From Noviherbaspirillum pedocola (GTDB lineage: Bacteria > Pseudomonadota > Gammaproteobacteria > Burkholderiales > Burkholderiaceae_D): a DNA stretch of 64,000 bases. Shown piece by piece: positions 1 to 64,000 of this stretch. Made by a program: the position numbers and the translations under genes. The stretch spans positions 248,001 to 312,000 of the forward strand of contig NZ_JAEPBG010000002.1 of assembly GCF_016632335.1 (NCBI RefSeq). The letters are read 5' to 3'. A model generated the notes under the pieces. It was not told where the DNA came from. It made no database searches and worked only from the letters and a program-made list of their open reading frames with translations. Each line of letters opens with the position of its first letter. The stretch's first letter is position 1.

Positions 1-137
1 GCCTGCAATCCGAGCGGCCCGACGTGGACAACGAGCGCGCCGGGCGCATCATCGACAGCCTGGCGCTGCCGACACGCGATACCAATCTCGAAGACATACC
101 CGCATCCCCGGACGCCGCGCCGAACATGGGCGGCTGA
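1..137 (+). CDS. C-terminal end of an unidentified protein (partial)
   Basis: An open frame (codons starting at base 3) runs from the window edge to TGA at 135-137, giving about 44 residues that end in a Pro/Ala/Gly-rich tail (PNMGG). The stop is followed within 7 nt by a strong terminator, which supports this as the true 3' end of a plus-strand gene. Too little remains to identify the product. Confidence 0.55.
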   Translation, partial: LQSERPDVDNERAGRIIDSLALPTRDTNLEDIPASPDAAPNMGG

Positions 138-143
138 AATGGG

Positions 144-170
144 ACAGCCCGGGCTTGCCGGGCTGTTTTT
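144..170 (+). terminator. Rho-independent terminator
   Basis: A perfect 9-bp stem (arms 144-152 and 158-166, loop 153-157) is followed by five T residues. It lies just after the stop codon at 137 and separates that gene from the convergent DUF3443 gene. Confidence 0.85.
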
Positions 171-206
171 GCTGAAACCGATCGGGTTCACCCCGGTCGG
201 GCATTT

Positions 207-1520
207 TCAGTACGCGAAGTAGGGCCCGGTGCCGCCCGACGTGCTTGCTCCCTCGATCGCCGTGAACACATTGCGTCCGAAGAAGAAGGGCAGGCCCCAG
301 TCAAACATGGTGCTTGCCAGTCCCGAGCCGCCGAGTGAGTCGAACGCGGTATTGTTGGTCGAGAACAGGCTTTGCGCATTTGCTACGGTGAAATTGACCG
401 TGCCGCTGGCATTGTTCAAGCCGGTGTTCGTGGCAGTCAGCGTCTGTGACGAAGGCGGACAGTAGAAACCGGAACTGCAGGCCGGAATCGTCGTGTCATT
501 GAAGAAATAACCATTCGACCCGCTGTCGATGAAGGCGCTCCGGAATGTCCGTCCCTTGTAGACAGTGGTAAAGGTGCCGGTGCTTGCGCTGATGGTATAG
601 ACGGTGGCATTGCCCAAGCCATTGTTGCCCGCCGTGCCGATGCCGAATACCAGCGTGCCGATTGCCGTGCCGACGGTGCCGCCAGGCAGGCTCGGCATCT
701 TCAGCAGCACGCCGTTGTTGTTGACCGCGAATTTCGCTACCGGGTTGCTGACCTGCTGCGCCGCAGGCACGGCGACACCCTGGCAGGTACTGGAACTGCA
801 GGCATAGTAGACGCCGATGTTCGCGCTCTGCGCGCAGGAACTACCGCAATCCTCGCGCTGCGGGCCGATGCCGATAATGCCGTTGCCGCCGAAGGATTGG
901 ACGGTTGCGGCCACAACGCCGGTGCTGGAGCATGCCGACGGAATGTTGGCAAAGTTCGGGTCGGACATGGTTTGCACCGGGAGTGAAGCTGCGGTCTCGC
1001 CACCGATGCGAACATCGGCCAGACGCACAGGTCCCCACACCGAGCTGTCAGCGAACTGGGTGCATTCGCCCAAGGCGCCCGCGCTTGTCGATTGCTGTGG
1101 CAGCCCAAGCGAAGGGTCGAGCAGCGAGGAGAACACACGGATGCCTGACGAACCCGTGTCGACAATCATGTGATCGATGGTTTGACAGCGGTTCGTGCCC
1201 GGCGCGCAAATCGTCACGCTGGTGTACGGCACATTGACCGTATTGCCTGCAGGTCCGGCATCCACGACAACGGACACCGCATTCGCAGCCAAGGCTGTGC
1301 CATCTTGCGCGGTGCTGCCACTCGTACCCGAGCCGCTGGTCGGCGTGGTACTGCGCGGGGCCGAGTTCTGAGCAGCGTCGGAGCTGCCGCCGGAACTGCT
1401 GCCGGAGTCATTGCCGCCGCCGCCGCAGGCAGCAAGTACGAAAAGCAAGCCAAGACTGGCCGCGGCCAGAGAACGGCGCAAGGCGTTGCCGCCACAGGAA
1501 ACGCTATTCGAGGTCTTCAA
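207..1520 (-). CDS. DUF3443 family lipoprotein, candidate pepsin-like aspartic peptidase
   Basis: 437 aa. A signal sequence ends in a lipobox (LAAC, Cys32), followed by a Gly/Ser/Thr-rich linker to about residue 75, so it should be a membrane-anchored lipoprotein. The globular part matches what I recall of DUF3443. It shows DTGSSG at 121-126 in a hydrophobic context, GNGIIGIG near 212-219, a second DSGSNG at 332-337, and a C-terminal stretch around LPFFFGRNVFTAIE. This order resembles the two catalytic Asp motifs, the hydrophobic-Gly strand and the final lobe strand of pepsin-type enzymes; peptidase activity is my inference. The start is TTG at 1520: an AGGAG site lies 6 nt upstream, and no in-frame ATG fits the signal peptide. 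It overlaps the end of the DUF2844 gene by 17 nt, implying translational coupling. Confidence 0.88.
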   Translation of the reverse strand: MKTSNSVSCGGNALRRSLAAASLGLLFVLAACGGGGNDSGSSSGGSSDAAQNSAPRSTTPTSGSGTSGSTAQDGTALAANAVSVVVDAGPAGNTVNVPYTSVTICAPGTNRCQTIDHMIVDTGSSGIRVFSSLLDPSLGLPQQSTSAGALGECTQFADSSVWGPVRLADVRIGGETAASLPVQTMSDPNFANIPSACSSTGVVAATVQSFGGNGIIGIGPQREDCGSSCAQSANIGVYYACSSSTCQGVAVPAAQQVSNPVAKFAVNNNGVLLKMPSLPGGTVGTAIGTLVFGIGTAGNNGLGNATVYTISASTGTFTTVYKGRTFRSAFIDSGSNGYFFNDTTIPACSSGFYCPPSSQTLTATNTGLNNASGTVNFTVANAQSLFSTNNTAFDSLGGSGLASTMFDWGLPFFFGRNVFTAIEGASTSGGTGPYFAY

Positions 1521-1947
1521 TGTTCACTCCTGCTGGTACTGCCTGCGGCAAATAGGCCTTGCCTGCCAGCGCACGCATCCGCCCTTCGGAAAGAATCACA
1601 ACATTGGGCTTGTTCACTTTCAGCTGACGGCGGCCGATGCGTCCGGAAGCCGCTTCCTGTTGAAAATCACTGAAGTATTGCCCGAGAAGCTGACCGAGGT
1701 CAGGCTTGACCGGTCCTTGCCAGGTAACGGCGAAAACCTTGCCGGCATTGTCTGCATATTCGCGCACCGTCGTTCCGGCTTCGGTTTGCATTTCATGGAC
1801 GGTATAGCTGCCCATACTGCTGCTGCCGCTGGCCTTGGCGCGCATCTGCGTTCGGTCGCTCTGTACGCTGCTGACATCGCCGCCAAGCGCCGCGAAGGAC
1901 AGGGCCGGTATGCCGAAGAGGAGTAAGGCGAAATATTTGGAGTTCAT
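1504..1947 (-). CDS. DUF2844 family exported protein
   Basis: 147 aa. A short signal peptide (residues 1-19, ending SFA before ALGGD) precedes a small Cys-free domain with the DUF2844 features YTVHE and REYAD, then a V-x-W segment and Y-F near residue 90. I chose the ATG at 1947 because the signal peptide begins directly there; the longer frame adds an Arg-rich stretch without export features. The family has no known function. It is the first gene of a two-gene unit, and its last codons overlap the TTG start of the DUF3443 lipoprotein. An accessory role (chaperone, inhibitor or substrate) for that protein is plausible but unproven. Confidence 0.82.
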   Translation of the reverse strand: MNSKYFALLLFGIPALSFAALGGDVSSVQSDRTQMRAKASGSSSMGSYTVHEMQTEAGTTVREYADNAGKVFAVTWQGPVKPDLGQLLGQYFSDFQQEAASGRIGRRQLKVNKPNVVILSEGRMRALAGKAYLPQAVPAGVNIEDLE

Positions 1948-2811
1948 CCTGTTTCCCTTGAAGCTATGCCTGCCCAAAGAACGTTTTGTCCGTCGAGCAA
2001 CATTGAGCGAGTCGCGCATTATAGTCACATGATAAGGCGCGTTGAAGTACGTGCGGTTGGAGAGCTGTTCTTTCGTTGATCGTAGTCTTTGCGCCGAAGG
2101 GCATGCGGCTTAGTGCAATAGATAGTCCGTTCCAAGATGATTGGCCTTTTGTCCATCGGTTCGGGCCACGCGAGTAGCGAGCAACGCGCTTTGACCAGCG
2201 CGATGTGAGAGCCCGTCCGGGATGTTTAAGTTCTGCCAATTTGATCGCTGCGTTAGACGCATTAACACAAGTAGGAAGGACGTACTCGACCGCAGATCGG
2301 CCTCGTACGCATGCCGCGCCGAGGGCTGGAACACTGAGGAAGGTTCGAGGCTTGCCTGAGATGGGCAAGCTGATTCAGATGATGTTCGACGGAAGGGGTA
2401 GGGCGGTTGAGAGTATATGCATCCACGGTCCACCGTTGCTGTTAGCCCTTCGATACCATAGAACACTGCTGCTTATCGCACTTCTACGTTTTGTTCTGGT
2501 TCGGGCTGCCGTGGACGCTGCCTACGTCGTTGAGGCCTTCCAATTTCAGTAAACAACTGCTTCCTTGGTCAACCCCATCAGTGCTAGTTGGTCAGGTAAG
2601 GTCATTTGATGACGGAGACATTGTTGTGCGTCGTCTCATATTTCCGGATACGACTTCTTGCAGAAATTGGCCTTAGCACTACAGGTTTTCGCTTTGAGGA
2701 ATAAAACGGCCGTTCGTCAGCTAGCAATGTCTGGCTTGTATTGCACAAGCGCGGATGCTCATCTGATTTTTTTATCAATTCACTTGCTTGATTAAACAGT
2801 ATTTCCTGCGT
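1948..2811. other. Gene-poor stretch, no recognisable gene
   Basis: About 860 nt with only overlapping, unconvincing reading frames on both strands. The base composition changes from GC-rich near 2000 to AT-rich by 2700. Part probably contains the promoter of the DUF2844-DUF3443 unit just upstream of 1947. The rest looks like decayed DNA at the edge of the anomalous 2-5 kb region. I found no intact insertion sequence or RNA gene. Confidence 0.5.
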
Positions 2812-3102
2812 TTAAGCGGTGGCTGGCTTTAACCTCAAGATAGCTTCTTGAAGCATAAGGAGGGCATTCTGGTGACCACGTCTCTTAGACGGCATGGCGT
2901 CGTGCATCATCCTGATGAGTAGCCATGTCTGATCACTCAAAACGGCGCCGATGAAACGAATAGCGCTTTCCTGAGAAATCAACTCTTCCAGTTCTAGCAT
3001 GCGCTTGACTTGAATTTGCTGGCGCAATGTAATAAGGAGCATTTCTTGCCCGTTATGGCGAGGAACCACAATTGCCGGTTTATACCCTCCGGCATTCTTC
3101 AA
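2812..3102 (-). CDS. Small hypothetical protein (doubtful)
   Basis: 96 aa from ATG at 3102, with a GAAG-like weak ribosome site just upstream. The predicted chain is plausible for a soluble mostly helical protein (alternating Leu/Glu/Gln stretches such as MLELEELISQ), and base composition is low-GC like the neighbouring methyltransferase. I recognise no family. It sits on the same strand as the methyltransferase, 126 nt downstream of it, in a region with signs of transfer. It could also be a fragment of a larger lost gene. Confidence 0.4.
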   Translation of the reverse strand: MKNAGGYKPAIVVPRHNGQEMLLITLRQQIQVKRMLELEELISQESAIRFIGAVLSDQTWLLIRMMHDAMPSKRRGHQNALLMLQEAILRLKPATA

Positions 3103-3228
3103 TTTTCACCAGATCAGCGGTCATTGAATACTGGCGCAAATTACGCATATCGATCTTATTATTGTTAGGTTGATTTTCGTGCCAAAAAATAGCTAAAGAT
3201 TGCAGGTCCATGCAATGTCCCTATATTT

Positions 3229-4059
3229 TCACGGTTTTTCAAAGACGCCGAGAACGGAAGTTCCCCAAGGAAACTTAAAATATTGGCCCATCGGAGACTC
3301 GGCAGAAAATATCTTTGAAAGGAGAAAGTTTACCCAGCGACTGGGAGCGGCATGCTCCTTTTGAACTGCATTCTCTACTTCTTCTTTTGAAAGATTCTTG
3401 GGCTTCGTTTTGCGGGATAACCAATACAGTGGACTTAAGAAAAACATGAAATATCGGGCATCGATAAGGTTGAATCCAGTGAGCTTTGCTAACCTGCCAT
3501 AATCCGATATGTTATATCGCCTTAGGTGGTTGGAATAATCGTCATTGTAAGACCAGAAATACATTAGAGCCGGTGTCGTAACGATCAATAAGCCGCCAGG
3601 CTTAAGGCTTTCATATGCTTGTTTGAGTATGGAAATATCGTCAGGGCAATGTTCTATCACATCAAGCAAAAATATGACATCCCATTTCTCTTTCCAGTTT
3701 GTCGCCATTAAATCAACTTGATATAAGCTTGCTTCTTTCGGAAGAATTTTGCGTGCTCCAATAAGAGCTACTTCAGAGGAATCCCCTAAAGCAATTTCTT
3801 CAAAATTATGTGGAAATTTCTCGGAAAGATATTTTACCCAACCGCCGACCCCGCCACCTAAATCGATTGCGGTTTTGTGTGATTCTTTCAGATGCTTTTT
3901 TAAGGAGCCGAGTAAGAATTTATGCCGTCCAACATACCAAAAATGTTTGGATTGCATATTAAGTAGCGTCGTAAAACCTGACTCTTGATATTCTTCGTTC
4001 CTATGTGCTACAGGGGTTTCTGGCCGGTATATTCCGTCTTTGTCGAGAGTGTAGCTCAT
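3229..4059 (-). CDS. Class I SAM-dependent methyltransferase
   Basis: 276 aa. The S-adenosylmethionine site is clear: DLGGGVGG at about 66-73 (motif I), an acidic strand end near ALGDSS, and DVIFLLDVIEHCPDD around 115-130, typical of type 11/12 methyltransferases. The segment after it (LKPGGLLIVTTPA) is the usual post-core strand. The C-terminal third is hydrophobic (YFMFFLSPLYWLSRK), suggesting a lipid or membrane-proximal substrate; relatives often act on quinones or surface glycans, but the substrate cannot be told here. Codon use is clearly AT-richer than the flanking chromosome, and the gene stands alone near a tRNA-Ser and an integrase relic, consistent with horizontal acquisition. Confidence 0.88.
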   Translation of the reverse strand: MSYTLDKDGIYRPETPVAHRNEEYQESGFTTLLNMQSKHFWYVGRHKFLLGSLKKHLKESHKTAIDLGGGVGGWVKYLSEKFPHNFEEIALGDSSEVALIGARKILPKEASLYQVDLMATNWKEKWDVIFLLDVIEHCPDDISILKQAYESLKPGGLLIVTTPALMYFWSYNDDYSNHLRRYNISDYGRLAKLTGFNLIDARYFMFFLSPLYWLSRKTKPKNLSKEEVENAVQKEHAAPSRWVNFLLSKIFSAESPMGQYFKFPWGTSVLGVFEKP

Positions 4060-4253
4060 TCTTTTCTATGGATAAAATTGCCAAATGGTGAGCCGAGAAT
4101 AATGCCAGACCATCGGTGAGAGTGCAATATGGAGTTTTTTTGCAAGTTCGAGATTTTATGGGCCTTCTTACACGACTTCATAAACTCATACTTTAACGTA
4201 GACAAATTTCGATGCCTTGGTCGCAATTCCTTATGTGATTTTCGACTTGCCGA

Positions 4254-4538
4254 TCATTTATGCAAAAGAATCGTTCGGACCGGTGTGGTCCAGGTCTCGA
4301 GCATTTCCATCTTGCAATGAAATGCCCGCGCTTCCATTAACTGCCTCTGCTTTTCAGATAAATCGCTTCGCAAGCGCGGAACTTCGGTCGCGCCCCTTTC
4401 AGCTACATGCGCCAGAGCTGCCTCATGCACTTTACGCGGGAATGGCATCCACTCTGCAGCCCAATCACGAGACGTCGAGTGAAACTCATGGACTGTAAAA
4501 CCGTACCCTACAGGTTGCAACAGAGCGGTGAACGTCAT
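4254..4538 (-). pseudogene. Relic of the C-terminal catalytic domain of a P4-type tyrosine integrase
   Basis: The frame carries a clear match to the end of island integrases. FTVHEFHSTSRDWAAE stands where functional enzymes have TVHGFRSTFRDWAAE. It is followed by a PFPRKV-x-E-x-ALAH block and RSDLSEKQRQLMEA, the usual final helix. Similarity spans about 4314-4508 and continues a few codons upstream (RDMTFTALL). The catalytic Arg of the HxxR motif is His here, and the nucleophilic Tyr expected before the RSDL block is missing, so it cannot be active. The N-terminal two thirds are gone. It lies about 540 nt from, and on the same strand as, the tRNA-Ser. Confidence 0.8.
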
Positions 4539-5074
4539 GTCTCTGTATGCCGCCTGTTTATCATTTGCAATGATGAGTTCAAACCCGTTGCCGCACTGAG
4601 CTTACAGAATTCGGAGGGTATGAGAAGAGAGTGGAATTCCGTGTTTCAGTTGGTGCTATCGCTCCACACAGCTATCAGGAAAAGGCTGCTTGGCAGATCT
4701 GTCGAAGAAGGTTCATGACGGTGACTTCCCCGGAAGACGATAGACGTAGGCTCAGAAGCGACGGCAAGCGAAAGCCAGCCGGCGCTGAAAGCCATGAAAT
4801 CCATCAACCGGCCTGACCACTCCCGAAGGCAACACCAAGATATCCTCCACCGCGTGCCGGGTTGGCGAGCCCGAAAGCTTGATAAGGCAATCAAAGAGCC
4901 GAACCGAAAATTTCACGAGTAGCACGATTCGAGATTGTTTTAATGATCAGAAGGACAGCCTTACGCTAATCGGACGGAGATTGCCCCACACCGCCTGCAC
5001 CGCGTTCTTATTCGGGGGTCAATCTGTGAGCAGGAAAGAAAAGCGGCCCGAAAGCCGCGTGTTCGTTGGAATGT
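4539..5074. other. Non-coding remnant between integrase relic and tRNA-Ser
   Basis: About 535 nt where the rest of the integrase would be expected. Only short broken frames are present, and I recognise no protein or repeat in them. It is best read as decayed island DNA downstream of the tRNA 3' end. Confidence 0.5.
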
Positions 5075-5164
5075 TGGCGGAAGCGGTGAGATTCGAACTC
5101 ACGAACGGGTCACCCCGTCGCCAGTTTTCAAGACTGGTGCCTTCAACCACTCGGCCACGCTTCC
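5075..5164 (-). tRNA. tRNA-Ser(TGA), CCA encoded
   Basis: 90 nt on the minus strand. The acceptor arms GGAAGCG and CGCTTCC pair perfectly, followed by discriminator G and encoded CCA. The anticodon loop CTTGAAA gives anticodon TGA, a long variable arm (class II) is present, and the T arm reads GTTCGAATC. The 3' end faces the eroded island, the usual orientation for integration at a tRNA gene. Confidence 0.96.
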
Positions 5165-5286
5165 CTTGGGGAACGGCGATTATGCCATCGAGAAGCATCC
5201 TGCGCAAAGCGCCGGCTGGTGCGGCGACGGGAACCATCGCCGGTGAAAACCATCCATTCTATTTTTACAACTGAAAAAGGATGGCC

Positions 5287-5601
5287 ATGAAAAAGATCGG
5301 TTTATTGGCATTACCCCTGTTTTTCAGCGCCGCTGCTGCGTTTGCACAGAACGCGCCGACCAGCGGCATCAGCGAGAGCACGGATCCGTCCAAGGTCACT
5401 GAGGTAGAGCGCCGTGCGCAAGAGCTCCAGAGCAGTCAGAGCGGTACCAGCGGAGCGTCGGCAAGCGGAAAATCGATGTCGGGAACCGAGCACCGGGCAC
5501 GTCATGGTGCGCATCACAAGCCTCATCACATGCATCACGGCGCTGATCAGAGTGGCGGCGCAATGCAGGGGCAGGGCGGATCGGGATCTTCGCAGAAATA
5601 A
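5287..5601 (+). CDS. Small exported His-rich protein
   Basis: 104 aa. A signal peptide (KKIGLLALPLFF...AFAQ) occupies about residues 1-21. The mature part is short, Ser/Gly-rich and probably disordered, with a His cluster (HRARHGAHHKPHHMHH) near the C-terminus that could bind metal ions. I chose the ATG at 5287 over the one at 5281 because the AAAGG site ends at 5280, giving normal 6-nt spacing only to 5287. No family recognised. It is a single gene followed by a hairpin. Confidence 0.75.
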   Translation: MKKIGLLALPLFFSAAAAFAQNAPTSGISESTDPSKVTEVERRAQELQSSQSGTSGASASGKSMSGTEHRARHGAHHKPHHMHHGADQSGGAMQGQGGSGSSQK

Positions 5602-5606
5602 ACCAA

Positions 5607-5628
5607 TCGCCAGGCCGAAACCTGGCGA
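5607..5628. terminator. Hairpin between convergent small genes
   Basis: A perfect 8-bp stem (5607-5614 and 5621-5628, 6-nt loop) lies 5 nt after the His-rich gene and 34 nt from the end of the opposite gene. Neither side has a clear T tract, so it may be a weak or Rho-assisted terminator. Confidence 0.4.
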
Positions 5629-5662
5629 TGAACACTGCCGTTGCGGCAGCGACCTCGCGCCT

Positions 5663-5833
5663 TCATGCGCGCGGGTTGTCGGAACGCTCGCGCTGCCCGT
5701 CCTTTTGCTGATGCGTTTCGCTTACCTTGTCGCCGATCTGCTCAATCATCTTCTGCGTTTCCTGCTCCGCAGGCCCTTTCTCGCCGCTTCCGATATCAGC
5801 TTCGGTCGGCAAATGCGTTTCTTTCTGCTGCAT
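5663..5833 (-). CDS. Small hydrophilic hypothetical protein
   Basis: 56 aa, beginning MQQKETHLPTEADIG. It is very rich in Gln, Glu, Lys and Asp, with no hydrophobic segment, so it is probably cytosolic and largely disordered or helical. I chose the ATG at 5833 because a clear AGGAG site lies 7 nt upstream; the longer frame to 5926 has no such signal. The function is unknown. Confidence 0.65.
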   Translation of the reverse strand: MQQKETHLPTEADIGSGEKGPAEQETQKMIEQIGDKVSETHQQKDGQRERSDNPRA

Positions 5834-6078
5834 GAAGTGCTCCTGTTCGTCAACCGTACTCAATTTCAGATGGGTGCCGGAAGGCTTTAGTTCTGTGATC
5901 GCGCGAAAAATTGAATGGCATGTCACTTCCCGCGCAACGATGGCGCTCTTCGTGCCGATGTGCCCGCCGGTAGCGGGCGAGCAGCATGTAATTGCTGTTC
6001 TGCAATGTATTCGCCACGTACCCTGCGCTGCTGAGGTATGATCCGCGTGCTAAAAAATTGCCAAGTAAGGAGAATGCG

Positions 6079-6483
6079 ATGAGAGGAGCAAACGATTTCG
6101 GCAAGCTGGTGTTGCGCGCCTGCCTGGCGATCCTGATACTTTTTCACGGCGTCTCGAAGCTCATCAATGGCGTCGATCCGGTCCTTGGCATGCTGGCCAA
6201 GGCGGGCTTGCCGGGGGCATTGGCTTACCTGGTGTATATCGGAGAGATCCTGGCGCCGCTGTGCGTGTTGTTTGGTATCTGGACGCGGCTGGCAGCGGGC
6301 ATCATCGTGATCAATATGCTGACTGCACTGTGGCTGGCGCATACCAGCCAATTCTTCGCTATCGGAAAAACCGGTGGTTGGGCGCTCGAACTGCAGGGGT
6401 TTTATTTATTTACCGCGCTTGCGCTGATCTTTCTTGGCGCCGGCCGATACAGTGTCGGCGGCGCCAGCGGTCGGTGGAATTGA
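6079..6483 (+). CDS. DoxX family integral membrane protein
   Basis: 134 aa with four predicted membrane helices (about 10-28, 48-68, 72-92 and 105-125). The family pattern is visible: LRACLAILILFHGVSKL, then G-LVYIGEILAPLCVLFG, then R-AAGIIVINML. DoxX proteins are small inner-membrane proteins; some are linked to thiosulfate-quinone oxidation or thiol stress, most are unassigned. The ATG at 6079 has an AAGGAG site 6 nt upstream, which decides it over the earlier in-frame start at 5992. It appears monocistronic. Confidence 0.9.
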   Translation: MRGANDFGKLVLRACLAILILFHGVSKLINGVDPVLGMLAKAGLPGALAYLVYIGEILAPLCVLFGIWTRLAAGIIVINMLTALWLAHTSQFFAIGKTGGWALELQGFYLFTALALIFLGAGRYSVGGASGRWN

Positions 6484-6504
6484 GGGCCTTGGCTCGCCAA
6501 GATT

Positions 6505-6750
6505 TCAGTTCAGTGAATTGAAGGCGGTGGAAATGCCTTGCGAGCCGATCGTGGAGCCATAGCCGTCACGGTGAGCGTCGCCGAGAAGATGGCTGACGCT
6601 CGTGCGGACCTCGCGCAGTTGTTCCGCCTTTGCCAGTCTTACCAGCGCCAGCAAAGACTGCCGATACAGGTGCGCCTCACGCATGCTCAAATCGCCGGCG
6701 GCAGCAACGAGTTGACTGATGGCCTGCTCGGTGTCGCGTATCGTTTCCAT
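6505..6750 (-). CDS. Hypothetical small helical protein
   Basis: 81 aa starting METIRDTEQAISQLV. The sequence is amphipathic and probably alpha-helical (LYRQSLLALVRLAKAEQLREVRTS), with a Gly/Ser-rich tail, and contains no Cys or membrane segment. A GGAA site lies 5-6 nt before the ATG at 6750. It is convergent with doxX and divergent from the adenine deaminase gene. I recognise no family. Confidence 0.55.
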   Translation of the reverse strand: METIRDTEQAISQLVAAAGDLSMREAHLYRQSLLALVRLAKAEQLREVRTSVSHLLGDAHRDGYGSTIGSQGISTAFNSLN

Positions 6751-6837
6751 ATCGGTTCCGTCTGGGAAGGGGCTGAGGTAGAGGCTCGATTCTTGGGCAA
6801 ATCCGGCGAAAAATGCTTGAGCGAAATCAACCGAAAT

Positions 6838-6846
6838 TTATCCACA
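6838..6846 (+). promoter_or_regulatory. Isolated perfect DnaA-box sequence
   Basis: TTATCCACA matches the 9-mer DnaA consensus exactly and lies in the AT-rich gap upstream of the adenine deaminase gene. No second box or AT-rich unwinding repeats are nearby, so this is not an origin; chance or a regulatory or titration site are possible. Confidence 0.35.
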
Positions 6847-6908
6847 GGAAAAATGCTGAAAAATAGCATCATTTTCTTGTCGAAAACAAAACCATTCCTT
6901 GCGTCTAA

Positions 6909-7994
<1,086 letters not shown>

Positions 7995-8057
7995 GCGTCT
8001 TGCGGCCACTCGCGGGCCGCGAGAGGCGCGACAGGCATGTTTTGATACGGATCGATC

Positions 8058-8642
8058 ATGGTTGATACCTTGTCCACCGCCGCGCTTGCCGGCGGACTTT
8101 CCTGGGCCAGCGGCCTGCGCCTGTACATGAGCGTGTTCCTGGCGGGTTGCCTGGCGCGTTTCGGCTGGCTCGATCTGCCGCCCGGCCTGCAGGTGCTGGA
8201 GACGCCGTGGGTGCTCGGGGTTTCCGGCGCGCTGATGGTGATCGAATTCCTGGCCGACAAGGTGCCCGGCTTCGATTCGGCCTGGGATGCGGTGCATACC
8301 TTCATTCGCATTCCCGCCGGCGCCATCCTTTCGGTGGCTGCGCTCGGCAAGATGGATCCTTCCTGGACCACGGTCGCTGCGCTGCTCGGCGGCAGCCTGG
8401 CGGCCAGCGCGCATTTCACCAAGGCCGGCAGCCGTGCGCTGATCAATACCTCGCCGGAACCCTTCAGCAACTGGGCCGCGTCGTTTTCCGAGGAAGCCGC
8501 CGTTGCCGGCGGACTCTGGGCCGCTTTCTTCCATCCCTGGCTGTGGTTCGTGCTGCTGGGTGTTTTCCTCATCTTCGCGCTGTGGCTGCTGCCCAAGCTG
8601 TGGCGCGGCATGCGCTGGCTGGTGCGCAAGTTCGTCACATGA
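8058..8642 (+). CDS. DUF4126 family membrane protein
   Basis: 194 aa, hydrophobic, with about four to five membrane segments (near 8-30, 50-75, 90-125 and 150-185). The opening segment (LAGGLSWASGLRLYMSVFLAG) and PGFDSAWDAVHTFIRIPAGA in the middle are typical of DUF4126. The function is unknown. Its last codons overlap the next gene by 4 nt (ATGA at 8639), so the two are probably co-translated. Confidence 0.85.
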   Translation: MVDTLSTAALAGGLSWASGLRLYMSVFLAGCLARFGWLDLPPGLQVLETPWVLGVSGALMVIEFLADKVPGFDSAWDAVHTFIRIPAGAILSVAALGKMDPSWTTVAALLGGSLAASAHFTKAGSRALINTSPEPFSNWAASFSEEAAVAGGLWAAFFHPWLWFVLLGVFLIFALWLLPKLWRGMRWLVRKFVT

Positions 8643-11143
8643 TCCTCGCGCAAGCCTTGCGCATGACCCGGCGCGACTGGCGCGCCGGCGAGCTGCGTTT
8701 TCTCCTGGTAGCGCTGACCGTGGCGGTAGCGGCGCTGTGCTCGGTCGGCTTCTTCGTCGACCGGATGAAGAGCGGCATGGCACGCGATGCGAATGCGCTG
8801 CTTGCCGCCGACCTGGTGCTGCGCGCCGATGGGCCGCTCGACGCTTCCTGGCGGGAAAAGGCCGAGGCGCTGCGCCTGGCCACGGCCGACACCGCGGTCT
8901 TTCCCAGCATGGCCAGCAGCGGCGGCGCAGGCAGTGTGCCAGCGACTACCGGACTGGTGTCGATGAAGGCGGTGTCGCCGAGCTACCCGCTGCGCGGCCA
9001 GATGAAGCTGTTTCGCGGCGATGATGCCGTGCCGTCCAAGGGCACGCCGGCGCCGGGCACGGTGTGGGTCGATGCCAATCTGCTGGCGGCGCGCAGCCTG
9101 ACGGTTGGCGATGCGATCAAGCTCGGCGAGCGCAGTTTTCGCATTGCCGCGGCGATCGCCATCGAGCCGGACCGCGGCGCCGCCTTCATGAATTTCGCGC
9201 CGCGGGTCATGCTGGCCGCATCCGATCTGCCTTCGACCGGGCTGGTGCAATTCGGCTCGCGCATCACCTACCGGCTGCTGTTGTCCGGACCGCCTGAAGC
9301 GATCACTTCTTACCAGCACTGGGCGGAAGAGCGCATCGCCGCGCAAAAGCTGCGCGGCATTCAGCTCGAATCGCTCGAATCAGGACGCCCGGAGATGCGC
9401 GCGACCCTGGAACGCGGCGAGCGCTTCCTGTCCCTGGTGGGCTTGCTGTCGGCGATGCTGGCTGCGGTGGCGATCGCGATCGCGGCGCGACGCTATCTGC
9501 TGCGCCATCTCGATGCCTGCGCGATGATGCGCTGCCTGGGCCTGACCCAGTCCGAATTGACGCGCATGGTGCTGATCGAATTCCTGCTGGTCGGCGTGGC
9601 CGGTAGTCTGGCCGGCGTGCTGGTCGGTTTCGGCGCGCATTACCTGCTGCTGGTCTGGCTCGGGCAGCTGGTGTCGGCCGATCTGCCGGCGCCCGGCTTC
9701 GCGCCGGCGCTGCAGGGTCTGGCTTTCGGCCTGCTGCTGCTGACCGGTTTCGCGTTGCCGCCGGTGCTGCAATTGCGCGGGGTGCCGCACAACCGTGTGA
9801 TCCGGCGCGAAACGCCGCCGCCGCGTCCCGCCACGCTGGCGACTTACGGTCTCGGGCTGGCGGTGTTCGTGTTGCTGTTGCTGTGGCAGGCGCGCGATCT
9901 GCGCCTGGGACTGTTGACCGCCGGCGGCTTTCTCGGCGCGCTGGTGCTGTTTGCCCTGGTCGCCTGGCTCGGCCTGCGCGCGCTGCGGCTGCTGCGGGAA
10001 GCGTCCAGTCATACCGCATGGCGATTTGCGCTGGCGGCGCTGCAGCGGCGTCCCGGCGCGACCATCCTGCAGGTGGTGGCGCTGTCGCTCGGCCTGATGG
10101 CCTTGCTGCTGCTGACCGTGGTGCGCGGCCAGCTGATCGACGCCTGGCGCGCGGCGACGCCGCCGGATGCGCCGAATCAGTTCGTGCTGAACATCCAGAC
10201 TGACCAGAAACCGGCTTTTGCCGCGCTGCTGGCCCGCGCCGGAGTGACGGACGCGCCGCTGTATCCGATGGTGCGCGGCCGCCTGACGCGCATCAATGAC
10301 GCCGATATCACCGGCGAAAGCTTCATCGAGGACCGCGCCAAGCGGCTGGTGGAGCGAGAATTCAATCTGTCCGCGGTCGCCGCGCTGCCGCCGAGCAATG
10401 AAGTCGTCGCCGGCAAATGGCTGGACGACAGCAAGCCGCAGGCTTCGGTGGAAATCGGCCTGGCGAAGACGCTCAACATCCGCGTCGGTGACCGCCTGCG
10501 TTTCGATGTGGCGGGGGAAACCGTCGATGCCGAGGTGACCAGCCTGCGCAAGCTGGAATGGGGTTCGTTCCGCGTGAATTTCTTTGTGCTGCTGAACCCG
10601 GCGCTGTTGACCGATCTGCCGCAGACCTGGATCACCGCTTTCCGCCTGCCGCCGGGCAAGGAAGCGCTGATCGGCGAGATGGTGCGGGATTTCCCGAATC
10701 TGACCGTCGTCGATGTTGGCGCGGTGCTGCGGCAAATTCAAGGCGTGGTCGACCAGGTAGTGCGGGCAGTGGAATTCCTGTTCCTGTTCACGCTGGCTTC
10801 AGGCGTGCTGGTGCTGTACGCGGCGCTGGCCGGCACCCATGACGAACGCATCCGCGAAGCCGGACTGCTGCGTGCGCTCGGCGCCACGCGGCGTCAGTTG
10901 TCGCGCGCGCAGTGGCTTGAGTTCGCGCTGGTCGGCAGCCTTTCCGGCTTTCTTGCCGCGACCGGGGCGGCGGCGACCGGTTGGGCGCTGGCGCAGTATG
11001 TGTTCGACTTTCCATGGCATTTCAGCCCGCTGGTCTGGCTGGCCGGCATGGCGGTTGGTGCTGCCTGCGCGCTCATCGGCGGCTGGGCCGGGCTGCGCAA
11101 TGTGCTGCGCCAGCCGCCGTTGCAGACGCTGCGTAATGCGTAG
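8639..11143 (+). CDS. Large FtsX-like ABC transporter permease (YbbP type)
   Basis: 834 aa. One N-terminal membrane helix (about 18-38) is followed by a large periplasmic domain, and then groups of helices near 260-380, 410-480 and 700-830, the duplicated FtsX/MacB-like arrangement seen in YbbP. Such permeases with a YbbA-like ATPase are thought to extract or move lipoproteins or lipids in the envelope, but the cargo is unknown. The start is the ATG overlapping the upstream stop (ATGA), giving MILAQALRMTRRDW; the longer frame back to 8147 lies inside the DUF4126 gene. No ABC ATPase gene is adjacent, so the partner must be encoded elsewhere. Confidence 0.88.
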   Translation: MILAQALRMTRRDWRAGELRFLLVALTVAVAALCSVGFFVDRMKSGMARDANALLAADLVLRADGPLDASWREKAEALRLATADTAVFPSMASSGGAGSVPATTGLVSMKAVSPSYPLRGQMKLFRGDDAVPSKGTPAPGTVWVDANLLAARSLTVGDAIKLGERSFRIAAAIAIEPDRGAAFMNFAPRVMLAASDLPSTGLVQFGSRITYRLLLSGPPEAITSYQHWAEERIAAQKLRGIQLESLESGRPEMRATLERGERFLSLVGLLSAMLAAVAIAIAARRYLLRHLDACAMMRCLGLTQSELTRMVLIEFLLVGVAGSLAGVLVGFGAHYLLLVWLGQLVSADLPAPGFAPALQGLAFGLLLLTGFALPPVLQLRGVPHNRVIRRETPPPRPATLATYGLGLAVFVLLLLWQARDLRLGLLTAGGFLGALVLFALVAWLGLRALRLLREASSHTAWRFALAALQRRPGATILQVVALSLGLMALLLLTVVRGQLIDAWRAATPPDAPNQFVLNIQTDQKPAFAALLARAGVTDAPLYPMVRGRLTRINDADITGESFIEDRAKRLVEREFNLSAVAALPPSNEVVAGKWLDDSKPQASVEIGLAKTLNIRVGDRLRFDVAGETVDAEVTSLRKLEWGSFRVNFFVLLNPALLTDLPQTWITAFRLPPGKEALIGEMVRDFPNLTVVDVGAVLRQIQGVVDQVVRAVEFLFLFTLASGVLVLYAALAGTHDERIREAGLLRALGATRRQLSRAQWLEFALVGSLSGFLAATGAAATGWALAQYVFDFPWHFSPLVWLAGMAVGAACALIGGWAGLRNVLRQPPLQTLRNA

Positions 11144-11217
11144 GTTGGGCTGAAAAGCCCAACATTCAGCGCCTGCGGGCCGCGAGCATGTTGGGCTTTC
11201 TTCGTCAGCCCGACCTA
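11141..11217. repeat. Palindromic intergenic repeat (GTAGG-type)
   Basis: An immediate hairpin (GTTGGGCT at 11144-11151, AGCCCAAC at 11156-11163) starts right after the permease stop and probably ends transcription. A larger inverted arrangement ends at about 11217 (GTAGGTTGGGCT versus AGCCCGACCTAC, one mismatch). It resembles two further elements in this window at 17292 and 58722. Confidence 0.6.
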
Positions 11218-11309
11218 CGGGAAGCGCAGCAGGCCCTATGCAAAACTCCCCTTGTCCAAACGTCCTCAAAGTCCGATTCCCGCCCACGCCTGCGCTATCA
11301 TTGCGCCCC

Positions 11310-11705
11310 ATGACTGACGAACACACCCCCACGCTTTTCGACATCATCGGCGGCGAAGCCCGCCTGCGCGAATTGGTCGACCGCTTCTACGACCTGATGG
11401 AACTCGAACCCGAATTCGCCGAGCTGCGCGCGATGCATCCGCCAACCACCGAAGGCTCGCGCGACAAGCTGTTCTGGTTCCTGTGCGGCTGGAGCGGCGG
11501 CCCGGACCACTACATTTCCCGCTTCGGCCATCCTCGGCTGCGCGCACGCCATCTGCCGTTTTCCATCGCTACCCGGGAGCGCGACCAGTGGCTGCGCTGC
11601 ATGGCCATGGCCATGCACGAGATCGGCCTGGACCGCAGCCTGCAGGAGCGATTGCTCCATTCCTTCTTCCAGACCGCCGACTGGATGCGCAACACCCACG
11701 GCTGA
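11310..11705 (+). CDS. Group II truncated haemoglobin
   Basis: 131 aa. A small 2-on-2 globin that binds haem and oxygen or nitric oxide in the cytosol, usually implicated in NO or oxygen handling. Family marks are strong: F-x-x-IGGE near the start, FLCGWSGGP at about 57-65, then GHPRLRARHLPF with the proximal His81, and RDQWLRCM. The start at 11310 (MTDEHTP) fits the family; the earlier frame start adds 24 unrelated residues. It ends 4 nt before rmuC and may be cotranscribed with it. Confidence 0.93.
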   Translation: MTDEHTPTLFDIIGGEARLRELVDRFYDLMELEPEFAELRAMHPPTTEGSRDKLFWFLCGWSGGPDHYISRFGHPRLRARHLPFSIATRERDQWLRCMAMAMHEIGLDRSLQERLLHSFFQTADWMRNTHG

Positions 11706-11709
11706 CACC

Positions 11710-13146
11710 ATGACGACCTTTCAGCTCACCCTGCTGCTCGCGGCAGCAGCGGCGATCATCGGCCTGCAGGTCTTGCTACTGCTGCAGGGCCGACGCGACC
11801 AGGACAACAGCATCGATGCGATGATCGCCATCCTGGAAAAAACCAGCGAGCGCACCGAGCGCCAGTTGCGCGCCGAAGTGCAGTCCAGCGCCCAGGGCAA
11901 TCGCCAGGAACTGACTGGCGCGCTCTCCGAATTTCAGCGCAACATCGGCGCGCAGCTGACCGGCGTGGCTACGCTGCAGAACGGCCAGATCGACGGCTTC
12001 GCGCAGCAGCTGGCGAAGTTGTCCGAATTGAATGCGCAGCAGCTCGAAGCGATGCGCAATGCGATCACGCTGCAGGCCAAGGCCGGGCGCGAGGAGCAGG
12101 CGTCGGCGCTCAAGCGCTTCGCCGACACGCTGAATCAGACCGTGGCCACGCTCACCGAATCGAATGCGCAGCGCATGGGCGAAATCCGCGAAACCCTGGA
12201 AGCCAAGATCCGCGACCTGCAGACCGACAATGGCACCCGGCTGGAAGAGATGCGCCGCACCGTGGACGAGAAGCTGCATTCGACGCTGGAAAATCGACTC
12301 TCCGAATCCTTCCGGCTGGTGTCGGATCGCCTCGACAAGGTGCACCAGGGCCTGGGCGAAATGCAGCAGCTCGCCGTCGGCGTCGGCGACCTGAAGCGGG
12401 TGCTGACCAATGTGAAGACGCGCGGCACCTGGGGCGAGGTGCAGCTCGAGATGCTGCTGGAGCAAATGCTCACCGCCGACCAGTTCGCGCGCAACGTCGA
12501 AACCATCCCCGGCACCGGCGAACGGGTGGAATTCGCAATCCGGCTGCCCGGCGCTTCCGATGACGGCCCGCCGGTATGGATGCCGATCGATGCGAAATTT
12601 CCGAAGGAGCAGTACGAGCGCATGCTCGACTGCGCCGAACGCGCCGACGCCGACGGTCACGATGCCGCCTGCCGCGAGCTCGAGCGCGCGCTGCGCAACG
12701 AGGCCAAGACCATCGCCGAGAAGTACCTGTCGCCGCCGCTGACCACCGATTTCGCGATCCTGTTCCTGCCCACTGAAGGCCTGTACGCCGAAGCGATGCG
12801 CCGCCCCGGCCTGGCCGACGAGCTGCAGCGTCGCTGCCGGGTGACGATCGCCGGACCGTCGACGCTGTCGGCGCTGCTGAACAGCCTGCAAATGGGCTTT
12901 CGCACGCTGGCCCTGGAAAAACGGTCGTCCGAGGTCTGGCAGGTGCTGGGTGCGGTCAAGACCGAGTTCGGCAAGTTCGGCGATGTGCTGGCCGCGACCA
13001 AGCAAACCCTGGAACGCGCGGCCCGCAATATCGAGCAGGCCGAAACCCGCAGCCGGCAAATGTCGCGCAAGCTGAAGTCGGTGGAAGCGCTGCCGGCGGA
13101 CATGGCCCGGCATCTACTGGGCGCGGAGCCGGGCGAGCCGAGCTGA
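11710..13146 (+). CDS. rmuC: DNA recombination protein RmuC
   Basis: 478 aa. An N-terminal membrane anchor (about 5-24) is followed by a long coiled coil (30-220, rich in Gln/Glu/Arg heptads) and then the RmuC nuclease-like domain (about 230-420), with TRGTWGEVQLEMLLEQML and PIDAKFPKEQYERML, both family hallmarks. RmuC limits inversions at short inverted repeats and has been linked to defence against foreign DNA. It starts 4 nt after the globin gene. Confidence 0.93.
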   Translation: MTTFQLTLLLAAAAAIIGLQVLLLLQGRRDQDNSIDAMIAILEKTSERTERQLRAEVQSSAQGNRQELTGALSEFQRNIGAQLTGVATLQNGQIDGFAQQLAKLSELNAQQLEAMRNAITLQAKAGREEQASALKRFADTLNQTVATLTESNAQRMGEIRETLEAKIRDLQTDNGTRLEEMRRTVDEKLHSTLENRLSESFRLVSDRLDKVHQGLGEMQQLAVGVGDLKRVLTNVKTRGTWGEVQLEMLLEQMLTADQFARNVETIPGTGERVEFAIRLPGASDDGPPVWMPIDAKFPKEQYERMLDCAERADADGHDAACRELERALRNEAKTIAEKYLSPPLTTDFAILFLPTEGLYAEAMRRPGLADELQRRCRVTIAGPSTLSALLNSLQMGFRTLALEKRSSEVWQVLGAVKTEFGKFGDVLAATKQTLERAARNIEQAETRSRQMSRKLKSVEALPADMARHLLGAEPGEPS

Positions 13147-13221
13147 TTTAAGCGGCGCGCAAACCGGTTCCGGGCTTGTCGGATGCATAATCTGCAAAAA
13201 ACCGATACGGAGACCCGCGCC

Positions 13222-15261
13222 ATGTCCCAGCCCAGCGTTCCCGCCGCCGCACTCGACCAGCGCGCCGCCGCCTCGCGCGCTGCCCACCGCAGCAAGATCG
13301 TTTCCGCCGCCGAGGCAGTGCGCCTGATTCATGACGGCGACACCATCGCCACCGGCGGCTTCGTCGGCATCGGCTTCCCGGAAAACATTGCGATTGCGCT
13401 GGAGCGGCGCTTTCTCGGCCAGGGCGATGCCGAGGCCCGCGATGCCGGCGCGCCGCGCGACCTGACGCTGGTCTACGCCGCCGGCCAGGGCGACGGCCGC
13501 GACCGCGGACTGAATCACCTCGGCCATGAAGGCCTGGTCAAGCGCGTCATCGGCGGCCACTGGGGCCTGGTGCCGAAGCTGCAGCGGCTGGCGATGGACA
13601 ACCGCATCGAAGCCTACAACCTGCCGCAGGGCGTGATTTCCCACCTGTTTCGCGACATTGCGGCCGGCAAGCCGGGCGTGCTGACGCATGTCGGCCTGGG
13701 CACCTTCGTCGATCCGCGCCATGGCGGCGGCAAGATCAATGCGCGCACCGTAGAAGACCTGGTCGAGCTGATGACGATAGGCGGCAGGGAATACCTGTTC
13801 TACAAGGCCTTGCCGATCAACGTCGGCATCATCCGCGGCACCACGGCGGATGCGAACGGCAATGTGACGATGGAGCGCGAAGCGCTGACGCTGGAAGCGC
13901 TGGCCATTGCGATGGCGGCGCACAATTCCGGCGGCATCGTCATCGTGCAGGTCGAGCGCATCGCCGAAGCCGGCACGCTCAATCCGCGGCAAGTGAAGAT
14001 TCCCGGCGTGCTCATCGATTGCGTGGTCGTGGCCGAGCGGCCTGAATACCACATGCAGACCTTCATCGAGCCCTACAGCGCGGCTTTTGCCGGCGAACTG
14101 CGGGTGCCCGTGTCAACGCTGGCGCCGATGACCCTGTCCGAGCGCAAGATCATCGCGCGCCGTGCAGTGCTCGAGCTGCAGCCCAATAGCGTGGTGAACC
14201 TCGGCATCGGCATGCCGGAAGGCGTGGCCGCGGTGGCCGCCCAGGAAAGGATACTGGACCTCGTGACCTTGACCGCCGAGCCCGGTGTGGTCGGCGGCAT
14301 ACCGGCCGGCGGTCTGAACTTCGGCGCGGCGACGAATGCGGATGCGATCATCGACCAGCCATCGCAATTCGATTTTTACGATGGCGGCGGGCTCGATGCC
14401 GCGTTTCTCGGCCTGGCGCAGGCCGACCGCTGCGGCAACCTGAACGTCAGCAAGTTCGGCCCGCGCCTGGCCGGCGCCGGCGGCTTCATCAACATCAGCC
14501 AGAACGCGAAGAAAGTGGTGTTCGTCGGCACCTTCACCGCCGGCGATTTACAGATCGCGGTCGAGCATGGGCAGTTGCGCATCCTGAAGGAGGGTGGCAA
14601 TTGCAAGTTCATCGAGGAAGTTGAACACCGCACCTTCAGCGGCGAACAAGCCATCGCGCGCGGTCAGACTGTGCTGTACATCACCGAACGCTGCGTGTTC
14701 CGGCTCACCGCTGGCGGTTTGGAGGTCATCGAGATTGCGCCGGGCATCGATCTCGAGCGCGATGTGCTGGCGCAGATGCGTTTCGCGCCGGCGGTAAGTC
14801 CGCAGCTGAAGTTGATGGATGCGCGCATCTTCCGTCCGGCGCTGATGGGATTGCGTGAGGACATCCTGTTCCTGCCGCTGGACCAGCGCATGCAATACGA
14901 TGCCAGGCGCGGCGTGTTCTACATCAACTTCGAAGGCTACGAGGTCAGGCATCGTGCGGACGTCGAGGACATACGTGATGCGGTAGCGCGGCACCTGGAA
15001 CCGCTGGGGAAACGGGTACCGACCATCGTCAATTACGACAACTTTTCGATTGCGCCCGAGCTGATGGACGACTACATCGCCATGGTGCGCGATCTGACGC
15101 AGCGCTTTTACAGCCGCGTGACCCGCTATACGGCCAGCACCTTCATGCGCAGCTACTTCGGCCAGGCGCTGCGCACGCAGATCACCGATCCGGCGCTGTA
15201 TGCCACTTCGGAAGAAGCCTTGTCGGAACTGCTGAATGCGCGGGGTCTGGATGAGTCCTGA
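13222..15261 (+). CDS. Fused two-subunit acyl-CoA:acetate/3-ketoacid CoA-transferase
   Basis: 679 aa. The alpha-like half (about 20-290) begins with [23 protein letters not shown]. The beta-like half (about 295-530) contains [12 protein letters not shown] and [11 protein letters not shown], the region that carries the catalytic Glu (AEPG) in YdiF-type enzymes. It moves CoA between short-chain acids in the cytosol. Single-chain relatives are around 520-530 residues; this one has about 150 extra C-terminal residues (from [13 protein letters not shown] on), so it belongs to a longer subgroup. The start at 13222 has GGAGA 7 nt upstream. The physiological acid cannot be deduced; the gene stands alone. 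Confidence 0.88.
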
Positions 15262-15403
15262 ATCGAAGCTGGCTTCCTGCATGTTTTGCGACATGCGCGG
15301 ACGCACTTATCCCTCTTTCTTCGAGCGGGCATGTTTGCCCATAAGCATGTGTTGTTGCGCCACAGTCTTCGTTGGATTGATGGAAATCATCCTCTAGTTT
15401 CGA

Positions 15404-15436
15404 TCTTCGAAATGCGTGACCGCTCTTCGAAATGCG
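15404..15436. promoter_or_regulatory. Tandem 13-bp direct repeat upstream of tannase-family gene
   Basis: TCTTCGAAATGCG occurs at 15404-15416 and again at 15424-15436, exactly 20 bp apart (about two helical turns), 64-96 nt before the next start codon. Each copy contains the palindrome TTCGAA. This spacing is typical of a dimer-of-dimers operator; the protein is unknown. Confidence 0.5.
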
Positions 15437-15499
15437 CGGCATAGAATCTGGGAAAACAATAACAGCCAGCATTCATCCATGTCCCCGAGGAGAGAGACC

Positions 15500-17188
15500 A
15501 TGCATTTCCCTGCAAGCCCGAACGCCATGCGCGCGTTCCGTTACACCCTGAGCGCTTCCGCGGTTGCCATGCTGCTCGCCGGTTGCGGCGGCGGCGATGA
15601 CAACACGCCGGCATCCAGTCAGCAAGCCGCACAGACGGTGACCTGCGCCGACATGAGCGGCAAGACGGTGCCGGCCGCGTCCATTGGTCTGGCCACCGGC
15701 GGTGCCAGCGTCACGTCGGCAACCGTGGTCAAGGCAACCGACGCCGGCAACAGCAACGGCGAATACTGCAAAGTCATCGGCAAGATCACGCCGGCCGCCA
15801 GCGCCGCAGCCGGCACCCCGGACATCAATTTCGAGCTCAATCTGCCGACCGCATGGAACGGCAAGGCGGTGCAGATGGGTGGCGGCGGCTACAACGGCAC
15901 CGTGGTGACCGGCACCACCGCCGTGTCCTTCGCGCCGGGCAGCGTGCCGCTGGCGCAGGGCTATGCCACCTTCGGCTCGGATTCCGGCCATACCGGCAAC
16001 AGCGCGACCGCGGATTTCGCGCTGAATGAAGCTGCGATCAACAACTTCGGTTTCGAGCACCTGAAGAAGACGCATGACACAGCCTTCGCGCTGATCAAGC
16101 AGTTCTATGCCAAGTCGCCGGACAAGTCGTACTTCGCGGGCGCCTCCACCGGCGGCCGGGAAGGCATGACCGTGGTCGAGCGCTTTGCTTCGGATTACGA
16201 CGGCGTGATCGCGAATGCGCCGGCGCTGAACTTCTCCGGTGTGCGATTGCAGGGCGTGAAGATCGGCCAGGCGGCTTACGGCACGCCGGGCGGCTACATC
16301 AATACGGCCAAGCAGAAGCTGATTCTGAAGACCGTGCTCGACAACTGCGACGCGGACGACGGCGCGACGGATGGCATCGTCAGCAATGTGGCGGCCTGCC
16401 GCGCCAAAGCGTCGACCATCACCGCCGCGTTGCGCTGCCCGAGCGGCGCCGACACCGGCGATTCCTGCCTGTCCGATGCGCAGCTGGGCACCGTGGCCGC
16501 GATCCAGGACGACCTGGTGCTGCCTTACCAGCTCGCCTACGGCGTGAACCGGCACCAGGGCTACAACATTCTGCAGGGTGCGGATTTCTCCGGCGGACTT
16601 GGCCTCGGCACCTCGGCTACGCTGCTGTCGCCGCCGACGGTAGCGGCCAACGGCTATCTGTACGCCCAAGGCGATGGCTACCTGAAGTACTTCGTGACCA
16701 AGAATCCGTCGCTCGACAGCTTGCACTTCGACCTGAACAACCCCGGCCAGTATCAGCAGCGGCTGGTGGATTTGTCGGCCACGGTGGGCGCGATGAATCC
16801 GGACATCTCGGCCTACCGATCGCGCGGCGGCAAGCTGATCATCCTGCATGGCCTGGCCGACGAGGTGATCAGCCCGAACGTGACCATCGCCTACTACAAC
16901 GCCCAGGTCGCGAAGGATGGACAGTCGGCGGTGGATTCCTACATCCGCTTCTACAACGTGCCCGGCATGGGCCATGGCGACGGCACCTTCGTGCCGGCCT
17001 GGGATGCGATGACGGCGCTGGACAAATGGGTGACGCAGGGTACGGCGCCGGATGTGCTGGTCGGCACCGACACCGTCACCGCCACCAGCGGTCGCTCGCG
17101 TCCGCTGTGCCGGTATCCGACTTATCCGCGCTACAAGGGCAGCGGCAGCATCAATGTGGCGGACAGCTATGCCTGTACCGCGCCGTGA
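15500..17188 (+). CDS. Tannase/feruloyl esterase family lipoprotein
   Basis: 562 aa. A lipoprotein signal ends at LLAGC (Cys29) with a Gly/Asp linker, placing the enzyme at the envelope or outside. The serine hydrolase nucleophile motif is GASTGGREG. A likely catalytic Asp lies in GLADEVISP and the His in PGMGHGDGT near the C-terminus, as in PF07519 tannases and feruloyl esterases. Family enzymes cleave aromatic acid esters of plant polymers, or MHET-like esters; the exact substrate is not evident. The ATG at 15500 has GGAGAGA upstream. A tandem direct repeat upstream suggests regulated expression, and a terminator follows. Confidence 0.88.
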   Translation: MHFPASPNAMRAFRYTLSASAVAMLLAGCGGGDDNTPASSQQAAQTVTCADMSGKTVPAASIGLATGGASVTSATVVKATDAGNSNGEYCKVIGKITPAASAAAGTPDINFELNLPTAWNGKAVQMGGGGYNGTVVTGTTAVSFAPGSVPLAQGYATFGSDSGHTGNSATADFALNEAAINNFGFEHLKKTHDTAFALIKQFYAKSPDKSYFAGASTGGREGMTVVERFASDYDGVIANAPALNFSGVRLQGVKIGQAAYGTPGGYINTAKQKLILKTVLDNCDADDGATDGIVSNVAACRAKASTITAALRCPSGADTGDSCLSDAQLGTVAAIQDDLVLPYQLAYGVNRHQGYNILQGADFSGGLGLGTSATLLSPPTVAANGYLYAQGDGYLKYFVTKNPSLDSLHFDLNNPGQYQQRLVDLSATVGAMNPDISAYRSRGGKLIILHGLADEVISPNVTIAYYNAQVAKDGQSAVDSYIRFYNVPGMGHGDGTFVPAWDAMTALDKWVTQGTAPDVLVGTDTVTATSGRSRPLCRYPTYPRYKGSGSINVADSYACTAP

Positions 17189-17235
17189 TGGGGGAGGTAA
17201 GACTCCGGCATGGCTGAACGCCGGAGACTGAAAAG

Positions 17236-17268
17236 AAACAGGGGACGGTTTGCGTCCCCTGTTTGCTT
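17236..17268 (+). terminator. Rho-independent terminator after tannase-family gene
   Basis: A perfect 11-bp stem (17236-17246 with 17254-17264, 7-nt loop) ends in TTT and a T-rich tail (TTTGCTTT). The A-rich arm on the other side may also serve the convergent moeA transcript. Confidence 0.8.
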
Positions 17269-17291
17269 TCGATTTGGTTACGCCGCCTGCT

Positions 17292-17360
17292 GGCCCGTAG
17301 GGCCTGCTCCGCCCACGCGGTTGTTCGATCAACGCGTGGGCGGAGCAGGCCCTACGGGCC
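17292..17360. repeat. Long perfect palindrome (28-bp arms)
   Basis: Arms 17292-17319 and 17333-17360 are exact reverse complements, separated by 13 nt. The hairpin lies 12 nt beyond the moeA stop between convergent genes. It contains GTAGGG/CCCTAC near the ends and CCCACGCG/CGCGTGGG near the loop, the same blocks found in the element at 58722. Confidence 0.9.
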
Positions 17361-17372
17361 GCTAGGCACGCT

Positions 17373-18662
17373 TCAAATCAAGCCTTCAAACGGCAGCACA
17401 TCGACCATGTCGCCAGCCTGCACATTGCCCAGCTCGTGGCCCAGCACCACCATGCAATTGGCCTGCGACATCGAGCGCAGGATGCCCGAACCCTGCGAGC
17501 CCGTGATACGTACCTGCCGGCTGCCATCCGTAGCCCGGTACAGGATGCCGCGCTGGTACTCGGTGCGGCCCGGTTTCTTGCGTATCGCGCCTTCCGAGCG
17601 CGCCTGCAGCAGCGGTAGTGGCTCGCTGTCGGCGCCCATCATGTGCAGCAGCGCTTCGCGCGCGAAGAAGTAGAAAGTGACCATCACCGCGACCGGATTA
17701 CCGGGCAGCCCGAACAGATAGGCGCTCCTGCCGGCCGAATGGATCTTGCCGAAGGCCATTGGCCGACCCGGGCGCATGCCGATCTTCCAGAAAGTGACGT
17801 CGCCGAGCTTGGCCATCATGTCGCGGGTGTAGTCGGCCGCGCCGACCGAGACGCCGCCGGAAGTGATGATGGCGTCGGCATTCTCGCAGGCGCTGCGAAA
17901 GGCCGCCTCCAGCGCCGCCGGATCGTCCTTCACCACGCCCATGTCGATGAAGTCGCAGCCCAGGCGCGAGAGCATGCCGTACAGCGTGTAGCGGTTGCTG
18001 TCGTAGACGCAGCCTTCGTCCAGCGGCTCGCCGATCGAGCGCAATTCGTCGCCGGTGGAAAAGAAAGCCACGCGCAGGCGGCGTTGCACCGGCACTTCCG
18101 CAATGCCCAGCGAAGCCAGCAGGCCCAGGTCCGCCGGGCGGATGATGCGACCCTTTTGCAGCGCCGGTTGTCCAGCCGCGAGATCCTCGCCTTTCAGGCG
18201 CCGATTGTCGCCGGCGCGCACCACGCCGCCTGGCAGCGAAATGGCCTGTGCGCCGGTCTGTTCGATGAATTCCTGCGGCACCACGGTGTCGCAACCGGCG
18301 GGCATGACTGCGCCGGTCATGATCTGCACGCATTCGCCCGCCTTGAGTTCGCCTTCCCAAGCGCGGCCGGCAAAGGCGGCGCCGACCACGCGCAGTTCGC
18401 GCGTGGCATCTGCGGCGGGCAGGTCGCTGCTGGCGAAGGCATAGCCATCCATCGCGGAATTGTCATGCGCCGGTACGTTGATGCCCGAGATGATGTCGGC
18501 TGCAAGTACCCGGTCCAGCGCGCTGCGGATGGCGACCTTTTCGATCGCATGCAGCGGTGTGACGAAGCTCTTGATGATTTGCTGTGCCTGCGCGACCGGC
18601 AGCGCATTCGGGTCGTAGCCGGACAGGCAGCTGACGACGTCCTGCAAGGTGGGGTGGCTCAT
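17373..18662 (-). CDS. moeA: Molybdopterin molybdenumtransferase MoeA
   Basis: 429 aa, full length. MoeA inserts molybdate into adenylated molybdopterin, the last step of molybdenum cofactor synthesis. Domain I/II shows the conserved NVPAHDNSAMDGYAF near residues 63-77. The MoCF-binding domain has ITSGGVSVGAADYTRD and a Pro-rich loop GMRPGRPMAFG, followed by LFGLPGNPVAVMV. The C-terminal domain IV (from about 355) is present. It starts 7 nt after moaA on the same strand and is surely cotranscribed with it. Confidence 0.95.
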   Translation of the reverse strand: MSHPTLQDVVSCLSGYDPNALPVAQAQQIIKSFVTPLHAIEKVAIRSALDRVLAADIISGINVPAHDNSAMDGYAFASSDLPAADATRELRVVGAAFAGRAWEGELKAGECVQIMTGAVMPAGCDTVVPQEFIEQTGAQAISLPGGVVRAGDNRRLKGEDLAAGQPALQKGRIIRPADLGLLASLGIAEVPVQRRLRVAFFSTGDELRSIGEPLDEGCVYDSNRYTLYGMLSRLGCDFIDMGVVKDDPAALEAAFRSACENADAIITSGGVSVGAADYTRDMMAKLGDVTFWKIGMRPGRPMAFGKIHSAGRSAYLFGLPGNPVAVMVTFYFFAREALLHMMGADSEPLPLLQARSEGAIRKKPGRTEYQRGILYRATDGSRQVRITGSQGSGILRSMSQANCMVVLGHELGNVQAGDMVDVLPFEGLI

Positions 18663-18669
18663 GGTTTTC

Positions 18670-19788
18670 TTATCCGCCTATGTATGACATTTCAACTTTC
18701 TTGCCTGCGGTACGCGAGGGGTCGGGAACGCCGGCCGCACGCAATTCCGAATAGCGATCGCCGCGATCACGCCAGATGCCGGCCACGACGCTGGCAATTT
18801 CGGCGTCGCTGCGACCCGTGCGCAGCAGCGCGCGCAGATCGTGACCGCCGGTGGCGAACAGACAGGTGTAGAGCTTGCCTTCGGTGGACAGGCGAGCGCG
18901 GCTGCAGTCGCTGCAGAAGGCCTGGGTGACGCTGGAAATGACGCCAATCTCGCCGCCGCCGTCGCGGTAGCGCCAGCGCTCGGCGGTTTCGCCGGTATAG
19001 TTCGGCTCGATTTCTTCGAGAGGGAGTTCGGCGTCGATGCGGCGCACGACTTCGGCTGAAGGAATCACTTCATCCATCTTCCAGCCGTTGCTGTCGCCCA
19101 CATCCATATATTCGATGAAGCGCAGGATGGTCGGCGTGTCCTTGAAGCGGCGCGCCATCGGCAGGATTTCGCCATCGTTGACGCCGCCCTTGACCACCAT
19201 GTTGACCTTCACCGGTCCGAGTCCCGCGGCCTGTGCCGCCTCGATGCCGTGCAACACATCATCGACCGGAAAATCGACATCGTTCATGCGTTTGAAGATG
19301 GCATCGTTCAGCGAGTCGAGCGAGACCGTGACCCGGTTCAGGCCGGCGTCCTTCAGCGCGCGCGCCTTCTTCGCCAGCAGCGAGCCGTTGGTGGTGAGCG
19401 TGAGATCGAGCTCGCGGCCGTCCGGGGTCCTGATCTCGCGCAGCATGCCGATCAGCCGCTCGATGTGCTTGCGCAGCAGCGGCTCGCCGCCGGTCAGCCG
19501 GATCTTCTCCACGCCGTGCGCGACGAACACGCGCGCCACGCGGGTGATTTCCTCGAAGGAGAGCAGGGCGCTCTGCGGCAGGAACGCATAGTTCTTGTCG
19601 AAGACATCCTTGGGCATGCAATACACGCAGCGGAAATTGCAGCGGTCGGTGACCGAAATGCGCAGGTCGCGCAAGGGGCGCGCGAGCGCATCGGTCAGCA
19701 AGCCGTTCGGTGCCTCGAGGCGTTCCGGGACGGCCAGTGACGTGGCGCGTTGACGGTGATCCAGGACTGGGATGACTCGGTGATTCAT
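18670..19788 (-). CDS. moaA: GTP 3',8-cyclase MoaA
   Basis: 372 aa. A radical SAM enzyme that starts molybdenum cofactor synthesis from GTP. The N-terminal 4Fe-4S ligands are in CNFRCVYC, with [11 protein letters not shown] after them. The C-terminal cluster ligands are in FCSDCSRAR, and the chain ends with the double Gly (YIGG) typical of MoaA. I set the start at ATG 19788 (MNHRVIPV); no good ribosome site is visible, and the frame continues upstream without family similarity. moeA follows directly; mobA, often placed between them in relatives, is absent here. Confidence 0.94.
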
Positions 19789-19917
19789 GTGAGGAGTGTT
19801 GTAGTGACTGCGGGCGATACGCGAACTGCTAACGATACCACGGGCGCTGCGGTAACACAGACGTCGCACGGTGCAGGCCGCATGCGCATATGCGCGTATT
19901 GCCGCGCCAGACAGGAG

Positions 19918-19941
19918 AAAGGGAGCGCGAAGCTCCCTTTT
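19918..19941 (-). terminator. Terminator downstream of rne
   Basis: A 9-bp stem (19918-19926 with 19932-19940) around a TTCGC loop on the minus strand, starting 50 nt after the rne stop. Both arms end in A/T runs, so it can work in either direction. It isolates rne from moaA. Confidence 0.8.
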
Positions 19942-19989
19942 GCTGTCATCCCGCGCCTCCCGATCACGGAAGGCGCTTCGATTTTCCAA

Positions 19990-22900
19990 TCAATACCGGT
20001 TGGTTTCGATCTGGATCAGCGGCTCGTTGGACACCGGCGGCAGCGGCTTGCGTTCGCGCGGCACGCGTGGCGCCGGTTGGATACGGGCCGCGGCTTCCTG
20101 CGCGGCGCGCAGTTTTTCCGGGTCCGTCGTGGCCAGCGTCAGACCGGCGGCGGAGAGCATCGATTGCAGCTCTTCGACCGGCATCGTTGCCTGCGGTGCG
20201 GCAGCGATCGGTGCGGCCGGCGCTGGCGCCGCGCTGGTTTGAACGACCGCTACAGGCGCGACCTGGCTCGATTCGGCGGCTTGCGCAGCCGGCGCTTCCA
20301 TGCCTTCCTGCTCGGCGCCGCTCTGTGCGGCAAAGGCTTCCACCGGGTCCGCTGCCGTTTCCGGTGCAGCAGCTTCGGCTGGTGCCTGTGCAGTCGCTTC
20401 CACGTTGACGACTGCGGCGGATTCCGTCGCCCTTTCCGTAGCGACCGCCGGGGCGGTTTCAGCGACGGATTCAACTGCAGCTTCCATGGCGGCAGTCGCC
20501 GGAGCGGCTTCCGCTACCGTTTCTTCCATCGTCGCCGGCTCGCTGGCAATCTGCGTCGCCGGCTGCTCGGTGACGATGACGGCACTGGTCACTTGCACCG
20601 ATTCCGTTACCACGACTTCGGTGATGACGGCGCTGACGGCGTCAGCCGATGCGGCTTCGGGTTGCGCATCCGACGTCGCAATTGATTCGAGCTCCTCGCC
20701 CGATTCAATTGCTTCGCCATTCTCGCGCTCGCGGCGGTTGCGGTTGCGGCCACCGCGGCGACGGCGACGACGACGTTGCTCGTCGCCTTCCTCGGTGCCC
20801 TCGGCAGCCATGGTTTCCACGCCTTCCTGCTCGGCGCCGGTCTGGGCAGCAATGGTTTCGACCAAGGCCGGGCCCGCTTCAGGCATCGATGCGGCTTCCG
20901 GCGCGGCCTCGGCCACGTTGTTCAGCAATTCCTCGGCCATGGGCGCGGGATTGGCTGCCGTCTTGCGATCTTCGCGCGGTGCACGCGGTGCGCGTTCGCG
21001 TCGCGTGTTTTCGCGGGTTTCGCCGTTTTCACGCGGCTCGCGTGCCTCGCGCGGTTCACGCGGCTCGCGTTGCTGACGCGGTTCGGCGTTATCGCGCGGC
21101 TGGCGCGCTTCGCCATTCTCGCGCGGCTCGCGGCTATCACGATTTTCACGGCTTTCACGACCTTCGCGCGGTGCACGCGGACCGCGCGGTTGCGGCGCGG
21201 TGGCGGGTTTCGCGCCTTCCTCGCGCAGTTCGGGCTTGCCGGCTTCGCGTTCCTCACGCGGGCCGCGTCCGCCGCGGTTGCGGTTGCGCTGACTGCTGTT
21301 GCGGCCATTGCGCTCGGTGCGTTCCCGTGCGCTCTCCGGTTTCGCGGCGGCCACCGGAGCGGGCGCGGCAACCGGTTCGACCGGCTTCTTGCGGAACAGG
21401 CCGAACAGGCGGCTGAAGAAGCCGGTTTCTGCTGGAGCGGCGACAGGCGCGATTGGGGTCGGGACGCTTACCGGTTCCGGCTGGCGACGCTCGACGATCG
21501 GCGCCGGCTGGTCCGGCGTAATGCTCTTGACCATGGCTTCCTGGCGCGGCTTGGCTTCTTCCTTCTGACGCTTGCCGTAGCTGATGTCAGTTTCTGCGTT
21601 CTCGGCCATGTCGTAGCTTGCCTGCAGATCTTCCAGGCGCGGATCGTCGTGCTTCAGACGCTCCAGCTTGTAATGCGGGGTTTCCAGATGCTTGTTCGGG
21701 ATCAGGATCACGCTGACCCGGTGGCGGGTTTCGATCTTCAGGATCTCGCCACGCTTTTCATTGAGCAGGAAGGCGGCAACATCGACCGGCGCCTGCACAT
21801 GGATCGCGGCCGAATTTTCCTTCATCGCCTCTTCCTGGATGATGCGCAATACCTGCAGCGCGGAGGATTCGGTGTCGCGGATGTGGCCGGTGCCGTTGCA
21901 GCGCGGGCAGGTCACATGGCTGCCTTCGGACAGCGACGGACGCAGGCGCTGGCGCGACAATTCCATCAGGCCGAAGCGGGAAATCTTGCCCATCTGCACA
22001 CGGGCACGGTCGAAGTGCAGCGCATCCTTGAGCCGGGTCTCGACTTCGCGCTGATTCTTCGAATTCTCCATGTCGATGAAGTCGATCACGATCAGGCCGC
22101 CCAGGTCGCGCAGTCGCAACTGGCGCGCCACTTCATCGGCGGCTTCCAGGTTGGTGTTGAGCGCGGTGGTCTCGATGTCGCTGCCGCGGGTCGCGCGGGC
22201 AGAGTTGACGTCAACCGACACCAGCGCTTCGGTGTGATCGATCACGATGGCGCCGCCGGAAGGCAGCGGCACGGTGCGGGAATAGGCGGTTTCGATCTGG
22301 TGTTCGATCTGGAACCGGGAGAACAGCGGCACATCGTCGCGATAGCGCTTGACCCGGTGCACCATGTCCGGCATCACGTGGCTCATGAACTGCTGGGCCT
22401 GGTCGTAGATGTCGTCGGTGTCGATCAGGATTTCACCGATGTCCGGCTGGAAGTAATCACGAATCGCACGGATCACCAGCGAGGATTCCTGGTAGATCAG
22501 GAAAGCGCCCGATGCTGACTGGCTGGCGCCTTCGATCGCGCGCCACAGTTGCATCAGGTAGTTCAGGTCCCACTGCAGTTCATCGACATTGCGGCCGATG
22601 CCGGCAGTGCGGGCAATTACGGACATGCCGGAGGGCAGGTCGAGCTTGTCCATGGTTTCGCGCAATTCCTGCCGGTCTTCGCCCTCGACGCGGCGGGAAA
22701 CACCGCCTCCGCGCGGATTGTTCGGCATCAGCACCAGGTAGCGGCCTGCCAGCGAAATGAAGGACGTCAGCGCCGCGCCCTTGTTGCCGCGTTCCTCCTT
22801 CTCGACCTGGACCATGATTTCCTGGCCTTCGCGCAGCGCTTCGCGAATCGTCGCGTTGCGCACGTCGACGCCTTCACGGAAATAACTGCGGGCAACTTCT

Positions 22901-23112
22901 TTAAAGGGGAGGAATCCGTGGCGCTCTTCGCCGTAATTGACGAAACAGGCTTCAAGGGAGGGTTCGATGCGGGTAATGACGCCTTTGTAGATATTGGACT
23001 TGCGCTGCTCGCGTCCGGCGGTCTCGATATCGATGTCGATCAGCTTCTGGCCATCGACAATTGCCACGCGCAACTCTTCCTGCTGCGTGGCATTGAACAA
23101 CATCCTTTTCAT
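19990..23112 (-). CDS. rne: Ribonuclease E
   Basis: 1040 aa. The essential endonuclease of mRNA turnover and rRNA/tRNA maturation, normally membrane-associated and the scaffold of the degradosome. The N-terminal catalytic half has an S1 domain (about 35-120), the DNase I-like active site Asp residues in VDVNSARATRG and VIDFIDMEN, and the zinc link CPRCNG near residue 402. The C-terminal half (from about 520) is low-complexity: an Arg-rich region full of PRE/REN repeats (RNA binding), then Ala/Glu-rich sequence with a repeated AAQ-x-GAEQEG unit, and a conserved-looking tail ending PLIQIETNRY. ATG at 23112 is preceded by GGAG. A long leader probably allows autoregulation. Confidence 0.96.
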   Translation of the reverse strand: MKRMLFNATQQEELRVAIVDGQKLIDIDIETAGREQRKSNIYKGVITRIEPSLEACFVNYGEERHGFLPFKEVARSYFREGVDVRNATIREALREGQEIMVQVEKEERGNKGAALTSFISLAGRYLVLMPNNPRGGGVSRRVEGEDRQELRETMDKLDLPSGMSVIARTAGIGRNVDELQWDLNYLMQLWRAIEGASQSASGAFLIYQESSLVIRAIRDYFQPDIGEILIDTDDIYDQAQQFMSHVMPDMVHRVKRYRDDVPLFSRFQIEHQIETAYSRTVPLPSGGAIVIDHTEALVSVDVNSARATRGSDIETTALNTNLEAADEVARQLRLRDLGGLIVIDFIDMENSKNQREVETRLKDALHFDRARVQMGKISRFGLMELSRQRLRPSLSEGSHVTCPRCNGTGHIRDTESSALQVLRIIQEEAMKENSAAIHVQAPVDVAAFLLNEKRGEILKIETRHRVSVILIPNKHLETPHYKLERLKHDDPRLEDLQASYDMAENAETDISYGKRQKEEAKPRQEAMVKSITPDQPAPIVERRQPEPVSVPTPIAPVAAPAETGFFSRLFGLFRKKPVEPVAAPAPVAAAKPESARERTERNGRNSSQRNRNRGGRGPREEREAGKPELREEGAKPATAPQPRGPRAPREGRESRENRDSREPRENGEARQPRDNAEPRQQREPREPREAREPRENGETRENTRRERAPRAPREDRKTAANPAPMAEELLNNVAEAAPEAASMPEAGPALVETIAAQTGAEQEGVETMAAEGTEEGDEQRRRRRRRGGRNRNRRERENGEAIESGEELESIATSDAQPEAASADAVSAVITEVVVTESVQVTSAVIVTEQPATQIASEPATMEETVAEAAPATAAMEAAVESVAETAPAVATERATESAAVVNVEATAQAPAEAAAPETAADPVEAFAAQSGAEQEGMEAPAAQAAESSQVAPVAVVQTSAAPAPAAPIAAAPQATMPVEELQSMLSAAGLTLATTDPEKLRAAQEAAARIQPAPRVPRERKPLPPVSNEPLIQIETNRY

Positions 23113-23686
23113 ATTTTTCTCACTCCGTGGCCTTGGAAGGCCATCTTCAGTGCCGTCGGCGCTTTCGGACGCGAACGGCGGCTGCTATTTAGGGATGTAT
23201 GCGAGGGCGGAGTGTCGGGCAGGGGAATTGCCATGCGGCGGGTCGCCAATGAATAGGGCGACGCCGTGCCGGGCGCGGATGGGCCTTCGTTTGGCGGCGC
23301 ATGCCGGCCGCTTGCGTGTCGGCGCCGCGCGGTCGAGGCGCGGGACTATGCAAGGCGCGGCAGCATGCGCGCGTTTTGCCGAGTTCGGCATGCCGGTCCG
23401 GCAGCTTCGGCGAACAAACAGTTTCAGACCACATCAACCAGGCAGCCCGCGCTGTTGCGGGCTGCCTGAAATAATCCTTAGCGACAATCGATCCAACATT
23501 TTCGCGCGCTGCCCGATCACAACAACGGGTGCGACTCTGGGTCGCGCAGAAATGCTGCATACACATCTTTTCCATCGTATTTGCAAATTTGGCGGGGCCG
23601 ATGGAGACGCCCCTTGTGTAGAATGTGCTTTTTATTCTTACACCTACGGCGGCCGCTCGCCACCGTCGGGCGATTATATATTCAAA
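23113..23686. promoter_or_regulatory. Divergent rne-rluC control region
   Basis: 574 nt without a credible gene. It should hold the promoters of both genes and, by analogy with E. coli, a long rne 5' leader through which RNase E controls its own mRNA. One strong element is visible: a perfect 10-bp hairpin (23441-23450 with 23457-23466, 6-nt loop) lacking a T tract on either side. No known RNA family was recognised. Confidence 0.55.
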
Positions 23687-24697
23687 ATGAAGGACTTAGC
23701 GAGCTTTTCCGGGAAAAGTGCAAGAATCCCGGCCGCAGGTCAGCAATCTCCTGTTTCCGCGCAAGTCCAGTTGATCACGATTTCCGAAGAAGAATCCGGT
23801 CAACGCATCGACAACTATCTGCTCCGGGTTTTCAAGGGCGTTCCCAAAAGTCATGTGTACAGGGTGCTGCGCTCGGGCGAGGTTCGCGTCAACAAGGGGC
23901 GGGTGGACCAGACGTATCGACTGAAACAGGGCGATTTGCTGCGCCTGCCACCGGTGCGCATGAGCGAAAAACCTGCCACGTCGGTTGCCCCCGGAGCGGA
24001 ATTTCGAATCCTGCTGGAAGACAGTCATCTGCTGGTCATCGACAAGCCGGCTGGCGTGGCGGTGCATGGCGGTTCGGGCGTCAGCTATGGCGTTATTGAA
24101 CAGTTGCGCGCATCCCGCCCTGAAGCGAAGTTTCTGGAACTGGTGCATCGGCTGGATCGGGATACGTCGGGCATATTGCTTCTGGCGAAAAAACGATCCG
24201 CGCTCACCTCATTGCATGAACAGATACGCGAGGGGCAGCTCGACAAGCGTTACCTGACGCTGGTGAAGGGCGACTGGAGCAATCAGCGTCAGCATGTGCG
24301 CTTGCCACTGTTCAAGTACAGCACGCCGGATGGCGAGCGGCGGGTAAGGGTGCAATCCGACGGGTTGCCTTCGCACACTGTGTTCAATTTGTTGCGAAAA
24401 TACGGGCCCTTTGTGTTGCTGGAAGCGGAGTTGAAGACTGGACGCACCCATCAGATCCGGGTGCACCTCGCTTCCAGCGGATTCCCGATCGTCGGCGACG
24501 ACAAGTACGGCGACTTCAGCCTGAACCGGGAATTGCAGCGCGCCGAGGGCGAGCGGCCGGCATTCCGTCGCATGTTCCTGCACGCGCACAAGCTCACCTT
24601 CAGCCATCCGGAAAGCGGTCGGCCGGTGACATTGAGCGCCGCGCTGCCGGAAGACTGCGTTGCATTCCTGAAGGGCTTGGAAAGGATCGAAACCTGA
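23687..24697 (+). CDS. rluC: 23S rRNA pseudouridine synthase RluC
   Basis: 336 aa. It converts uridines in domain V/II of 23S rRNA (955, 2504 and 2580 in E. coli numbering) to pseudouridine. An S4 RNA-binding domain (about 40-95, with GQRIDNYLLRVF and SGEVRVNKGRV) precedes the catalytic domain, whose active-site Asp is in HRLDRDTSGILLLAK. RTHQIRVHLAS is the conserved late motif. The start at 23687 (MKDLASF) gives the normal RluC length. It stands divergently from rne as in E. coli. Confidence 0.93.
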   Translation: MKDLASFSGKSARIPAAGQQSPVSAQVQLITISEEESGQRIDNYLLRVFKGVPKSHVYRVLRSGEVRVNKGRVDQTYRLKQGDLLRLPPVRMSEKPATSVAPGAEFRILLEDSHLLVIDKPAGVAVHGGSGVSYGVIEQLRASRPEAKFLELVHRLDRDTSGILLLAKKRSALTSLHEQIREGQLDKRYLTLVKGDWSNQRQHVRLPLFKYSTPDGERRVRVQSDGLPSHTVFNLLRKYGPFVLLEAELKTGRTHQIRVHLASSGFPIVGDDKYGDFSLNRELQRAEGERPAFRRMFLHAHKLTFSHPESGRPVTLSAALPEDCVAFLKGLERIET

Positions 24698-24764
24698 GCG
24701 ACCTGTCAGGCTCGGCCGAAATAATCGAATTTGAAAATAGGAGCGGGCGGCATCGTCCGAAGCC

Positions 24765-25424
24765 ATGCCGAAAAAACAATTTGACTTGATCGTTTTCGAC
24801 TGGGACGGCACGTTAATGGATAGCACCGCCGCCATCGTTCGCAGCATACAGGCCGCCGCGCGTGACCTCGGTTTGCCAGTGCCTGATACGCGCGCGGCAT
24901 CGTTCGTCATCGGGCTTGGTTTGCAGGAAGCAATGCAAACCGTGCTGCCGGGTCTGGAAGCCAAGTACTATCCGCGCATGGTGGAGCGTTACCGTTTTCA
25001 CTACCTGAGCCGTGACCATGAGCTGGTGCTGTTTGATGGCGTGCGGGAAATGCTGGCTGATCTGTCTCAGCAAGGCTACTTCCTTGCGGTGGCGACCGGA
25101 AAAAGTCGTGTCGGGCTGAATCGGGCGCTGGATAATGCCGGGCTGCTTTCGGTCTTTGATGCCACGCGCTGCGCCGATGAAACGTTTTCGAAGCCGCATC
25201 CGGCGATGCTGCTGGAAATCACGCGTGAGCTGGGACAGGAAATGAGTCGTACCGTCATGATTGGCGACACCAGTCACGATCTGCAGATGGCTGCGAATGC
25301 CGGCGCCAGTGGCATCGGTGTGCATTACGGCGCGCATACGCCGGACGAGCTGCTTGCCTGCAATCCTGTGTTCAGCGCCGAGTCGGTGCCGCAATTGCAT
25401 TCCTGGCTCATTGAAAACGCCTGA
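24765..25424 (+). CDS. HAD-IA family hydrolase (phosphoglycolate phosphatase-like)
   Basis: 219 aa. Motif I is FDWDGTLMD (Asp12 nucleophile, Asp14), motif II lies in VATGKS, and motif III/IV in KPHP followed by MIGDTSHDLQMAANAG. A cap domain occupies about 20-85. The family dephosphorylates small phosphate esters; a phosphoglycolate-type phosphatase is a guess. The stop overlaps the start of the Rieske gene by one base (TGATG), and rluC lies upstream, so these probably form one operon. Confidence 0.88.
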   Translation: MPKKQFDLIVFDWDGTLMDSTAAIVRSIQAAARDLGLPVPDTRAASFVIGLGLQEAMQTVLPGLEAKYYPRMVERYRFHYLSRDHELVLFDGVREMLADLSQQGYFLAVATGKSRVGLNRALDNAGLLSVFDATRCADETFSKPHPAMLLEITRELGQEMSRTVMIGDTSHDLQMAANAGASGIGVHYGAHTPDELLACNPVFSAESVPQLHSWLIENA

Positions 25425-25795
25425 TGACAACCGAAGAAATTTACCTCTGTGAAGCATTGGCGCTCGCGGAAGGCGGCAGCGGCGTGCGCTTTCCGGTCAC
25501 GGCGGGCGGCGAAGATGGCACCGGATTTGCCGTGCGCTACGATGGGCGCGTGCATGCCTATCTGAACCGCTGCGCCCATGTGCCGATTGAACTCGATTGG
25601 AATGAAGGGCAGTTTTTCGATTCGAGCGGTTTGTATCTGATGTGTTCCACACACGGTGCGATTTACGATCCGGAAACCGGGCGCTGTGCTGGCGGCCCAT
25701 GCCGGGGCGGACGCTTGCGTGCTATCTCAGCGATTGAACATGACGGCAAGGTGTTCTGGGTGCCGGATGACTATGTAAAACCAGCCCGCGCCTAG
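25424..25795 (+). CDS. Rieske [2Fe-2S] domain protein
   Basis: 123 aa, a single Rieske domain. The iron-sulfur ligands are C-A-H (RCAHVPIEL) and C-S-T-H (MCSTHGAIY), with GPCRGGRL after them. It resembles small ferredoxin-type Rieske proteins that pass electrons, but here it has no oxygenase neighbour. It overlaps the HAD gene by one base and precedes the SppA-type protease gene. Confidence 0.88.
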   Translation: MTTEEIYLCEALALAEGGSGVRFPVTAGGEDGTGFAVRYDGRVHAYLNRCAHVPIELDWNEGQFFDSSGLYLMCSTHGAIYDPETGRCAGGPCRGGRLRAISAIEHDGKVFWVPDDYVKPARA

Positions 25796-25838
25796 CGCCG
25801 CGGCATACGGGAAAGAGCCAGGAAGAAGAGCCAAGACA

Positions 25839-26825
25839 ATGAGCAGCGAGAACAACAAGGAAAACACGTACACACCGCCTGCGCGCGACGCTGCCTGGGA
25901 GCGCGAAGTCCTGGAGAAGCTGGCCTTCGCCACGCTCGCCGAACAGAAGAGCCGACGGCGCTGGAGCATCTTCTTTCGTTTTGCGTTCCTTGCCGTGATT
26001 CTCTTCGGCCTTGCGCTGGCCTTTGACCTGACTGACACGGAGATGGAATCGGTCGGTACGCATACCGCCATGGTGGAAATCGACGGCTCGATCGAGGCCG
26101 GCGGCGGTTCCGGCTCTGCAGAAACCGTGATTCCGGCATTGAACCAGGCGTTTTCCGACGCCGGCGCGGTCGGCGTGGTGCTGCGCATCAACAGTCCGGG
26201 TGGAAGTCCCGTTCAAGCCGGCATGATCAACGACGAGATCATGCGACTGCGGCAGCTGTATCCACAGAAACCCATCTACGCGGTTGTCGATGAAATGTGC
26301 GCATCGGGCGGTTATTACATTGCCGCCGCGGCGGATCGTATCTATGTCAACAAGGCAAGCATTGTCGGATCGATAGGCGTGCTGATGGATGGTTTCGGGT
26401 TTTCCGGTCTGATGAACAAGGTCGGTGTCGAGCGGCGATTGCTCACTGCGGGCGAGAACAAGGGGTTCATGGATCCGTTCAGTCCGATGTCGCCGAAGCA
26501 GGTCGAATATGCGCAATCGATGCTCAATGAGATTCATCAACAATTCATCGAGGCGGTGCGCAAGGGGCGTGGCAAGCGTCTGAAGGAAACGCCGGAGCTG
26601 TTCTCCGGGCTGTTCTGGACCGGTAGCAAGGCCGTGGAACTGGGTCTGGCCGATGGCTTCGGCACGGTCAACAGCGTAGCGCGCACCGAATTCAAAACCG
26701 AGGATGTGGTGGATTACACGAAGCGGGAAGCTTTGCCGGAACGCGTGCTGAAAAAGTTTGGCGCGGCGATTGGCGGCGGTGCGACAAGCTCGGTCCTCGG
26801 AAACGTCAAGCCCATGCTGCGCTGA
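25839..26825 (+). CDS. S49 family signal peptide peptidase (SppA, short form)
   Basis: 328 aa. One membrane helix (about 45-63) anchors a periplasmic serine protease domain that degrades cleaved signal peptides. INSPGGSP is the family substrate-binding loop, ASGGYYIA holds the catalytic Ser, and the catalytic Lys should be in the GENKGFMDPF region. The length corresponds to single-domain SppA enzymes that assemble as oligomers. It follows the Rieske gene by 43 nt and converges on the RsmI-like gene. Confidence 0.92.
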   Translation: MSSENNKENTYTPPARDAAWEREVLEKLAFATLAEQKSRRRWSIFFRFAFLAVILFGLALAFDLTDTEMESVGTHTAMVEIDGSIEAGGGSGSAETVIPALNQAFSDAGAVGVVLRINSPGGSPVQAGMINDEIMRLRQLYPQKPIYAVVDEMCASGGYYIAAAADRIYVNKASIVGSIGVLMDGFGFSGLMNKVGVERRLLTAGENKGFMDPFSPMSPKQVEYAQSMLNEIHQQFIEAVRKGRGKRLKETPELFSGLFWTGSKAVELGLADGFGTVNSVARTEFKTEDVVDYTKREALPERVLKKFGAAIGGGATSSVLGNVKPMLR

Positions 26826-26850
26826 GCCCCGGACCCGCGCGGCAGCCTTA

Positions 26851-27600
26851 CTACGCCAGCATCGAGAACACGGTGGGCTTCTTGTGGAACGCGGGCATGC
26901 GCCCCGCTTGCAGTTCGCTCTTCCATGCGCTGACGGTGCGCGTCTGTATGCTTTCGTCTGGCAAGCTGAGGTCGGTTGCCACCGAGATGAGAGTGCCGGG
27001 TTGGCATGAGGCTGTCAGCGCTTCGAGCAGGGCCGCATTGCGGTAAGGCGTCTCAATAAACAACTGTGTCTGGCTTTCCTTGCGTGAACGCTCCTCCAGT
27101 TCGCGAATGCGACGCTGGCGCTGTGCGGCGTCGATCGGCAGATAGCCGTGGAAAGCGAAGCTTTGTCCATTCAGTCCACCGGCCATGATGGCAAGTAGCA
27201 ATGACGAGGGACCAATCAGCGGCTTGACCCGAATACCGTGCACGTGCGCCAAGCGAACCAAGTTCGCGCCAGGATCTGCGACCGCAGGTACACCCGCTTC
27301 AGAAATCAGGCCCGTGTCGGTGCCTTGTAGTAGCGGCTCCAGCAAGCTTGGCAATGCGCCAGCTTCGGTATTGACATTCAGCTCGGCAATCTGGATTTCT
27401 TGCAAGGGACGGGCAAGCGCAACTCGGCGCGAGACCAGCTTAAGATAAGCGCGCGTGGTTTTCGCGTTTTCCGCGATGAAATGCGACAGCTTTGCAGTCT
27501 CTGCAATGACTGTCTCGGGGATGCTGGCCGCCAGCAGGCCCTCGTCGGCGGCGGCTGGCGCGCCGAGGAGATTGGGAATCAGATAAAGCGTGCCTGGCAC
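26851..27600 (-). CDS. RsmI-like SAM-dependent methyltransferase (tetrapyrrole methylase family)
   Basis: 249 aa. The tetrapyrrole/RsmI fold is evident from GTLYLIPNLLG at the start, GLISEAGVPAVADPGANLV in the centre, IGPSSLLLAIMAGGL, and FIETPYRN. Where true RsmI has an EDTRHT-type loop, this protein has ENAKTTRAYL, and it lacks the C-terminal extension, so it is a paralogue rather than the standard 16S C1402 methylase. The start is GTG at 27600, with AGGAG 7 nt upstream, 4 nt after the maf stop; the longer frame would overlap maf. Confidence 0.85.
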   Translation of the reverse strand: MPGTLYLIPNLLGAPAAADEGLLAASIPETVIAETAKLSHFIAENAKTTRAYLKLVSRRVALARPLQEIQIAELNVNTEAGALPSLLEPLLQGTDTGLISEAGVPAVADPGANLVRLAHVHGIRVKPLIGPSSLLLAIMAGGLNGQSFAFHGYLPIDAAQRQRRIRELEERSRKESQTQLFIETPYRNAALLEALTASCQPGTLISVATDLSLPDESIQTRTVSAWKSELQAGRMPAFHKKPTVFSMLA

Positions 27601-27604
27601 GGGG

Positions 27605-28198
27605 TCACTCCTGGAAAAATTGCACACCGGCGTGGCGCAGCATGCTGGTCAGTGCAATAAGAGGCATGCCGGTCAGTGCGGTTGGGTCGCTGCTGTCGAT
27701 GCGCTCGATCAGCGCAATGCCCAAACCTTCGTTTTTTGCGCTGCCTGCGCAGTCATACGGCTGCTCGATGCGCAGGTACGCATCGAGCTCCTCGTCCGGA
27801 AGATCGCGAAAGCGAACGAAGGCCTGCACATTGTCGAGTTGCAATGGCAGGACGGCATCCGTTCTGGTATCCAGCAGGCAAAGCGCAGTGTGGAAGATGA
27901 CTTCCCGGCCACGCATCAGGCGAAGCTGTGCCAGCGCATTTTCATGGTTCCCAGGCTTGCCGATCTGCCTTCCATCGAGTGTGGCTACCTGGTCGCAACC
28001 GATGATCAGGGCGTCCGGCGCATTGGCGGCGATGGCTTGCGCCTTTGCTTGGGCCAGTCGCAGTGCGGTCGCTTCGGGGCTCTCGCCAGGCATCGGCGTC
28101 TCGTCGATGTCGGGCGATACGCTGGAAAACGGCAATCGCAGGCGCGATAACAGTTCGTTGCGATAACGGGAGCTCGATCCGAGGATAAGGCGCGGCAT
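27605..28198 (-). CDS. Maf/YceF nucleoside triphosphate pyrophosphatase
   Basis: 197 aa from MPRLILGSSS. It hydrolyses non-canonical nucleotides; the YceF branch prefers 7-methyl-GTP. The opening S-S-S-R-Y-R-N-E-L-L, the ESPEATALRLAQAKA block, CDQVA with its catalytic Asp, KPGNHENA and the late YDCAGSAKNEGLG are family marks. An earlier in-frame ATG at 28216 adds six residues; neither start has a clear ribosome site, so I follow the family N-terminus. It is divergent from yceD and coupled to the RsmI-like gene downstream. Confidence 0.9.
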   Translation of the reverse strand: MPRLILGSSSRYRNELLSRLRLPFSSVSPDIDETPMPGESPEATALRLAQAKAQAIAANAPDALIIGCDQVATLDGRQIGKPGNHENALAQLRLMRGREVIFHTALCLLDTRTDAVLPLQLDNVQAFVRFRDLPDEELDAYLRIEQPYDCAGSAKNEGLGIALIERIDSSDPTALTGMPLIALTSMLRHAGVQFFQE

Positions 28199-28263
28199 GG
28201 ACGGGGAGTGTGGCATCGTATTTCGGCGAGATTCGGTAAGGCGTCAAAATCTTTGCTAACGCT

Positions 28264-28293
28264 TTGACGAATAAAGAAAAAGCCTGTTATTAT
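28264..28293 (+). promoter_or_regulatory. Sigma-70 promoter of the yceD-rpmF-fab operon
   Basis: TTGACG at 28264-28269 and TATTAT at 28288-28293, 18 nt apart, lie 28 nt before the yceD start codon. Confidence 0.7.
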
Positions 28294-28321
28294 CGCAGGT
28301 TTTCCGGGCCTGTCGAATCCT

Positions 28322-28816
28322 ATGAACGCTTTCATCATTGACGCTTTTGAATTTTGCCGTCAGCGGGAAGAGCGCTCCGGTGAGCTTCCATTGGCCGACT
28401 TGCCTCGCCTTGCGGCCGAATTGACGGATGCAAATGGCTTGCTGTCGTATTCGCTTGCCGGTGGCGCTGACAAGGAAGGGCATCCGCAGATGGTGTTGCG
28501 GGTTTCCGGTGCGGTGCAATTGCGGTGCCAGCGTTGCCTGAATCCCTTTCAGTTCGACATCGATTCAAACTCGGTGCTGGTGCTGGCCAGGGAAGAAGCT
28601 GCGGCCGATGCGCTGGAAGCGAAGCTGGAAGATGAAGAGGTGGATGTGATCGTCGGATCCAAGACGATGGACATCCTGGCCTTGATCGAGGACGAGGCGT
28701 TACTGGCTTTGCCGGTGTCTCCGCGTCACCAAGTCTGTCCGGATCAGTCGGTGCTCGACAAGCTCAAGGAAGACAAGCCCGAATCGCCGTTCGCGGTTCT
28801 CAAGAATTTGACGTAA
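28322..28816 (+). CDS. yceD: YceD family protein (DUF177), rRNA accumulation factor
   Basis: 164 aa. This family is required for normal 23S rRNA accumulation in bacteria and plastids and almost always precedes rpmF. It has the conserved C-x-x-C pair in LRCQRCLNPFQF, followed by the acidic C-terminal region with DALEAKLEDEEVDVI and the ending region PESPFAVLKNL. A good promoter lies directly upstream. Confidence 0.92.
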   Translation: MNAFIIDAFEFCRQREERSGELPLADLPRLAAELTDANGLLSYSLAGGADKEGHPQMVLRVSGAVQLRCQRCLNPFQFDIDSNSVLVLAREEAAADALEAKLEDEEVDVIVGSKTMDILALIEDEALLALPVSPRHQVCPDQSVLDKLKEDKPESPFAVLKNLT

Positions 28817-28949
28817 GGTCCGGTGCGAGCCGGTGCATGCTGCTTCAAATACGCGGTCTCTGATTGAAGGCTCTTTCGGCTTCAATGCTTTTGCCCGAGC
28901 TGGCGGACCGGATGTGTTAAAATTTTAAATCTTTGGTTCAGGAGTTATC

Positions 28950-29132
28950 ATGGCTGTTCAACAAAACAAGAAATCCCCGTCCAAGCGCGGCATGCATCGT
29001 GCTCACGACTTTCTGGTTACCCCTCCGCTGGCTGTGGAAGCGACCACCGGCGAAACCCATCGTCGTCACCACATCAGCCCGAACGGCTTCTACCGTGGCC
29101 GCAAGGTTCTGAAGACCAAGAACGACGAATAA
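28950..29132 (+). CDS. rpmF: 50S ribosomal protein L32
   Basis: 60 aa. [20 protein letters not shown] is the classical L32 start. The protein has no cysteines, so it is the zinc-free form. A ribosome site (AGGAG) precedes the ATG. The gene lies between yceD and plsX in the conserved order. Confidence 0.97.
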
Positions 29133-29276
29133 ATCATCTTGCACCGGACCATGCGCGGCGTAACGAGTTTGGTGACTTGGCGCCGCTTTTTCAATGCGCA
29201 AGCAGTTTCCTCCGTCATTTTGACTCATGCCGATTCCGGTCTCTGATGCGGCCCGGGCCGGGTGCTGAAGACAACA

Positions 29277-30365
29277 ATGACAATTACCATTTCCATAGAC
29301 TGCATGGGTGGAGACCATGGTCCCTCCGTCACTGTCCCCGCAGCAGTTTCCTTTCTGAAGAGCGTATCCAACGCGGAATTGATTCTGGTTGGTCGTTCCG
29401 AAATCATCCAGGCTGAATTGCACAAGCTGAAGGCGGAATCGCTTTCAGGGATTTCCATTGTCAACGCGACCGAGGTCGTCACGATGGATGATCCAATTGA
29501 AGTCGCCCTGCGCCGTAAGAAGGATTCTTCGATGCGCGTGGCCATCAATATGGTCAAGGAAGGACGGGCGCAGGCTTGCGTATCTGCCGGCAATACCGGG
29601 GCGCTGATGGCGGTGTCCCGGTATCTCCTCAAAACGCTGCCGGGTGTGGACCGTCCCGCAATCTGTACCATCCTGCCGAATCAGAAGGACGGTCCGACCT
29701 ACATGCTGGATCTTGGCGCGAATGTCGACTGCGAGCCGCAGCATCTGCATCAGTTCGCCCTGATGGGTTCGGCGCTGGTCTCGGCGGTTGAAGGCAAGCC
29801 GCGGCCCACCGTTGGTCTGCTCAATATCGGCGAGGAAGACATCAAGGGCAACGACCTGGTCAAGCGTACCGCCGAGCTGCTGCGCGCGGATCATCAGCGC
29901 GGTGTGCTCAATTTCTATGGCAACGTCGAAGGTAACGATATCTTCGAAGGCACTACCGACATCGTGGTATGCGATGGCTTCGTCGGCAATGTCGTGCTGA
30001 AGGCATCCGAAGGCGTCGGCCGTTTCGTCAAGAATGCGCTGACCGCTGAATTCAAGCGTAATCCGGTCAACATGCTTGGCGCATTGATTGCAAGAGGCGC
30101 GATCCGCGCTTTTTCGCGCCGAATGAATCCGTCCCGTTACAATGGCGCCAGCCTGCTTGGCTTGCGCGGGCTGGTCTTCAAGAGCCATGGCGGCGAAAAT
30201 GCTTTCGGCTTCGAATGGGCAATACGACGCGCCTACGATGCCGCTCATCATGATGTGTTATCCCGTATCTCCAGATCGATCGCGGAACTGATGCCCGCAT
30301 CCGAGTCAACGCCCCATGTCGCCGTCCCGGCCCAGGGAATTCCTTCTGAACATAAAACCGCATGA
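29277..30365 (+). CDS. plsX: Phosphate acyltransferase PlsX
   Basis: 362 aa. PlsX makes acyl-phosphate from acyl-ACP, the first committed step toward phosphatidic acid with PlsY. The start region [12 protein letters not shown] and [28 protein letters not shown] and [15 protein letters not shown] are all hallmark segments. The ATG at 29277 matches the family N-terminus; a GTG five codons upstream is less likely. It overlaps fabH by 4 nt. Confidence 0.96.
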
Positions 30366-31348
30366 CTCTTTACAGCAAAATCATCGGGACAGGCAGCTGC
30401 CTGCCGCCGCGGCGGATTACCAACGAAGAGCTGGCCCGGCAGCTCGCTGAAAAAGGCATCGAAACTTCCGACGAATGGATCGTCTCGCGTAGCGGCATCT
30501 CGGCGCGGCATTATGCCGATCCGGGCGTGCAATCCAGCGATCTCGGCGTGGAAGCAGCGCGCAATGCCTTGCAGATGGCAGGCATGGATGTCTCGCAGAT
30601 CGACCTGATCATCGTGGCGACTTCCACGCCTGATCACTTCGGCGGTTTTCCCAGCACGGCGTGCGTCGTACAAAACAAGCTCGGCATTGCGAACGGCTGC
30701 GCTGCCTTCGATGTGCAGGCGGTGTGCAGCGGCTTCATCTATGCCATGGCGATCGCCGACAGCTTCATCAAGACGGGTATGCATCGCAGGGCGCTGATCA
30801 TCGGCACTGAAGTGTTTTCGCGCATTCTCGACTTCCAGGATCGCACCACCTGCGTATTGTTCGGCGACGGCGCCGGCGCTGTCGTGATGGCCGCTTCGGA
30901 AGAGCCGGGCATGCTCGCCACGAAGCTGCATGCCGACGGCAGCCATGCCGACATTCTTTGTGTGCCGGGCAACGTGAATGCGGGCGTGGTAGCCGGCAGC
31001 GGTTTCCTGCACATGGACGGTCAGGCAGTGTTCAAGCTTGCGGTATCGGTCCTGGAAAAAGTTGCGCATGAAACCCTGGATGCCGCGGGCATGCAGTCAG
31101 CGCAGCTGGATTGGCTGATTCCGCACCAGGCCAACATACGCATCATGCAGGGCACGGCCAAGAAGCTTGGTCTGCCACGGGAAAAGATGGTCGTCACGGT
31201 CGATCAGCACGGTAATACATCGGCTGCATCGATCCCGCTTGCCTTGGACCAGGCCGTACGCGACGGTCGCGTCAAGCCGGGCCATCATGTGCTGATGGAA
31301 GGCGTCGGCGGCGGCTTCACCTGGGGCGCTGCCCTAGTGCGCATGTAA
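30362..31348 (+). CDS. fabH: 3-oxoacyl-ACP synthase III FabH
   Basis: 328 aa. FabH condenses acetyl-CoA with malonyl-ACP to start fatty acid synthesis. The catalytic Cys lies in DVQAVCSGF, His in IPHQANIRI and Asn in GNTSAAS. The N-terminal [18 protein letters not shown] is standard. The start codon overlaps the plsX stop (ATGA). Confidence 0.97.
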
Positions 31349-31370
31349 TCACTCGATAACACCAAGAATC

Positions 31371-32303
31371 ATGACGAAATTCGCATTCGTATTCCCGGGC
31401 CAGGGTTCGCAAGCCGTGGGCATGCTCAACGGCTTTGCCGGGAACCAGGTTGTGCAGCAAACGCTGGCCGAAGCATCCGACGCCATCGGATTCGATCTCG
31501 CCAAGCTGATTGCCGAAGGGCCGAAGGAAGAGCTGGATCTGACCACAAATACCCAGCCGGTGATGTTGACCGCAGCTGTCGCGATGTGGCGCGCCTGGCT
31601 TGCCGCTGGCGGTCCGGCACCGGCTCTCGTCGCCGGACATAGCTTGGGTGAATATTCTGCGCTGGTCGCCGCAGGCGTGATCCGTTTTGCCGACGCCGTG
31701 CCGCTGGTACGCTTCCGCGCCCAGGCCATGCAGGAGGCCGTGCCGGTCGGTCAGGGCGGCATGGCTGCCATTCTCGGTTTGTCCGATGAGGATGTGCGCG
31801 CCGCATGTGAAGAATCGGCGCAAGGTGAAGTCGTCGAGCCGGTCAATTTCAATGCGCCGGCTCAGGTCGTCATCGCTGGCAACAAGGCTGCAGTGGAGCG
31901 CGCATGCGAAGCTGCGAAAGCACGCGGCGCCAAGCGCGCGCTGGTGCTTCCTGTGTCGGCGCCGTTTCACTCTTCGCTGCTGCAGCCGGCTTCGCTGCGT
32001 CTGAAGCAATACATGGAAGGCCTTGAATTCTCGGCGCCTTCGATCCCGCTGATCAACAACGTCGATGTCGCCATTGTCAATGATCCAGCCGCAATCAAGG
32101 ACGCTCTGGTGCGCCAGGCTGCACGCCCGGTGCGTTGGGTCGAGACGGTGAAGCTCATGGCTGAACAGGGCGTGACCCACCTGGTCGAATGCGGCCCGGG
32201 CAAGGTGCTTGCCGGATTGACCAAGCGCATAGATGGCGCGCTTGTCGGCGAAGCGATCGTCGATGCCGCTTCTCTTGAAAAAATTCTGGAGCTCGTGAAG
32301 TGA
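31371..32303 (+). CDS. fabD: Malonyl-CoA:ACP transacylase FabD
   Basis: 310 aa. It loads malonyl units on ACP. GQGSQ at 10-14 forms the oxyanion region, the nucleophile Ser91 is in GHSLGEYSAL, and VSAPFHSSL supplies the catalytic His. It overlaps fabG by 4 nt (GTGA). Confidence 0.97.
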   Translation: MTKFAFVFPGQGSQAVGMLNGFAGNQVVQQTLAEASDAIGFDLAKLIAEGPKEELDLTTNTQPVMLTAAVAMWRAWLAAGGPAPALVAGHSLGEYSALVAAGVIRFADAVPLVRFRAQAMQEAVPVGQGGMAAILGLSDEDVRAACEESAQGEVVEPVNFNAPAQVVIAGNKAAVERACEAAKARGAKRALVLPVSAPFHSSLLQPASLRLKQYMEGLEFSAPSIPLINNVDVAIVNDPAAIKDALVRQAARPVRWVETVKLMAEQGVTHLVECGPGKVLAGLTKRIDGALVGEAIVDAASLEKILELVK

Positions 32304-33061
32304 CTGCAAGCATTACCCATCTCGAAGGCCAGGTCGCACTGGTGACCGGCGCATCCCGCGGCATCGGCCGCGCCATCGCGCTCGAACTGGCGCGACAGGG
32401 CGCAACGGTCGTTGGCACGGCGACTTCCCAGGCTGGAGCCGACGCGATTTCTGCTTACCTCGCGGAAGTTCGGCCCGGTGCCGGGCGCGGCATGGTGCTC
32501 GACGTCAACGATGCGCAGCGCTGCCTTGATGCCGTCAACGACGTGCAGAAGGAATTCGGCACACTCTCCATTCTTGTCAACAATGCCGGCATCACCCAGG
32601 ACCAACTGGCCATGCGCATGAAGGACGAAGAGTGGGATGCGGTCATCGCCACCAATCTGACGTCGGTGGCACGCCTGTCGCGCGCAGTGCTGCGCGGCAT
32701 GATGAAGGCCCGTCATGGACGCATCATCAATATCACTTCCGTGGTCGGCGCCGCCGGCAATCCAGGGCAGATGAACTATGCGGCGGCCAAGGCCGGCGTG
32801 GCCGGTATGACCCGTGCGCTCGCACGCGAAATCGGCAGCCGGAACATTACCGTGAATTGCGTTGCTCCCGGCTTCATCGACACCGATATGACCCGGTCGC
32901 TCGATCAGGATCAGGTGTCCGCGCTGCTGCAGCAAATTCCGCTGGCGCGGCTCGGCCAACCCGAAGACATCGCCGCTGCCGTCGCTTTCCTCGCATCGCC
33001 GCAAGCCGGATACATCACCGGCAGCACCCTGCATGTCAACGGCGGCATGTACATGAACTGA
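32300..33061 (+). CDS. fabG: 3-oxoacyl-ACP reductase FabG
   Basis: 253 aa. An NADPH-dependent short-chain dehydrogenase that reduces beta-ketoacyl-ACP. It has the TGASRGIG cofactor loop, NNAG, and the catalytic triad Ser147, Tyr160 and Lys164 (MNYAAAKAG). The start is GTG at 32300, overlapping the end of fabD. Confidence 0.97.
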   Translation: MTASITHLEGQVALVTGASRGIGRAIALELARQGATVVGTATSQAGADAISAYLAEVRPGAGRGMVLDVNDAQRCLDAVNDVQKEFGTLSILVNNAGITQDQLAMRMKDEEWDAVIATNLTSVARLSRAVLRGMMKARHGRIINITSVVGAAGNPGQMNYAAAKAGVAGMTRALAREIGSRNITVNCVAPGFIDTDMTRSLDQDQVSALLQQIPLARLGQPEDIAAAVAFLASPQAGYITGSTLHVNGGMYMN

Positions 33062-33164
33062 GGGTCGGCGCTTGTGAAGATGAGGGCGCGCGCCCGCATT
33101 TTTCACTCTGTGGCGCCCCTATGAAATCCCGGCTGAAAGCCAATTTGTTTGCGCACAAACCTGC

Positions 33165-33170
33165 TAAAAT
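33165..33170 (+). promoter_or_regulatory. Probable -10 element of an acpP promoter
   Basis: TAAAAT lies 40 nt before the acpP start in the 148-nt fabG-acpP gap. The -35 side is poor (AATTTG at 17-nt spacing). acpP usually needs extra transcription, which would explain a promoter inside the operon. Confidence 0.45.
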
Positions 33171-33209
33171 GCGCGCACTTTCTGTAACCCCACCCTTTGG
33201 AGGCACAAC

Positions 33210-33449
33210 ATGTCCGATATCGAAACCCGCGTCAAGAAGATCGTTGCCGAGCAGCTCGGCGTAGCCGAAGCCGACATCAAGAACGAATCCTCGTTCGTCG
33301 ACGATCTGGGCGCAGACTCTCTCGATACCGTTGAGCTCGTCATGGCGCTCGAAGATGAATTCGAAATGGAAATCCCTGACGAGCAAGCTGAAAAAATCAC
33401 CACCGTCCAGCAAGCCATCGATTACGCCAAGGCACACGTCAAGGCCTAA
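33210..33449 (+). CDS. acpP: Acyl carrier protein
   Basis: 79 aa, acidic. The phosphopantetheine attachment site is Ser37 in [10 protein letters not shown]. It carries growing acyl chains for all the fab enzymes around it. A strong GGAGG site precedes the ATG, and the 148-nt gap before it probably contains a separate promoter. Confidence 0.98.
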
Positions 33450-33479
33450 TTCCGCACTGAAGATCCCCAGGAGATCCGC

Positions 33480-34727
33480 TTGAGCCGCTCTCAACAGCGT
33501 CGCGTCGTCATTACTGGACTGGGATGCATTTCGCCTGTCGGCAACACGATCGCCGACGCGTGGGATGCCCTGGTCAAAGGCACGTCCGGCATCGCAACCA
33601 TTACCAAGTTTGACGCCTCAAACCTCAGCACGCGATTCGCGGGCGAGGTCAAAGGCTTCCAGGTCGAGGACTACATTCCCGGCAAGGAAGCTCGCCATAT
33701 GGACACGTTCATCCACTATGGCATGGCGGCCGGCATGCAGGCAATGCAGGACAGCGGACTTGAAGTGACTGAAGAAAACGCCGAGCGCATCGGCGTGATG
33801 GTCGGCTCCGGCATTGGCGGTCTGCCGATGATCGAGCAAACCGTTGAAGAGATGCTGAAGCGCGGTCCGCGCCGTATCAGCCCGTTCTTCGTTCCGGCGT
33901 CGATCATCAACATGATCTCCGGACATCTGTCGATCAAATACGGATTGAAGGGCCCGAACTTGGCTATTGTGACGGCTTGCACTACCGGTTTGCATTGCAT
34001 CGGCGCTGCTGCCCGCATGATTGAATACGGCGACGTCGACGCAATGATTGCCGGTGGCGCGGAATCGACGGTGTCGCCTATGGGCATAGGCGGATTCGCG
34101 TCGGCGCGCGCGCTTTCGGCGCGAAACGACGATCCCGCTACCGCATCGCGCCCCTGGGACAAGGACCGAGACGGCTTCGTGCTCGGCGAGGGCTCAGGCG
34201 TGATGATGCTGGAAGAATATGAGCACGCGAAAGCGCGCGGCGCGAAGATTTATGCCGAGGTTCTTGGCTTTGGCATGAGCGCAGACGCTTATCACATGAC
34301 TGCGCCGCTGGAAGATGGCGATGGCGCACGCCGCTGCATGGTTGCCGCCATGAAGAATGCCGGCATCAACGCTGATGAAGTCGACTATGTGAATGCGCAC
34401 GGTACTTCCACGCCCTTGGGCGACGTTGCGGAAACGATAGCGATCAAGCGGGCTCTTGGCGATCATGCCAAGAAAGCGGTGGTCAATTCGACGAAGTCGA
34501 TGACTGGCCACCTTCTCGGCGGCGCTGGTGGACTTGAAGCGGTCTTTACCGTTCTGGCATTGCACCGCCAGATCTCCCCGCCGACGATCAACATCTTTAA
34601 TCAGGATCCTGCCTGCGATCTTGACTACTGTGCTAACACCGCGCGTGAGATGCCGATTCGAATTGCAGTAAAAAATTCTTTCGGCTTCGGTGGTACCAAC
34701 GGCACCCTCGTGTTCGGCAAAATCTAA
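33480..34727 (+). CDS. fabF: 3-oxoacyl-ACP synthase II FabF
   Basis: 415 aa. An elongating beta-ketoacyl-ACP synthase. The catalytic Cys lies in [13 protein letters not shown] and the His pair in NAHGTSTP and [11 protein letters not shown]. The C-terminal [12 protein letters not shown] is standard. Translation starts at TTG (33480), with AGGAGA 5 nt upstream and the family N-terminus [15 protein letters not shown] right after it. Confidence 0.97.
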
Positions 34728-34739
34728 CTTCCCTTCCGC

Positions 34740-34761
34740 GCCGCTTGCTTTTGCAAGCGGC
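34740..34761 (+). terminator. Hairpin after fabF
   Basis: A perfect 9-bp stem with a TTTT loop (34740-34748 with 34753-34761), starting 13 nt after the fabF stop. No T tract follows, so it is a weak terminator or an RNA end-stabilising hairpin between the fab operon and the next gene. Confidence 0.5.
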
Positions 34762-34777
34762 ATGAACCTTTCCAGAT

Positions 34778-35263
34778 ATGACGATTGCAGCGTCTGTCGT
34801 GGTTCATTCTTCCCCTTCATTGCGGCTTGCGTTTGCCGGGATGTCATGTGCTGCTGGTGTCGCAGCCGCATTGGTCCTGATCGACGAATTTTCCGACAGT
34901 GTCCACTTGCCGTGCCTCGTCATTGGCCTCATCTGCGCTTTACTTGCCTGCATTGGCACTTTGCAGGTCTTTCGCTCAACAAAAACGTTCCATATTGATA
35001 TTTCCGGCATCGGTCAGATGCGGTTGACGCAATATAGCGGGGTGTCCGCTTTTGCCCGCGCAAGTCATCGGCCCTTAGACGCAAAGGGTGCCGATCTGGT
35101 TCAACTGCTGAGTGATTCGACATTGTGGCCGCATATCTTGGTCCTCCGCCTGAAGCTGGAGGATGGAGCAGTCGTCGCGATTCCGGTATTGCCCGACAGT
35201 GTGCACGGACAAGGCTTTCACGAGTTATCGGTAGCGTGCCGCTGGATTGCCGCGCGCGCTTAA
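34778..35263 (+). CDS. Small membrane protein, YgfX-like
   Basis: 161 aa. Two adjacent membrane helices (about 18-36 and 42-62) are followed by a soluble C-terminal domain, with HILVLRLKLEDGAVVAIPVLPDS near residue 120. This architecture resembles YgfX-type proteins, commonly found before rpoE in this group, but similarity is weak. It may be cotranscribed with rpoE, which follows about 100 nt later. Confidence 0.7.
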   Translation: MTIAASVVVHSSPSLRLAFAGMSCAAGVAAALVLIDEFSDSVHLPCLVIGLICALLACIGTLQVFRSTKTFHIDISGIGQMRLTQYSGVSAFARASHRPLDAKGADLVQLLSDSTLWPHILVLRLKLEDGAVVAIPVLPDSVHGQGFHELSVACRWIAARA

Positions 35264-35366
35264 GCGCGTGTTGTATCCGGCAAACAATAGTGCCGCGTTG
35301 CAATCTTATTTTTATCAAGTCAACAAGCGACCGGGCGTATGTTGCATAATAGCAAGGGATTGGGGT

Positions 35367-35969
35367 TTGACGACAGAACGCGATATTGATCAGCTGTTGG
35401 TCGAACGCGTCCAGCGTGGCGACAAGAGGGCATTCGAGCTTCTGGTGTCCAAATATCAGAGAAAGCTCATGCGACTTGTGTCACGCTTGGTTCGTGATCA
35501 GGCTGAAGCGGAAGACGTGGTGCAGGAAGCATTTATCAAGGCCTATCGGGCGCTTCCTCAATTCCGCGGAGATTCCGCTTTTTATACTTGGCTGTATCGC
35601 ATCGGCATCAATACGGCGAAAAACTATCTCGTCACTCAGGGACGTCGCGCTCCGACTTCGACGGAAGCTGATGCGGAAGAAGCAGAAACTTTTGACGACG
35701 GCGAGCACCTAAGAGACATTAATACGCCGGAATCGATGCTTGCGACGAAGCAAATTGCGGAAACAGTTAATGTCGCGATGGACGCGCTACCCGAGGAGCT
35801 CAGGATGGCAATCACGCTGCGTGAGATTGAAGGCCTGAGCTACGACGAGATAGCCGAGGCCATGGGTTGTCCGATCGGAACCGTTCGGAGCCGCATATTC
35901 CGGGCTCGCGAAGCAATTGCCGAAAAGTTGCGGCCCTTGTTGGGCACGGCGCTCGACAAGCGGTGGTAG
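35367..35969 (+). CDS. rpoE: RNA polymerase sigma factor RpoE (sigma-24)
   Basis: 200 aa. An ECF sigma factor for envelope stress. Region 2 contains DQAEAEDVVQEAFIKAYRALPQFRG, and region 4 contains LPEELRMAITLREIEGLSYDEIAEAMGCPIGTVRSRIFRAR. I place the start at TTG 35367 (then TTERDIDQLL), which gives the usual length; the frame runs upstream without similarity. The anti-sigma genes rseA and rseB follow directly, so activity is controlled by regulated proteolysis of RseA. Confidence 0.93.
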   Translation: MTTERDIDQLLVERVQRGDKRAFELLVSKYQRKLMRLVSRLVRDQAEAEDVVQEAFIKAYRALPQFRGDSAFYTWLYRIGINTAKNYLVTQGRRAPTSTEADAEEAETFDDGEHLRDINTPESMLATKQIAETVNVAMDALPEELRMAITLREIEGLSYDEIAEAMGCPIGTVRSRIFRAREAIAEKLRPLLGTALDKRW

Positions 35970-36029
35970 AACAAAAGAACAATAACGGTAGCAAAAAAGG
36001 GATTGGTGTTGTTTTTGGCGAGGTTGACA

Positions 36030-36608
36030 ATGACTTTGGAAAACACTTCACGGCAGCGCGTTTCGGACGCGATGGATGGGGAGCTATCCCCTGAACAATT
36101 GGACGCGGTGCTCGCAGCCATGCATGACGACGAGTCGCGTGCGTCCTGGTCGGTCTATCATCAGATCGGCGATGCACTCCGATCGGATGAGCTGAGTGTC
36201 AGATTGAGCGAAGATTTCGCCGCGCGGATGTCGGCCCGCCTGGCAGCTGAACCGGCGATTTTGGCGCCGGCGACGCATGGGGAACGCCCGCGCCAGATGC
36301 GCGTGCGTAGATTGATCCTTCCTGGTGCGCTAGCCGCTGCTGCTGCCACGGTTGCTTTCATTGCCACACCACAGTTGATGATGGCAATGAAGGGAGATAC
36401 CGAAGCCGCCAGAATCGCGGCGACGCCGGTTGCTGCAGAGGTGTCGCGCACTGCCACGGTCGCCAGTTCTGGTCGCAGCGAAACGGCAATGCGGTCGCAA
36501 GACATCGATGAATATCTGATCGCTCACCAGCGCTTTTCGCCATCGGTATACAGCTCTACGCAGTACGCAAGGCCAGCCGCATTCTCAAGCGGCGCAACGA
36601 ACAAGTAG
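36030..36608 (+). CDS. rseA: Anti-sigma-E factor RseA (MucA)
   Basis: 192 aa. The N-terminal cytosolic domain that binds sigma-E (RQRVSDAMDGELSPEQLDAVL, then SWSVYHQIGDALRS) is followed by a membrane helix near 100-118 (LILPGALAAAAATVAFIA) and a periplasmic tail. The ATG at 36030 has GAGG 6 nt upstream. It lies between rpoE and rseB as usual. Confidence 0.92.
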   Translation: MTLENTSRQRVSDAMDGELSPEQLDAVLAAMHDDESRASWSVYHQIGDALRSDELSVRLSEDFAARMSARLAAEPAILAPATHGERPRQMRVRRLILPGALAAAAATVAFIATPQLMMAMKGDTEAARIAATPVAAEVSRTATVASSGRSETAMRSQDIDEYLIAHQRFSPSVYSSTQYARPAAFSSGATNK

Positions 36609-36613
36609 GATTT

Positions 36614-37621
36614 ATGCGGCGAACACTGGGTCTGTTTAAATACATCCTTCTTTTCTCCAGTTTCATCGCCTTCAGCGCCCATGCCGAGAGTCCCGTGCGT
36701 TCCGCCGACACGCGGGACGCTCAATCCTGGCTGCGCAAGATGCAGGCGGCTGCGCAAAAGCTGAGTTATTCCGGCACGTTCATTTACCAGCAGGGCAACG
36801 ACATGCGCACCTCGCGGATCACGCATGTCGCCGACGAGACCGGCGAACTCGAACGGCTGGAGCTTTTGGACGGCAAGCCAAAGGAATACTTCCGCAGCAA
36901 CGACGAGATCGTCTGCTACCTTCCCGAGTCAAAAACCGTGCTGGTGGAAAAGCGTATTACTCAGGATGTCTTTCCGGCCATTCTCGGCACCGGTGCGGAT
37001 CGGCTCGTGGATCATTACACCATTCGCGATGGCAGCCCCGCGCGGATCGCGGGCTTTGAGGCGCAATCGATCCTGCTCGAACCCGAAGACGACTTGCGCT
37101 ACGGTTACCGGCTCTGGGCAGAAAAGAACTCGGGCCTGTTACTGCGTGCCCAAACTGTGGACGAAAACGGCGCTGTCGTTGAGCAGATCTCGTTTACGCA
37201 GTTATCGATAGGCAATGTCGACAGAAAGCAGGTCAAGCCGGGTTTCGGCAGCACGCGCGATTGGCGTATCGAGAAAGCCGTCATGAGCCCAGCCGATTTA
37301 TCGGGGTGGTCCGTGGCGCGCATGCCGCCGGGATTTCGCCGGATAAGAGAGGTCCGCCGAGCCGTTTCCGACACGGCCCCAGCGAACAGTGTTTCGGCGC
37401 AACGAGAAATTTCGCAGATTGTGTACTCTGATGGCCTTGCGGCTATTTCCATCTTTATCGAGCCAGGCTCGCAAAGCCGTACTGAAGGATGGATCAAGCA
37501 AGGCGCGATGAACATCATCGGCAAGCGTTACGGCAACTTTTGGCTTACCATTGTTGGCGAAGTGCCATCAAGTGCAATCCGCCGGGTTGCAGACTCCATT
37601 GAATACAAATCGAGCAAATAA
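36614..37621 (+). CDS. rseB: Sigma-E regulatory protein RseB (MucB)
   Basis: 335 aa, periplasmic, with a signal peptide ending near HAES. It binds RseA and protects it from the site-1 protease until lipopolysaccharide or misfolded proteins displace it. The N-terminal lipoprotein-like domain contains AQKLSYSGTFIYQQG, and the C-terminal small domain follows from about 220. It starts 5 nt after rseA. No rseC is present. Confidence 0.92.
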   Translation: MRRTLGLFKYILLFSSFIAFSAHAESPVRSADTRDAQSWLRKMQAAAQKLSYSGTFIYQQGNDMRTSRITHVADETGELERLELLDGKPKEYFRSNDEIVCYLPESKTVLVEKRITQDVFPAILGTGADRLVDHYTIRDGSPARIAGFEAQSILLEPEDDLRYGYRLWAEKNSGLLLRAQTVDENGAVVEQISFTQLSIGNVDRKQVKPGFGSTRDWRIEKAVMSPADLSGWSVARMPPGFRRIREVRRAVSDTAPANSVSAQREISQIVYSDGLAAISIFIEPGSQSRTEGWIKQGAMNIIGKRYGNFWLTIVGEVPSSAIRRVADSIEYKSSK

Positions 37622-37625
37622 GCAC

Positions 37626-39110
37626 ATGAAAACTGGGTATTACGCGAAAAGTTTGCTTTCCGTTTGTCTCTTGGGCGCCGCTGGCGCCTTTTTCACTCCT
37701 TTCAGCGCCGCGCAGGCGCAACCGACGCAGACCGCAATGGCGGGTTTGCCGGATTTTGCCGACCTTGTGGATCGTGTCGGTCCGGCGGTCGTGAACATTC
37801 GCACCACCGAAAGGGCGCGCGCCAATGCCGGTGGACCGAATGGCATGAACGATCCGGAAATGGAAGAGTTTTTTCGGCGCTTCTTTGGCGTGCCGATGCC
37901 CCGGCAACAGCCGCAGCCTGATGCGCCGCGCGGCCGTAGGCAGGCCCCGCAGCAGCAGGAGGAAGAAGTCCCGCGCGGGGTGGGATCAGGCTTCATTATT
38001 TCGAATGATGGCTACATCATGACCAATGCTCACGTGGTCGAAGGCGCCGATGAAGTCTACGTAACGCTTACCGACAAGCGTGAATTCAAGGCCAAGATCA
38101 TTGGCTCGGACAAGCGCTCGGACGTGGCGCTGGTCAGAATTGAAGGCGCCAATCTGCCAAAGATCAATATTGGCGACTCCAACAAGATCCGCGCTGGCGA
38201 ATGGGTGATCGCGATCGGATCCCCATTCGGTTTGGAAAACACCGTCACTGCCGGCATCGTCTCGGCGAAGGCCCGCGATACTGGCGACTACCTGCCACTG
38301 ATCCAGACTGACGTCGCCGTCAATCCCGGCAATTCCGGCGGGCCGCTGATCAACATGCGCGGTGAAGTCATAGGTATCAATTCCCAGATCTACAGCCGTT
38401 CCGGCGGTTACATGGGCATTTCCTTCGCTGTGCCGATCGACGAAGCGATGCGGGTTTCCGACCAGCTGCGCACCACCGGCCACGTCACCCGCGGTCGCAT
38501 CGGCGTGCAGATCGGTGAAGTCACCAAGGATGTTGCCGATTCGCTTGGTCTTGCCAAGGCACAGGGAGCGCTGGTGCAGCGTGTGGAACAAGGTGGTCCG
38601 GCGGACAAGGGCGGCGTGGAACCTGGCGACATCATCCTGAAGTTCAATGGCACGCCCATCGAACGTTCGAACGACTTGCCCCGCATGGTTGGCAATACCA
38701 AGCCGGGCACGAAGGCGAATATCACGGTCTGGCGCAAGGGTGCGAGCCGCGACCTCGCGCTGTCGATTGCCGCCATGGAGTCCGACAAGGTTGCCAAGCA
38801 GCAGAACCCCACGCCGAAGCCGCAGCAGGCCGTCAATGCGCTTGGCTTGGCCGTAGGCGATCTGTCCGATGTGCAGAAGCGGGAATTGCGTGTGGATGGC
38901 GGCGTGGTAGTCGAGACTGCTGAAGGTGCCGCCGCGCGTGCCGGCCTGCGTCCCGGTGATGTGATTCTGCGCATCAACAATGCGGATATCAAGGACAGCA
39001 AGGTATTCAATGCCGTAGTCGCCAAGCTTGAGACGAAAAAAACCGTGCTTGCCTTGGTGCGCCGTGGCGATACCTCGCAATTCGTCACGATCAAGCCGAA
39101 CGGTCAGTAG
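37626..39110 (+). CDS. mucD: Do family periplasmic serine protease (DegP/MucD)
   Basis: 494 aa. A signal peptide (to about residue 30) is followed by a trypsin-like domain with catalytic His in TNAHVVEGA, Asp in KRSDVALVRI and Ser in NPGNSGGPL, then two PDZ domains (about 280-375 and 395-490). It degrades or refolds damaged envelope proteins and is a typical member of the sigma-E regulon. The start at 37626 is the ATG directly before the signal peptide. Confidence 0.95.
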   Translation: MKTGYYAKSLLSVCLLGAAGAFFTPFSAAQAQPTQTAMAGLPDFADLVDRVGPAVVNIRTTERARANAGGPNGMNDPEMEEFFRRFFGVPMPRQQPQPDAPRGRRQAPQQQEEEVPRGVGSGFIISNDGYIMTNAHVVEGADEVYVTLTDKREFKAKIIGSDKRSDVALVRIEGANLPKINIGDSNKIRAGEWVIAIGSPFGLENTVTAGIVSAKARDTGDYLPLIQTDVAVNPGNSGGPLINMRGEVIGINSQIYSRSGGYMGISFAVPIDEAMRVSDQLRTTGHVTRGRIGVQIGEVTKDVADSLGLAKAQGALVQRVEQGGPADKGGVEPGDIILKFNGTPIERSNDLPRMVGNTKPGTKANITVWRKGASRDLALSIAAMESDKVAKQQNPTPKPQQAVNALGLAVGDLSDVQKRELRVDGGVVVETAEGAAARAGLRPGDVILRINNADIKDSKVFNAVVAKLETKKTVLALVRRGDTSQFVTIKPNGQ

Positions 39111-39125
39111 GGCTGCGCAAGTCCG

Positions 39126-39446
39126 ATGCACTCTGGCGCCGGCCGTGATCACGCGGTCGGCGCAACTTCCCAAACCTTCTTCAACAACCGCGTGACGCGC
39201 TTTCTGCTTTATTCCCGTTCCTGGTGCCATTTGTGCGAAGACATGCTGGCGGCCCTGATGCCCTATGCAAAGGAAGCGCAAGTCGACATCGAGGTCGTGG
39301 ATATCGATGCCGATGAAACGCTGGTTGCGCAGTATGACGAACTGGTCCCGGTGCTATTCGGTGTGCGGGACGGCGAACCGCCACGCCAGCTTTGCCATTA
39401 CTTTCTCAATCCTGGCGCGGTAAGCGCTTTCCTCGCGCCTGGCTGA
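39126..39446 (+). CDS. Glutaredoxin-like thiol protein
   Basis: 106 aa. A short thioredoxin-fold domain with the redox pair C-x-x-C in SRSWCHLCEDML, the cis-Pro in ELVPVLFG, and a compact C-terminus, as in the DUF836 glutaredoxin family. The substrate is unknown. It begins 15 nt after mucD and is likely cotranscribed. The start is uncertain: ATG 39126 or GTG 39192, which would begin right at the domain; neither has a good ribosome site. Confidence 0.8.
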   Translation: MHSGAGRDHAVGATSQTFFNNRVTRFLLYSRSWCHLCEDMLAALMPYAKEAQVDIEVVDIDADETLVAQYDELVPVLFGVRDGEPPRQLCHYFLNPGAVSAFLAPG

Positions 39447-39491
39447 AGCAGGGCGCGGGAAGTTTGCGCATCGGCGCCTGTGGAAATCCGG

Positions 39492-39497
39492 TAAAAT
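39492..39497 (+). promoter_or_regulatory. Probable -10 element for the lepA leader transcript
   Basis: TAAAAT with GC-rich sequence downstream, 244 nt before the lepA start. No convincing -35 box is visible at normal spacing, so this is tentative. The same hexamer is found ahead of acpP. Confidence 0.4.
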
Positions 39498-39499
39498 GC

Positions 39500-39723
39500 G
39501 GCGGCTGCAGACCAGCGTAACAAGAACCTTGTTCAAGCAGGAGCCCGCCCGAGCCACCGTTTTTGATAGTCGAGGTCGGCGTCGCCAGTCTGAAAACGGC
39601 TTGCCGTGTGTCCTCCTCGCGCCTTGCCCGCGCAGATCATGAGCACCAGTCCAGGGTCGCCCGTGCCGGGATTGGCCCCGAGGCGCTCGCCTGGGGAACA
39701 TCCCGGTCCGAAGCGCCTTTTTT
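39500..39723 (+). promoter_or_regulatory. Structured lepA leader with competing terminator and anti-terminator
   Basis: About 220 nt without a clear gene. It starts with a 6-bp hairpin (39519-39524 with 39528-39533). Near its end two alternative folds share the same bases. The terminator pairs 39681-39687 with 39712-39718, with an inner 4-bp hairpin 694-697/701-704, and runs into six T at 39718-39723. The anti-terminator pairs 39666-39671 with 39701-39706, 39676-39679 with 39693-39696, and 39681-39684 with 39689-39692. Both need 39681-39684, so they exclude each other. This is the layout of a transcription attenuator, but the signal sensed is unknown. Confidence 0.55.
39681..39723 (+). terminator. 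Intrinsic terminator 18 nt before lepA
   Basis: A 7-bp outer stem (39681-39687 with 39712-39718) encloses a small inner hairpin and ends in six T. It could end the rpoE-mucD-glutaredoxin transcript. Only 18 nt separate it from the lepA ATG, so any lepA mRNA started upstream must read through it. Confidence 0.7.
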
Positions 39724-39741
39724 GTCATTGCCCCCGATTCA

Positions 39742-41535
39742 ATGAATAACATTCGTAACTTCTCGATCATCGCCCATATCGATCACGGTAAATCGACGCT
39801 GGCCGATCGCATCATTCAGCTGTGCGGCGGATTGTCCGACCGCGAAATGGAGGCGCAAGTTCTCGACTCCATGGACCTGGAGCGCGAACGCGGCATCACG
39901 ATCAAGGCGCAAACCGCTGCACTGAGCTACAAGGCACGTGACGGCGAGGTCTACAACCTGAACCTGATCGATACGCCGGGCCATGTCGACTTCAGTTACG
40001 AAGTGAGCCGTTCGCTTTCCGCCTGTGAGGGCGCGTTGCTGGTCGTGGATGCCTCCCAGGGTGTTGAAGCGCAAACCGTAGCCAACTGCTACACCGCGCT
40101 CGATCTTGGCGTCGAAGTCCTGCCAGTCTTGAACAAGATCGATCTGCCTTCGGCCGACCCGGACAATGCAAAGGGAGAAATCGAAGAAGTCATCGGCATC
40201 GATGCGGGCGATGCAGTGCTGTGCTCGGCGAAAAGCGGTTTGGGCGTGGAGGATGTGCTGGAGGCGCTGATCGCCAAGGTGCCGCCGCCGCAGGGCGATC
40301 CGGATGGCCCGCTGCAGGCATTGATCGTCGATTCCTGGTTCGATAATTACGTTGGCGTCGTGATGCTGGTCCGGGTGATGAATGGCACCCTGCGGCCCAA
40401 GGACAAGATCCTGCTGATGGCGACCGGCGCGCAGCATCCTGTGGAAAGCGTCGGCGTGTTCACGCCGAAATCCGTTGCCCGCGAAAGTCTTTCCGCCGGA
40501 CAGGTAGGCTTTATCATCGCCGGCATCAAGGAACTGAAGGCGGCCAAGGTCGGCGACACCGTCACCCTGGCCGGCAAGCCGGCGCCGGAACCGCTGCCGG
40601 GATTCAAGGAAGTGCAGCCCCAGGTGTTCGCTGGCCTGTTCCCGGTGGAGGCAAACCAGTACGACGCACTGCGCGACTCGCTGGAAAAGCTGAAACTCAA
40701 CGATGCCGCGCTGCAATACGAGCCGGAAGTGTCGCAGGCGCTGGGATTCGGTTTTCGCTGCGGCTTCCTCGGCCTTCTGCACATGGAAATCGTGCAGGAG
40801 CGCCTGGAGCGCGAATTCGACATGGACCTGATCACGACGGCGCCGACCGTGGTGTATGAAGTCCAGCTGCGTGATGGCACCGTCATCATGGTCGACAACC
40901 CGTCGAAGATGCCGGAGCCTTCGAAAATCGAGGAAATCCGCGAGCCCATCGTCACCGTCAATCTGTACATGCCGCAGGAATACGTCGGTTCGGTCATCAC
41001 GCTTTGCACCCAGAAGCGCGGCGTGCAAACCAATATGACCTACCACGGCAAACAGGTACAGCTGACGTATGAAATGCCGATGGCCGAGATCGTTCTGGAC
41101 TTCTTTGACCGCCTGAAATCCACCTCGCGCGGCTATGCGTCGATGGACTATGAATTCAAGGAATACCGTGCGGCCGACGTGGTGAAAGTCGACATGCTGA
41201 TCAATAGCGAGAAAGTCGATGCGCTGGCGATCATCGTGCACCGCTCAAATAGCCAGTACCGCGGCAGGGCGGTCGCGGCAAAAATGCGCGAAATCATCCC
41301 GCGTCAGATGTTCGATGTGGCGATTCAGGCGGCGATCGGCTCGAACATCATTTCCCGGGAGAACGTGAAGGCGCTGCGCAAGAATGTGCTGGCAAAATGT
41401 TATGGCGGTGACATCAGCCGCAAACGCAAACTGCTCGAAAAGCAGAAGGCGGGCAAGAAGCGGATGAAGCAGGTTGGCTCGGTGGAGATACCGCAGGAAG
41501 CGTTTCTGGCGATCTTACAAGTGGAAGAAAAATGA
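39742..41535 (+). CDS. lepA: Elongation factor 4 (LepA)
   Basis: 597 aa. A ribosomal GTPase that back-translocates or assists initiation under stress. It starts [20 protein letters not shown] with the P-loop, then DTPGHVDF and NKIDLPSAD. The EF-G-like domains and the LepA-specific C-terminal domain (from about 490, with [18 protein letters not shown]) are complete. No ribosome site is visible in the 18 nt after the upstream terminator. It heads the lepA-lepB-rnc-era operon and overlaps lepB by 4 nt. Confidence 0.97.
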
Positions 41536-42443
41536 ATCTGCAAGCACTACTGGGGAATTTCGCGCTCATTCTTTTCATACTCACGGTGGCAACCGGCGTC
41601 ATCTGGTGCCTGGATGTGTTCTATTTATCCAAGCAGCGCCGCGCTCGCGCCGATGCGGTCCTGGCCGAATTCGATGCGCGCAATGCCCGTCTTGTCGCCG
41701 AAGGCGTGCCGCAGGATGTGAATGGACGCAGCGCGCTTGCCGCCAAGCTGATGCGTCAGCCTACCTGGGTTGAATATTCGGGCAGCTTTTTCCCTGTCAT
41801 TGCGCTGGTGTTCGTGCTGCGTTCATTTCTGTTCGAGCCGTTCAAGATTCCATCCAGTTCCATGGTGCCGACGCTGCAGATTGGCGACCTGATCCTGGTG
41901 AACAAATTCACCTATGGCATCCGTTTGCCGATCGTGAACAAGAAGATCATCGAAGTGAACAACCCGCAGCGCGGCGATGTCATGGTGTTCAAGTATCCGC
42001 GCGACACCTCACTGGACTATATCAAGCGCGTGGTTGGTGTACCTGGCGACAAAATCGTCTATCGCAACAAGCGTCTGACGATCAACGGCAAGGAACTGAG
42101 CTACCAGCAACTTCCCGACTATCTTGATGAAGAACGCCTGACGTATTCAAAGCAATATCAGGAAATAATCAACGGCGTGACGCACCGTATCCTCAACGAC
42201 GAACGCGCACCGGCCTACGTGCCCAACCCCGATGATTTCCCGCAACGCAACCTCTGCAGCTACAATTCCGAGGGCTTTGCCTGCACGGTGCCGCCCGGAC
42301 ACTACTTCATGATGGGCGACAACCGCGACAATAGTCTCGACAGTCGGTACTGGGGATTTGTCCCGGACGAATACATCGTCGGCAAGGCATTCTTTGTGTG
42401 GATGAATCTCGGCAACCTGAAGCGCATCGGCAGCTTTCAGTGA
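41532..42443 (+). CDS. lepB: Signal peptidase I
   Basis: 303 aa. It has two membrane helices (about 8-30 and 84-100) and a periplasmic catalytic domain that removes signal peptides. Catalytic Ser110 is in [11 protein letters not shown] and Lys165 in [24 protein letters not shown] is the late conserved box. The start overlaps the lepA stop (ATGA). Confidence 0.96.
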
Positions 42444-42466
42444 TGCCAGGCTCAGGGAGCGATTTC

Positions 42467-42853
42467 ATGAATTTGCGGTCAAAGCAAAAGCAATTCGGAT
42501 TGAGCCTGACCGGTTTGATCTTTGTCCTGGCGGTGGTTGGACTCATCGCGGTACTGGCAATACGGGTGGTGCCGACCGTCACCGAGTACATGGCGGTCAA
42601 GAAGGCGATCGTCGCTGCACGTAACGCTGGATCGACACCGCAGGAAATTCGTGCGGCTTTCGACAAGCAGGCCGAGGTTGGCTATATTCAATCGGTGAGT
42701 GGCAAGGATCTGGAAATCACACGGAATGGCGACGTCACCAATGTGAGCTTTTCCTATCAAAAGGTGATTCCGCTGATGGGGCCGGCAAGCCTGGTGCTCG
42801 ATTACGACGGCTCGACCGACAACACCAAACCGAGCAAGGCCAAAGCGCAGTAA
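42467..42853 (+). CDS. DUF4845 family membrane protein
   Basis: 128 aa. An N-terminal pilin-like segment with a single membrane helix ([20 protein letters not shown], about 8-32) precedes a small exported domain. The family has no established function and regularly sits between lepB and rnc. The ATG at 42467 is chosen because AGGGAG lies 8 nt upstream; two earlier in-frame ATGs would overlap lepB. Confidence 0.85.
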
Positions 42854-42872
42854 GCGCCGGACAACGCAAATT

Positions 42873-43787
42873 ATGGATTTGACATTACTGCAAAACCGAC
42901 TGGGCTATACCTTCCGCGATGTCGCGCTGCTGCAGCAGGCGCTTACCCATCGCAGCCATAGCGGTTTGCATAATGAGCGCCTGGAATTTCTCGGCGATTC
43001 AATCCTGAATTGCGTCGTGGCTTCGATTCTGTTCGATCGTTATAGCCGCATCGACGAGGGCGATCTGTCGCGCTTGCGGGCGAACCTGGTCAAGCAACAA
43101 TCGCTGTATGAAATTGCGCAGCGCCTCGAGCTGTCGCATTTTCTGCGGCTGGGCGAAGGTGAATTGAAGTCCGGCGGATTTCGTCGCCCTTCCATCCTGG
43201 CCGACACGCTCGAGGCACTGTTTGGCGCTATTTTCCTGGACGGCAGTTTCGAAGCGGCGCGCAAGGTCATCCGCTCGCTCTACATCCCGGTGCTGGACAA
43301 CGTCGATCCGAAAACACTCGGCAAGGATGCGAAAACTCTGCTGCAGGAATTCCTGCAGGGCAAGAAAATAGCATTGCCGCAGTACAACGTCGTGGCAACG
43401 CACGGCGCGGCGCATAACCAGGAATTCGAGGTGGAATGCCTAGTGCCGAAACTCGATATCCAGGTATTCGGCACCGGCGGCAGCCGGCGAGCAGGCGAGC
43501 AGGCTGCCGCAAAGCTTGCGCTGGAAGCGGTGCAGAAAGTCTTGCAGAAGACGCCAACGCCGCCGCGCAAGAGCAAGCCGCGCAATTCTCAGCTGAAGTT
43601 GGCCGGCATTGCCACGATACAGGCTGACTTGCCGATCGACGAGCCGCCACAAGTCCCGCCTGCTTCCGCCCAAGTCCGTCACGAGCCGGAGAGTCCACCG
43701 GCGGCGCCGGCACAGGCTTCTTTCGATATCGAGCCGAAGGCCGACAACCTTCCGCACAAAGTCGCACCCCACAGCAAAAGCGCATGA
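42873..43787 (+). CDS. rnc: Ribonuclease III
   Basis: 304 aa. It cleaves double-stranded RNA in rRNA processing and regulation. The signature [12 protein letters not shown] sits at 35-46, with the catalytic Glu in [13 protein letters not shown], and the double-stranded RNA binding domain covers about 155-225. A Pro/Ala/Lys-rich tail of about 75 residues (from [10 protein letters not shown] on) extends beyond the roughly 225 residues of the E. coli enzyme and is probably disordered. It overlaps era by 4 nt. Confidence 0.96.
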
Positions 43788-44686
43788 CAGCAGACCAATC
43801 CGAGCCCGGCTTTCGCTGCGGCTATATCGCCATCGTCGGTCGTCCGAACGTCGGCAAATCGACCCTGATGAACGTGATGATCGGCGCCAAGGTCAGCATC
43901 ACCTCGCGCAAGGCGCAGACGACCCGGCACCGCATCACCGGCATACAGACATCCGAGCATGCGCAGTTCATCTATGTCGATACGCCCGGATTCCAGACCC
44001 GGCACAACAATCCGCTGAACCGGAACCTGAACCGCACCGTCACCGATACCCTGACTGCTTCCGACGTGATCCTGTTCGTCGTCGAAGCCGGCACCTTCGG
44101 CCCGGCCGACCAGCAGGTGCTGGACCTGATCCCGAAGGAAGTGCCCTGCATCCTGGTCCTCAACAAGGCTGACCGCGCAAAGGACAAGAAGACGCTGATG
44201 CCCTTTGCGCAGGAAGTGGCCGCTCGCTATCCGTTTGCCGCCATCGTGCCTGTGTCGGCCAAGCAACGGTTTCAGATGCAGGAGTTGCAGGACGAGATCG
44301 AAAAGCGGCTGCCCGAAAATGCGCCGATCTTCGATGCCGATGACATTACCGACCGCAGCGAAAAATTCCTCGCGGCGGAAATCGTTCGGGAGAAGGTCTT
44401 CCGTTTCGTCGGCGAAGAATTGCCGTACACCAGCACCGTGCTGATCGAGAAGTTTGAGCAGGAAGGCAATCTGCGTCGGGTATTCGCGGCGATCCTGGTC
44501 GAGCGCGACAGCCACAAGGCGATGCTGATCGGCCAGAAGGGCGCACGGTTGAAGGAAATCTCCACGCAGGCCCGGCTGGACATGGAAAAGCTGTTTGGCG
44601 GGCCGGTGTATCTCGAGATCTGGGTCAAGGTGAAATCCGGTTGGGCCGACAACGAAGCCAGGCTGCGCGCCTACGGCTACGAGTGA
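43784..44686 (+). CDS. era: GTPase Era
   Basis: 300 aa. Required for 16S rRNA maturation and 30S assembly. It has GRPNVGKST (G1), DTPGFQT (G3) and LNKADR (G4), then a C-terminal KH domain with [12 protein letters not shown] that binds the 16S 3' end. It overlaps rnc (ATGA) and is followed after 6 nt by recO. Confidence 0.97.
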
Positions 44687-44692
44687 GGCGCG

Positions 44693-45511
44693 ATGGTGGA
44701 TAGTCCCGGCGAGCTGAGGGGAGCAGCGCTGCCGCAGCAGGCGGCGGAAGGCATGCCGGCCAAGACCGAGCAGGCCGCGATCCGCCGCGCACGCGCGCTC
44801 GAACACCGGGTTTCGGAACAGCCGGCTTTCGTGCTGCACAGTTATCCGTACAAGGAAACCAGCCTCATCGTCGATGTATTCAGCCGCGACCACGGCCGTA
44901 TCGCGCTGGTGGCCAAGGGCGCGAAGCGGCCGCATTCGAAGCTGCGCGGCGTGTTGCAAACCTTCCAGCCGCTGTCAGTGACCTGGAGCGGCAAATCCGA
45001 AGTGCGCACACTGATCGCCGCCGAATGGATAGGCGGGCTGATGCCGCTGGAAAGATCGGCGCTGCTGTGCGGCTTTTATCTGAACGAGCTGGTAATGAAG
45101 ATGCTGGCGCGCGACGATCCGCATCCGGCGCTGTTCGAACGTTACGTCGGAGCCTTGAACGAGCTCGGCCATGACGAGCCGGCGCCTATCGTGCTGCGGC
45201 GCTTCGAACTGGCGCTGCTGCGCGAAACCGGCGTGGCGGGCGACATTTCTCTCGACGCCGGCACCCGGCAGCAGGTCGATCCGGAAGTCTGGTATGTGGT
45301 CGACCCCGAGCGCGGCCCTCGACCCGCGCAGGTCTCGGACACCGCATTGAAGGTGACCGGCAAAACGCTGATCGACATGCAGGCCGGCGACTACACCGAT
45401 CCGGCTACCCAGACCCAGAGCAAGTTCCTGATGCGCTTCCTGCTGGCGCATCATCTCGGCGGCGCGCCGCTGAATACCCGGCAGATACTGCTGGACCTGA
45501 TGCAGTTATAG
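44693..45511 (+). CDS. recO: DNA repair protein RecO
   Basis: 272 aa. It helps load RecA at gaps with RecR/RecF. The N-terminal OB fold contains [24 protein letters not shown] and [16 protein letters not shown]. The helical C-terminal part is present, but no zinc-binding Cys cluster is seen. The first 35 or so residues before the OB fold are an extension; an internal start cannot be excluded. Confidence 0.93.
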
Positions 45512-45537
45512 CCCTTGTCCACCGAAGAACGGATGCC

Positions 45538-46305
45538 ATGAGTTTCCTGCAAGCCAATCCCCAGGTCATCGAACTTGGCGTCAATATCGATCACGTCGCT
45601 ACGCTGCGCAATGCGCGCGGTACGACTTATCCCGACCCGGTCCAGGCAGCGCTGTTGGCCGAGGAGGCCGGCGCCGATGCAATCACGCTGCACCTGCGCG
45701 AGGATCGTCGCCACATCCGCGATGCGGACGTGGAAGCGATACGTCCGCGTCTGACTACCCGGATGAACCTGGAATCGGCGGTCACGCCGGAAATGCTGGA
45801 CTTCGCCTGTCGTATCCGGCCGCAGGATGTGTGCCTGGTGCCGGAACGGCGCGAGGAAGTGACCACTGAGGGCGGGCTGGATGTGCGCCGCTATTTCCCG
45901 GCGGTGCAGGCCGCGGTGCGCCAGCTGCGCGACGCCGGCATACAGGTCAGCCTGTTCATCGATCCGGATGACGAACAGATCGCCGCGGCGGCCGAAGCCG
46001 GCGCGCCGGTCATCGAATTGCACACCGGTCGCTATGCGGATGCCGAAGATGCGGCCCGGCAGGCGGCTGAACTCGAGCGCATTCGCGCCGGCGTGATTGC
46101 GGGCGTGCGCCATGGCCTGAAGGTGAACGCCGGCCACGGATTGCACTACACCAATGTGCAGGCGATCGCCGCGATTCCGGAGATTGCCGAATTGAATATT
46201 GGCCATGCGATCGTCGCGCAAGCCGTGTTCTCCGGCTGGCAAAAGGCGATCCGCGACATGAAAGGCATCATGATCGCGGCCCGCCTGGGCAAGGCGCGGC
46301 CATGA
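45538..46305 (+). CDS. pdxJ: Pyridoxine 5'-phosphate synthase PdxJ
   Basis: 255 aa. It joins deoxyxylulose 5-phosphate and amino-acetone phosphate to form vitamin B6 phosphate. It has the N-terminal [45 protein letters not shown] and late GHGLHYTNV motifs. It overlaps acpS by 4 nt. Confidence 0.97.
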
Positions 46306-46694
46306 TCGTCGGCATCGGCACCGACATCATCCGCATCGCGCGTATCGAAGCCGCCTTGCGCCGTCACGGCGACCGCTTTGCGGAAAAGGTGCTCGGCGAA
46401 GAGGAATTGAAGAAATTCCATGCGCGGCGCGCCAAGGTGGAAGCGCGTGGCGTGCGCTTTCTTGCGACCCGCTTCGCCGCCAAGGAAGCCTTTTCCAAGG
46501 CAATCGGCCTGGGCATGCGCATGCCGATGACCTGGCGCGCGGTGCAGACGCTGAACGCGCCGAGCGGCAAGCCGGTGATCGTCACCAGCGGCGCGCTGAA
46601 AGCGCACATGGAGTCCGGTGGCTGGACCGCTCAGGTATCGATTACCGATGAAGACGAATACGCAGTCGCCTTCGTCATCGTGGAGAAAACATGA
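46302..46694 (+). CDS. acpS: Holo-ACP synthase AcpS
   Basis: 130 aa. It transfers phosphopantetheine from CoA to the Ser of AcpP (encoded at 33.2 kb). It has [13 protein letters not shown] at the start, with the magnesium-binding Asp, and [13 protein letters not shown] in the middle. Its ends overlap pdxJ and nagZ. Confidence 0.96.
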
Positions 46695-47737
46695 AAGAGA
46701 GTAGCCAGGCAGGCCGCGCCGACATCGGGCCGGTCATGCTCGACGTGGTTGGCACAACGCTGACGAGCGAAGATATCCGCCGCATCGTGCATCCGCTGAC
46801 CGGTGGCGTGATCCTGTTCGCGCGCAATTTCGAAAGCCGCCATCAATTGATCGCGCTGACCGGCGCCATTCGCGCCTTGCGTCCCGACGTGCTGATCGCG
46901 GTGGACCATGAAGGCGGCAGAGTGCAGCGTTTTCGCAGCGACGGCTTCACCCGCCTGCCGGCGATGCGCCGCCTCGGCGACTTGTGGGATACCGACGAAG
47001 CGCAGGCACTGAATGCCGCCACTGCGGTCGGCTACGTGCTGGCCGCCGAGCTGCGCGCCTGCGGCATCGATCTGTCGTTCACGCCGGTGCTGGATCTGGA
47101 CTATGGCGAATCCGGCGTCATCGGCGACCGCGCGTTCCACCGCGGTCCGCGCGCAGTGGCGATGCTGGCGCGCAGCCTCAACCATGGCCTGGCGCTGGCC
47201 GGCATGGCCAATTGCGGCAAGCATTTCCCCGGGCATGGCTTCGTGCGCGCCGATTCACATGTGGCAATTCCGGTCGATGAGCGCAATCTCGACGACATCC
47301 TGGAGCAGGATGCGGCGCCGTACGGCTGGCTCGGCATGAGCCTGGCTGCGGTAATGCCGGCGCATGTGATTTATCCGCAAGTCGATGCGCGCCCGGCCGG
47401 GTTTTCGCCGGTGTGGCTGGGCATGCTGCGCGAGCGCTTCGGTTTCGGCGGCGTGATCTTTAGCGACGACCTGAGCATGGAAGGCGCCAGTGTGGCCGGC
47501 AGCGTGACCGATGGCGCCCGCGCCGCGCTGGAGGCCGGTTGCGACATGGTCCTGATCTGCAATTCGCCGGACAAGGCCGACCGCCTGCTCGCGGAACTCG
47601 GCGATGCGGCGCATGATGCCGCATCCGTTGCCCGCCTAGCCGCGCTCAAGCCCGGCGGCGCTGCGCCATCCTGGGAAATCCTGCAGCAACAGCCGCGTTA
47701 TCGCGAAGCCAAGCGCCTGATCGAAGCCTTGTCCTGA
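46691..47737 (+). CDS. nagZ: Beta-N-acetylhexosaminidase NagZ
   Basis: 348 aa, cytosolic, family GH3. It removes GlcNAc from anhydro-muropeptides in cell wall recycling. It has [25 protein letters not shown], the catalytic loop [15 protein letters not shown] and the nucleophile Asp in [11 protein letters not shown]. It overlaps acpS (ATGA), and uvrC follows after 28 nt. Confidence 0.96.
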
Positions 47738-47765
47738 ATCCATTCGTATTGCCTGACGCTGGAAC

Positions 47766-49622
47766 ATGTCTGAAACCACCGCTCCCGATCCGCGCGCAGT
47801 CGTGCTGGAAACCGTAGCCAAGCTGCCGCATCTGCCGGGGGTGTACCGCTATTTCGATGCCGACAACGTGCTGCTGTATGTCGGCAAGGCGCGCGACCTG
47901 AAGAAGCGCGTATCCAGCTACTTTCAGAAGACCATCGCCAGTCCGCGCATTGCGATGATGGTTGAGCGCATCGCCCGGCTGGAAACCACGGTGACTCGCA
48001 GTGAAGCCGAGGCGCTGCTGCTGGAAAACAACCTGATCAAGACACTGCAGCCGCGCTACAACATCCTGTTCCGCGACGACAAGTCTTATCCCTATCTCAA
48101 GCTGTCCGGTGACGCTTTCCCGCGCATGGCCTATTACCGCGGCGCGGTGGACAAGAAGAACCAGTATTTCGGTCCGTTTCCCAGCGCGTGGGCGGTGAAG
48201 GAATCGATGCAGATCCTGCAGAAGATTTTCCTGCTGCGCACCTGTGAGGATTCGGTATTCGCCAACCGTACCCGGCCATGCCTGCTTCACCAGATCCATC
48301 GCTGCAGCGCGCCCTGCGTGAAGGCCATCAGTGAAGAGGATTACGCGGCAGACGTGGAAAACGCCGCCAACTTCCTGCGCGGAAAGCAAAAGGAGTTGAT
48401 GGCCGCGCTCGAAGCGAAAATGCATGCCTTCGCCTCTGATCTGAAGTTCGAACAGGCTGCGGCGGTGCGCAATCAGATCAGCGCGCTGTCACGGGTACTG
48501 CATCAGCAGACGATGGAAACCGGCAACGATGCGGACATCGACATCATTGCTGTGGTAGTGCAGGGCGGACGCGCCTGCGTGAACCTGGCAATGGTGCGCG
48601 GCGGGCGGCACCTTGGCGACCGCGCTTATTTTCCGTTGCATGTCGACGGCGCGATGGCGGCTTCCGAAGGGCCGGTCGATGTCGAGGTGCTCAAGGCTTT
48701 CCTGGCGCAGCATTATCTGGACAAGTTCATCCCGTCCACGCTGGTGCTGAACCTGGAGCTGGATGAGCCGGAACTGATGATGGCGCTGATGGAGCAATGC
48801 GGCCACCGGATCAACCTGGTGTTCCAGCCGCAGGGACAGCGTCGGCAGTGGCTGGAAATGGCGCAGAAAGGTGCGGAAATATCGCTGGCACGGCTGCTGT
48901 CCGAACAGGGTTCGCAACAGGCCAGGACGCGCGCGCTGGTCGATGCGCTTGCCCTAGAAACCGAAGACATCGAAACCCTGCGCATCGAGTGCTTTGATAT
49001 CAGCCATACGCAGGGCGAGGCGACCCAGGCATCCTGTGTGGTATTCCACCATCACACGATGCAGAACAGCGAATACCGGCGCTACAACATCAATGACATC
49101 ACGCCGGGAGACGATTATGCGGCGATGCGCCAGGTGCTGACGCGGCGCTATGAGAAGGTAGCCAACGGCGACGGCGTGATGCCGGACGTGGTGCTGGTCG
49201 ATGGCGGCAAGGGCCAGGTCGAGATGGCGCGTCAGGTGTTTGTCGAACTTGGCCTGGACATCGGACTAATCGTCGGCGTGGCGAAAGGCGAGGGCAGGAG
49301 GGTCGGCCTGGAAACGCTGATCTTTGCCGACGGCCGGGCGCCCCAGGAACTTGGCAAGGAATCGGCCGCGCTGATGCTGGTCGCGCAGATCCGCGATGAA
49401 GCGCATCGTTTCGCCATCACCGGCATGCGCGCCAAGCGTGCCAAGGCGCGGCAGAGTTCTCAGCTCGAGGAAATCGAGGGCGTGGGCGCGAAGCGGCGCC
49501 AGAAACTGCTCGCGCGCTTCGGTGGCCTGCGCGGCGTGGTGGCTGCCAGCGTCGAGGAACTGGCATCGGTCGAAGGCATTTCGCGTCAACTCGCGGAAGA
49601 CATTTATCGGCAACTCCATTAA
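47766..49622 (+). CDS. uvrC: Excinuclease ABC subunit UvrC
   Basis: 618 aa. It makes both incisions in nucleotide excision repair. It has a GIY-YIG nuclease domain (GVYRYF, then [15 protein letters not shown]), Cys-containing segments around RTCEDSVF, a UVR motif near residue 205-240, the RNase H-like domain with FDISHTQGE and VLVDGGKGQ, and tandem helix-hairpin-helix motifs at the end ([27 protein letters not shown]). Confidence 0.97.
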
Positions 49623-49686
49623 ATTACGCGCTGCATCGACCAGGGGCGTCAACCCGGCGCGCACTATCCTCATCAACCATTCCCTT

Positions 49687-50265
49687 ATGCCGTTCAATAT
49701 CCCGATTCTGCTGACCTGGCTGCGCATGGCGCTCATTCCTCTGGTGGTCGGAGTGTTCTATCTTCCGGACGCCTGGATGTCGCTGTATGCCAAGGGCGTG
49801 GCATCGACGGCGATTTTTATCGTCGCGGCGATTACGGACTGGTTCGACGGCTTTCTCGCGCGCCGCTGGAATGAAACCTCGGCCTTCGGCGCCTTCCTCG
49901 ATCCGGTCGCCGACAAGCTGATGGTCGCCGGCGCATTGCTGCTGCTGGTGCACCTGGGCCGGGCGGACTCGATCCTTGCCTTCATCATCATCGGTCGGGA
50001 GATTGCGATCTCGGCCTTGCGCGAATGGATGGCGCAGATCGGCGCTTCCAAGTCGGTCGCGGTCAGCTCGATCGGCAAGATCAAGACCACGGCGCAGATG
50101 TGCGCGATACCAATGCTGCTGTTTTACGGACGCCTATTCGGCGTCATCGACACCGGATTCTGGGGGCAATGGCTGCTGCTGATTGCGGCTGTGCTGACCG
50201 TCTGGTCAATGCTGTATTACCTGCGCCGCGCATGGCCGCTGATCAAAGCAACCGAACAGAAGTAA
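49687..50265 (+). CDS. pgsA: CDP-diacylglycerol-glycerol-3-phosphate 3-phosphatidyltransferase
   Basis: 192 aa, with about four to five membrane helices. It makes phosphatidylglycerophosphate. The CDP-alcohol phosphatidyltransferase motif is visible as DWFDGFLARR followed by GAFLDPVADK. The start at 49687 (MPFNIPILLTWLRM) is the family N-terminus. It follows uvrC by 64 nt and precedes the tRNA cluster. Confidence 0.96.
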   Translation: MPFNIPILLTWLRMALIPLVVGVFYLPDAWMSLYAKGVASTAIFIVAAITDWFDGFLARRWNETSAFGAFLDPVADKLMVAGALLLLVHLGRADSILAFIIIGREIAISALREWMAQIGASKSVAVSSIGKIKTTAQMCAIPMLLFYGRLFGVIDTGFWGQWLLLIAAVLTVWSMLYYLRRAWPLIKATEQK

Positions 50266-50280
50266 AACCGGGATGTGCCC

Positions 50281-50308
50281 TTGACACAACATTTCAAACC
50301 TCTATAAT
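50281..50308 (+). promoter_or_regulatory. Near-consensus sigma-70 promoter of tRNA cluster
   Basis: TTGACA (50281-50286), 16-nt spacer and TATAAT (50303-50308), 20 nt before the first tRNA-Gly, and followed by a GC-rich discriminator as in stable RNA promoters. Confidence 0.85.
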
Positions 50309-50327
50309 TCGGGCTCACTTCGGTGAC

Positions 50328-50403
50328 GCGGGAGTAGCTCAGTTGGTAGAGCGCAACCTTGCCAAGGTTGAGGTCGAGAGTTCGAGACTCTTCTCCCGCT
50401 CCA
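50328..50403 (+). tRNA. tRNA-Gly(GCC), copy 1
   Basis: 76 nt. Acceptor GCGGGAG pairs with CTCCCGC, discriminator T, encoded CCA. The anticodon loop TTGCCAA gives GCC. Identical to the two following copies. Confidence 0.97.
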
Positions 50404-50412
50404 GGTTTCATG

Positions 50413-50442
50413 AAAGAAGCCACATCATTGGCTTCTTTTTTT
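50413..50442 (+). terminator. Terminator-like hairpin between tRNA-Gly copies 1 and 2
   Basis: A perfect 9-bp stem (50413-50421 with 50430-50438, 8-nt loop) followed by a run of seven T, 10 nt after the first tRNA. It may limit expression of the downstream tRNAs or end a separate transcript. Confidence 0.75.
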
Positions 50443-50523
50443 GTGACAGGAGCGACGTGCGGCAGGCGTCGAATGCATCGTAAGTGAACATGTCCAGTGC
50501 CCTGGTTGCGCTGGAAACTCCAA

Positions 50524-50599
50524 GCGGGAGTAGCTCAGTTGGTAGAGCGCAACCTTGCCAAGGTTGAGGTCGAGAGTTCGAGACTCTTCTCCCGCTCCA
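50524..50599 (+). tRNA. tRNA-Gly(GCC), copy 2
   Basis: 76 nt, base-for-base identical to copy 1 including CCA. No clear promoter is seen in the 81 nt between the upstream terminator-like hairpin and this gene. Confidence 0.97.
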
Positions 50600-50666
50600 G
50601 ATTTCAAACGGAAGCAAACTCTTTCGTCAGGTGACCAGATTCAAAGGTCGCCTTTGCAGCAAACAT

Positions 50667-50742
50667 GCGGGAGTAGCTCAGTTGGTAGAGCGCAACCTTG
50701 CCAAGGTTGAGGTCGAGAGTTCGAGACTCTTCTCCCGCTCCA
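50667..50742 (+). tRNA. tRNA-Gly(GCC), copy 3
   Basis: 76 nt, identical to copies 1 and 2, with anticodon GCC and encoded CCA. Confidence 0.97.
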
Positions 50743-50808
50743 TGTTTCAGTAAAGTGCCCCGGTGTCGCATAACAACCGGATGCATTGCAGTACGTCGTG
50801 ATGATCAT

Positions 50809-50882
50809 GGCGGGGTAGCAAAGTGGTTATGCAGCGGCCTGCAAAGCCGTCTACGCCGGTTCAATTCCGACCCCCGCCTCCA
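50809..50882 (+). tRNA. tRNA-Cys(GCA)
   Basis: 74 nt. Acceptor GGCGGGG pairs with CCCCGCC, discriminator U as usual for tRNA-Cys, CCA encoded. The anticodon loop CTGCAAA gives GCA. It follows the tRNA-Gly copies as in many proteobacteria. Confidence 0.97.
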
Positions 50883-50892
50883 AATCCAGATG

Positions 50893-50926
50893 AAAAAGGC
50901 TTGATGCAACAGCATCAAGCCTTTTT
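50893..50926 (+). terminator. Terminator of tRNA-Gly/Cys cluster
   Basis: A long perfect stem (50893-50907 with 50912-50926) closes on an AACA loop and ends in a T-rich tail, 10 nt after tRNA-Cys. Confidence 0.9.
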
Positions 50927-51028
50927 GTTTTTCCACTTCGGAATTTATATTACTGACCAAAGGAAAGAGGACTTTCTTTCTCTGAATTAAGATAAGGCGT
51001 TTCATTGATCGTCATCAACATTGCCGCC

Positions 51029-51058
51029 TTGTTATTTTCCTTTCAAATTTTCTATAAT
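51029..51058 (+). promoter_or_regulatory. Promoter of tRNA-Val
   Basis: TTGTTA (51029-51034), 18-nt spacer and TATAAT (51053-51058), 46 nt before the tRNA. Confidence 0.7.
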
Positions 51059-51104
51059 CGCCGCACAGCAGATGCGATAAATAAACATCGTTACGTATTC
51101 CTGC

Positions 51105-51181
51105 AGGCACGTAGCTCAGCTGGTTAGAGCACTACCTTCACATGGTAGGGGTCAGTGGTTCGAATCCATTCGTGCCTACCA
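51105..51181 (+). tRNA. tRNA-Val(CAC)
   Basis: 77 nt. Acceptor AGGCACG pairs with CGTGCCT, discriminator A, CCA encoded. The anticodon loop TTCACAT gives CAC. It has its own promoter and terminator. Confidence 0.95.
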
Positions 51182-51194
51182 CTCTTCGCTAAAT

Positions 51195-51228
51195 AAAAAG
51201 CCGGCCGTTATTGCGGTCGGCTTTTTTA
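51195..51228 (+). terminator. Terminator of tRNA-Val
   Basis: A 13-bp stem (51195-51207 with 51214-51226, one G-U pair, 6-nt loop) ending in six T, 14 nt after the tRNA. Confidence 0.88.
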
Positions 51229-51470
51229 TTTGAATTGCGTGATTTTCCGCAATTTTGCGCCTGAACAAGAACTGGAAAATTTTTTGCCGTAATGAATTTG
51301 TTGTCTAACAGTCTATTGTCCAGCCTCAAGCCTGTTAAGAATTTTGTATCCATACTGAATCGCGCGCCCGGCATCGTTATCGCAATAATTCGGAGACATT
51401 AATCGGAAGAAATTGCGATTGGGGAGATGGGACATAAAACACTGCATACAGGATAGATAACGGAACGATC

Positions 51471-52505
51471 ATGAAAGCCAAAATTATTGCAATTTCCTGC
51501 ATTTCCTTTGCTCTGACAGCCTGCGGGGGCGGCGGAGGCGGCGGTGGAACCAGCACTGCACCTACGGGTCCTTCGACGCTGCAGCTGACGGCAAAGATCA
51601 ATGGCCAGCCGGTCAATTTCACCATCAAGGCTGGCGAGAGCAAGGTGCTGGGCGTGCTGACGGGCCAGGAAGTCGAGCTGGATGCGTCCGAGCCGGCGAT
51701 CCTTCTCACCAAGACCTATGGCACGGCGCAAGCGAACGAGACTGCCAATTCGCCGACGCAATTCAAGGCGACGATCAGCTCGACCAATGCCACGATCGGC
51801 AAGCTGGCGTTCAACACCAGCAAATCCCCGGCACTGGCCACGATTACCCTGGCGATTCAGGGCAGCAGCAACAGCTTCAATGCGGTCACGCCGGTGGTTG
51901 GCGATACCTTCACCTATTCGGAAGTCGACAAACAACTGGGAAGCACGCAGGACTTCGCCCAGCCGCTCTCCACGCACGTGGTCACAGCAATCAGCGCTAA
52001 TGGCTGGACCGAGGCTTACAAGGATCCGAACGGTGCGACTTACCAAACCGTGCAATTGAACAGCAATGGCAACCGTACGTCTTATACCGACCAGAATGCG
52101 AATCCGCTCACCAGCTGCACAACAGCAACATTCACTCCTGAAGAAAAACTCCTGGCCTTCCCACTGACGCCGACCTCTGCCTACAACGGCAACTGGAAAA
52201 CCGTTTGCGGCAACAACAGCCAGGACGAAAGCTTCACCGCTACCGTGAAAGGCATGGTCCAGATCGCTACCCCGGGCGGATTGTTCAACGCACTGCAGAT
52301 CGACACCCGAACGGTCGTCACCAACAGCACGCAGACCCTGCTTCCCGGCGGCACGTATCAACAGGACGTGACCGAATATTTCGACCCGGTCCTCGGCCGC
52401 AACGTAAGGTATACCGGCGTACGCACCTATCCGGCTGGCAACCCGACGTCCGGCACCTGGCTGACCAACGTCCAGATCGACCTGGTAAGCGCAGTCAAGA
52501 ACTGA
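51471..52505 (+). CDS. Hypothetical lipoprotein
   Basis: 344 aa. A short signal ends at LTAC (Cys18) followed by a run of eight Gly. The rest is Thr/Ser/Asn-rich and probably beta-sheet, with an early segment (LTAKINGQPVNFTIKAGES) that could be a small Ig-like domain and a later part ending in WLTNVQIDLVSAVKN. I recognise no family and see no catalytic motif. It sits between the tRNA-Val gene and the exopolysaccharide operon; a link to either is not evident. Confidence 0.8.
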   Translation: MKAKIIAISCISFALTACGGGGGGGGTSTAPTGPSTLQLTAKINGQPVNFTIKAGESKVLGVLTGQEVELDASEPAILLTKTYGTAQANETANSPTQFKATISSTNATIGKLAFNTSKSPALATITLAIQGSSNSFNAVTPVVGDTFTYSEVDKQLGSTQDFAQPLSTHVVTAISANGWTEAYKDPNGATYQTVQLNSNGNRTSYTDQNANPLTSCTTATFTPEEKLLAFPLTPTSAYNGNWKTVCGNNSQDESFTATVKGMVQIATPGGLFNALQIDTRTVVTNSTQTLLPGGTYQQDVTEYFDPVLGRNVRYTGVRTYPAGNPTSGTWLTNVQIDLVSAVKN

Positions 52506-52630
52506 TGAGTTGAATCCGCGTGCCCACCATGCACGCGGGTCTTTATGCGTGGACCGAAATCTGCAGCGGCAGACGCAATCCTGGAATAGCGAGTTCTGAA
52601 TTTGATTGTGCGCAGACAAGCCATTCGAAT

Positions 52631-52658
52631 CCAAAAATTACCCTATGCCAATTTTTGG
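52631..52658. promoter_or_regulatory. Palindrome upstream of exopolysaccharide export gene
   Basis: CCAAAAATT (52631-52639) and its exact reverse complement AATTTTTGG (52650-52658) are separated by 10 nt, 115 nt before the next start codon. The shape suits a dimeric regulator; no terminator T run follows in a useful direction. Confidence 0.5.
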
Positions 52659-52772
52659 GTTTGTGGCATCCTAAGCGCCCATAGCAGTATGTCAACACAA
52701 GCTGTTGTATCGCTATCAGAATTCCTGCCTCGTGCCGCTGCGGCGTATTCCACCAATTGCAAGGAGATTCAC

Positions 52773-53408
52773 TTGAAGTCCAAGAAAAACCAATTTTTCC
52801 GGCGCGCCACCGCTGCTGCCATGATGGGGGCGATGTTGATGCTGGCGGGCTGTGCAAGCACCGATTATCCGTCACTGGCCAGCGTACGCAGCGCGCCGCC
52901 TGATCACGGTTACCTGATCGGCCCGGGCGACACGGTCAATATCGCCGTGTGGCGCAATCCGGAAGTGTCGACCTCGGTGCCGGTGCGACCGGACGGCAAG
53001 ATCACGACTCCCTTGGTGCAGGACATGGATGCGAGCGGCAAAACCCCGTCTCAACTCGCACGTGACCTGGAAAAGTCGCTGGAAAAGTACATTCAGCAGC
53101 CTATCGTGACGGTAATCGTCACTGGTTTCGTCGGACCGTACAGCGAACAAATTCGTGTGATCGGCCAGGCAGCCAAGCCGCAAGCACTGCCGTATCGCGA
53201 GAACATGTCCTTGCTGGATGTGCTGATCGCCGTTGGTGGCGTTACCGAATTCGCATCCGGCAACAAGGCGATCGTGATCCGCAATGTCGATGGCAAACAG
53301 CAGAGCTTCTCGGTTCGTCTCAACGATCTGATTCGCCGGGGTGATCTGTCTGCGAACGCGGCGATGCGCCCGGGTGATGTACTGGTAATTCCGGAAAGCT
53401 TCTTCTGA
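52773..53408 (+). CDS. XrtA-system polysaccharide export lipoprotein (Wza-like)
   Basis: 211 aa. A lipoprotein signal (MLMLAGC) leads to a polysaccharide export domain: GYLIGPGDTVNIAVWRNPE, then SVPVRPDGKITTPLVQDMDASG, and a SLBB-like second half (IRVIGQAAKPQALPYREN). It forms the outer-membrane exit of the exopolysaccharide. The start is TTG at 52773: AAGGAG lies 6 nt upstream and the signal peptide follows at once; the longer frame has no such site. Its short length matches the PEP-CTERM/XrtA-associated subgroup. Confidence 0.9.
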   Translation: MKSKKNQFFRRATAAAMMGAMLMLAGCASTDYPSLASVRSAPPDHGYLIGPGDTVNIAVWRNPEVSTSVPVRPDGKITTPLVQDMDASGKTPSQLARDLEKSLEKYIQQPIVTVIVTGFVGPYSEQIRVIGQAAKPQALPYRENMSLLDVLIAVGGVTEFASGNKAIVIRNVDGKQQSFSVRLNDLIRRGDLSANAAMRPGDVLVIPESFF

Positions 53409-53488
53409 TTCCTGGAGGGAGCAGAGAGGACTGGTGATGTCGCGGCGATTATCGCATTCGCCAGTCCAAAAATTTCCTGCTGGTCATT

Positions 53489-53532
53489 TCACTAATAATA
53501 GTGATACATTAGCTTTATTTCCATACGGAAAT
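53489..53532. promoter_or_regulatory. Two adjacent perfect palindromes in the exopolysaccharide locus
   Basis: TCACTA-ATAA-TAGTGA at 53489-53504 and ATTTCC-ATAC-GGAAAT at 53517-53532 lie in the AT-rich 300-nt gap between the export gene and the chain-length gene, upstream of a TATAAT box. They are likely binding sites for dimeric regulators. Confidence 0.5.
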
Positions 53533-53635
53533 TATCAGTACACACAGATTTGAGCCGATCGACATTGTCTGAAAATTGGTGCGCCAAAAAAGACGATAAA
53601 CGAACTTTGTTAAATTTTCAGCACATTATCTTACG

Positions 53636-53641
53636 TATAAT
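53636..53641 (+). promoter_or_regulatory. Probable -10 box for the chain-length/autokinase operon
   Basis: TATAAT 70 nt before the start of the chain-length gene, in an AT-rich region unlike the rest of the locus. A -35 match at normal spacing is weak, suggesting an activated promoter. Confidence 0.5.
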
Positions 53642-53710
53642 GTCGCGTTTTATGTTGCAGTGCGCCATACGCCCTCGGTAGATTGGCGCGGGAAAGACGG
53701 AGAGTGTCGA

Positions 53711-55225
53711 ATGGAAGAAACAATCAATCAGCTACTCTTCCTGGTAAAGGGGGTATGGAAATATCGCTGGCACGCAGTGATCGTGGCCTGGGTGATAGCG
53801 ATTGCCGGATGGGTGCGCGTTTATACCCTGCCTGATAATTACCAGGCTTCGGCCCGGGTATTCGTCGATACCCAGTCGATCCTGAAACCGCTGCTGGCCG
53901 GGATGACAACCATTCCGAACGTCGAGCAGCAGGTATCGATCATGAGTCGTACGCTGCTGTCGCGTCCGAATATCGAAAAGGTCATGCGCATGGTCGACCT
54001 CGATATCAAGGCCAAGACGCCGAAGGAACACGAAGAACTGGTCAACGACGTGATGAGCCAGATCCGTATCGGCACCACCGGCCGCGATGACATCTACACG
54101 CTGACCTACAACGATCCGAATCCGAAGCTGGCCAAGGACGTGGTGCAATCGCTGTTGACGATCTTTGTCGAAAGCAGCGTCGGCGACAAGAAGAACGATT
54201 CCGAGAAAGCGGTCCAATTCCTCGATGATCAGATCAAGGTCTATGAAGGAAAGCTGGTAACCGCCGAAAACGCGCTGAAGGACTTCAAGATCAAGCACAG
54301 CGGCTCGCTGCCTTCCGGCGGCGACTACGGCACGCAAGTGCAGGGCGCGGCCGATGCCTTGAACCAGGCCAAGCTCGATCTGCGTGAAGCCGAGCGCTCG
54401 CGTGACGCGATCCAGCAGCAGATCAACGGCAACGGTTCCGGCAATGGCGCTGGCAGCGTCGATCCCGAGCTCGATGCGCGCATTTTGGCGCTGCACAAGA
54501 ATCTCGACACGCTGCGCCTGCAATACACCGAGCAGCATCCGGACATCGTCTCGACCAAGCGCCTGATCGCCCAGCTCGAAGCGCAGCGGCGCGAAGAAGC
54601 CAAGAGCGGCAAGTCGGGCTCGACCGACCGTGGCGCCGGCTATAGCCCGATGCTGCAGCAGCTGAAGGTGGCTTTGTCGAATGCCGAGGCGCGCGTGGCG
54701 GCAATGCAGGCGCGCGTGGATGAGTACATGGCGCGTTATGACCGGGTACGGGCGCAGACTGTGAATGGTCCGGAACTCGAAACCCAGCTTGCGCAATTGA
54801 ATCGCGACTACCAGGTCAACAAGGACAATTACGAAAAGCTCGTCGCACGACGTGAGGCTGCGAAGCTGTCCGGCGACCTGTCGGCCACGCCGGACATGAT
54901 CAAGTTCCGCGTGATCGATCCGCCGATCGTGCCGCTGCGTCCGGCCGGACCGGATCGCCTGCGCCTGGCTTCGCTGGTATTCGCCGGCGCGCTGATCGCA
55001 GGCATCGCGGTTGCGCTGCTGCTGAGCCAATTGCGTCCGACTTATCTGAACCAGCAAAGCCTGCGCGAGTCCACCGGACTGCCGATCCTGGGCTCGGTAT
55101 CGATGAACTGGACCAACCTCGAAAGAGACAAGCGCAAGCGTAGCCTGTATGCATTCGGCGCGTCGCTGGTAGTGCTGGTAACGCTGTACGCCGGCTACAT
55201 GACGCGCATTCTTCTCGGAAGCTGA
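53711..55225 (+). CDS. XrtA-system chain-length determinant protein (Wzz/GumC-like)
   Basis: 504 aa. An inner-membrane co-polymerase that sets exopolysaccharide chain length. It has an N-terminal membrane helix (about 22-40) with a Wzz-type periplasmic start (NYQASARVFVDTQSIL), a long coiled coil (about 170-390), and C-terminal helices (LRLASLVFAGALIAGIAVALL and a final one near 485-500). There is no kinase domain; the autokinase is the next gene. The start at 53711 follows the family (EETINQLL). Confidence 0.92.
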   Translation: MEETINQLLFLVKGVWKYRWHAVIVAWVIAIAGWVRVYTLPDNYQASARVFVDTQSILKPLLAGMTTIPNVEQQVSIMSRTLLSRPNIEKVMRMVDLDIKAKTPKEHEELVNDVMSQIRIGTTGRDDIYTLTYNDPNPKLAKDVVQSLLTIFVESSVGDKKNDSEKAVQFLDDQIKVYEGKLVTAENALKDFKIKHSGSLPSGGDYGTQVQGAADALNQAKLDLREAERSRDAIQQQINGNGSGNGAGSVDPELDARILALHKNLDTLRLQYTEQHPDIVSTKRLIAQLEAQRREEAKSGKSGSTDRGAGYSPMLQQLKVALSNAEARVAAMQARVDEYMARYDRVRAQTVNGPELETQLAQLNRDYQVNKDNYEKLVARREAAKLSGDLSATPDMIKFRVIDPPIVPLRPAGPDRLRLASLVFAGALIAGIAVALLLSQLRPTYLNQQSLRESTGLPILGSVSMNWTNLERDKRKRSLYAFGASLVVLVTLYAGYMTRILLGS

Positions 55226-55283
55226 GCCGGAAGCTGAGCTGCGGCCGGCATGAACGAAGCATTGAATATGTGTGGGAGAAAGC

Positions 55284-56171
55284 GTGAGCATTATTGAGAA
55301 AGCGGCCGGAAGGCTGGACCGCAACAAGGCGGAAAAGGCGCCGGCGCTCGATGCGCGGCAGCCGGAAAGCACGTTCGACGCGGTCGAGGCCGCAGTGGCA
55401 GCCATGCCCGAACCGGTGATGGAGGCTTCCCCGCGGGTAGCCAAGCCAACGCAGCAGGTCAATATCAACCTCGAGCAATTGCACCGGCTCGGGATGGTCA
55501 CGCCCGAGGGCGAGCGCACGCCGGTGTCGGAAGAGTTCCGCATCATCAAGCGTCCATTGATCAAGGCGGCGTTCAACCGTGGCCTGGATGGCAGCAAGCG
55601 CCATGCGAACCTGATCATGGTTACCAGCTCGCTGCCCGGCGAAGGCAAGACCTTCTGCGCAATCAACCTGGCGATGAGCATCGCGATGGAAATGGACCAC
55701 ACGGTGCTGCTGGTGGACGCCGACGTTGCGCGTCCGTCGGTGCCGCGTTACCTGGGCATCGATGCGCAGCAGGGCCTGATGGATGTGCTGACCAACGACA
55801 AGCTCGATCTGTCCGACGTCATGCTGCGCACCAATGTCGATACGCTGCGCCTGCTGCCGGCGGGAGAGTCGCATCGAAATGCGACCGAACTGCTGGCCAG
55901 CCTTGCGATGAGCAATCTGCTCGATGAAATCGCCCGGCGCTATCCGGACCGCATCGTGATTTTCGATTCGCCGCCCCTGCTGCTGACCTCCGAAGCGCGC
56001 GCGCTGGCAGGGCAGATGGGCCAGATCGTCATGGTGGTCGAGGCTGAGACCACGACGCAGCATGCGGTCAAGGATGCATTGCGCCAGCTCGGCAGCGACG
56101 ATAACGTCAGCCTCATCTATAACAAAGCGCACGCCTTCGGCGGCAATAATTACGGATATGGATATAACTGA
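55284..56171 (+). CDS. XrtA-associated tyrosine autokinase
   Basis: 295 aa, a BY-kinase. The Walker A motif is SLPGEGKTF, Walker A' VLLVDADVARPSVPRYL, and Walker B VIFDSPPLLLT. The C-terminus ends in a Tyr cluster (NNYGYGYN) suitable for autophosphorylation. It pairs with the chain-length protein to control polymerisation. The start is GTG at 55284, with GGAGA 4 nt upstream. Confidence 0.92.
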   Translation: MSIIEKAAGRLDRNKAEKAPALDARQPESTFDAVEAAVAAMPEPVMEASPRVAKPTQQVNINLEQLHRLGMVTPEGERTPVSEEFRIIKRPLIKAAFNRGLDGSKRHANLIMVTSSLPGEGKTFCAINLAMSIAMEMDHTVLLVDADVARPSVPRYLGIDAQQGLMDVLTNDKLDLSDVMLRTNVDTLRLLPAGESHRNATELLASLAMSNLLDEIARRYPDRIVIFDSPPLLLTSEARALAGQMGQIVMVVEAETTTQHAVKDALRQLGSDDNVSLIYNKAHAFGGNNYGYGYN

Positions 56172-56172
56172 G

Positions 56173-57714
56173 ATGTCGCAGAACGGAAAGGGGAGTTTTG
56201 TTCTGCGTCCAATCGCCTTCGCCGCATTCGCGCTGTTGGCAGCGCAATGCGCGCAGGCGGCGGATTGGAGATTCACGCCACGTCTGACCTTGCGTGAGAC
56301 CTACAGCGATAACGTGACGCTGGCGCCCACCGGCCAGGAACGCAGCGATTTCGTCACCGAGGTCATACCCGGCTTCAATCTGAACGCCAAGGGCCGGCGC
56401 TCGCAGTTCGACATCGATTACACCGCCGACTGGGTCAACTATGCCCGCGGCACCGCCGGCAGCAATGTGCAGAATTCCCTGCGCGCCAACGGACGCGCCG
56501 AGCTCAAGGACGATCTGCTTTATCTCGATGCGAATGCCTCGATCGGCAACCTCTCCGCCTCGGCATTCGGACCGCAGGCGAGCAACAACATCTATGCGAC
56601 GAACAACCGCGTCGAGACACGCAGCTATACGATCAGTCCGTATCTGCGCAAGCGCTTCCAGAACCTTGCCGACGTCGAGGCGCGCTATGCCCACGATGGC
56701 GTGAGCTCGGACGGGGGTGGCTTCGCCACGTACAACAACGATCGCTTCAGCCTGAGCGCCAACAGCGGCGCGGCCTTCACCAAGGTCGGCTGGAGCGGCA
56801 TCTATCTGCGCAACCAGAGCACCTACAGCGGTCTGTCCAGCACCAACAGCGACTATGCGAACGCTACGCTGCGTTATGCGCTGAGCACGCAATTCGCGCT
56901 CACCGGCTCGGTCGGCTACGAGCGCTATGGTTACGACTTCACCACCGAAGAGCCGAAGGGCGCGTCCTGGTCGGTCGGCTTCGCCTGGCAGCCGTCGCCG
57001 CGCTCCAGCCTGTCAGCCAGCGCCGGGCGTCGCTTCTACGGCAATGCGTATTCGCTCAATGGCGTGCTGCGCAACCGCTATACGGTGTGGAACGCTTCTT
57101 ACGATGAATCGATCACCACCGCTGGCGCGCAGCTGGCCCAGTCGGTATCGATCAGCACCACGACCTTCCTCGATCAGCTGTTTGCGGCAAGCATCCCGGA
57201 TGCGGCCCAGCGCGCGCAGGCGGTGGACAACTACATCCGCGCCGCCGGCTTGCCGGCTACGCTGGCGTATCGCCTGCCGGGCCTGTCGAACACCTTCTTC
57301 CTGCAGAAGCGCACGCAGGCATCGGTGGGCATCAACATCAGCCGTTCGACCGTGGTGCTGACTGCGTACAACTCGATCAACAGCCCGCAATCGGTGGCGC
57401 AGGACAACGCGGGGCTGGTCGCCAACAACAATTTCCTGTTCGCGCCGGACACCCGCCAGACCGGCCTGTCCGCGTTGTGGACCTGGCGTCTCGCGCCGCT
57501 GACCACGCTCAACGTGAACTCGCAATACTATCGGACCAGTTCAAGCGCTATCGATCGCGTCGACCACAATGAATTGTTCACCGTCGGGCTGTCGCGGCAG
57601 TTCCTGCCCAAGTTGAGCGGCACGGTGGAATTGCGCCGTTACCAGGGCACCTATGGCGGCGTTGGAGACTTCCGTGAAAACGCGGTCTCGGCCTATCTGT
57701 CCATGCGTCTATAG
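56173..57714 (+). CDS. XrtA-system outer membrane beta-barrel protein (TIGR03016-like)
   Basis: 513 aa. A signal peptide (to AQAAD near residue 30) is followed by a long array of alternating amphipathic strands, beginning RFTPRLTLRETYSDNVTL and ending in SAYLSMRL with aromatic and charged alternation typical of outer-membrane barrels. It is probably the secretin or outer-membrane partner of the exopolysaccharide pathway. The ATG at 56173 lies 1 nt after the autokinase stop; an earlier in-frame ATG at 56158 is possible. Confidence 0.85.
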   Translation: MSQNGKGSFVLRPIAFAAFALLAAQCAQAADWRFTPRLTLRETYSDNVTLAPTGQERSDFVTEVIPGFNLNAKGRRSQFDIDYTADWVNYARGTAGSNVQNSLRANGRAELKDDLLYLDANASIGNLSASAFGPQASNNIYATNNRVETRSYTISPYLRKRFQNLADVEARYAHDGVSSDGGGFATYNNDRFSLSANSGAAFTKVGWSGIYLRNQSTYSGLSSTNSDYANATLRYALSTQFALTGSVGYERYGYDFTTEEPKGASWSVGFAWQPSPRSSLSASAGRRFYGNAYSLNGVLRNRYTVWNASYDESITTAGAQLAQSVSISTTTFLDQLFAASIPDAAQRAQAVDNYIRAAGLPATLAYRLPGLSNTFFLQKRTQASVGINISRSTVVLTAYNSINSPQSVAQDNAGLVANNNFLFAPDTRQTGLSALWTWRLAPLTTLNVNSQYYRTSSSAIDRVDHNELFTVGLSRQFLPKLSGTVELRRYQGTYGGVGDFRENAVSAYLSMRL

Positions 57715-57728
57715 CAAGGGGTGCAACA

Positions 57729-58718
57729 ATGTATGAATCCTTCTACGGGCTGCACTCGAAACCCTTTCAGTTGCGGCCTGACCCGAATTTTTTCTTTGGC
57801 AGCAAAGGGCACAAGCGTGCCATGTCTTATCTCGAGTATGGCTTGTCGCAGGGTGAGGGCTTCATCGTCATCACCGGCGAGGTCGGCGCGGGCAAGACCA
57901 CGCTGGTGCGTAATCTGTTTCGCAAGCTCGAATCGAACCGCATCGTCGCCGCGCAGATCGTCAATACGCATCTGAATTCGGATGACACGCTGCGCGCGGT
58001 GGTGGCCGCCTTCGGCCTGCCTTTCGACGATCCGACCAAGACCGGTCTTCTGACCCGCTTCGAGCAATTTCTGCGCTACAACGACAAGCAGGGCAAGCGC
58101 GTGCTGCTGGTGGTGGACGAAGCGCAGAACCTGACGCCAAAGACGGTGGAAGAGCTGCGCATGCTGTCGAATTTCCAGACCGCCGACAAGTCGCTGTTGC
58201 AGACCTTCCTGCTCGGCCAGCCGGAATTCCGGCGCACGCTGCACAGCGAAGACATGCAGCAGCTGCGCCAGCGGGTGATCGCCACCTATCACCTCGGCCC
58301 GATGGATGCGCCCGAGACGCAGCAGTACATCGAGCACCGGCTGCATACCGCCGGCTGGAAGGGCGATCCGATACTGACGGCCGACGCCTACGAGGCGATC
58401 CACGAGTTCACCGGCGGCATCCCGCGCAAGATCAATACCCTGTGCGACCGCCTGTTCCTGATGGGATATCTGGAAGAGCTGCATGAGATAGGCGCGGACG
58501 AAGTCAATGAAGTGATCAAGGATATCCAGGAGGAGTTCACCGCGCCGCCGGCAGAGCCCGCGATGCGGCCGATGTATGCCGGCCTGGCGCCGGGCGGCTT
58601 CACCGACAGCACTTCGGAAAGCCTCGAGCATCTCGACGAACGCCTGTCCAAGATCGAGCGCTCGGTGACCTCGGTGCTGGATGTGCTGAAACGCATGATC
58701 TCGACATCGAAGATCTGA
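57729..58718 (+). CDS. XrtA-associated AAA ATPase (ExeA-like)
   Basis: 329 aa. The Walker A motif is GEVGAGKTTL, Walker B VLLVVDEAQNLTP; the start YESFYGLHSKPFQLRPDPNFFF is characteristic of the family related to general secretion protein ExeA. A short C-terminal extension (from about 270) may mediate contact with the membrane machinery. It lies 14 nt after the barrel gene. Confidence 0.92.
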   Translation: MYESFYGLHSKPFQLRPDPNFFFGSKGHKRAMSYLEYGLSQGEGFIVITGEVGAGKTTLVRNLFRKLESNRIVAAQIVNTHLNSDDTLRAVVAAFGLPFDDPTKTGLLTRFEQFLRYNDKQGKRVLLVVDEAQNLTPKTVEELRMLSNFQTADKSLLQTFLLGQPEFRRTLHSEDMQQLRQRVIATYHLGPMDAPETQQYIEHRLHTAGWKGDPILTADAYEAIHEFTGGIPRKINTLCDRLFLMGYLEELHEIGADEVNEVIKDIQEEFTAPPAEPAMRPMYAGLAPGGFTDSTSESLEHLDERLSKIERSVTSVLDVLKRMISTSKI

Positions 58719-58721
58719 TTC

Positions 58722-58808
58722 GTAGGGTGGGTGAAACCCACGCGGTTTGTATGCACTTGCCTGAACCGTCGTCATGGAGACCAGGCGCGTGGGCTGCGCC
58801 CACCCTAC
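58722..58808. repeat. Nested palindromic repeat inside the exopolysaccharide operon
   Basis: Outer arms GTAGGGTGGG (58722-58731) and CCCACCCTAC (58799-58808), inner arms CCCACGCG (58737-58744) and CGCGTGGG (58786-58793). It shares these blocks with the palindrome at 17292. Placed between two operon genes, it may act on mRNA stability. Confidence 0.75.
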
Positions 58809-58843
58809 GCACCGAATTCGTCCTATAGCAGCAGGAGGACCGC

Positions 58844-59722
58844 ATGAAAATGAATGACATCGGAGCGCACGCCATCGGCCAGCCCGCCAAGGGCGCGATC
58901 CGCAATGCGATGACCATCGACGTGGAAGATTATTTCCAGGTTTCCGCGTTCGCGCCGACGATCGCGCGTGACCAATGGGAAAACATTCCGTGCCGCGTCG
59001 AACGCAATATGGAACGCATCCTGGCCATCCTGGCCGAGCGCGATGTGAAGGCCACCTTCTTCACCCTCGGCTGGATCGCCGAACGCTATCCGCAGGTGGT
59101 GCGCGACATCGTCGCCGGCGGCCATGAACTGGCCAGCCACGGCTACGCCCATCTGCGTGCCTCGGACCAGACGCCCGAGCAATTCCGCGACGACATCACG
59201 CGCAGCAAGGCAGTGCTGGAAGACATCGGCGGCTGTGCAGTGCTGGGTTACCGCGCGCCGAGCTTCTCGATCGGCCATGCCAACCTGTGGGCGCTCGATA
59301 CGCTGGCCGAAGCCGGCTACCGTTACAGCTCCAGCATCTATCCGGTGGTACACGATCATTACGGCATGCCCGATGCGCCGCGCTTTCCGTTCTATCCGAA
59401 CGGCGAGGGCGGTCTGCTGGAAGTGCCGATCACCACGGTACGCATCCGCGGCCGCAATCTGCCGGCCGGCGGCGGCGGCTATTTCCGCTTCTTCCCGTAT
59501 GCGCTATCGCGCTGGCTCATGGCCCGTGTCAACCGCGACGACGGCAAACCCGGTATCTTCTACCTGCATCCGTGGGAGATCGATCCCGAGCAGCCGCGCC
59601 AGACCGGCATCAGCTTCAAGACCCGCTTTCGCCATTACATCAACCTGGAACGTACCGAGTCCCGCCTGAAGGCGCTCACGCGCGACTTCGCCTGGGACCG
59701 TATGGACCGCATCTTCCTGTAG
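58844..59722 (+). CDS. XrtA-system polysaccharide deacetylase (DUF3473)
   Basis: 292 aa. NodB-like carbohydrate esterase. The metal site is visible in TIDVEDYFQVSAF (first Asp pair), then H-x3-H in ELASHGYAHLRA, and the RAPSFSIG loop. The C-terminal DUF3473 part (from about 210) has FYLHPWEIDPEQPRQ. It probably removes acetyl groups from the exopolysaccharide. The start at 58844 has AGGAGG 6 nt upstream. Confidence 0.93.
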   Translation: MKMNDIGAHAIGQPAKGAIRNAMTIDVEDYFQVSAFAPTIARDQWENIPCRVERNMERILAILAERDVKATFFTLGWIAERYPQVVRDIVAGGHELASHGYAHLRASDQTPEQFRDDITRSKAVLEDIGGCAVLGYRAPSFSIGHANLWALDTLAEAGYRYSSSIYPVVHDHYGMPDAPRFPFYPNGEGGLLEVPITTVRIRGRNLPAGGGGYFRFFPYALSRWLMARVNRDDGKPGIFYLHPWEIDPEQPRQTGISFKTRFRHYINLERTESRLKALTRDFAWDRMDRIFL

Positions 59723-59725
59723 CCA

Positions 59726-60808
59726 ATGAACGCCATCATCGAATCCGTGGGAGAACGTGCGCAGCAGAAGATCGCGCCGTCTTCGATCAAGCTGCGCCTG
59801 ATGGAAGAGGCCGACGCCGCGCGCTGGGATGAATTCGTCGCCCGCTGCCCGGAAGCGACATTCTTCCACCGCGCCGGCTGGAAGCGCGTGATCGAAGCCG
59901 CCTTCGGCCACCGTACTTATTTCTACATGGCCGAAGTCGACGGCCGCATCGAAGGCGTGCTGCCGCTGGCCGAGATCAAGAGTCGCCTGTTCGGTCATTC
60001 GCTCGGCTCGCTGCCGTTCTGCGTCTATGGCGGACCAGCCGCGAACAGCCGTGAAGTTGCCGATGCACTCGATGCCGAAGCGGTGCGCCTGGCGCAACAG
60101 CTCGGCGTGGGCCATCTCGAATACCACAACCGCGCGCCGCGGCATGCGGACTGGGCCGGCAAGGATCTGTACGTCACTTTCCGCAAGGAGATGGACCCGG
60201 ATCCGGAAGTGAACCTGAACGCGATTCCGCGCAAGCAGCGCGCGATGGTCAGGAAGGGCATCAAGGCCGGTCTGGAAAGCGTGGTGGAGCAGGATGTCGA
60301 TCGCTTCTTCACCGCCTATTCGACCAGCGTGCATCGCCTCGGCACGCCGGTGTTCTCGAAGAAGTATTTCCGCCTGCTGAAGGAAACCTTCGGCAAGGAT
60401 TGCGATGTGCTGACCATCACCAAGGATGGCAAGCTGATCGCCTCGGTGCTGAACTTCTATTTCCGCGACGAAGTGCTGCCTTACTACGGCGGCGGCATGC
60501 CCGAGGCGCGCGAAGTCGCGGGCAATGACTTCATGTACTGGGAGCTGATGCGGCGGCGCTGCGTCGAGGGTTATCGCATCTTCGACTTCGGCCGCAGCAA
60601 GAAGGGCACCGGCTCGCACGACTTCAAGAAGAACTGGGGCTTCGAGCCGACGCCGCTGTTCTATGAGTACAAGCTGGTGCGCGCCACCGAAGTGCCGGAC
60701 ACCAATCCGCTCAATCCGAAGTACCAGCTGATGATCCGCACCTGGCAAAAGATGCCGATCGGACTGGCCAACTTCATCGGCCCGCATATCGTCAAGAATC
60801 TGGGCTGA
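59726..60808 (+). CDS. XrtA-system FemAB-like protein
   Basis: 360 aa. It has a GNAT-related FemAB fold of two half-domains, with RWDEFVARCPEATFFHRAGWKRV in the first and FMYWELMRRRCVEGYRIFDFGRSKKGTGSHDFKKNWGF in the second. Homologues transfer amino acids or acyl groups, here presumably onto the exopolysaccharide. It begins 3 nt after the deacetylase gene. Confidence 0.92.
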   Translation: MNAIIESVGERAQQKIAPSSIKLRLMEEADAARWDEFVARCPEATFFHRAGWKRVIEAAFGHRTYFYMAEVDGRIEGVLPLAEIKSRLFGHSLGSLPFCVYGGPAANSREVADALDAEAVRLAQQLGVGHLEYHNRAPRHADWAGKDLYVTFRKEMDPDPEVNLNAIPRKQRAMVRKGIKAGLESVVEQDVDRFFTAYSTSVHRLGTPVFSKKYFRLLKETFGKDCDVLTITKDGKLIASVLNFYFRDEVLPYYGGGMPEAREVAGNDFMYWELMRRRCVEGYRIFDFGRSKKGTGSHDFKKNWGFEPTPLFYEYKLVRATEVPDTNPLNPKYQLMIRTWQKMPIGLANFIGPHIVKNLG

Positions 60809-60834
60809 GCGCAGAGAATCGAGAACACATAGCC

Positions 60835-62061
60835 GTGGAACATCTTCTTTACCTGGCGCACCGGATTCCGTATCCGCCCAACAAGGGCGACAAGATCCGC
60901 TCGTACCATTTGCTGCGCCATCTCTCCAGCCGCTACCAGGTGCACCTGGGCACCTTCATCGACGACCCCGATGACTGGCGGCATGTGGACACGGTGAAGG
61001 GCTTGTGCGGCGAGACTTACTTCGGTCGGCTCGATCCGCGCATGGCGCGCCTGCGCAGCCTGACCGCCCTGGCCGGCGGCCGTCCGCTGTCGCTGGATTA
61101 CTACCGCGACGCCGGCCTGCAGAAATGGGTGGACCGGCTGTGCGCCAAGCTGCCGGTATCCAGGGTGCTGGTGTTTTCCTCGGCGATGGCGCAGTTCGTG
61201 CGGCCCGAGCAGTATGCGCGGCGCGTGATCGACTTCGTCGACATCGACTCGGACAAGTGGACGCAGTATGCGCAGCAGAAGTCCTGGCCGATGAACCGGG
61301 TCTATGCGCGCGAAGGCCGGCTGCTGCTGCGTTACGAGCGGCGCGTGGCGCGCGACTTCGATGCCTCGCTGTTCGTGTCGCCGCAGGAAGCCGCGATGTT
61401 CGCCGGCATGGCGCCGGAAAGCGCGGCGCGCGTGGCCTCGTTTTCCAACGGCGTGGACAGCGCCTATTTCTCGCCGCATCACGATTTCGACAATCCCTAT
61501 GGCGATGGCGCCCCGGTGATGGTATTTACCGGCGCGATGGATTACTGGCCCAATGTCGACGCGGTGCAATGGTTTGCGAAGGACATCCTGCCCGGCATAC
61601 AGGCGCGCCATGCGGGAGCGCGCTTCTACATCGTCGGCTCGCGGCCGGCGCGCGAAGTGCAGGAACTGGCCGCGCTGCCCGGCGTGCACGTCACCGGCAC
61701 CGTGCCCGACGTGCGCCCGTACATCGCCCATGCGCATCTTGCAGTCGCGCCCTTGCGCATTGCGCGCGGCATCCAGAACAAGGTGCTCGAAGCGATGGCG
61801 ATGGCGAAACGGGTGCTGGTGTCGCCCCAGGCGCTGGAAGGCATCGCCGCCACGCCGGGACATGAACTGCTGCTGGCATCCGACGAGGCTTCCTTTGTCG
61901 AGGAAGCCTGCGCCGCGCTAACTGACGGCAATGCCGAGATGGAGCGCGCCGCGCGCGCCCGCGTCGAGGCTTCCTACAACTGGGATGTGAACATGGCGCG
62001 GGTGCATGCGCTGCTGGAAATTCCTCCTGAACCCATCAAGAGCGCGAGCCCATGCTACTGA
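60835..62061 (+). CDS. XrtA-system glycosyltransferase (TIGR03087-like)
   Basis: 408 aa, GT4 family. The N-terminal start is LLYLAHRIPYPPNKGDKIRSY. The C-terminal nucleotide-sugar domain shows VFTGAMDYWPNVDAV, a middle FYIVGSRPAREV and PLRIARGIQNKVLEAMAMAKRV, which holds the donor-binding Glu. The start is GTG at 60835. It overlaps xrtA by 10 nt. Confidence 0.93.
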   Translation: MEHLLYLAHRIPYPPNKGDKIRSYHLLRHLSSRYQVHLGTFIDDPDDWRHVDTVKGLCGETYFGRLDPRMARLRSLTALAGGRPLSLDYYRDAGLQKWVDRLCAKLPVSRVLVFSSAMAQFVRPEQYARRVIDFVDIDSDKWTQYAQQKSWPMNRVYAREGRLLLRYERRVARDFDASLFVSPQEAAMFAGMAPESAARVASFSNGVDSAYFSPHHDFDNPYGDGAPVMVFTGAMDYWPNVDAVQWFAKDILPGIQARHAGARFYIVGSRPAREVQELAALPGVHVTGTVPDVRPYIAHAHLAVAPLRIARGIQNKVLEAMAMAKRVLVSPQALEGIAATPGHELLLASDEASFVEEACAALTDGNAEMERAARARVEASYNWDVNMARVHALLEIPPEPIKSASPCY

Positions 62062-63587
62062 CCGAGACCCGCGCGGCGCCGCGCGACCTGCTCAAGACCC
62101 TGGCCATCGCGCTGGCGGTGCTGGCGCCGTTCTTCCTGTACTTCGGCACGGTGCGCACCATCGTCGCCACCTGGGACAGCTCGGAAACCTTCGCGCATGG
62201 CTATGCGATCCTGCCAATCTCGCTGTGGCTGATCTGGAAGCGGCGCGCAGTGCTGGCGCGACTGTCGCCGGAACCGTTCTGGCCGGCGCTGCTGCTCCTG
62301 GCCGCGTGCGGCTTCGGTTGGCTGCTGGCCGAGCTGGCCGATGTGCAGGTGGTGCGCCAGTATGCATTCGTCGCGATGCTGCCCTTGACCGTGCTTGCCG
62401 TGTGCGGCCGGCGCGTGGCCTGGTCGATTGCCTTTCCGCTGCTGTTCCTCCTGTTCGCGGTGCCTTTCGGCGAAGTCTTCATCGAGCCGCTGATCAATTT
62501 CACCGCCGACTTCACCGTCTGGGCGCTGCAGCTGACCGGCATTCCGGTGCTGCGCGAAGGCAGCAGCTTTTCCATCCCGAGCGGCAACTGGTCCGTGGTC
62601 GAAGCCTGCAGCGGCGTACGCTACCTGATCGCCTCGGTGACGCTGGGCTGCCTGTATGCCTATCTGAGCTACCGCTCGCGCGCGCGCCAACTGCTGTTCG
62701 TGGTCGTCTCGGTGCTGGTGCCCATTGTCGCCAACGGCATGCGCGCCTACATGATCGTGATGATCGGGCATCTGTCGAGCATGCGCCTGGCCACCGGCGT
62801 GGATCACATCATCTACGGCTGGCTGTTCTTCGGCCTCGTGATGTTCATCATGTTCTGGATCGGCAACCGCTGGCGCGAGGATGTCAGCGCCGAGGCCGAA
62901 GCGGAGAAGATGGCCGCAACGACACCGATCGCAGCCGGCGCGGCCTCAGGCCAGGTGGCGCTCGCCGCCATTGCTACGATCGCCTGCATGGCCGTCTGGC
63001 CGCTGTATGCGAAACACACCGAGACGGCCAATGCGGGCGCGCGGCCGGTGAGCCTGGCGTCCTTCCATTCCACATGGACGAGCGCGCCGCGCATGACGGC
63101 ATGGCAGCCGCATCTGAATGCGGGCGCGGCCGCCATCACGGACACGCTGCAGCAGAATGGCAAGACCGTCGGCCTGGAAGTGCATTACTACCGCGCCCAG
63201 CCGCAGGGCACCGGCCTGATCAGCTCGGTCAACCGCCTGACCGAAGACCTCGAAGATTCCTGGCGACGCATCGGCGCGGAAAACCGCGTCGAAACGGTGA
63301 ACGGCCGGTCGCTGGCCGTGAAGGAAACCCGGCTGCGCGGCGCCGACGGCACGCTGGTCGTGTGGCAGTGGTACTGGATCGATGGCCGTTTCACTACCAA
63401 CGATTATCTCGGCAAGGTGCTGCAGGCCCGCGAGCGCCTGTTCATGCGCGGCGATGATGGCGCAAGCATCCTGACGTATGCGCGCTTCCGCGAGCAGCCC
63501 GAAGAAGCGCGCGCGGCGATGCGCGCCTTCCTCGCGTCCAACCTGCCGTCGCTGGAAGCGACGCTGGCGACGAACCGCAAGGACTGA
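62052..63587 (+). CDS. xrtA: Exosortase A with fused EpsI domain
   Basis: 511 aa. Eight or so membrane helices in the first 280 residues hold the transpeptidase-like active site: Cys in VVEACSGVRYL, Arg in ANGMRAYMIV and His in VDHIIYGW. Exosortase A cleaves proteins carrying a C-terminal PEP-CTERM tail. The remainder (about 330-511) is a soluble EpsI/DUF3485 domain (SFHSTWTSAPRMTAWQP onward), probably periplasmic. It overlaps the upstream glycosyltransferase gene by 10 nt and is followed after 11 nt by another one. Confidence 0.95.
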   Translation: MLLTETRAAPRDLLKTLAIALAVLAPFFLYFGTVRTIVATWDSSETFAHGYAILPISLWLIWKRRAVLARLSPEPFWPALLLLAACGFGWLLAELADVQVVRQYAFVAMLPLTVLAVCGRRVAWSIAFPLLFLLFAVPFGEVFIEPLINFTADFTVWALQLTGIPVLREGSSFSIPSGNWSVVEACSGVRYLIASVTLGCLYAYLSYRSRARQLLFVVVSVLVPIVANGMRAYMIVMIGHLSSMRLATGVDHIIYGWLFFGLVMFIMFWIGNRWREDVSAEAEAEKMAATTPIAAGAASGQVALAAIATIACMAVWPLYAKHTETANAGARPVSLASFHSTWTSAPRMTAWQPHLNAGAAAITDTLQQNGKTVGLEVHYYRAQPQGTGLISSVNRLTEDLEDSWRRIGAENRVETVNGRSLAVKETRLRGADGTLVVWQWYWIDGRFTTNDYLGKVLQARERLFMRGDDGASILTYARFREQPEEARAAMRAFLASNLPSLEATLATNRKD

Positions 63588-63598
63588 GGGCGCGAGCG

Positions 63599-64000
63599 AT
63601 GGCAGCGAAGAACGACACGCCGCTGGTAGTGCACCTGATCTACCGCTTCGATTTCGGCGGCCTGGAAACCCTGGTCGCCGAATGCATCAACCGGATGCCC
63701 AAGGATCAGTATCGGCATGCGATCGTCTGCCTGACCGGCTATACCGACTTCGCCAGCAAGATCAGCCGGCCCGATGTGCAACTGATCGCGCTGAACAAGC
63801 CGCCCGGACTCGCGCCCGGCATCCACTGGAAGCTGTACAGGCTGCTGCGCCAATTGCGTCCCGCGGTGCTGCACAGCTATAACCTGGCCGCGATCGAATA
63901 TGCATTCACCGCGGCGGCGGCCGGCGTGCCGGTGCGGGTGCATGCCGAGCATGGCCGCGATGCCGCCGACCCGCAAGGACTGAATCGCAAGCACAACATG
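63599..64000 (+). CDS. XrtA-system glycosyltransferase, N-terminal part (TIGR03088-like), cut by window end
   Basis: 134 codons are visible. VVHLIYRFDFGGLETLVAEC at the start is the typical acceptor-side loop of GT4 enzymes in this locus, and HAEHGRDAADPQGLNRKHN follows near the window edge. ATG 63599 lies 11 nt after xrtA. The remainder of the gene is outside the window. Confidence 0.88.
   Translation, partial: MAAKNDTPLVVHLIYRFDFGGLETLVAECINRMPKDQYRHAIVCLTGYTDFASKISRPDVQLIALNKPPGLAPGIHWKLYRLLRQLRPAVLHSYNLAAIEYAFTAAAAGVPVRVHAEHGRDAADPQGLNRKHNM

Follow-up and report, generated by a model that had tools for sequence, protein, structure and literature searches.

The window, that is the whole stretch of 64,000 nucleotides of Noviherbaspirillum pedocola DNA analysed here, encodes close to its start a DUF3443 protein whose current annotation reads 'unknown function' only. 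We propose that this protein is quite probably an exported, membrane-anchored and disulfide-stabilised pepsin-type aspartic endopeptidase of the clan AA type, made together with DUF2844, a small protein that likely binds it. The proposal builds on the sequence, its conservation, a predicted fold and the pairing of the two genes. The following features of the window are referred to below:

1504..1947, minus strand: DUF2844 gene, small and predicted to be exported, 147 aa from the chosen ATG (PF11005, E 3e-43)
207..1520, minus strand: DUF3443 lipoprotein gene, 437 aa, TTG start (PF11925, E 7e-138)
1425..1436, minus strand: lipobox L29-A30-A31-C32, recognised from sequence, with Cys32 as predicted lipid-anchor cysteine
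1290..1424, minus strand: low-complexity linker rich in Gly, Ser, Thr and Ala, residues 33-77, outside the PF11925 match
210..1289, minus strand: predicted pepsin-like two-lobed domain, residues 78-437 (AlphaFold2 model of residues 76-437, Foldseek against PDB)
1143..1160, minus strand: catalytic motif 1, DTGSSG, with Asp121
1032..1055, minus strand: flap-like hairpin region, F156 to G163, a hairpin in the AlphaFold2 model
864..881, minus strand: N-lobe psi-loop motif GIIGIG (hydrophobic-hydrophobic-Gly)
510..527, minus strand: catalytic motif 2, DSGSNG, with Asp332
273..302, minus strand: C-lobe psi-loop region DWGLPFFFGR

Pepsin-type enzymes had been assumed to be eukaryotic; according to the accessible text of a 2009 survey, homologues were found in seven bacterial species and were devoid of signal peptides (PMC2761423). 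If our proposal is true, an exported, cysteine-rich family with at least 553 related stretches would change the picture of pepsins as eukaryotic or rare in bacteria, offer new material on the origin of the two-lobed fold and provide a testable function for two Pfam families at once (DUF3443 and DUF2844). No published paper naming DUF3443 or DUF2844 was found in a search that reached a minor part of the subscription literature, and of the papers listed on bacterial aspartic or pepsin-like families none concerns DUF3443, as judged by title and beginning of the abstract. The string PF11005 (DUF2844) does occur in Plasmodium papers; it looks like a part of gene names there.

The DUF3443 gene and its product

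In a Pfam scan of the window protein, PF11925 (DUF3443) covers residues 78-437 with 460 bits, compared to a cut-off of 25 bits. By eye, AGGAG is seen six bases 5' of the TTG codon. On the plus strand of 207-1520, the frame starting at 207 is interrupted by stops. The protein begins with a signal peptide ending in the lipobox (LAAC, residues 29-32). A lipobox-like motif was detected by a regular expression in 108 of 122 loci, and by eye in 10 of the remaining 14. At a few loci (L023, L014/L054 and L117), repeat-like extra N-terminal regions replace the bare linker ahead of the DUF3443 domain.

Just beyond the DUF3443 stop, at window positions 141-175, an inverted repeat that is rich in GC and has T residues after it was noted by eye; it is absent from the output of our terminator and promoter pattern scan, whose yield was about that of shuffled sequence. 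Other genes of the window, such as those for a methyltransferase (3229-4059, minus strand), a DoxX family protein (5992-6483, plus strand) and adenosine deaminase (6978-7994, plus strand; PF00962, E 1e-92), are ordinary neighbours.

Predicted fold

A structure prediction had been suggested as a check of the two-lobed enzyme that was originally proposed from the sequence. Using the window domain (residues 76-437, a chain of 362 residues) together with 60 relatives as AlphaFold2 input, we obtained a confident model (pLDDT 96.8, pTM 0.94, no residue below 70). Foldseek against PDB returned 582 matches at E<=10 and 511 at E<=1e-3. The best 50 of these 511 are all pepsin-type aspartic proteinases (best E 9.3e-12) and include endothiapepsin, rhizopuspepsin, penicillopepsin, Aspergillus and Candida proteinases, Irpex proteinase, renin and BACE1. 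The model, a single chain, thus matches two-lobed enzymes of the pepsin type, and the fold check does not refute the original proposal. Superpositions within the best 50 are loose (TMq 0.48-0.57, TMt 0.47-0.62, rmsd 5.7-9.8 Å), which suggests that the angle between the lobes or the placement of loops may differ from that in pepsin. PDB sequence searches with DUF3443 retrieved nothing relevant.

Catalytic motifs and their conservation

The original prediction compared Asp121 and Asp332, about 210 residues apart, with the two Asp motifs of pepsin. We find Asp121 within MIVDTGSSGIRV and Asp332 within AFIDSGSNGYFF, at a spacing of 211, and both GNGIIGIG between them and GLPFFFGRNVFTAIE near the C-terminus are positioned as described. 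Conservation was assessed by running a profile of 61 sequences on the open frames of L001-L123 and the window, which matched 123 of 124 sources (122 loci and the window; L039 was without match) and yielded 118 distinct sequences. All of them keep both Asp residues. Site 1 reads DTGS in 114 sequences, DSGS in two, DTMS in one and DTAS in one; site 2 reads DSGS in 101, DTGS in 14 and DSGT in three, with Ser or Thr after both Asp residues in all 118. The pattern Asp-[TS]-Gly-[STA] is present at site 1 in 116 sequences, the other two keeping the Asp, and at site 2 in every sequence.

These counts are subject to selection: the 80 loci from named genomes had been found with three peptide patterns, two of which contain the catalytic motifs, and the loci from the family and phylum genome search are the best-scoring ones. 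Both Asp residues are also invariant in a 36-row alignment confined to the window and the genome-search loci, which is free of the peptide-pattern bias. A divergent set of 13 lower-scoring PF11925 matches from genomes of the same family retains both as well, with Asp-[TS]-Gly-[STA] at both sites in all 13 members; a fourteenth match, a broken remnant in genome G070, was excluded and is the exception. The alignment of homologues, likewise proposed earlier as a check, hence reveals no loss of either Asp in 118 distinct and 13 divergent sequences, and conservation to this degree argues against a chance occurrence of the pair.

Psi-loops, flap and cysteines in comparison with pepsin

In the N-lobe, the pattern Gly-[IVL]-[LIV]-Gly has both Gly residues (columns 136 and 139) in all 118 sequences and all 13 divergent members, and hydrophobic-hydrophobic-Gly is found in 118 of 118. 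The C-lobe Gly (column 334) is equally present in 118 of 118 and in 12 of 13 divergent members (lost in one), but it mostly follows Asp-Trp: the residue two before it is Asp in 110 of 118 (Asp-Trp-Gly in most), whereas it is hydrophobic in A1 enzymes. Leu-Pro-Phe comes after this Gly in most sequences, with Phe at Gly+3 in 117 of 118. Two hydrophobic residues precede it in five of the 13 divergent members. In pepsin, Gly302 precedes Asp303-Val304-Phe305. These three residues are described as the C-lobe loop of pepsin in the accessible part of PMC11313796.

The flap-like hairpin places W162-G163 where pepsin has Tyr75-Gly76, in a register set by spacing (42 profile columns from the first Asp to the Trp, versus 43 residues to Tyr75 in pepsin). 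Column 84 at this place is Trp in 117 sequences and Phe in one, and column 85 is Gly in all 118; the divergent members have Trp (10) or Tyr (3), followed by Gly in all 13. We infer from this register that the conserved Trp may be the counterpart of the pepsin flap Tyr. Tyr75 of pepsin is contacted by Trp39. At what we take to be the register of Trp39, seven residues after Asp121, DUF3443 has Arg in 118 of 118 sequences, and Arg (11) or His (2) in the divergent set. Four divergent members (L159, L160, L161 and L162) form a group with DSGT at site 2 and no Asp before the C-lobe Gly; three of them carry Tyr-Gly at the flap place, and the group is nearer to pepsin than other DUF3443 proteins.

Each of ten cysteines is conserved in at least 114 of 118 sequences. 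This fits an oxidising compartment, and the domain would be stabilised by disulfides. When the two lobes are aligned with each other, they meet on the catalytic motif with a score of 24.6, compared to a mean of 13.7 and a maximum of 24.2 in 40 column shuffles; recognition between the lobes at the motif is only just above the best shuffle.

The partner DUF2844

In the window, the DUF2844 gene lies directly upstream of DUF3443 on the same strand, overlapping it by 17 bases, and its product has an N-terminus that reads as a cleavable signal peptide. DUF2844 occurs at 79 of 80 loci from named genomes and at 40 of 43 other loci. Among the 122 loci matched by the DUF3443 profile it is present at 119, and at every one of these it lies upstream of DUF3443 with the same orientation. 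The DUF3443 domain starts within 400 bases of the DUF2844 stop in 101 of the 119. As to the exceptions, L009 is cut off by the end of its contig, and a different contig of its genome carries DUF2844; L014 begins inside a DUF2844 match. L123, from a metagenome bin and with both DUF3443 motifs, lacks DUF2844 in the surrounding 5 kb, and a search of its genome, run without positive control, did not find one either. At the divergent loci, DUF2844 is present in 11 of 13; L158 is located at a contig start, its DUF2844 being on another contig, and in the genome of L150 the second copy lies on a different contig.

Among 145 genomes of the same family, 37 have both genes, none has DUF2844 only, one has DUF3443 only and 107 have neither (Fisher 8.6e-34, with kinship ignored). 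The DUF3443-only genome is G070, whose remnant (L133, 2013-2657, minus strand) is a frame of 214 residues without either catalytic motif. Copy numbers agree in the five genomes with two or three DUF3443 genes, while G120 has one DUF3443 and two DUF2844. The distance matrices of the two proteins correlate with r 0.36 (116 pairs; maximum of 2000 permutations 0.23), a modest value that shared ancestry alone could give. Among other neighbours, clusters judged by eye to be gene-like are present at no more than about 20 of the 80 loci from named genomes; larger clusters at the pair itself were read as antisense or shifted frames and rejected. We read DUF2844 as a near-obligate exported partner of DUF3443, and we know of no DUF2844 partner for PecA or other PE-PGRS peptidases.

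The DUF2844 model (pLDDT 94.1, pTM 0.87) shows a helix, four strands, a second helix and three strands. No PDB match reaches E 0.001 (TM 0.30-0.37). Five of the first six rows are chains of Bacteroides periplasmic proteins, two of them titled DUF2874 (E 0.065-0.20, TMq 0.33-0.36). The accessible text of PMC2954215 connects DUF2874 with PepSY and BLIP proteins and with a possible inhibitory function. DUF2844 resembles this group of periplasmic proteins in being a small exported alpha-beta protein (PMC2954215, same text), but no sequence link was found (probability 0.2 against five PepSY proteins), and a comparison of DUF2844 with itself revealed no repeat (score 8.6, where shuffles average 9.9). 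PDB profile matches of DUF2844 to eight sequences, mostly designed tandem-repeat proteins, were dismissed as an effect of composition rather than relationship; the best has a whole-sequence E of 1e-5 that arises from repeats of about 10 bits each. Since the sequence tests gave no support and the fold matches are weak, a role as inhibitor or prosegment is a lead only. Speculatively, DUF2844 might be an inhibitor, a folding helper or a specificity subunit of DUF3443. A doubtful but specific variant is a zymogen encoded by two genes: DUF2844 would serve as a prosegment in trans for an enzyme that has no N-terminal prosegment of its own, folding or blocking it until it is placed outside the cell membrane.

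Family assignment

The original prediction of an A1-like enzyme with two lobes holds for the pepsin-type predicted fold and the Asp pair, but not for strict A1 membership, as a PF00026 (Asp, A1) match is lacking. The window protein has none up to E 10, and the 17 families that 61 DUF3443 domains match at E<=1 do not include PF00026. Within the phylum, PF00026 scores above the cut-off in 6 of 398 genomes, and it is without match in the window's genome. NCBIfam assigns no peptidase name. An hhalign comparison of DUF3443 with bacterial A1 homologues aligned 16 columns near the second motif (probability 3, E 0.014), which says little because the A1 profile consists of four sequences only. Asp_protease_2 gave sub-threshold matches to a part of the first lobe, with E 0.081 for the whole window protein and E 0.0061 for the domain alone; such matches occur in 3 of 61 domains, E 0.0061 being the best. 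The PE-PGRS_C aspartyl peptidase-like family (PF20729) matched 2 of 61 domains below threshold. In single-domain scans that covered 40 of the 61, the match was seen in L051 at residues 42-167 (E 7.7e-5); L051, which has the best E of the 61 domains, attains 22.6 bits against a cut-off of 33 bits. In the retropepsin-type family A2 of MEROPS each chain contributes one lobe to a homodimer, whereas both motifs are found here in one modelled chain.

With the A1 pepsins of MEROPS (endothiapepsin, rhizopuspepsin, pepsin), DUF3443 shares the two lobes, two Asp-[TS]-Gly-[ST] motifs in the same order and spacing, the N-lobe hydrophobic-hydrophobic-Gly and a Gly-x-x-Phe in the C-lobe loop. It differs from them in the missing A1 profile match, in that most members have Trp where pepsin has the flap Tyr and have Asp-Trp-Gly in the C-lobe, in Arg at the Trp39 place (in the presumed register), in its ten conserved cysteines and in being a lipoprotein. 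Shewasins and other bacterial A1 homologues are likewise bacterial and bilobed with two Asp residues, but, going by the accessible text, have no signal peptides, shewasin D being mainly cytoplasmic, whereas DUF3443 proteins have lipoboxes (PMC2761423; PMC4814920). The C-terminal domain of PecA and PE-PGRS proteins is, in the part of the paper available, also a bacterial aspartic protease with DTG and DSG, surface-exposed in PecA; unlike DUF3443, it is mycobacterial and sits on PE proteins with type VII secretion (PMC6819658). RloA of Pseudomonas, according to the accessible sections, shares with DUF3443 that it is a secreted bacterial aspartic peptidase, in its case with a disulfide, but is of the retropepsin type with one lobe per chain and has Ala after DTG, where DUF3443 has Ser or Thr and both motifs in one chain (PMC12239564).

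We read DUF3443 as a separate family inside the pepsin/retropepsin fold group (clan AA type), distinct by sequence from MEROPS A1. That it belongs to family A1 proper is very unlikely in our view: A1-type structures do make up the best 50 of 511 fold matches, the motif order is that of pepsin, and in some divergent members the flap place reads Tyr-Gly and the C-lobe motif hydrophobic-hydrophobic-Gly, but these points are set against the PF00026 result and the low probability in the comparison with the four bacterial A1 sequences.

Two further open frames touch on this subject. L124 (1501-2544, minus strand) encodes a bacterial A1 homologue whose C-lobe sequence, MVDSGTNGIYLN, is close in wording to the second motif of DUF3443. 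In another bacterium of the phylum, a frame of 2837 aa (L134; G281:C33:24000-33094) contains FNLLVDTGSDSLLLF and ADGIIGF, a pattern like that of an aspartyl peptidase N-lobe; it was considered as a DUF3443 candidate and left out of the counts (PF11925 E 3.9e-4, below the cut-off; our own profile without match).

Proposed function

Both proteins are most likely exported, since signal sequences are present. DUF3443 would then be lipid-anchored at Cys32, presumably on the outer side of the cell membrane, and fold with disulfides. The two lobes of the single chain would each provide one Asp (Asp121 and Asp332), which may jointly activate a water molecule and cut peptide bonds of proteins in the cell envelope or outside the cell. 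DUF2844, encoded just upstream, would bind the enzyme.

Plant xylanase inhibitors are an example of a pepsin scaffold that does not cut. DUF3443 could similarly be a binding protein or an enzyme inhibitor, a reading to which the loose superposition, the Trp in place of the flap Tyr and the Asp in the C-lobe motif of most members lend some weight, as does the fact that no activity is known for the family. We regard it as unlikely in the light of the fully kept Asp pair and of the Ser or Thr after it in all 118 sequences. Of thirteen pepsin-like proteins in a published set, the eight active ones have both Asp residues according to the accessible text, which discusses loss of activity in connection with Asp changes (PMC11313796). 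The close pairing with a small exported protein, and the lack of any other gene-like neighbour cluster beyond about 20 of the 80 loci, would also suit a two-protein complex whose main task is not proteolysis (e.g. envelope assembly or adhesion), the Asp residues being structural. We give this least credence of all, as conservation of the catalytic pair throughout the distinct and divergent sequences is hard to explain without catalysis. The reading as an endopeptidase with a bound partner is the one we prefer.

Distribution

Within the same family, 38 of 145 genomes, from 18 of 44 genera, carry PF11925 above the cut-off. Across the phylum 10 of 398 genomes do, and a further one has a match at E<=0.001. 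The occurrence of PF11925 is patchy: the 145 include three more genomes from the genus of the window, and all three lack it. A scan of named genomes yielded at least 596 stretches, at least 553 of which encode a DUF3443 relative; the best 80 were kept and, judged by their record titles, belong to Burkholderiales, Acidobacteria, Gammaproteobacteria, Neisseriaceae and other groups. The same place was seen in two collections for some loci (e.g. L014 = L054, L018 = L081), so that locus counts are not all independent; sequence counts use distinct rows. A DUF3443-DUF2844 pair is also present in a metagenome bin labelled Bordetella parapertussis (L103), a label that looks doubtful.
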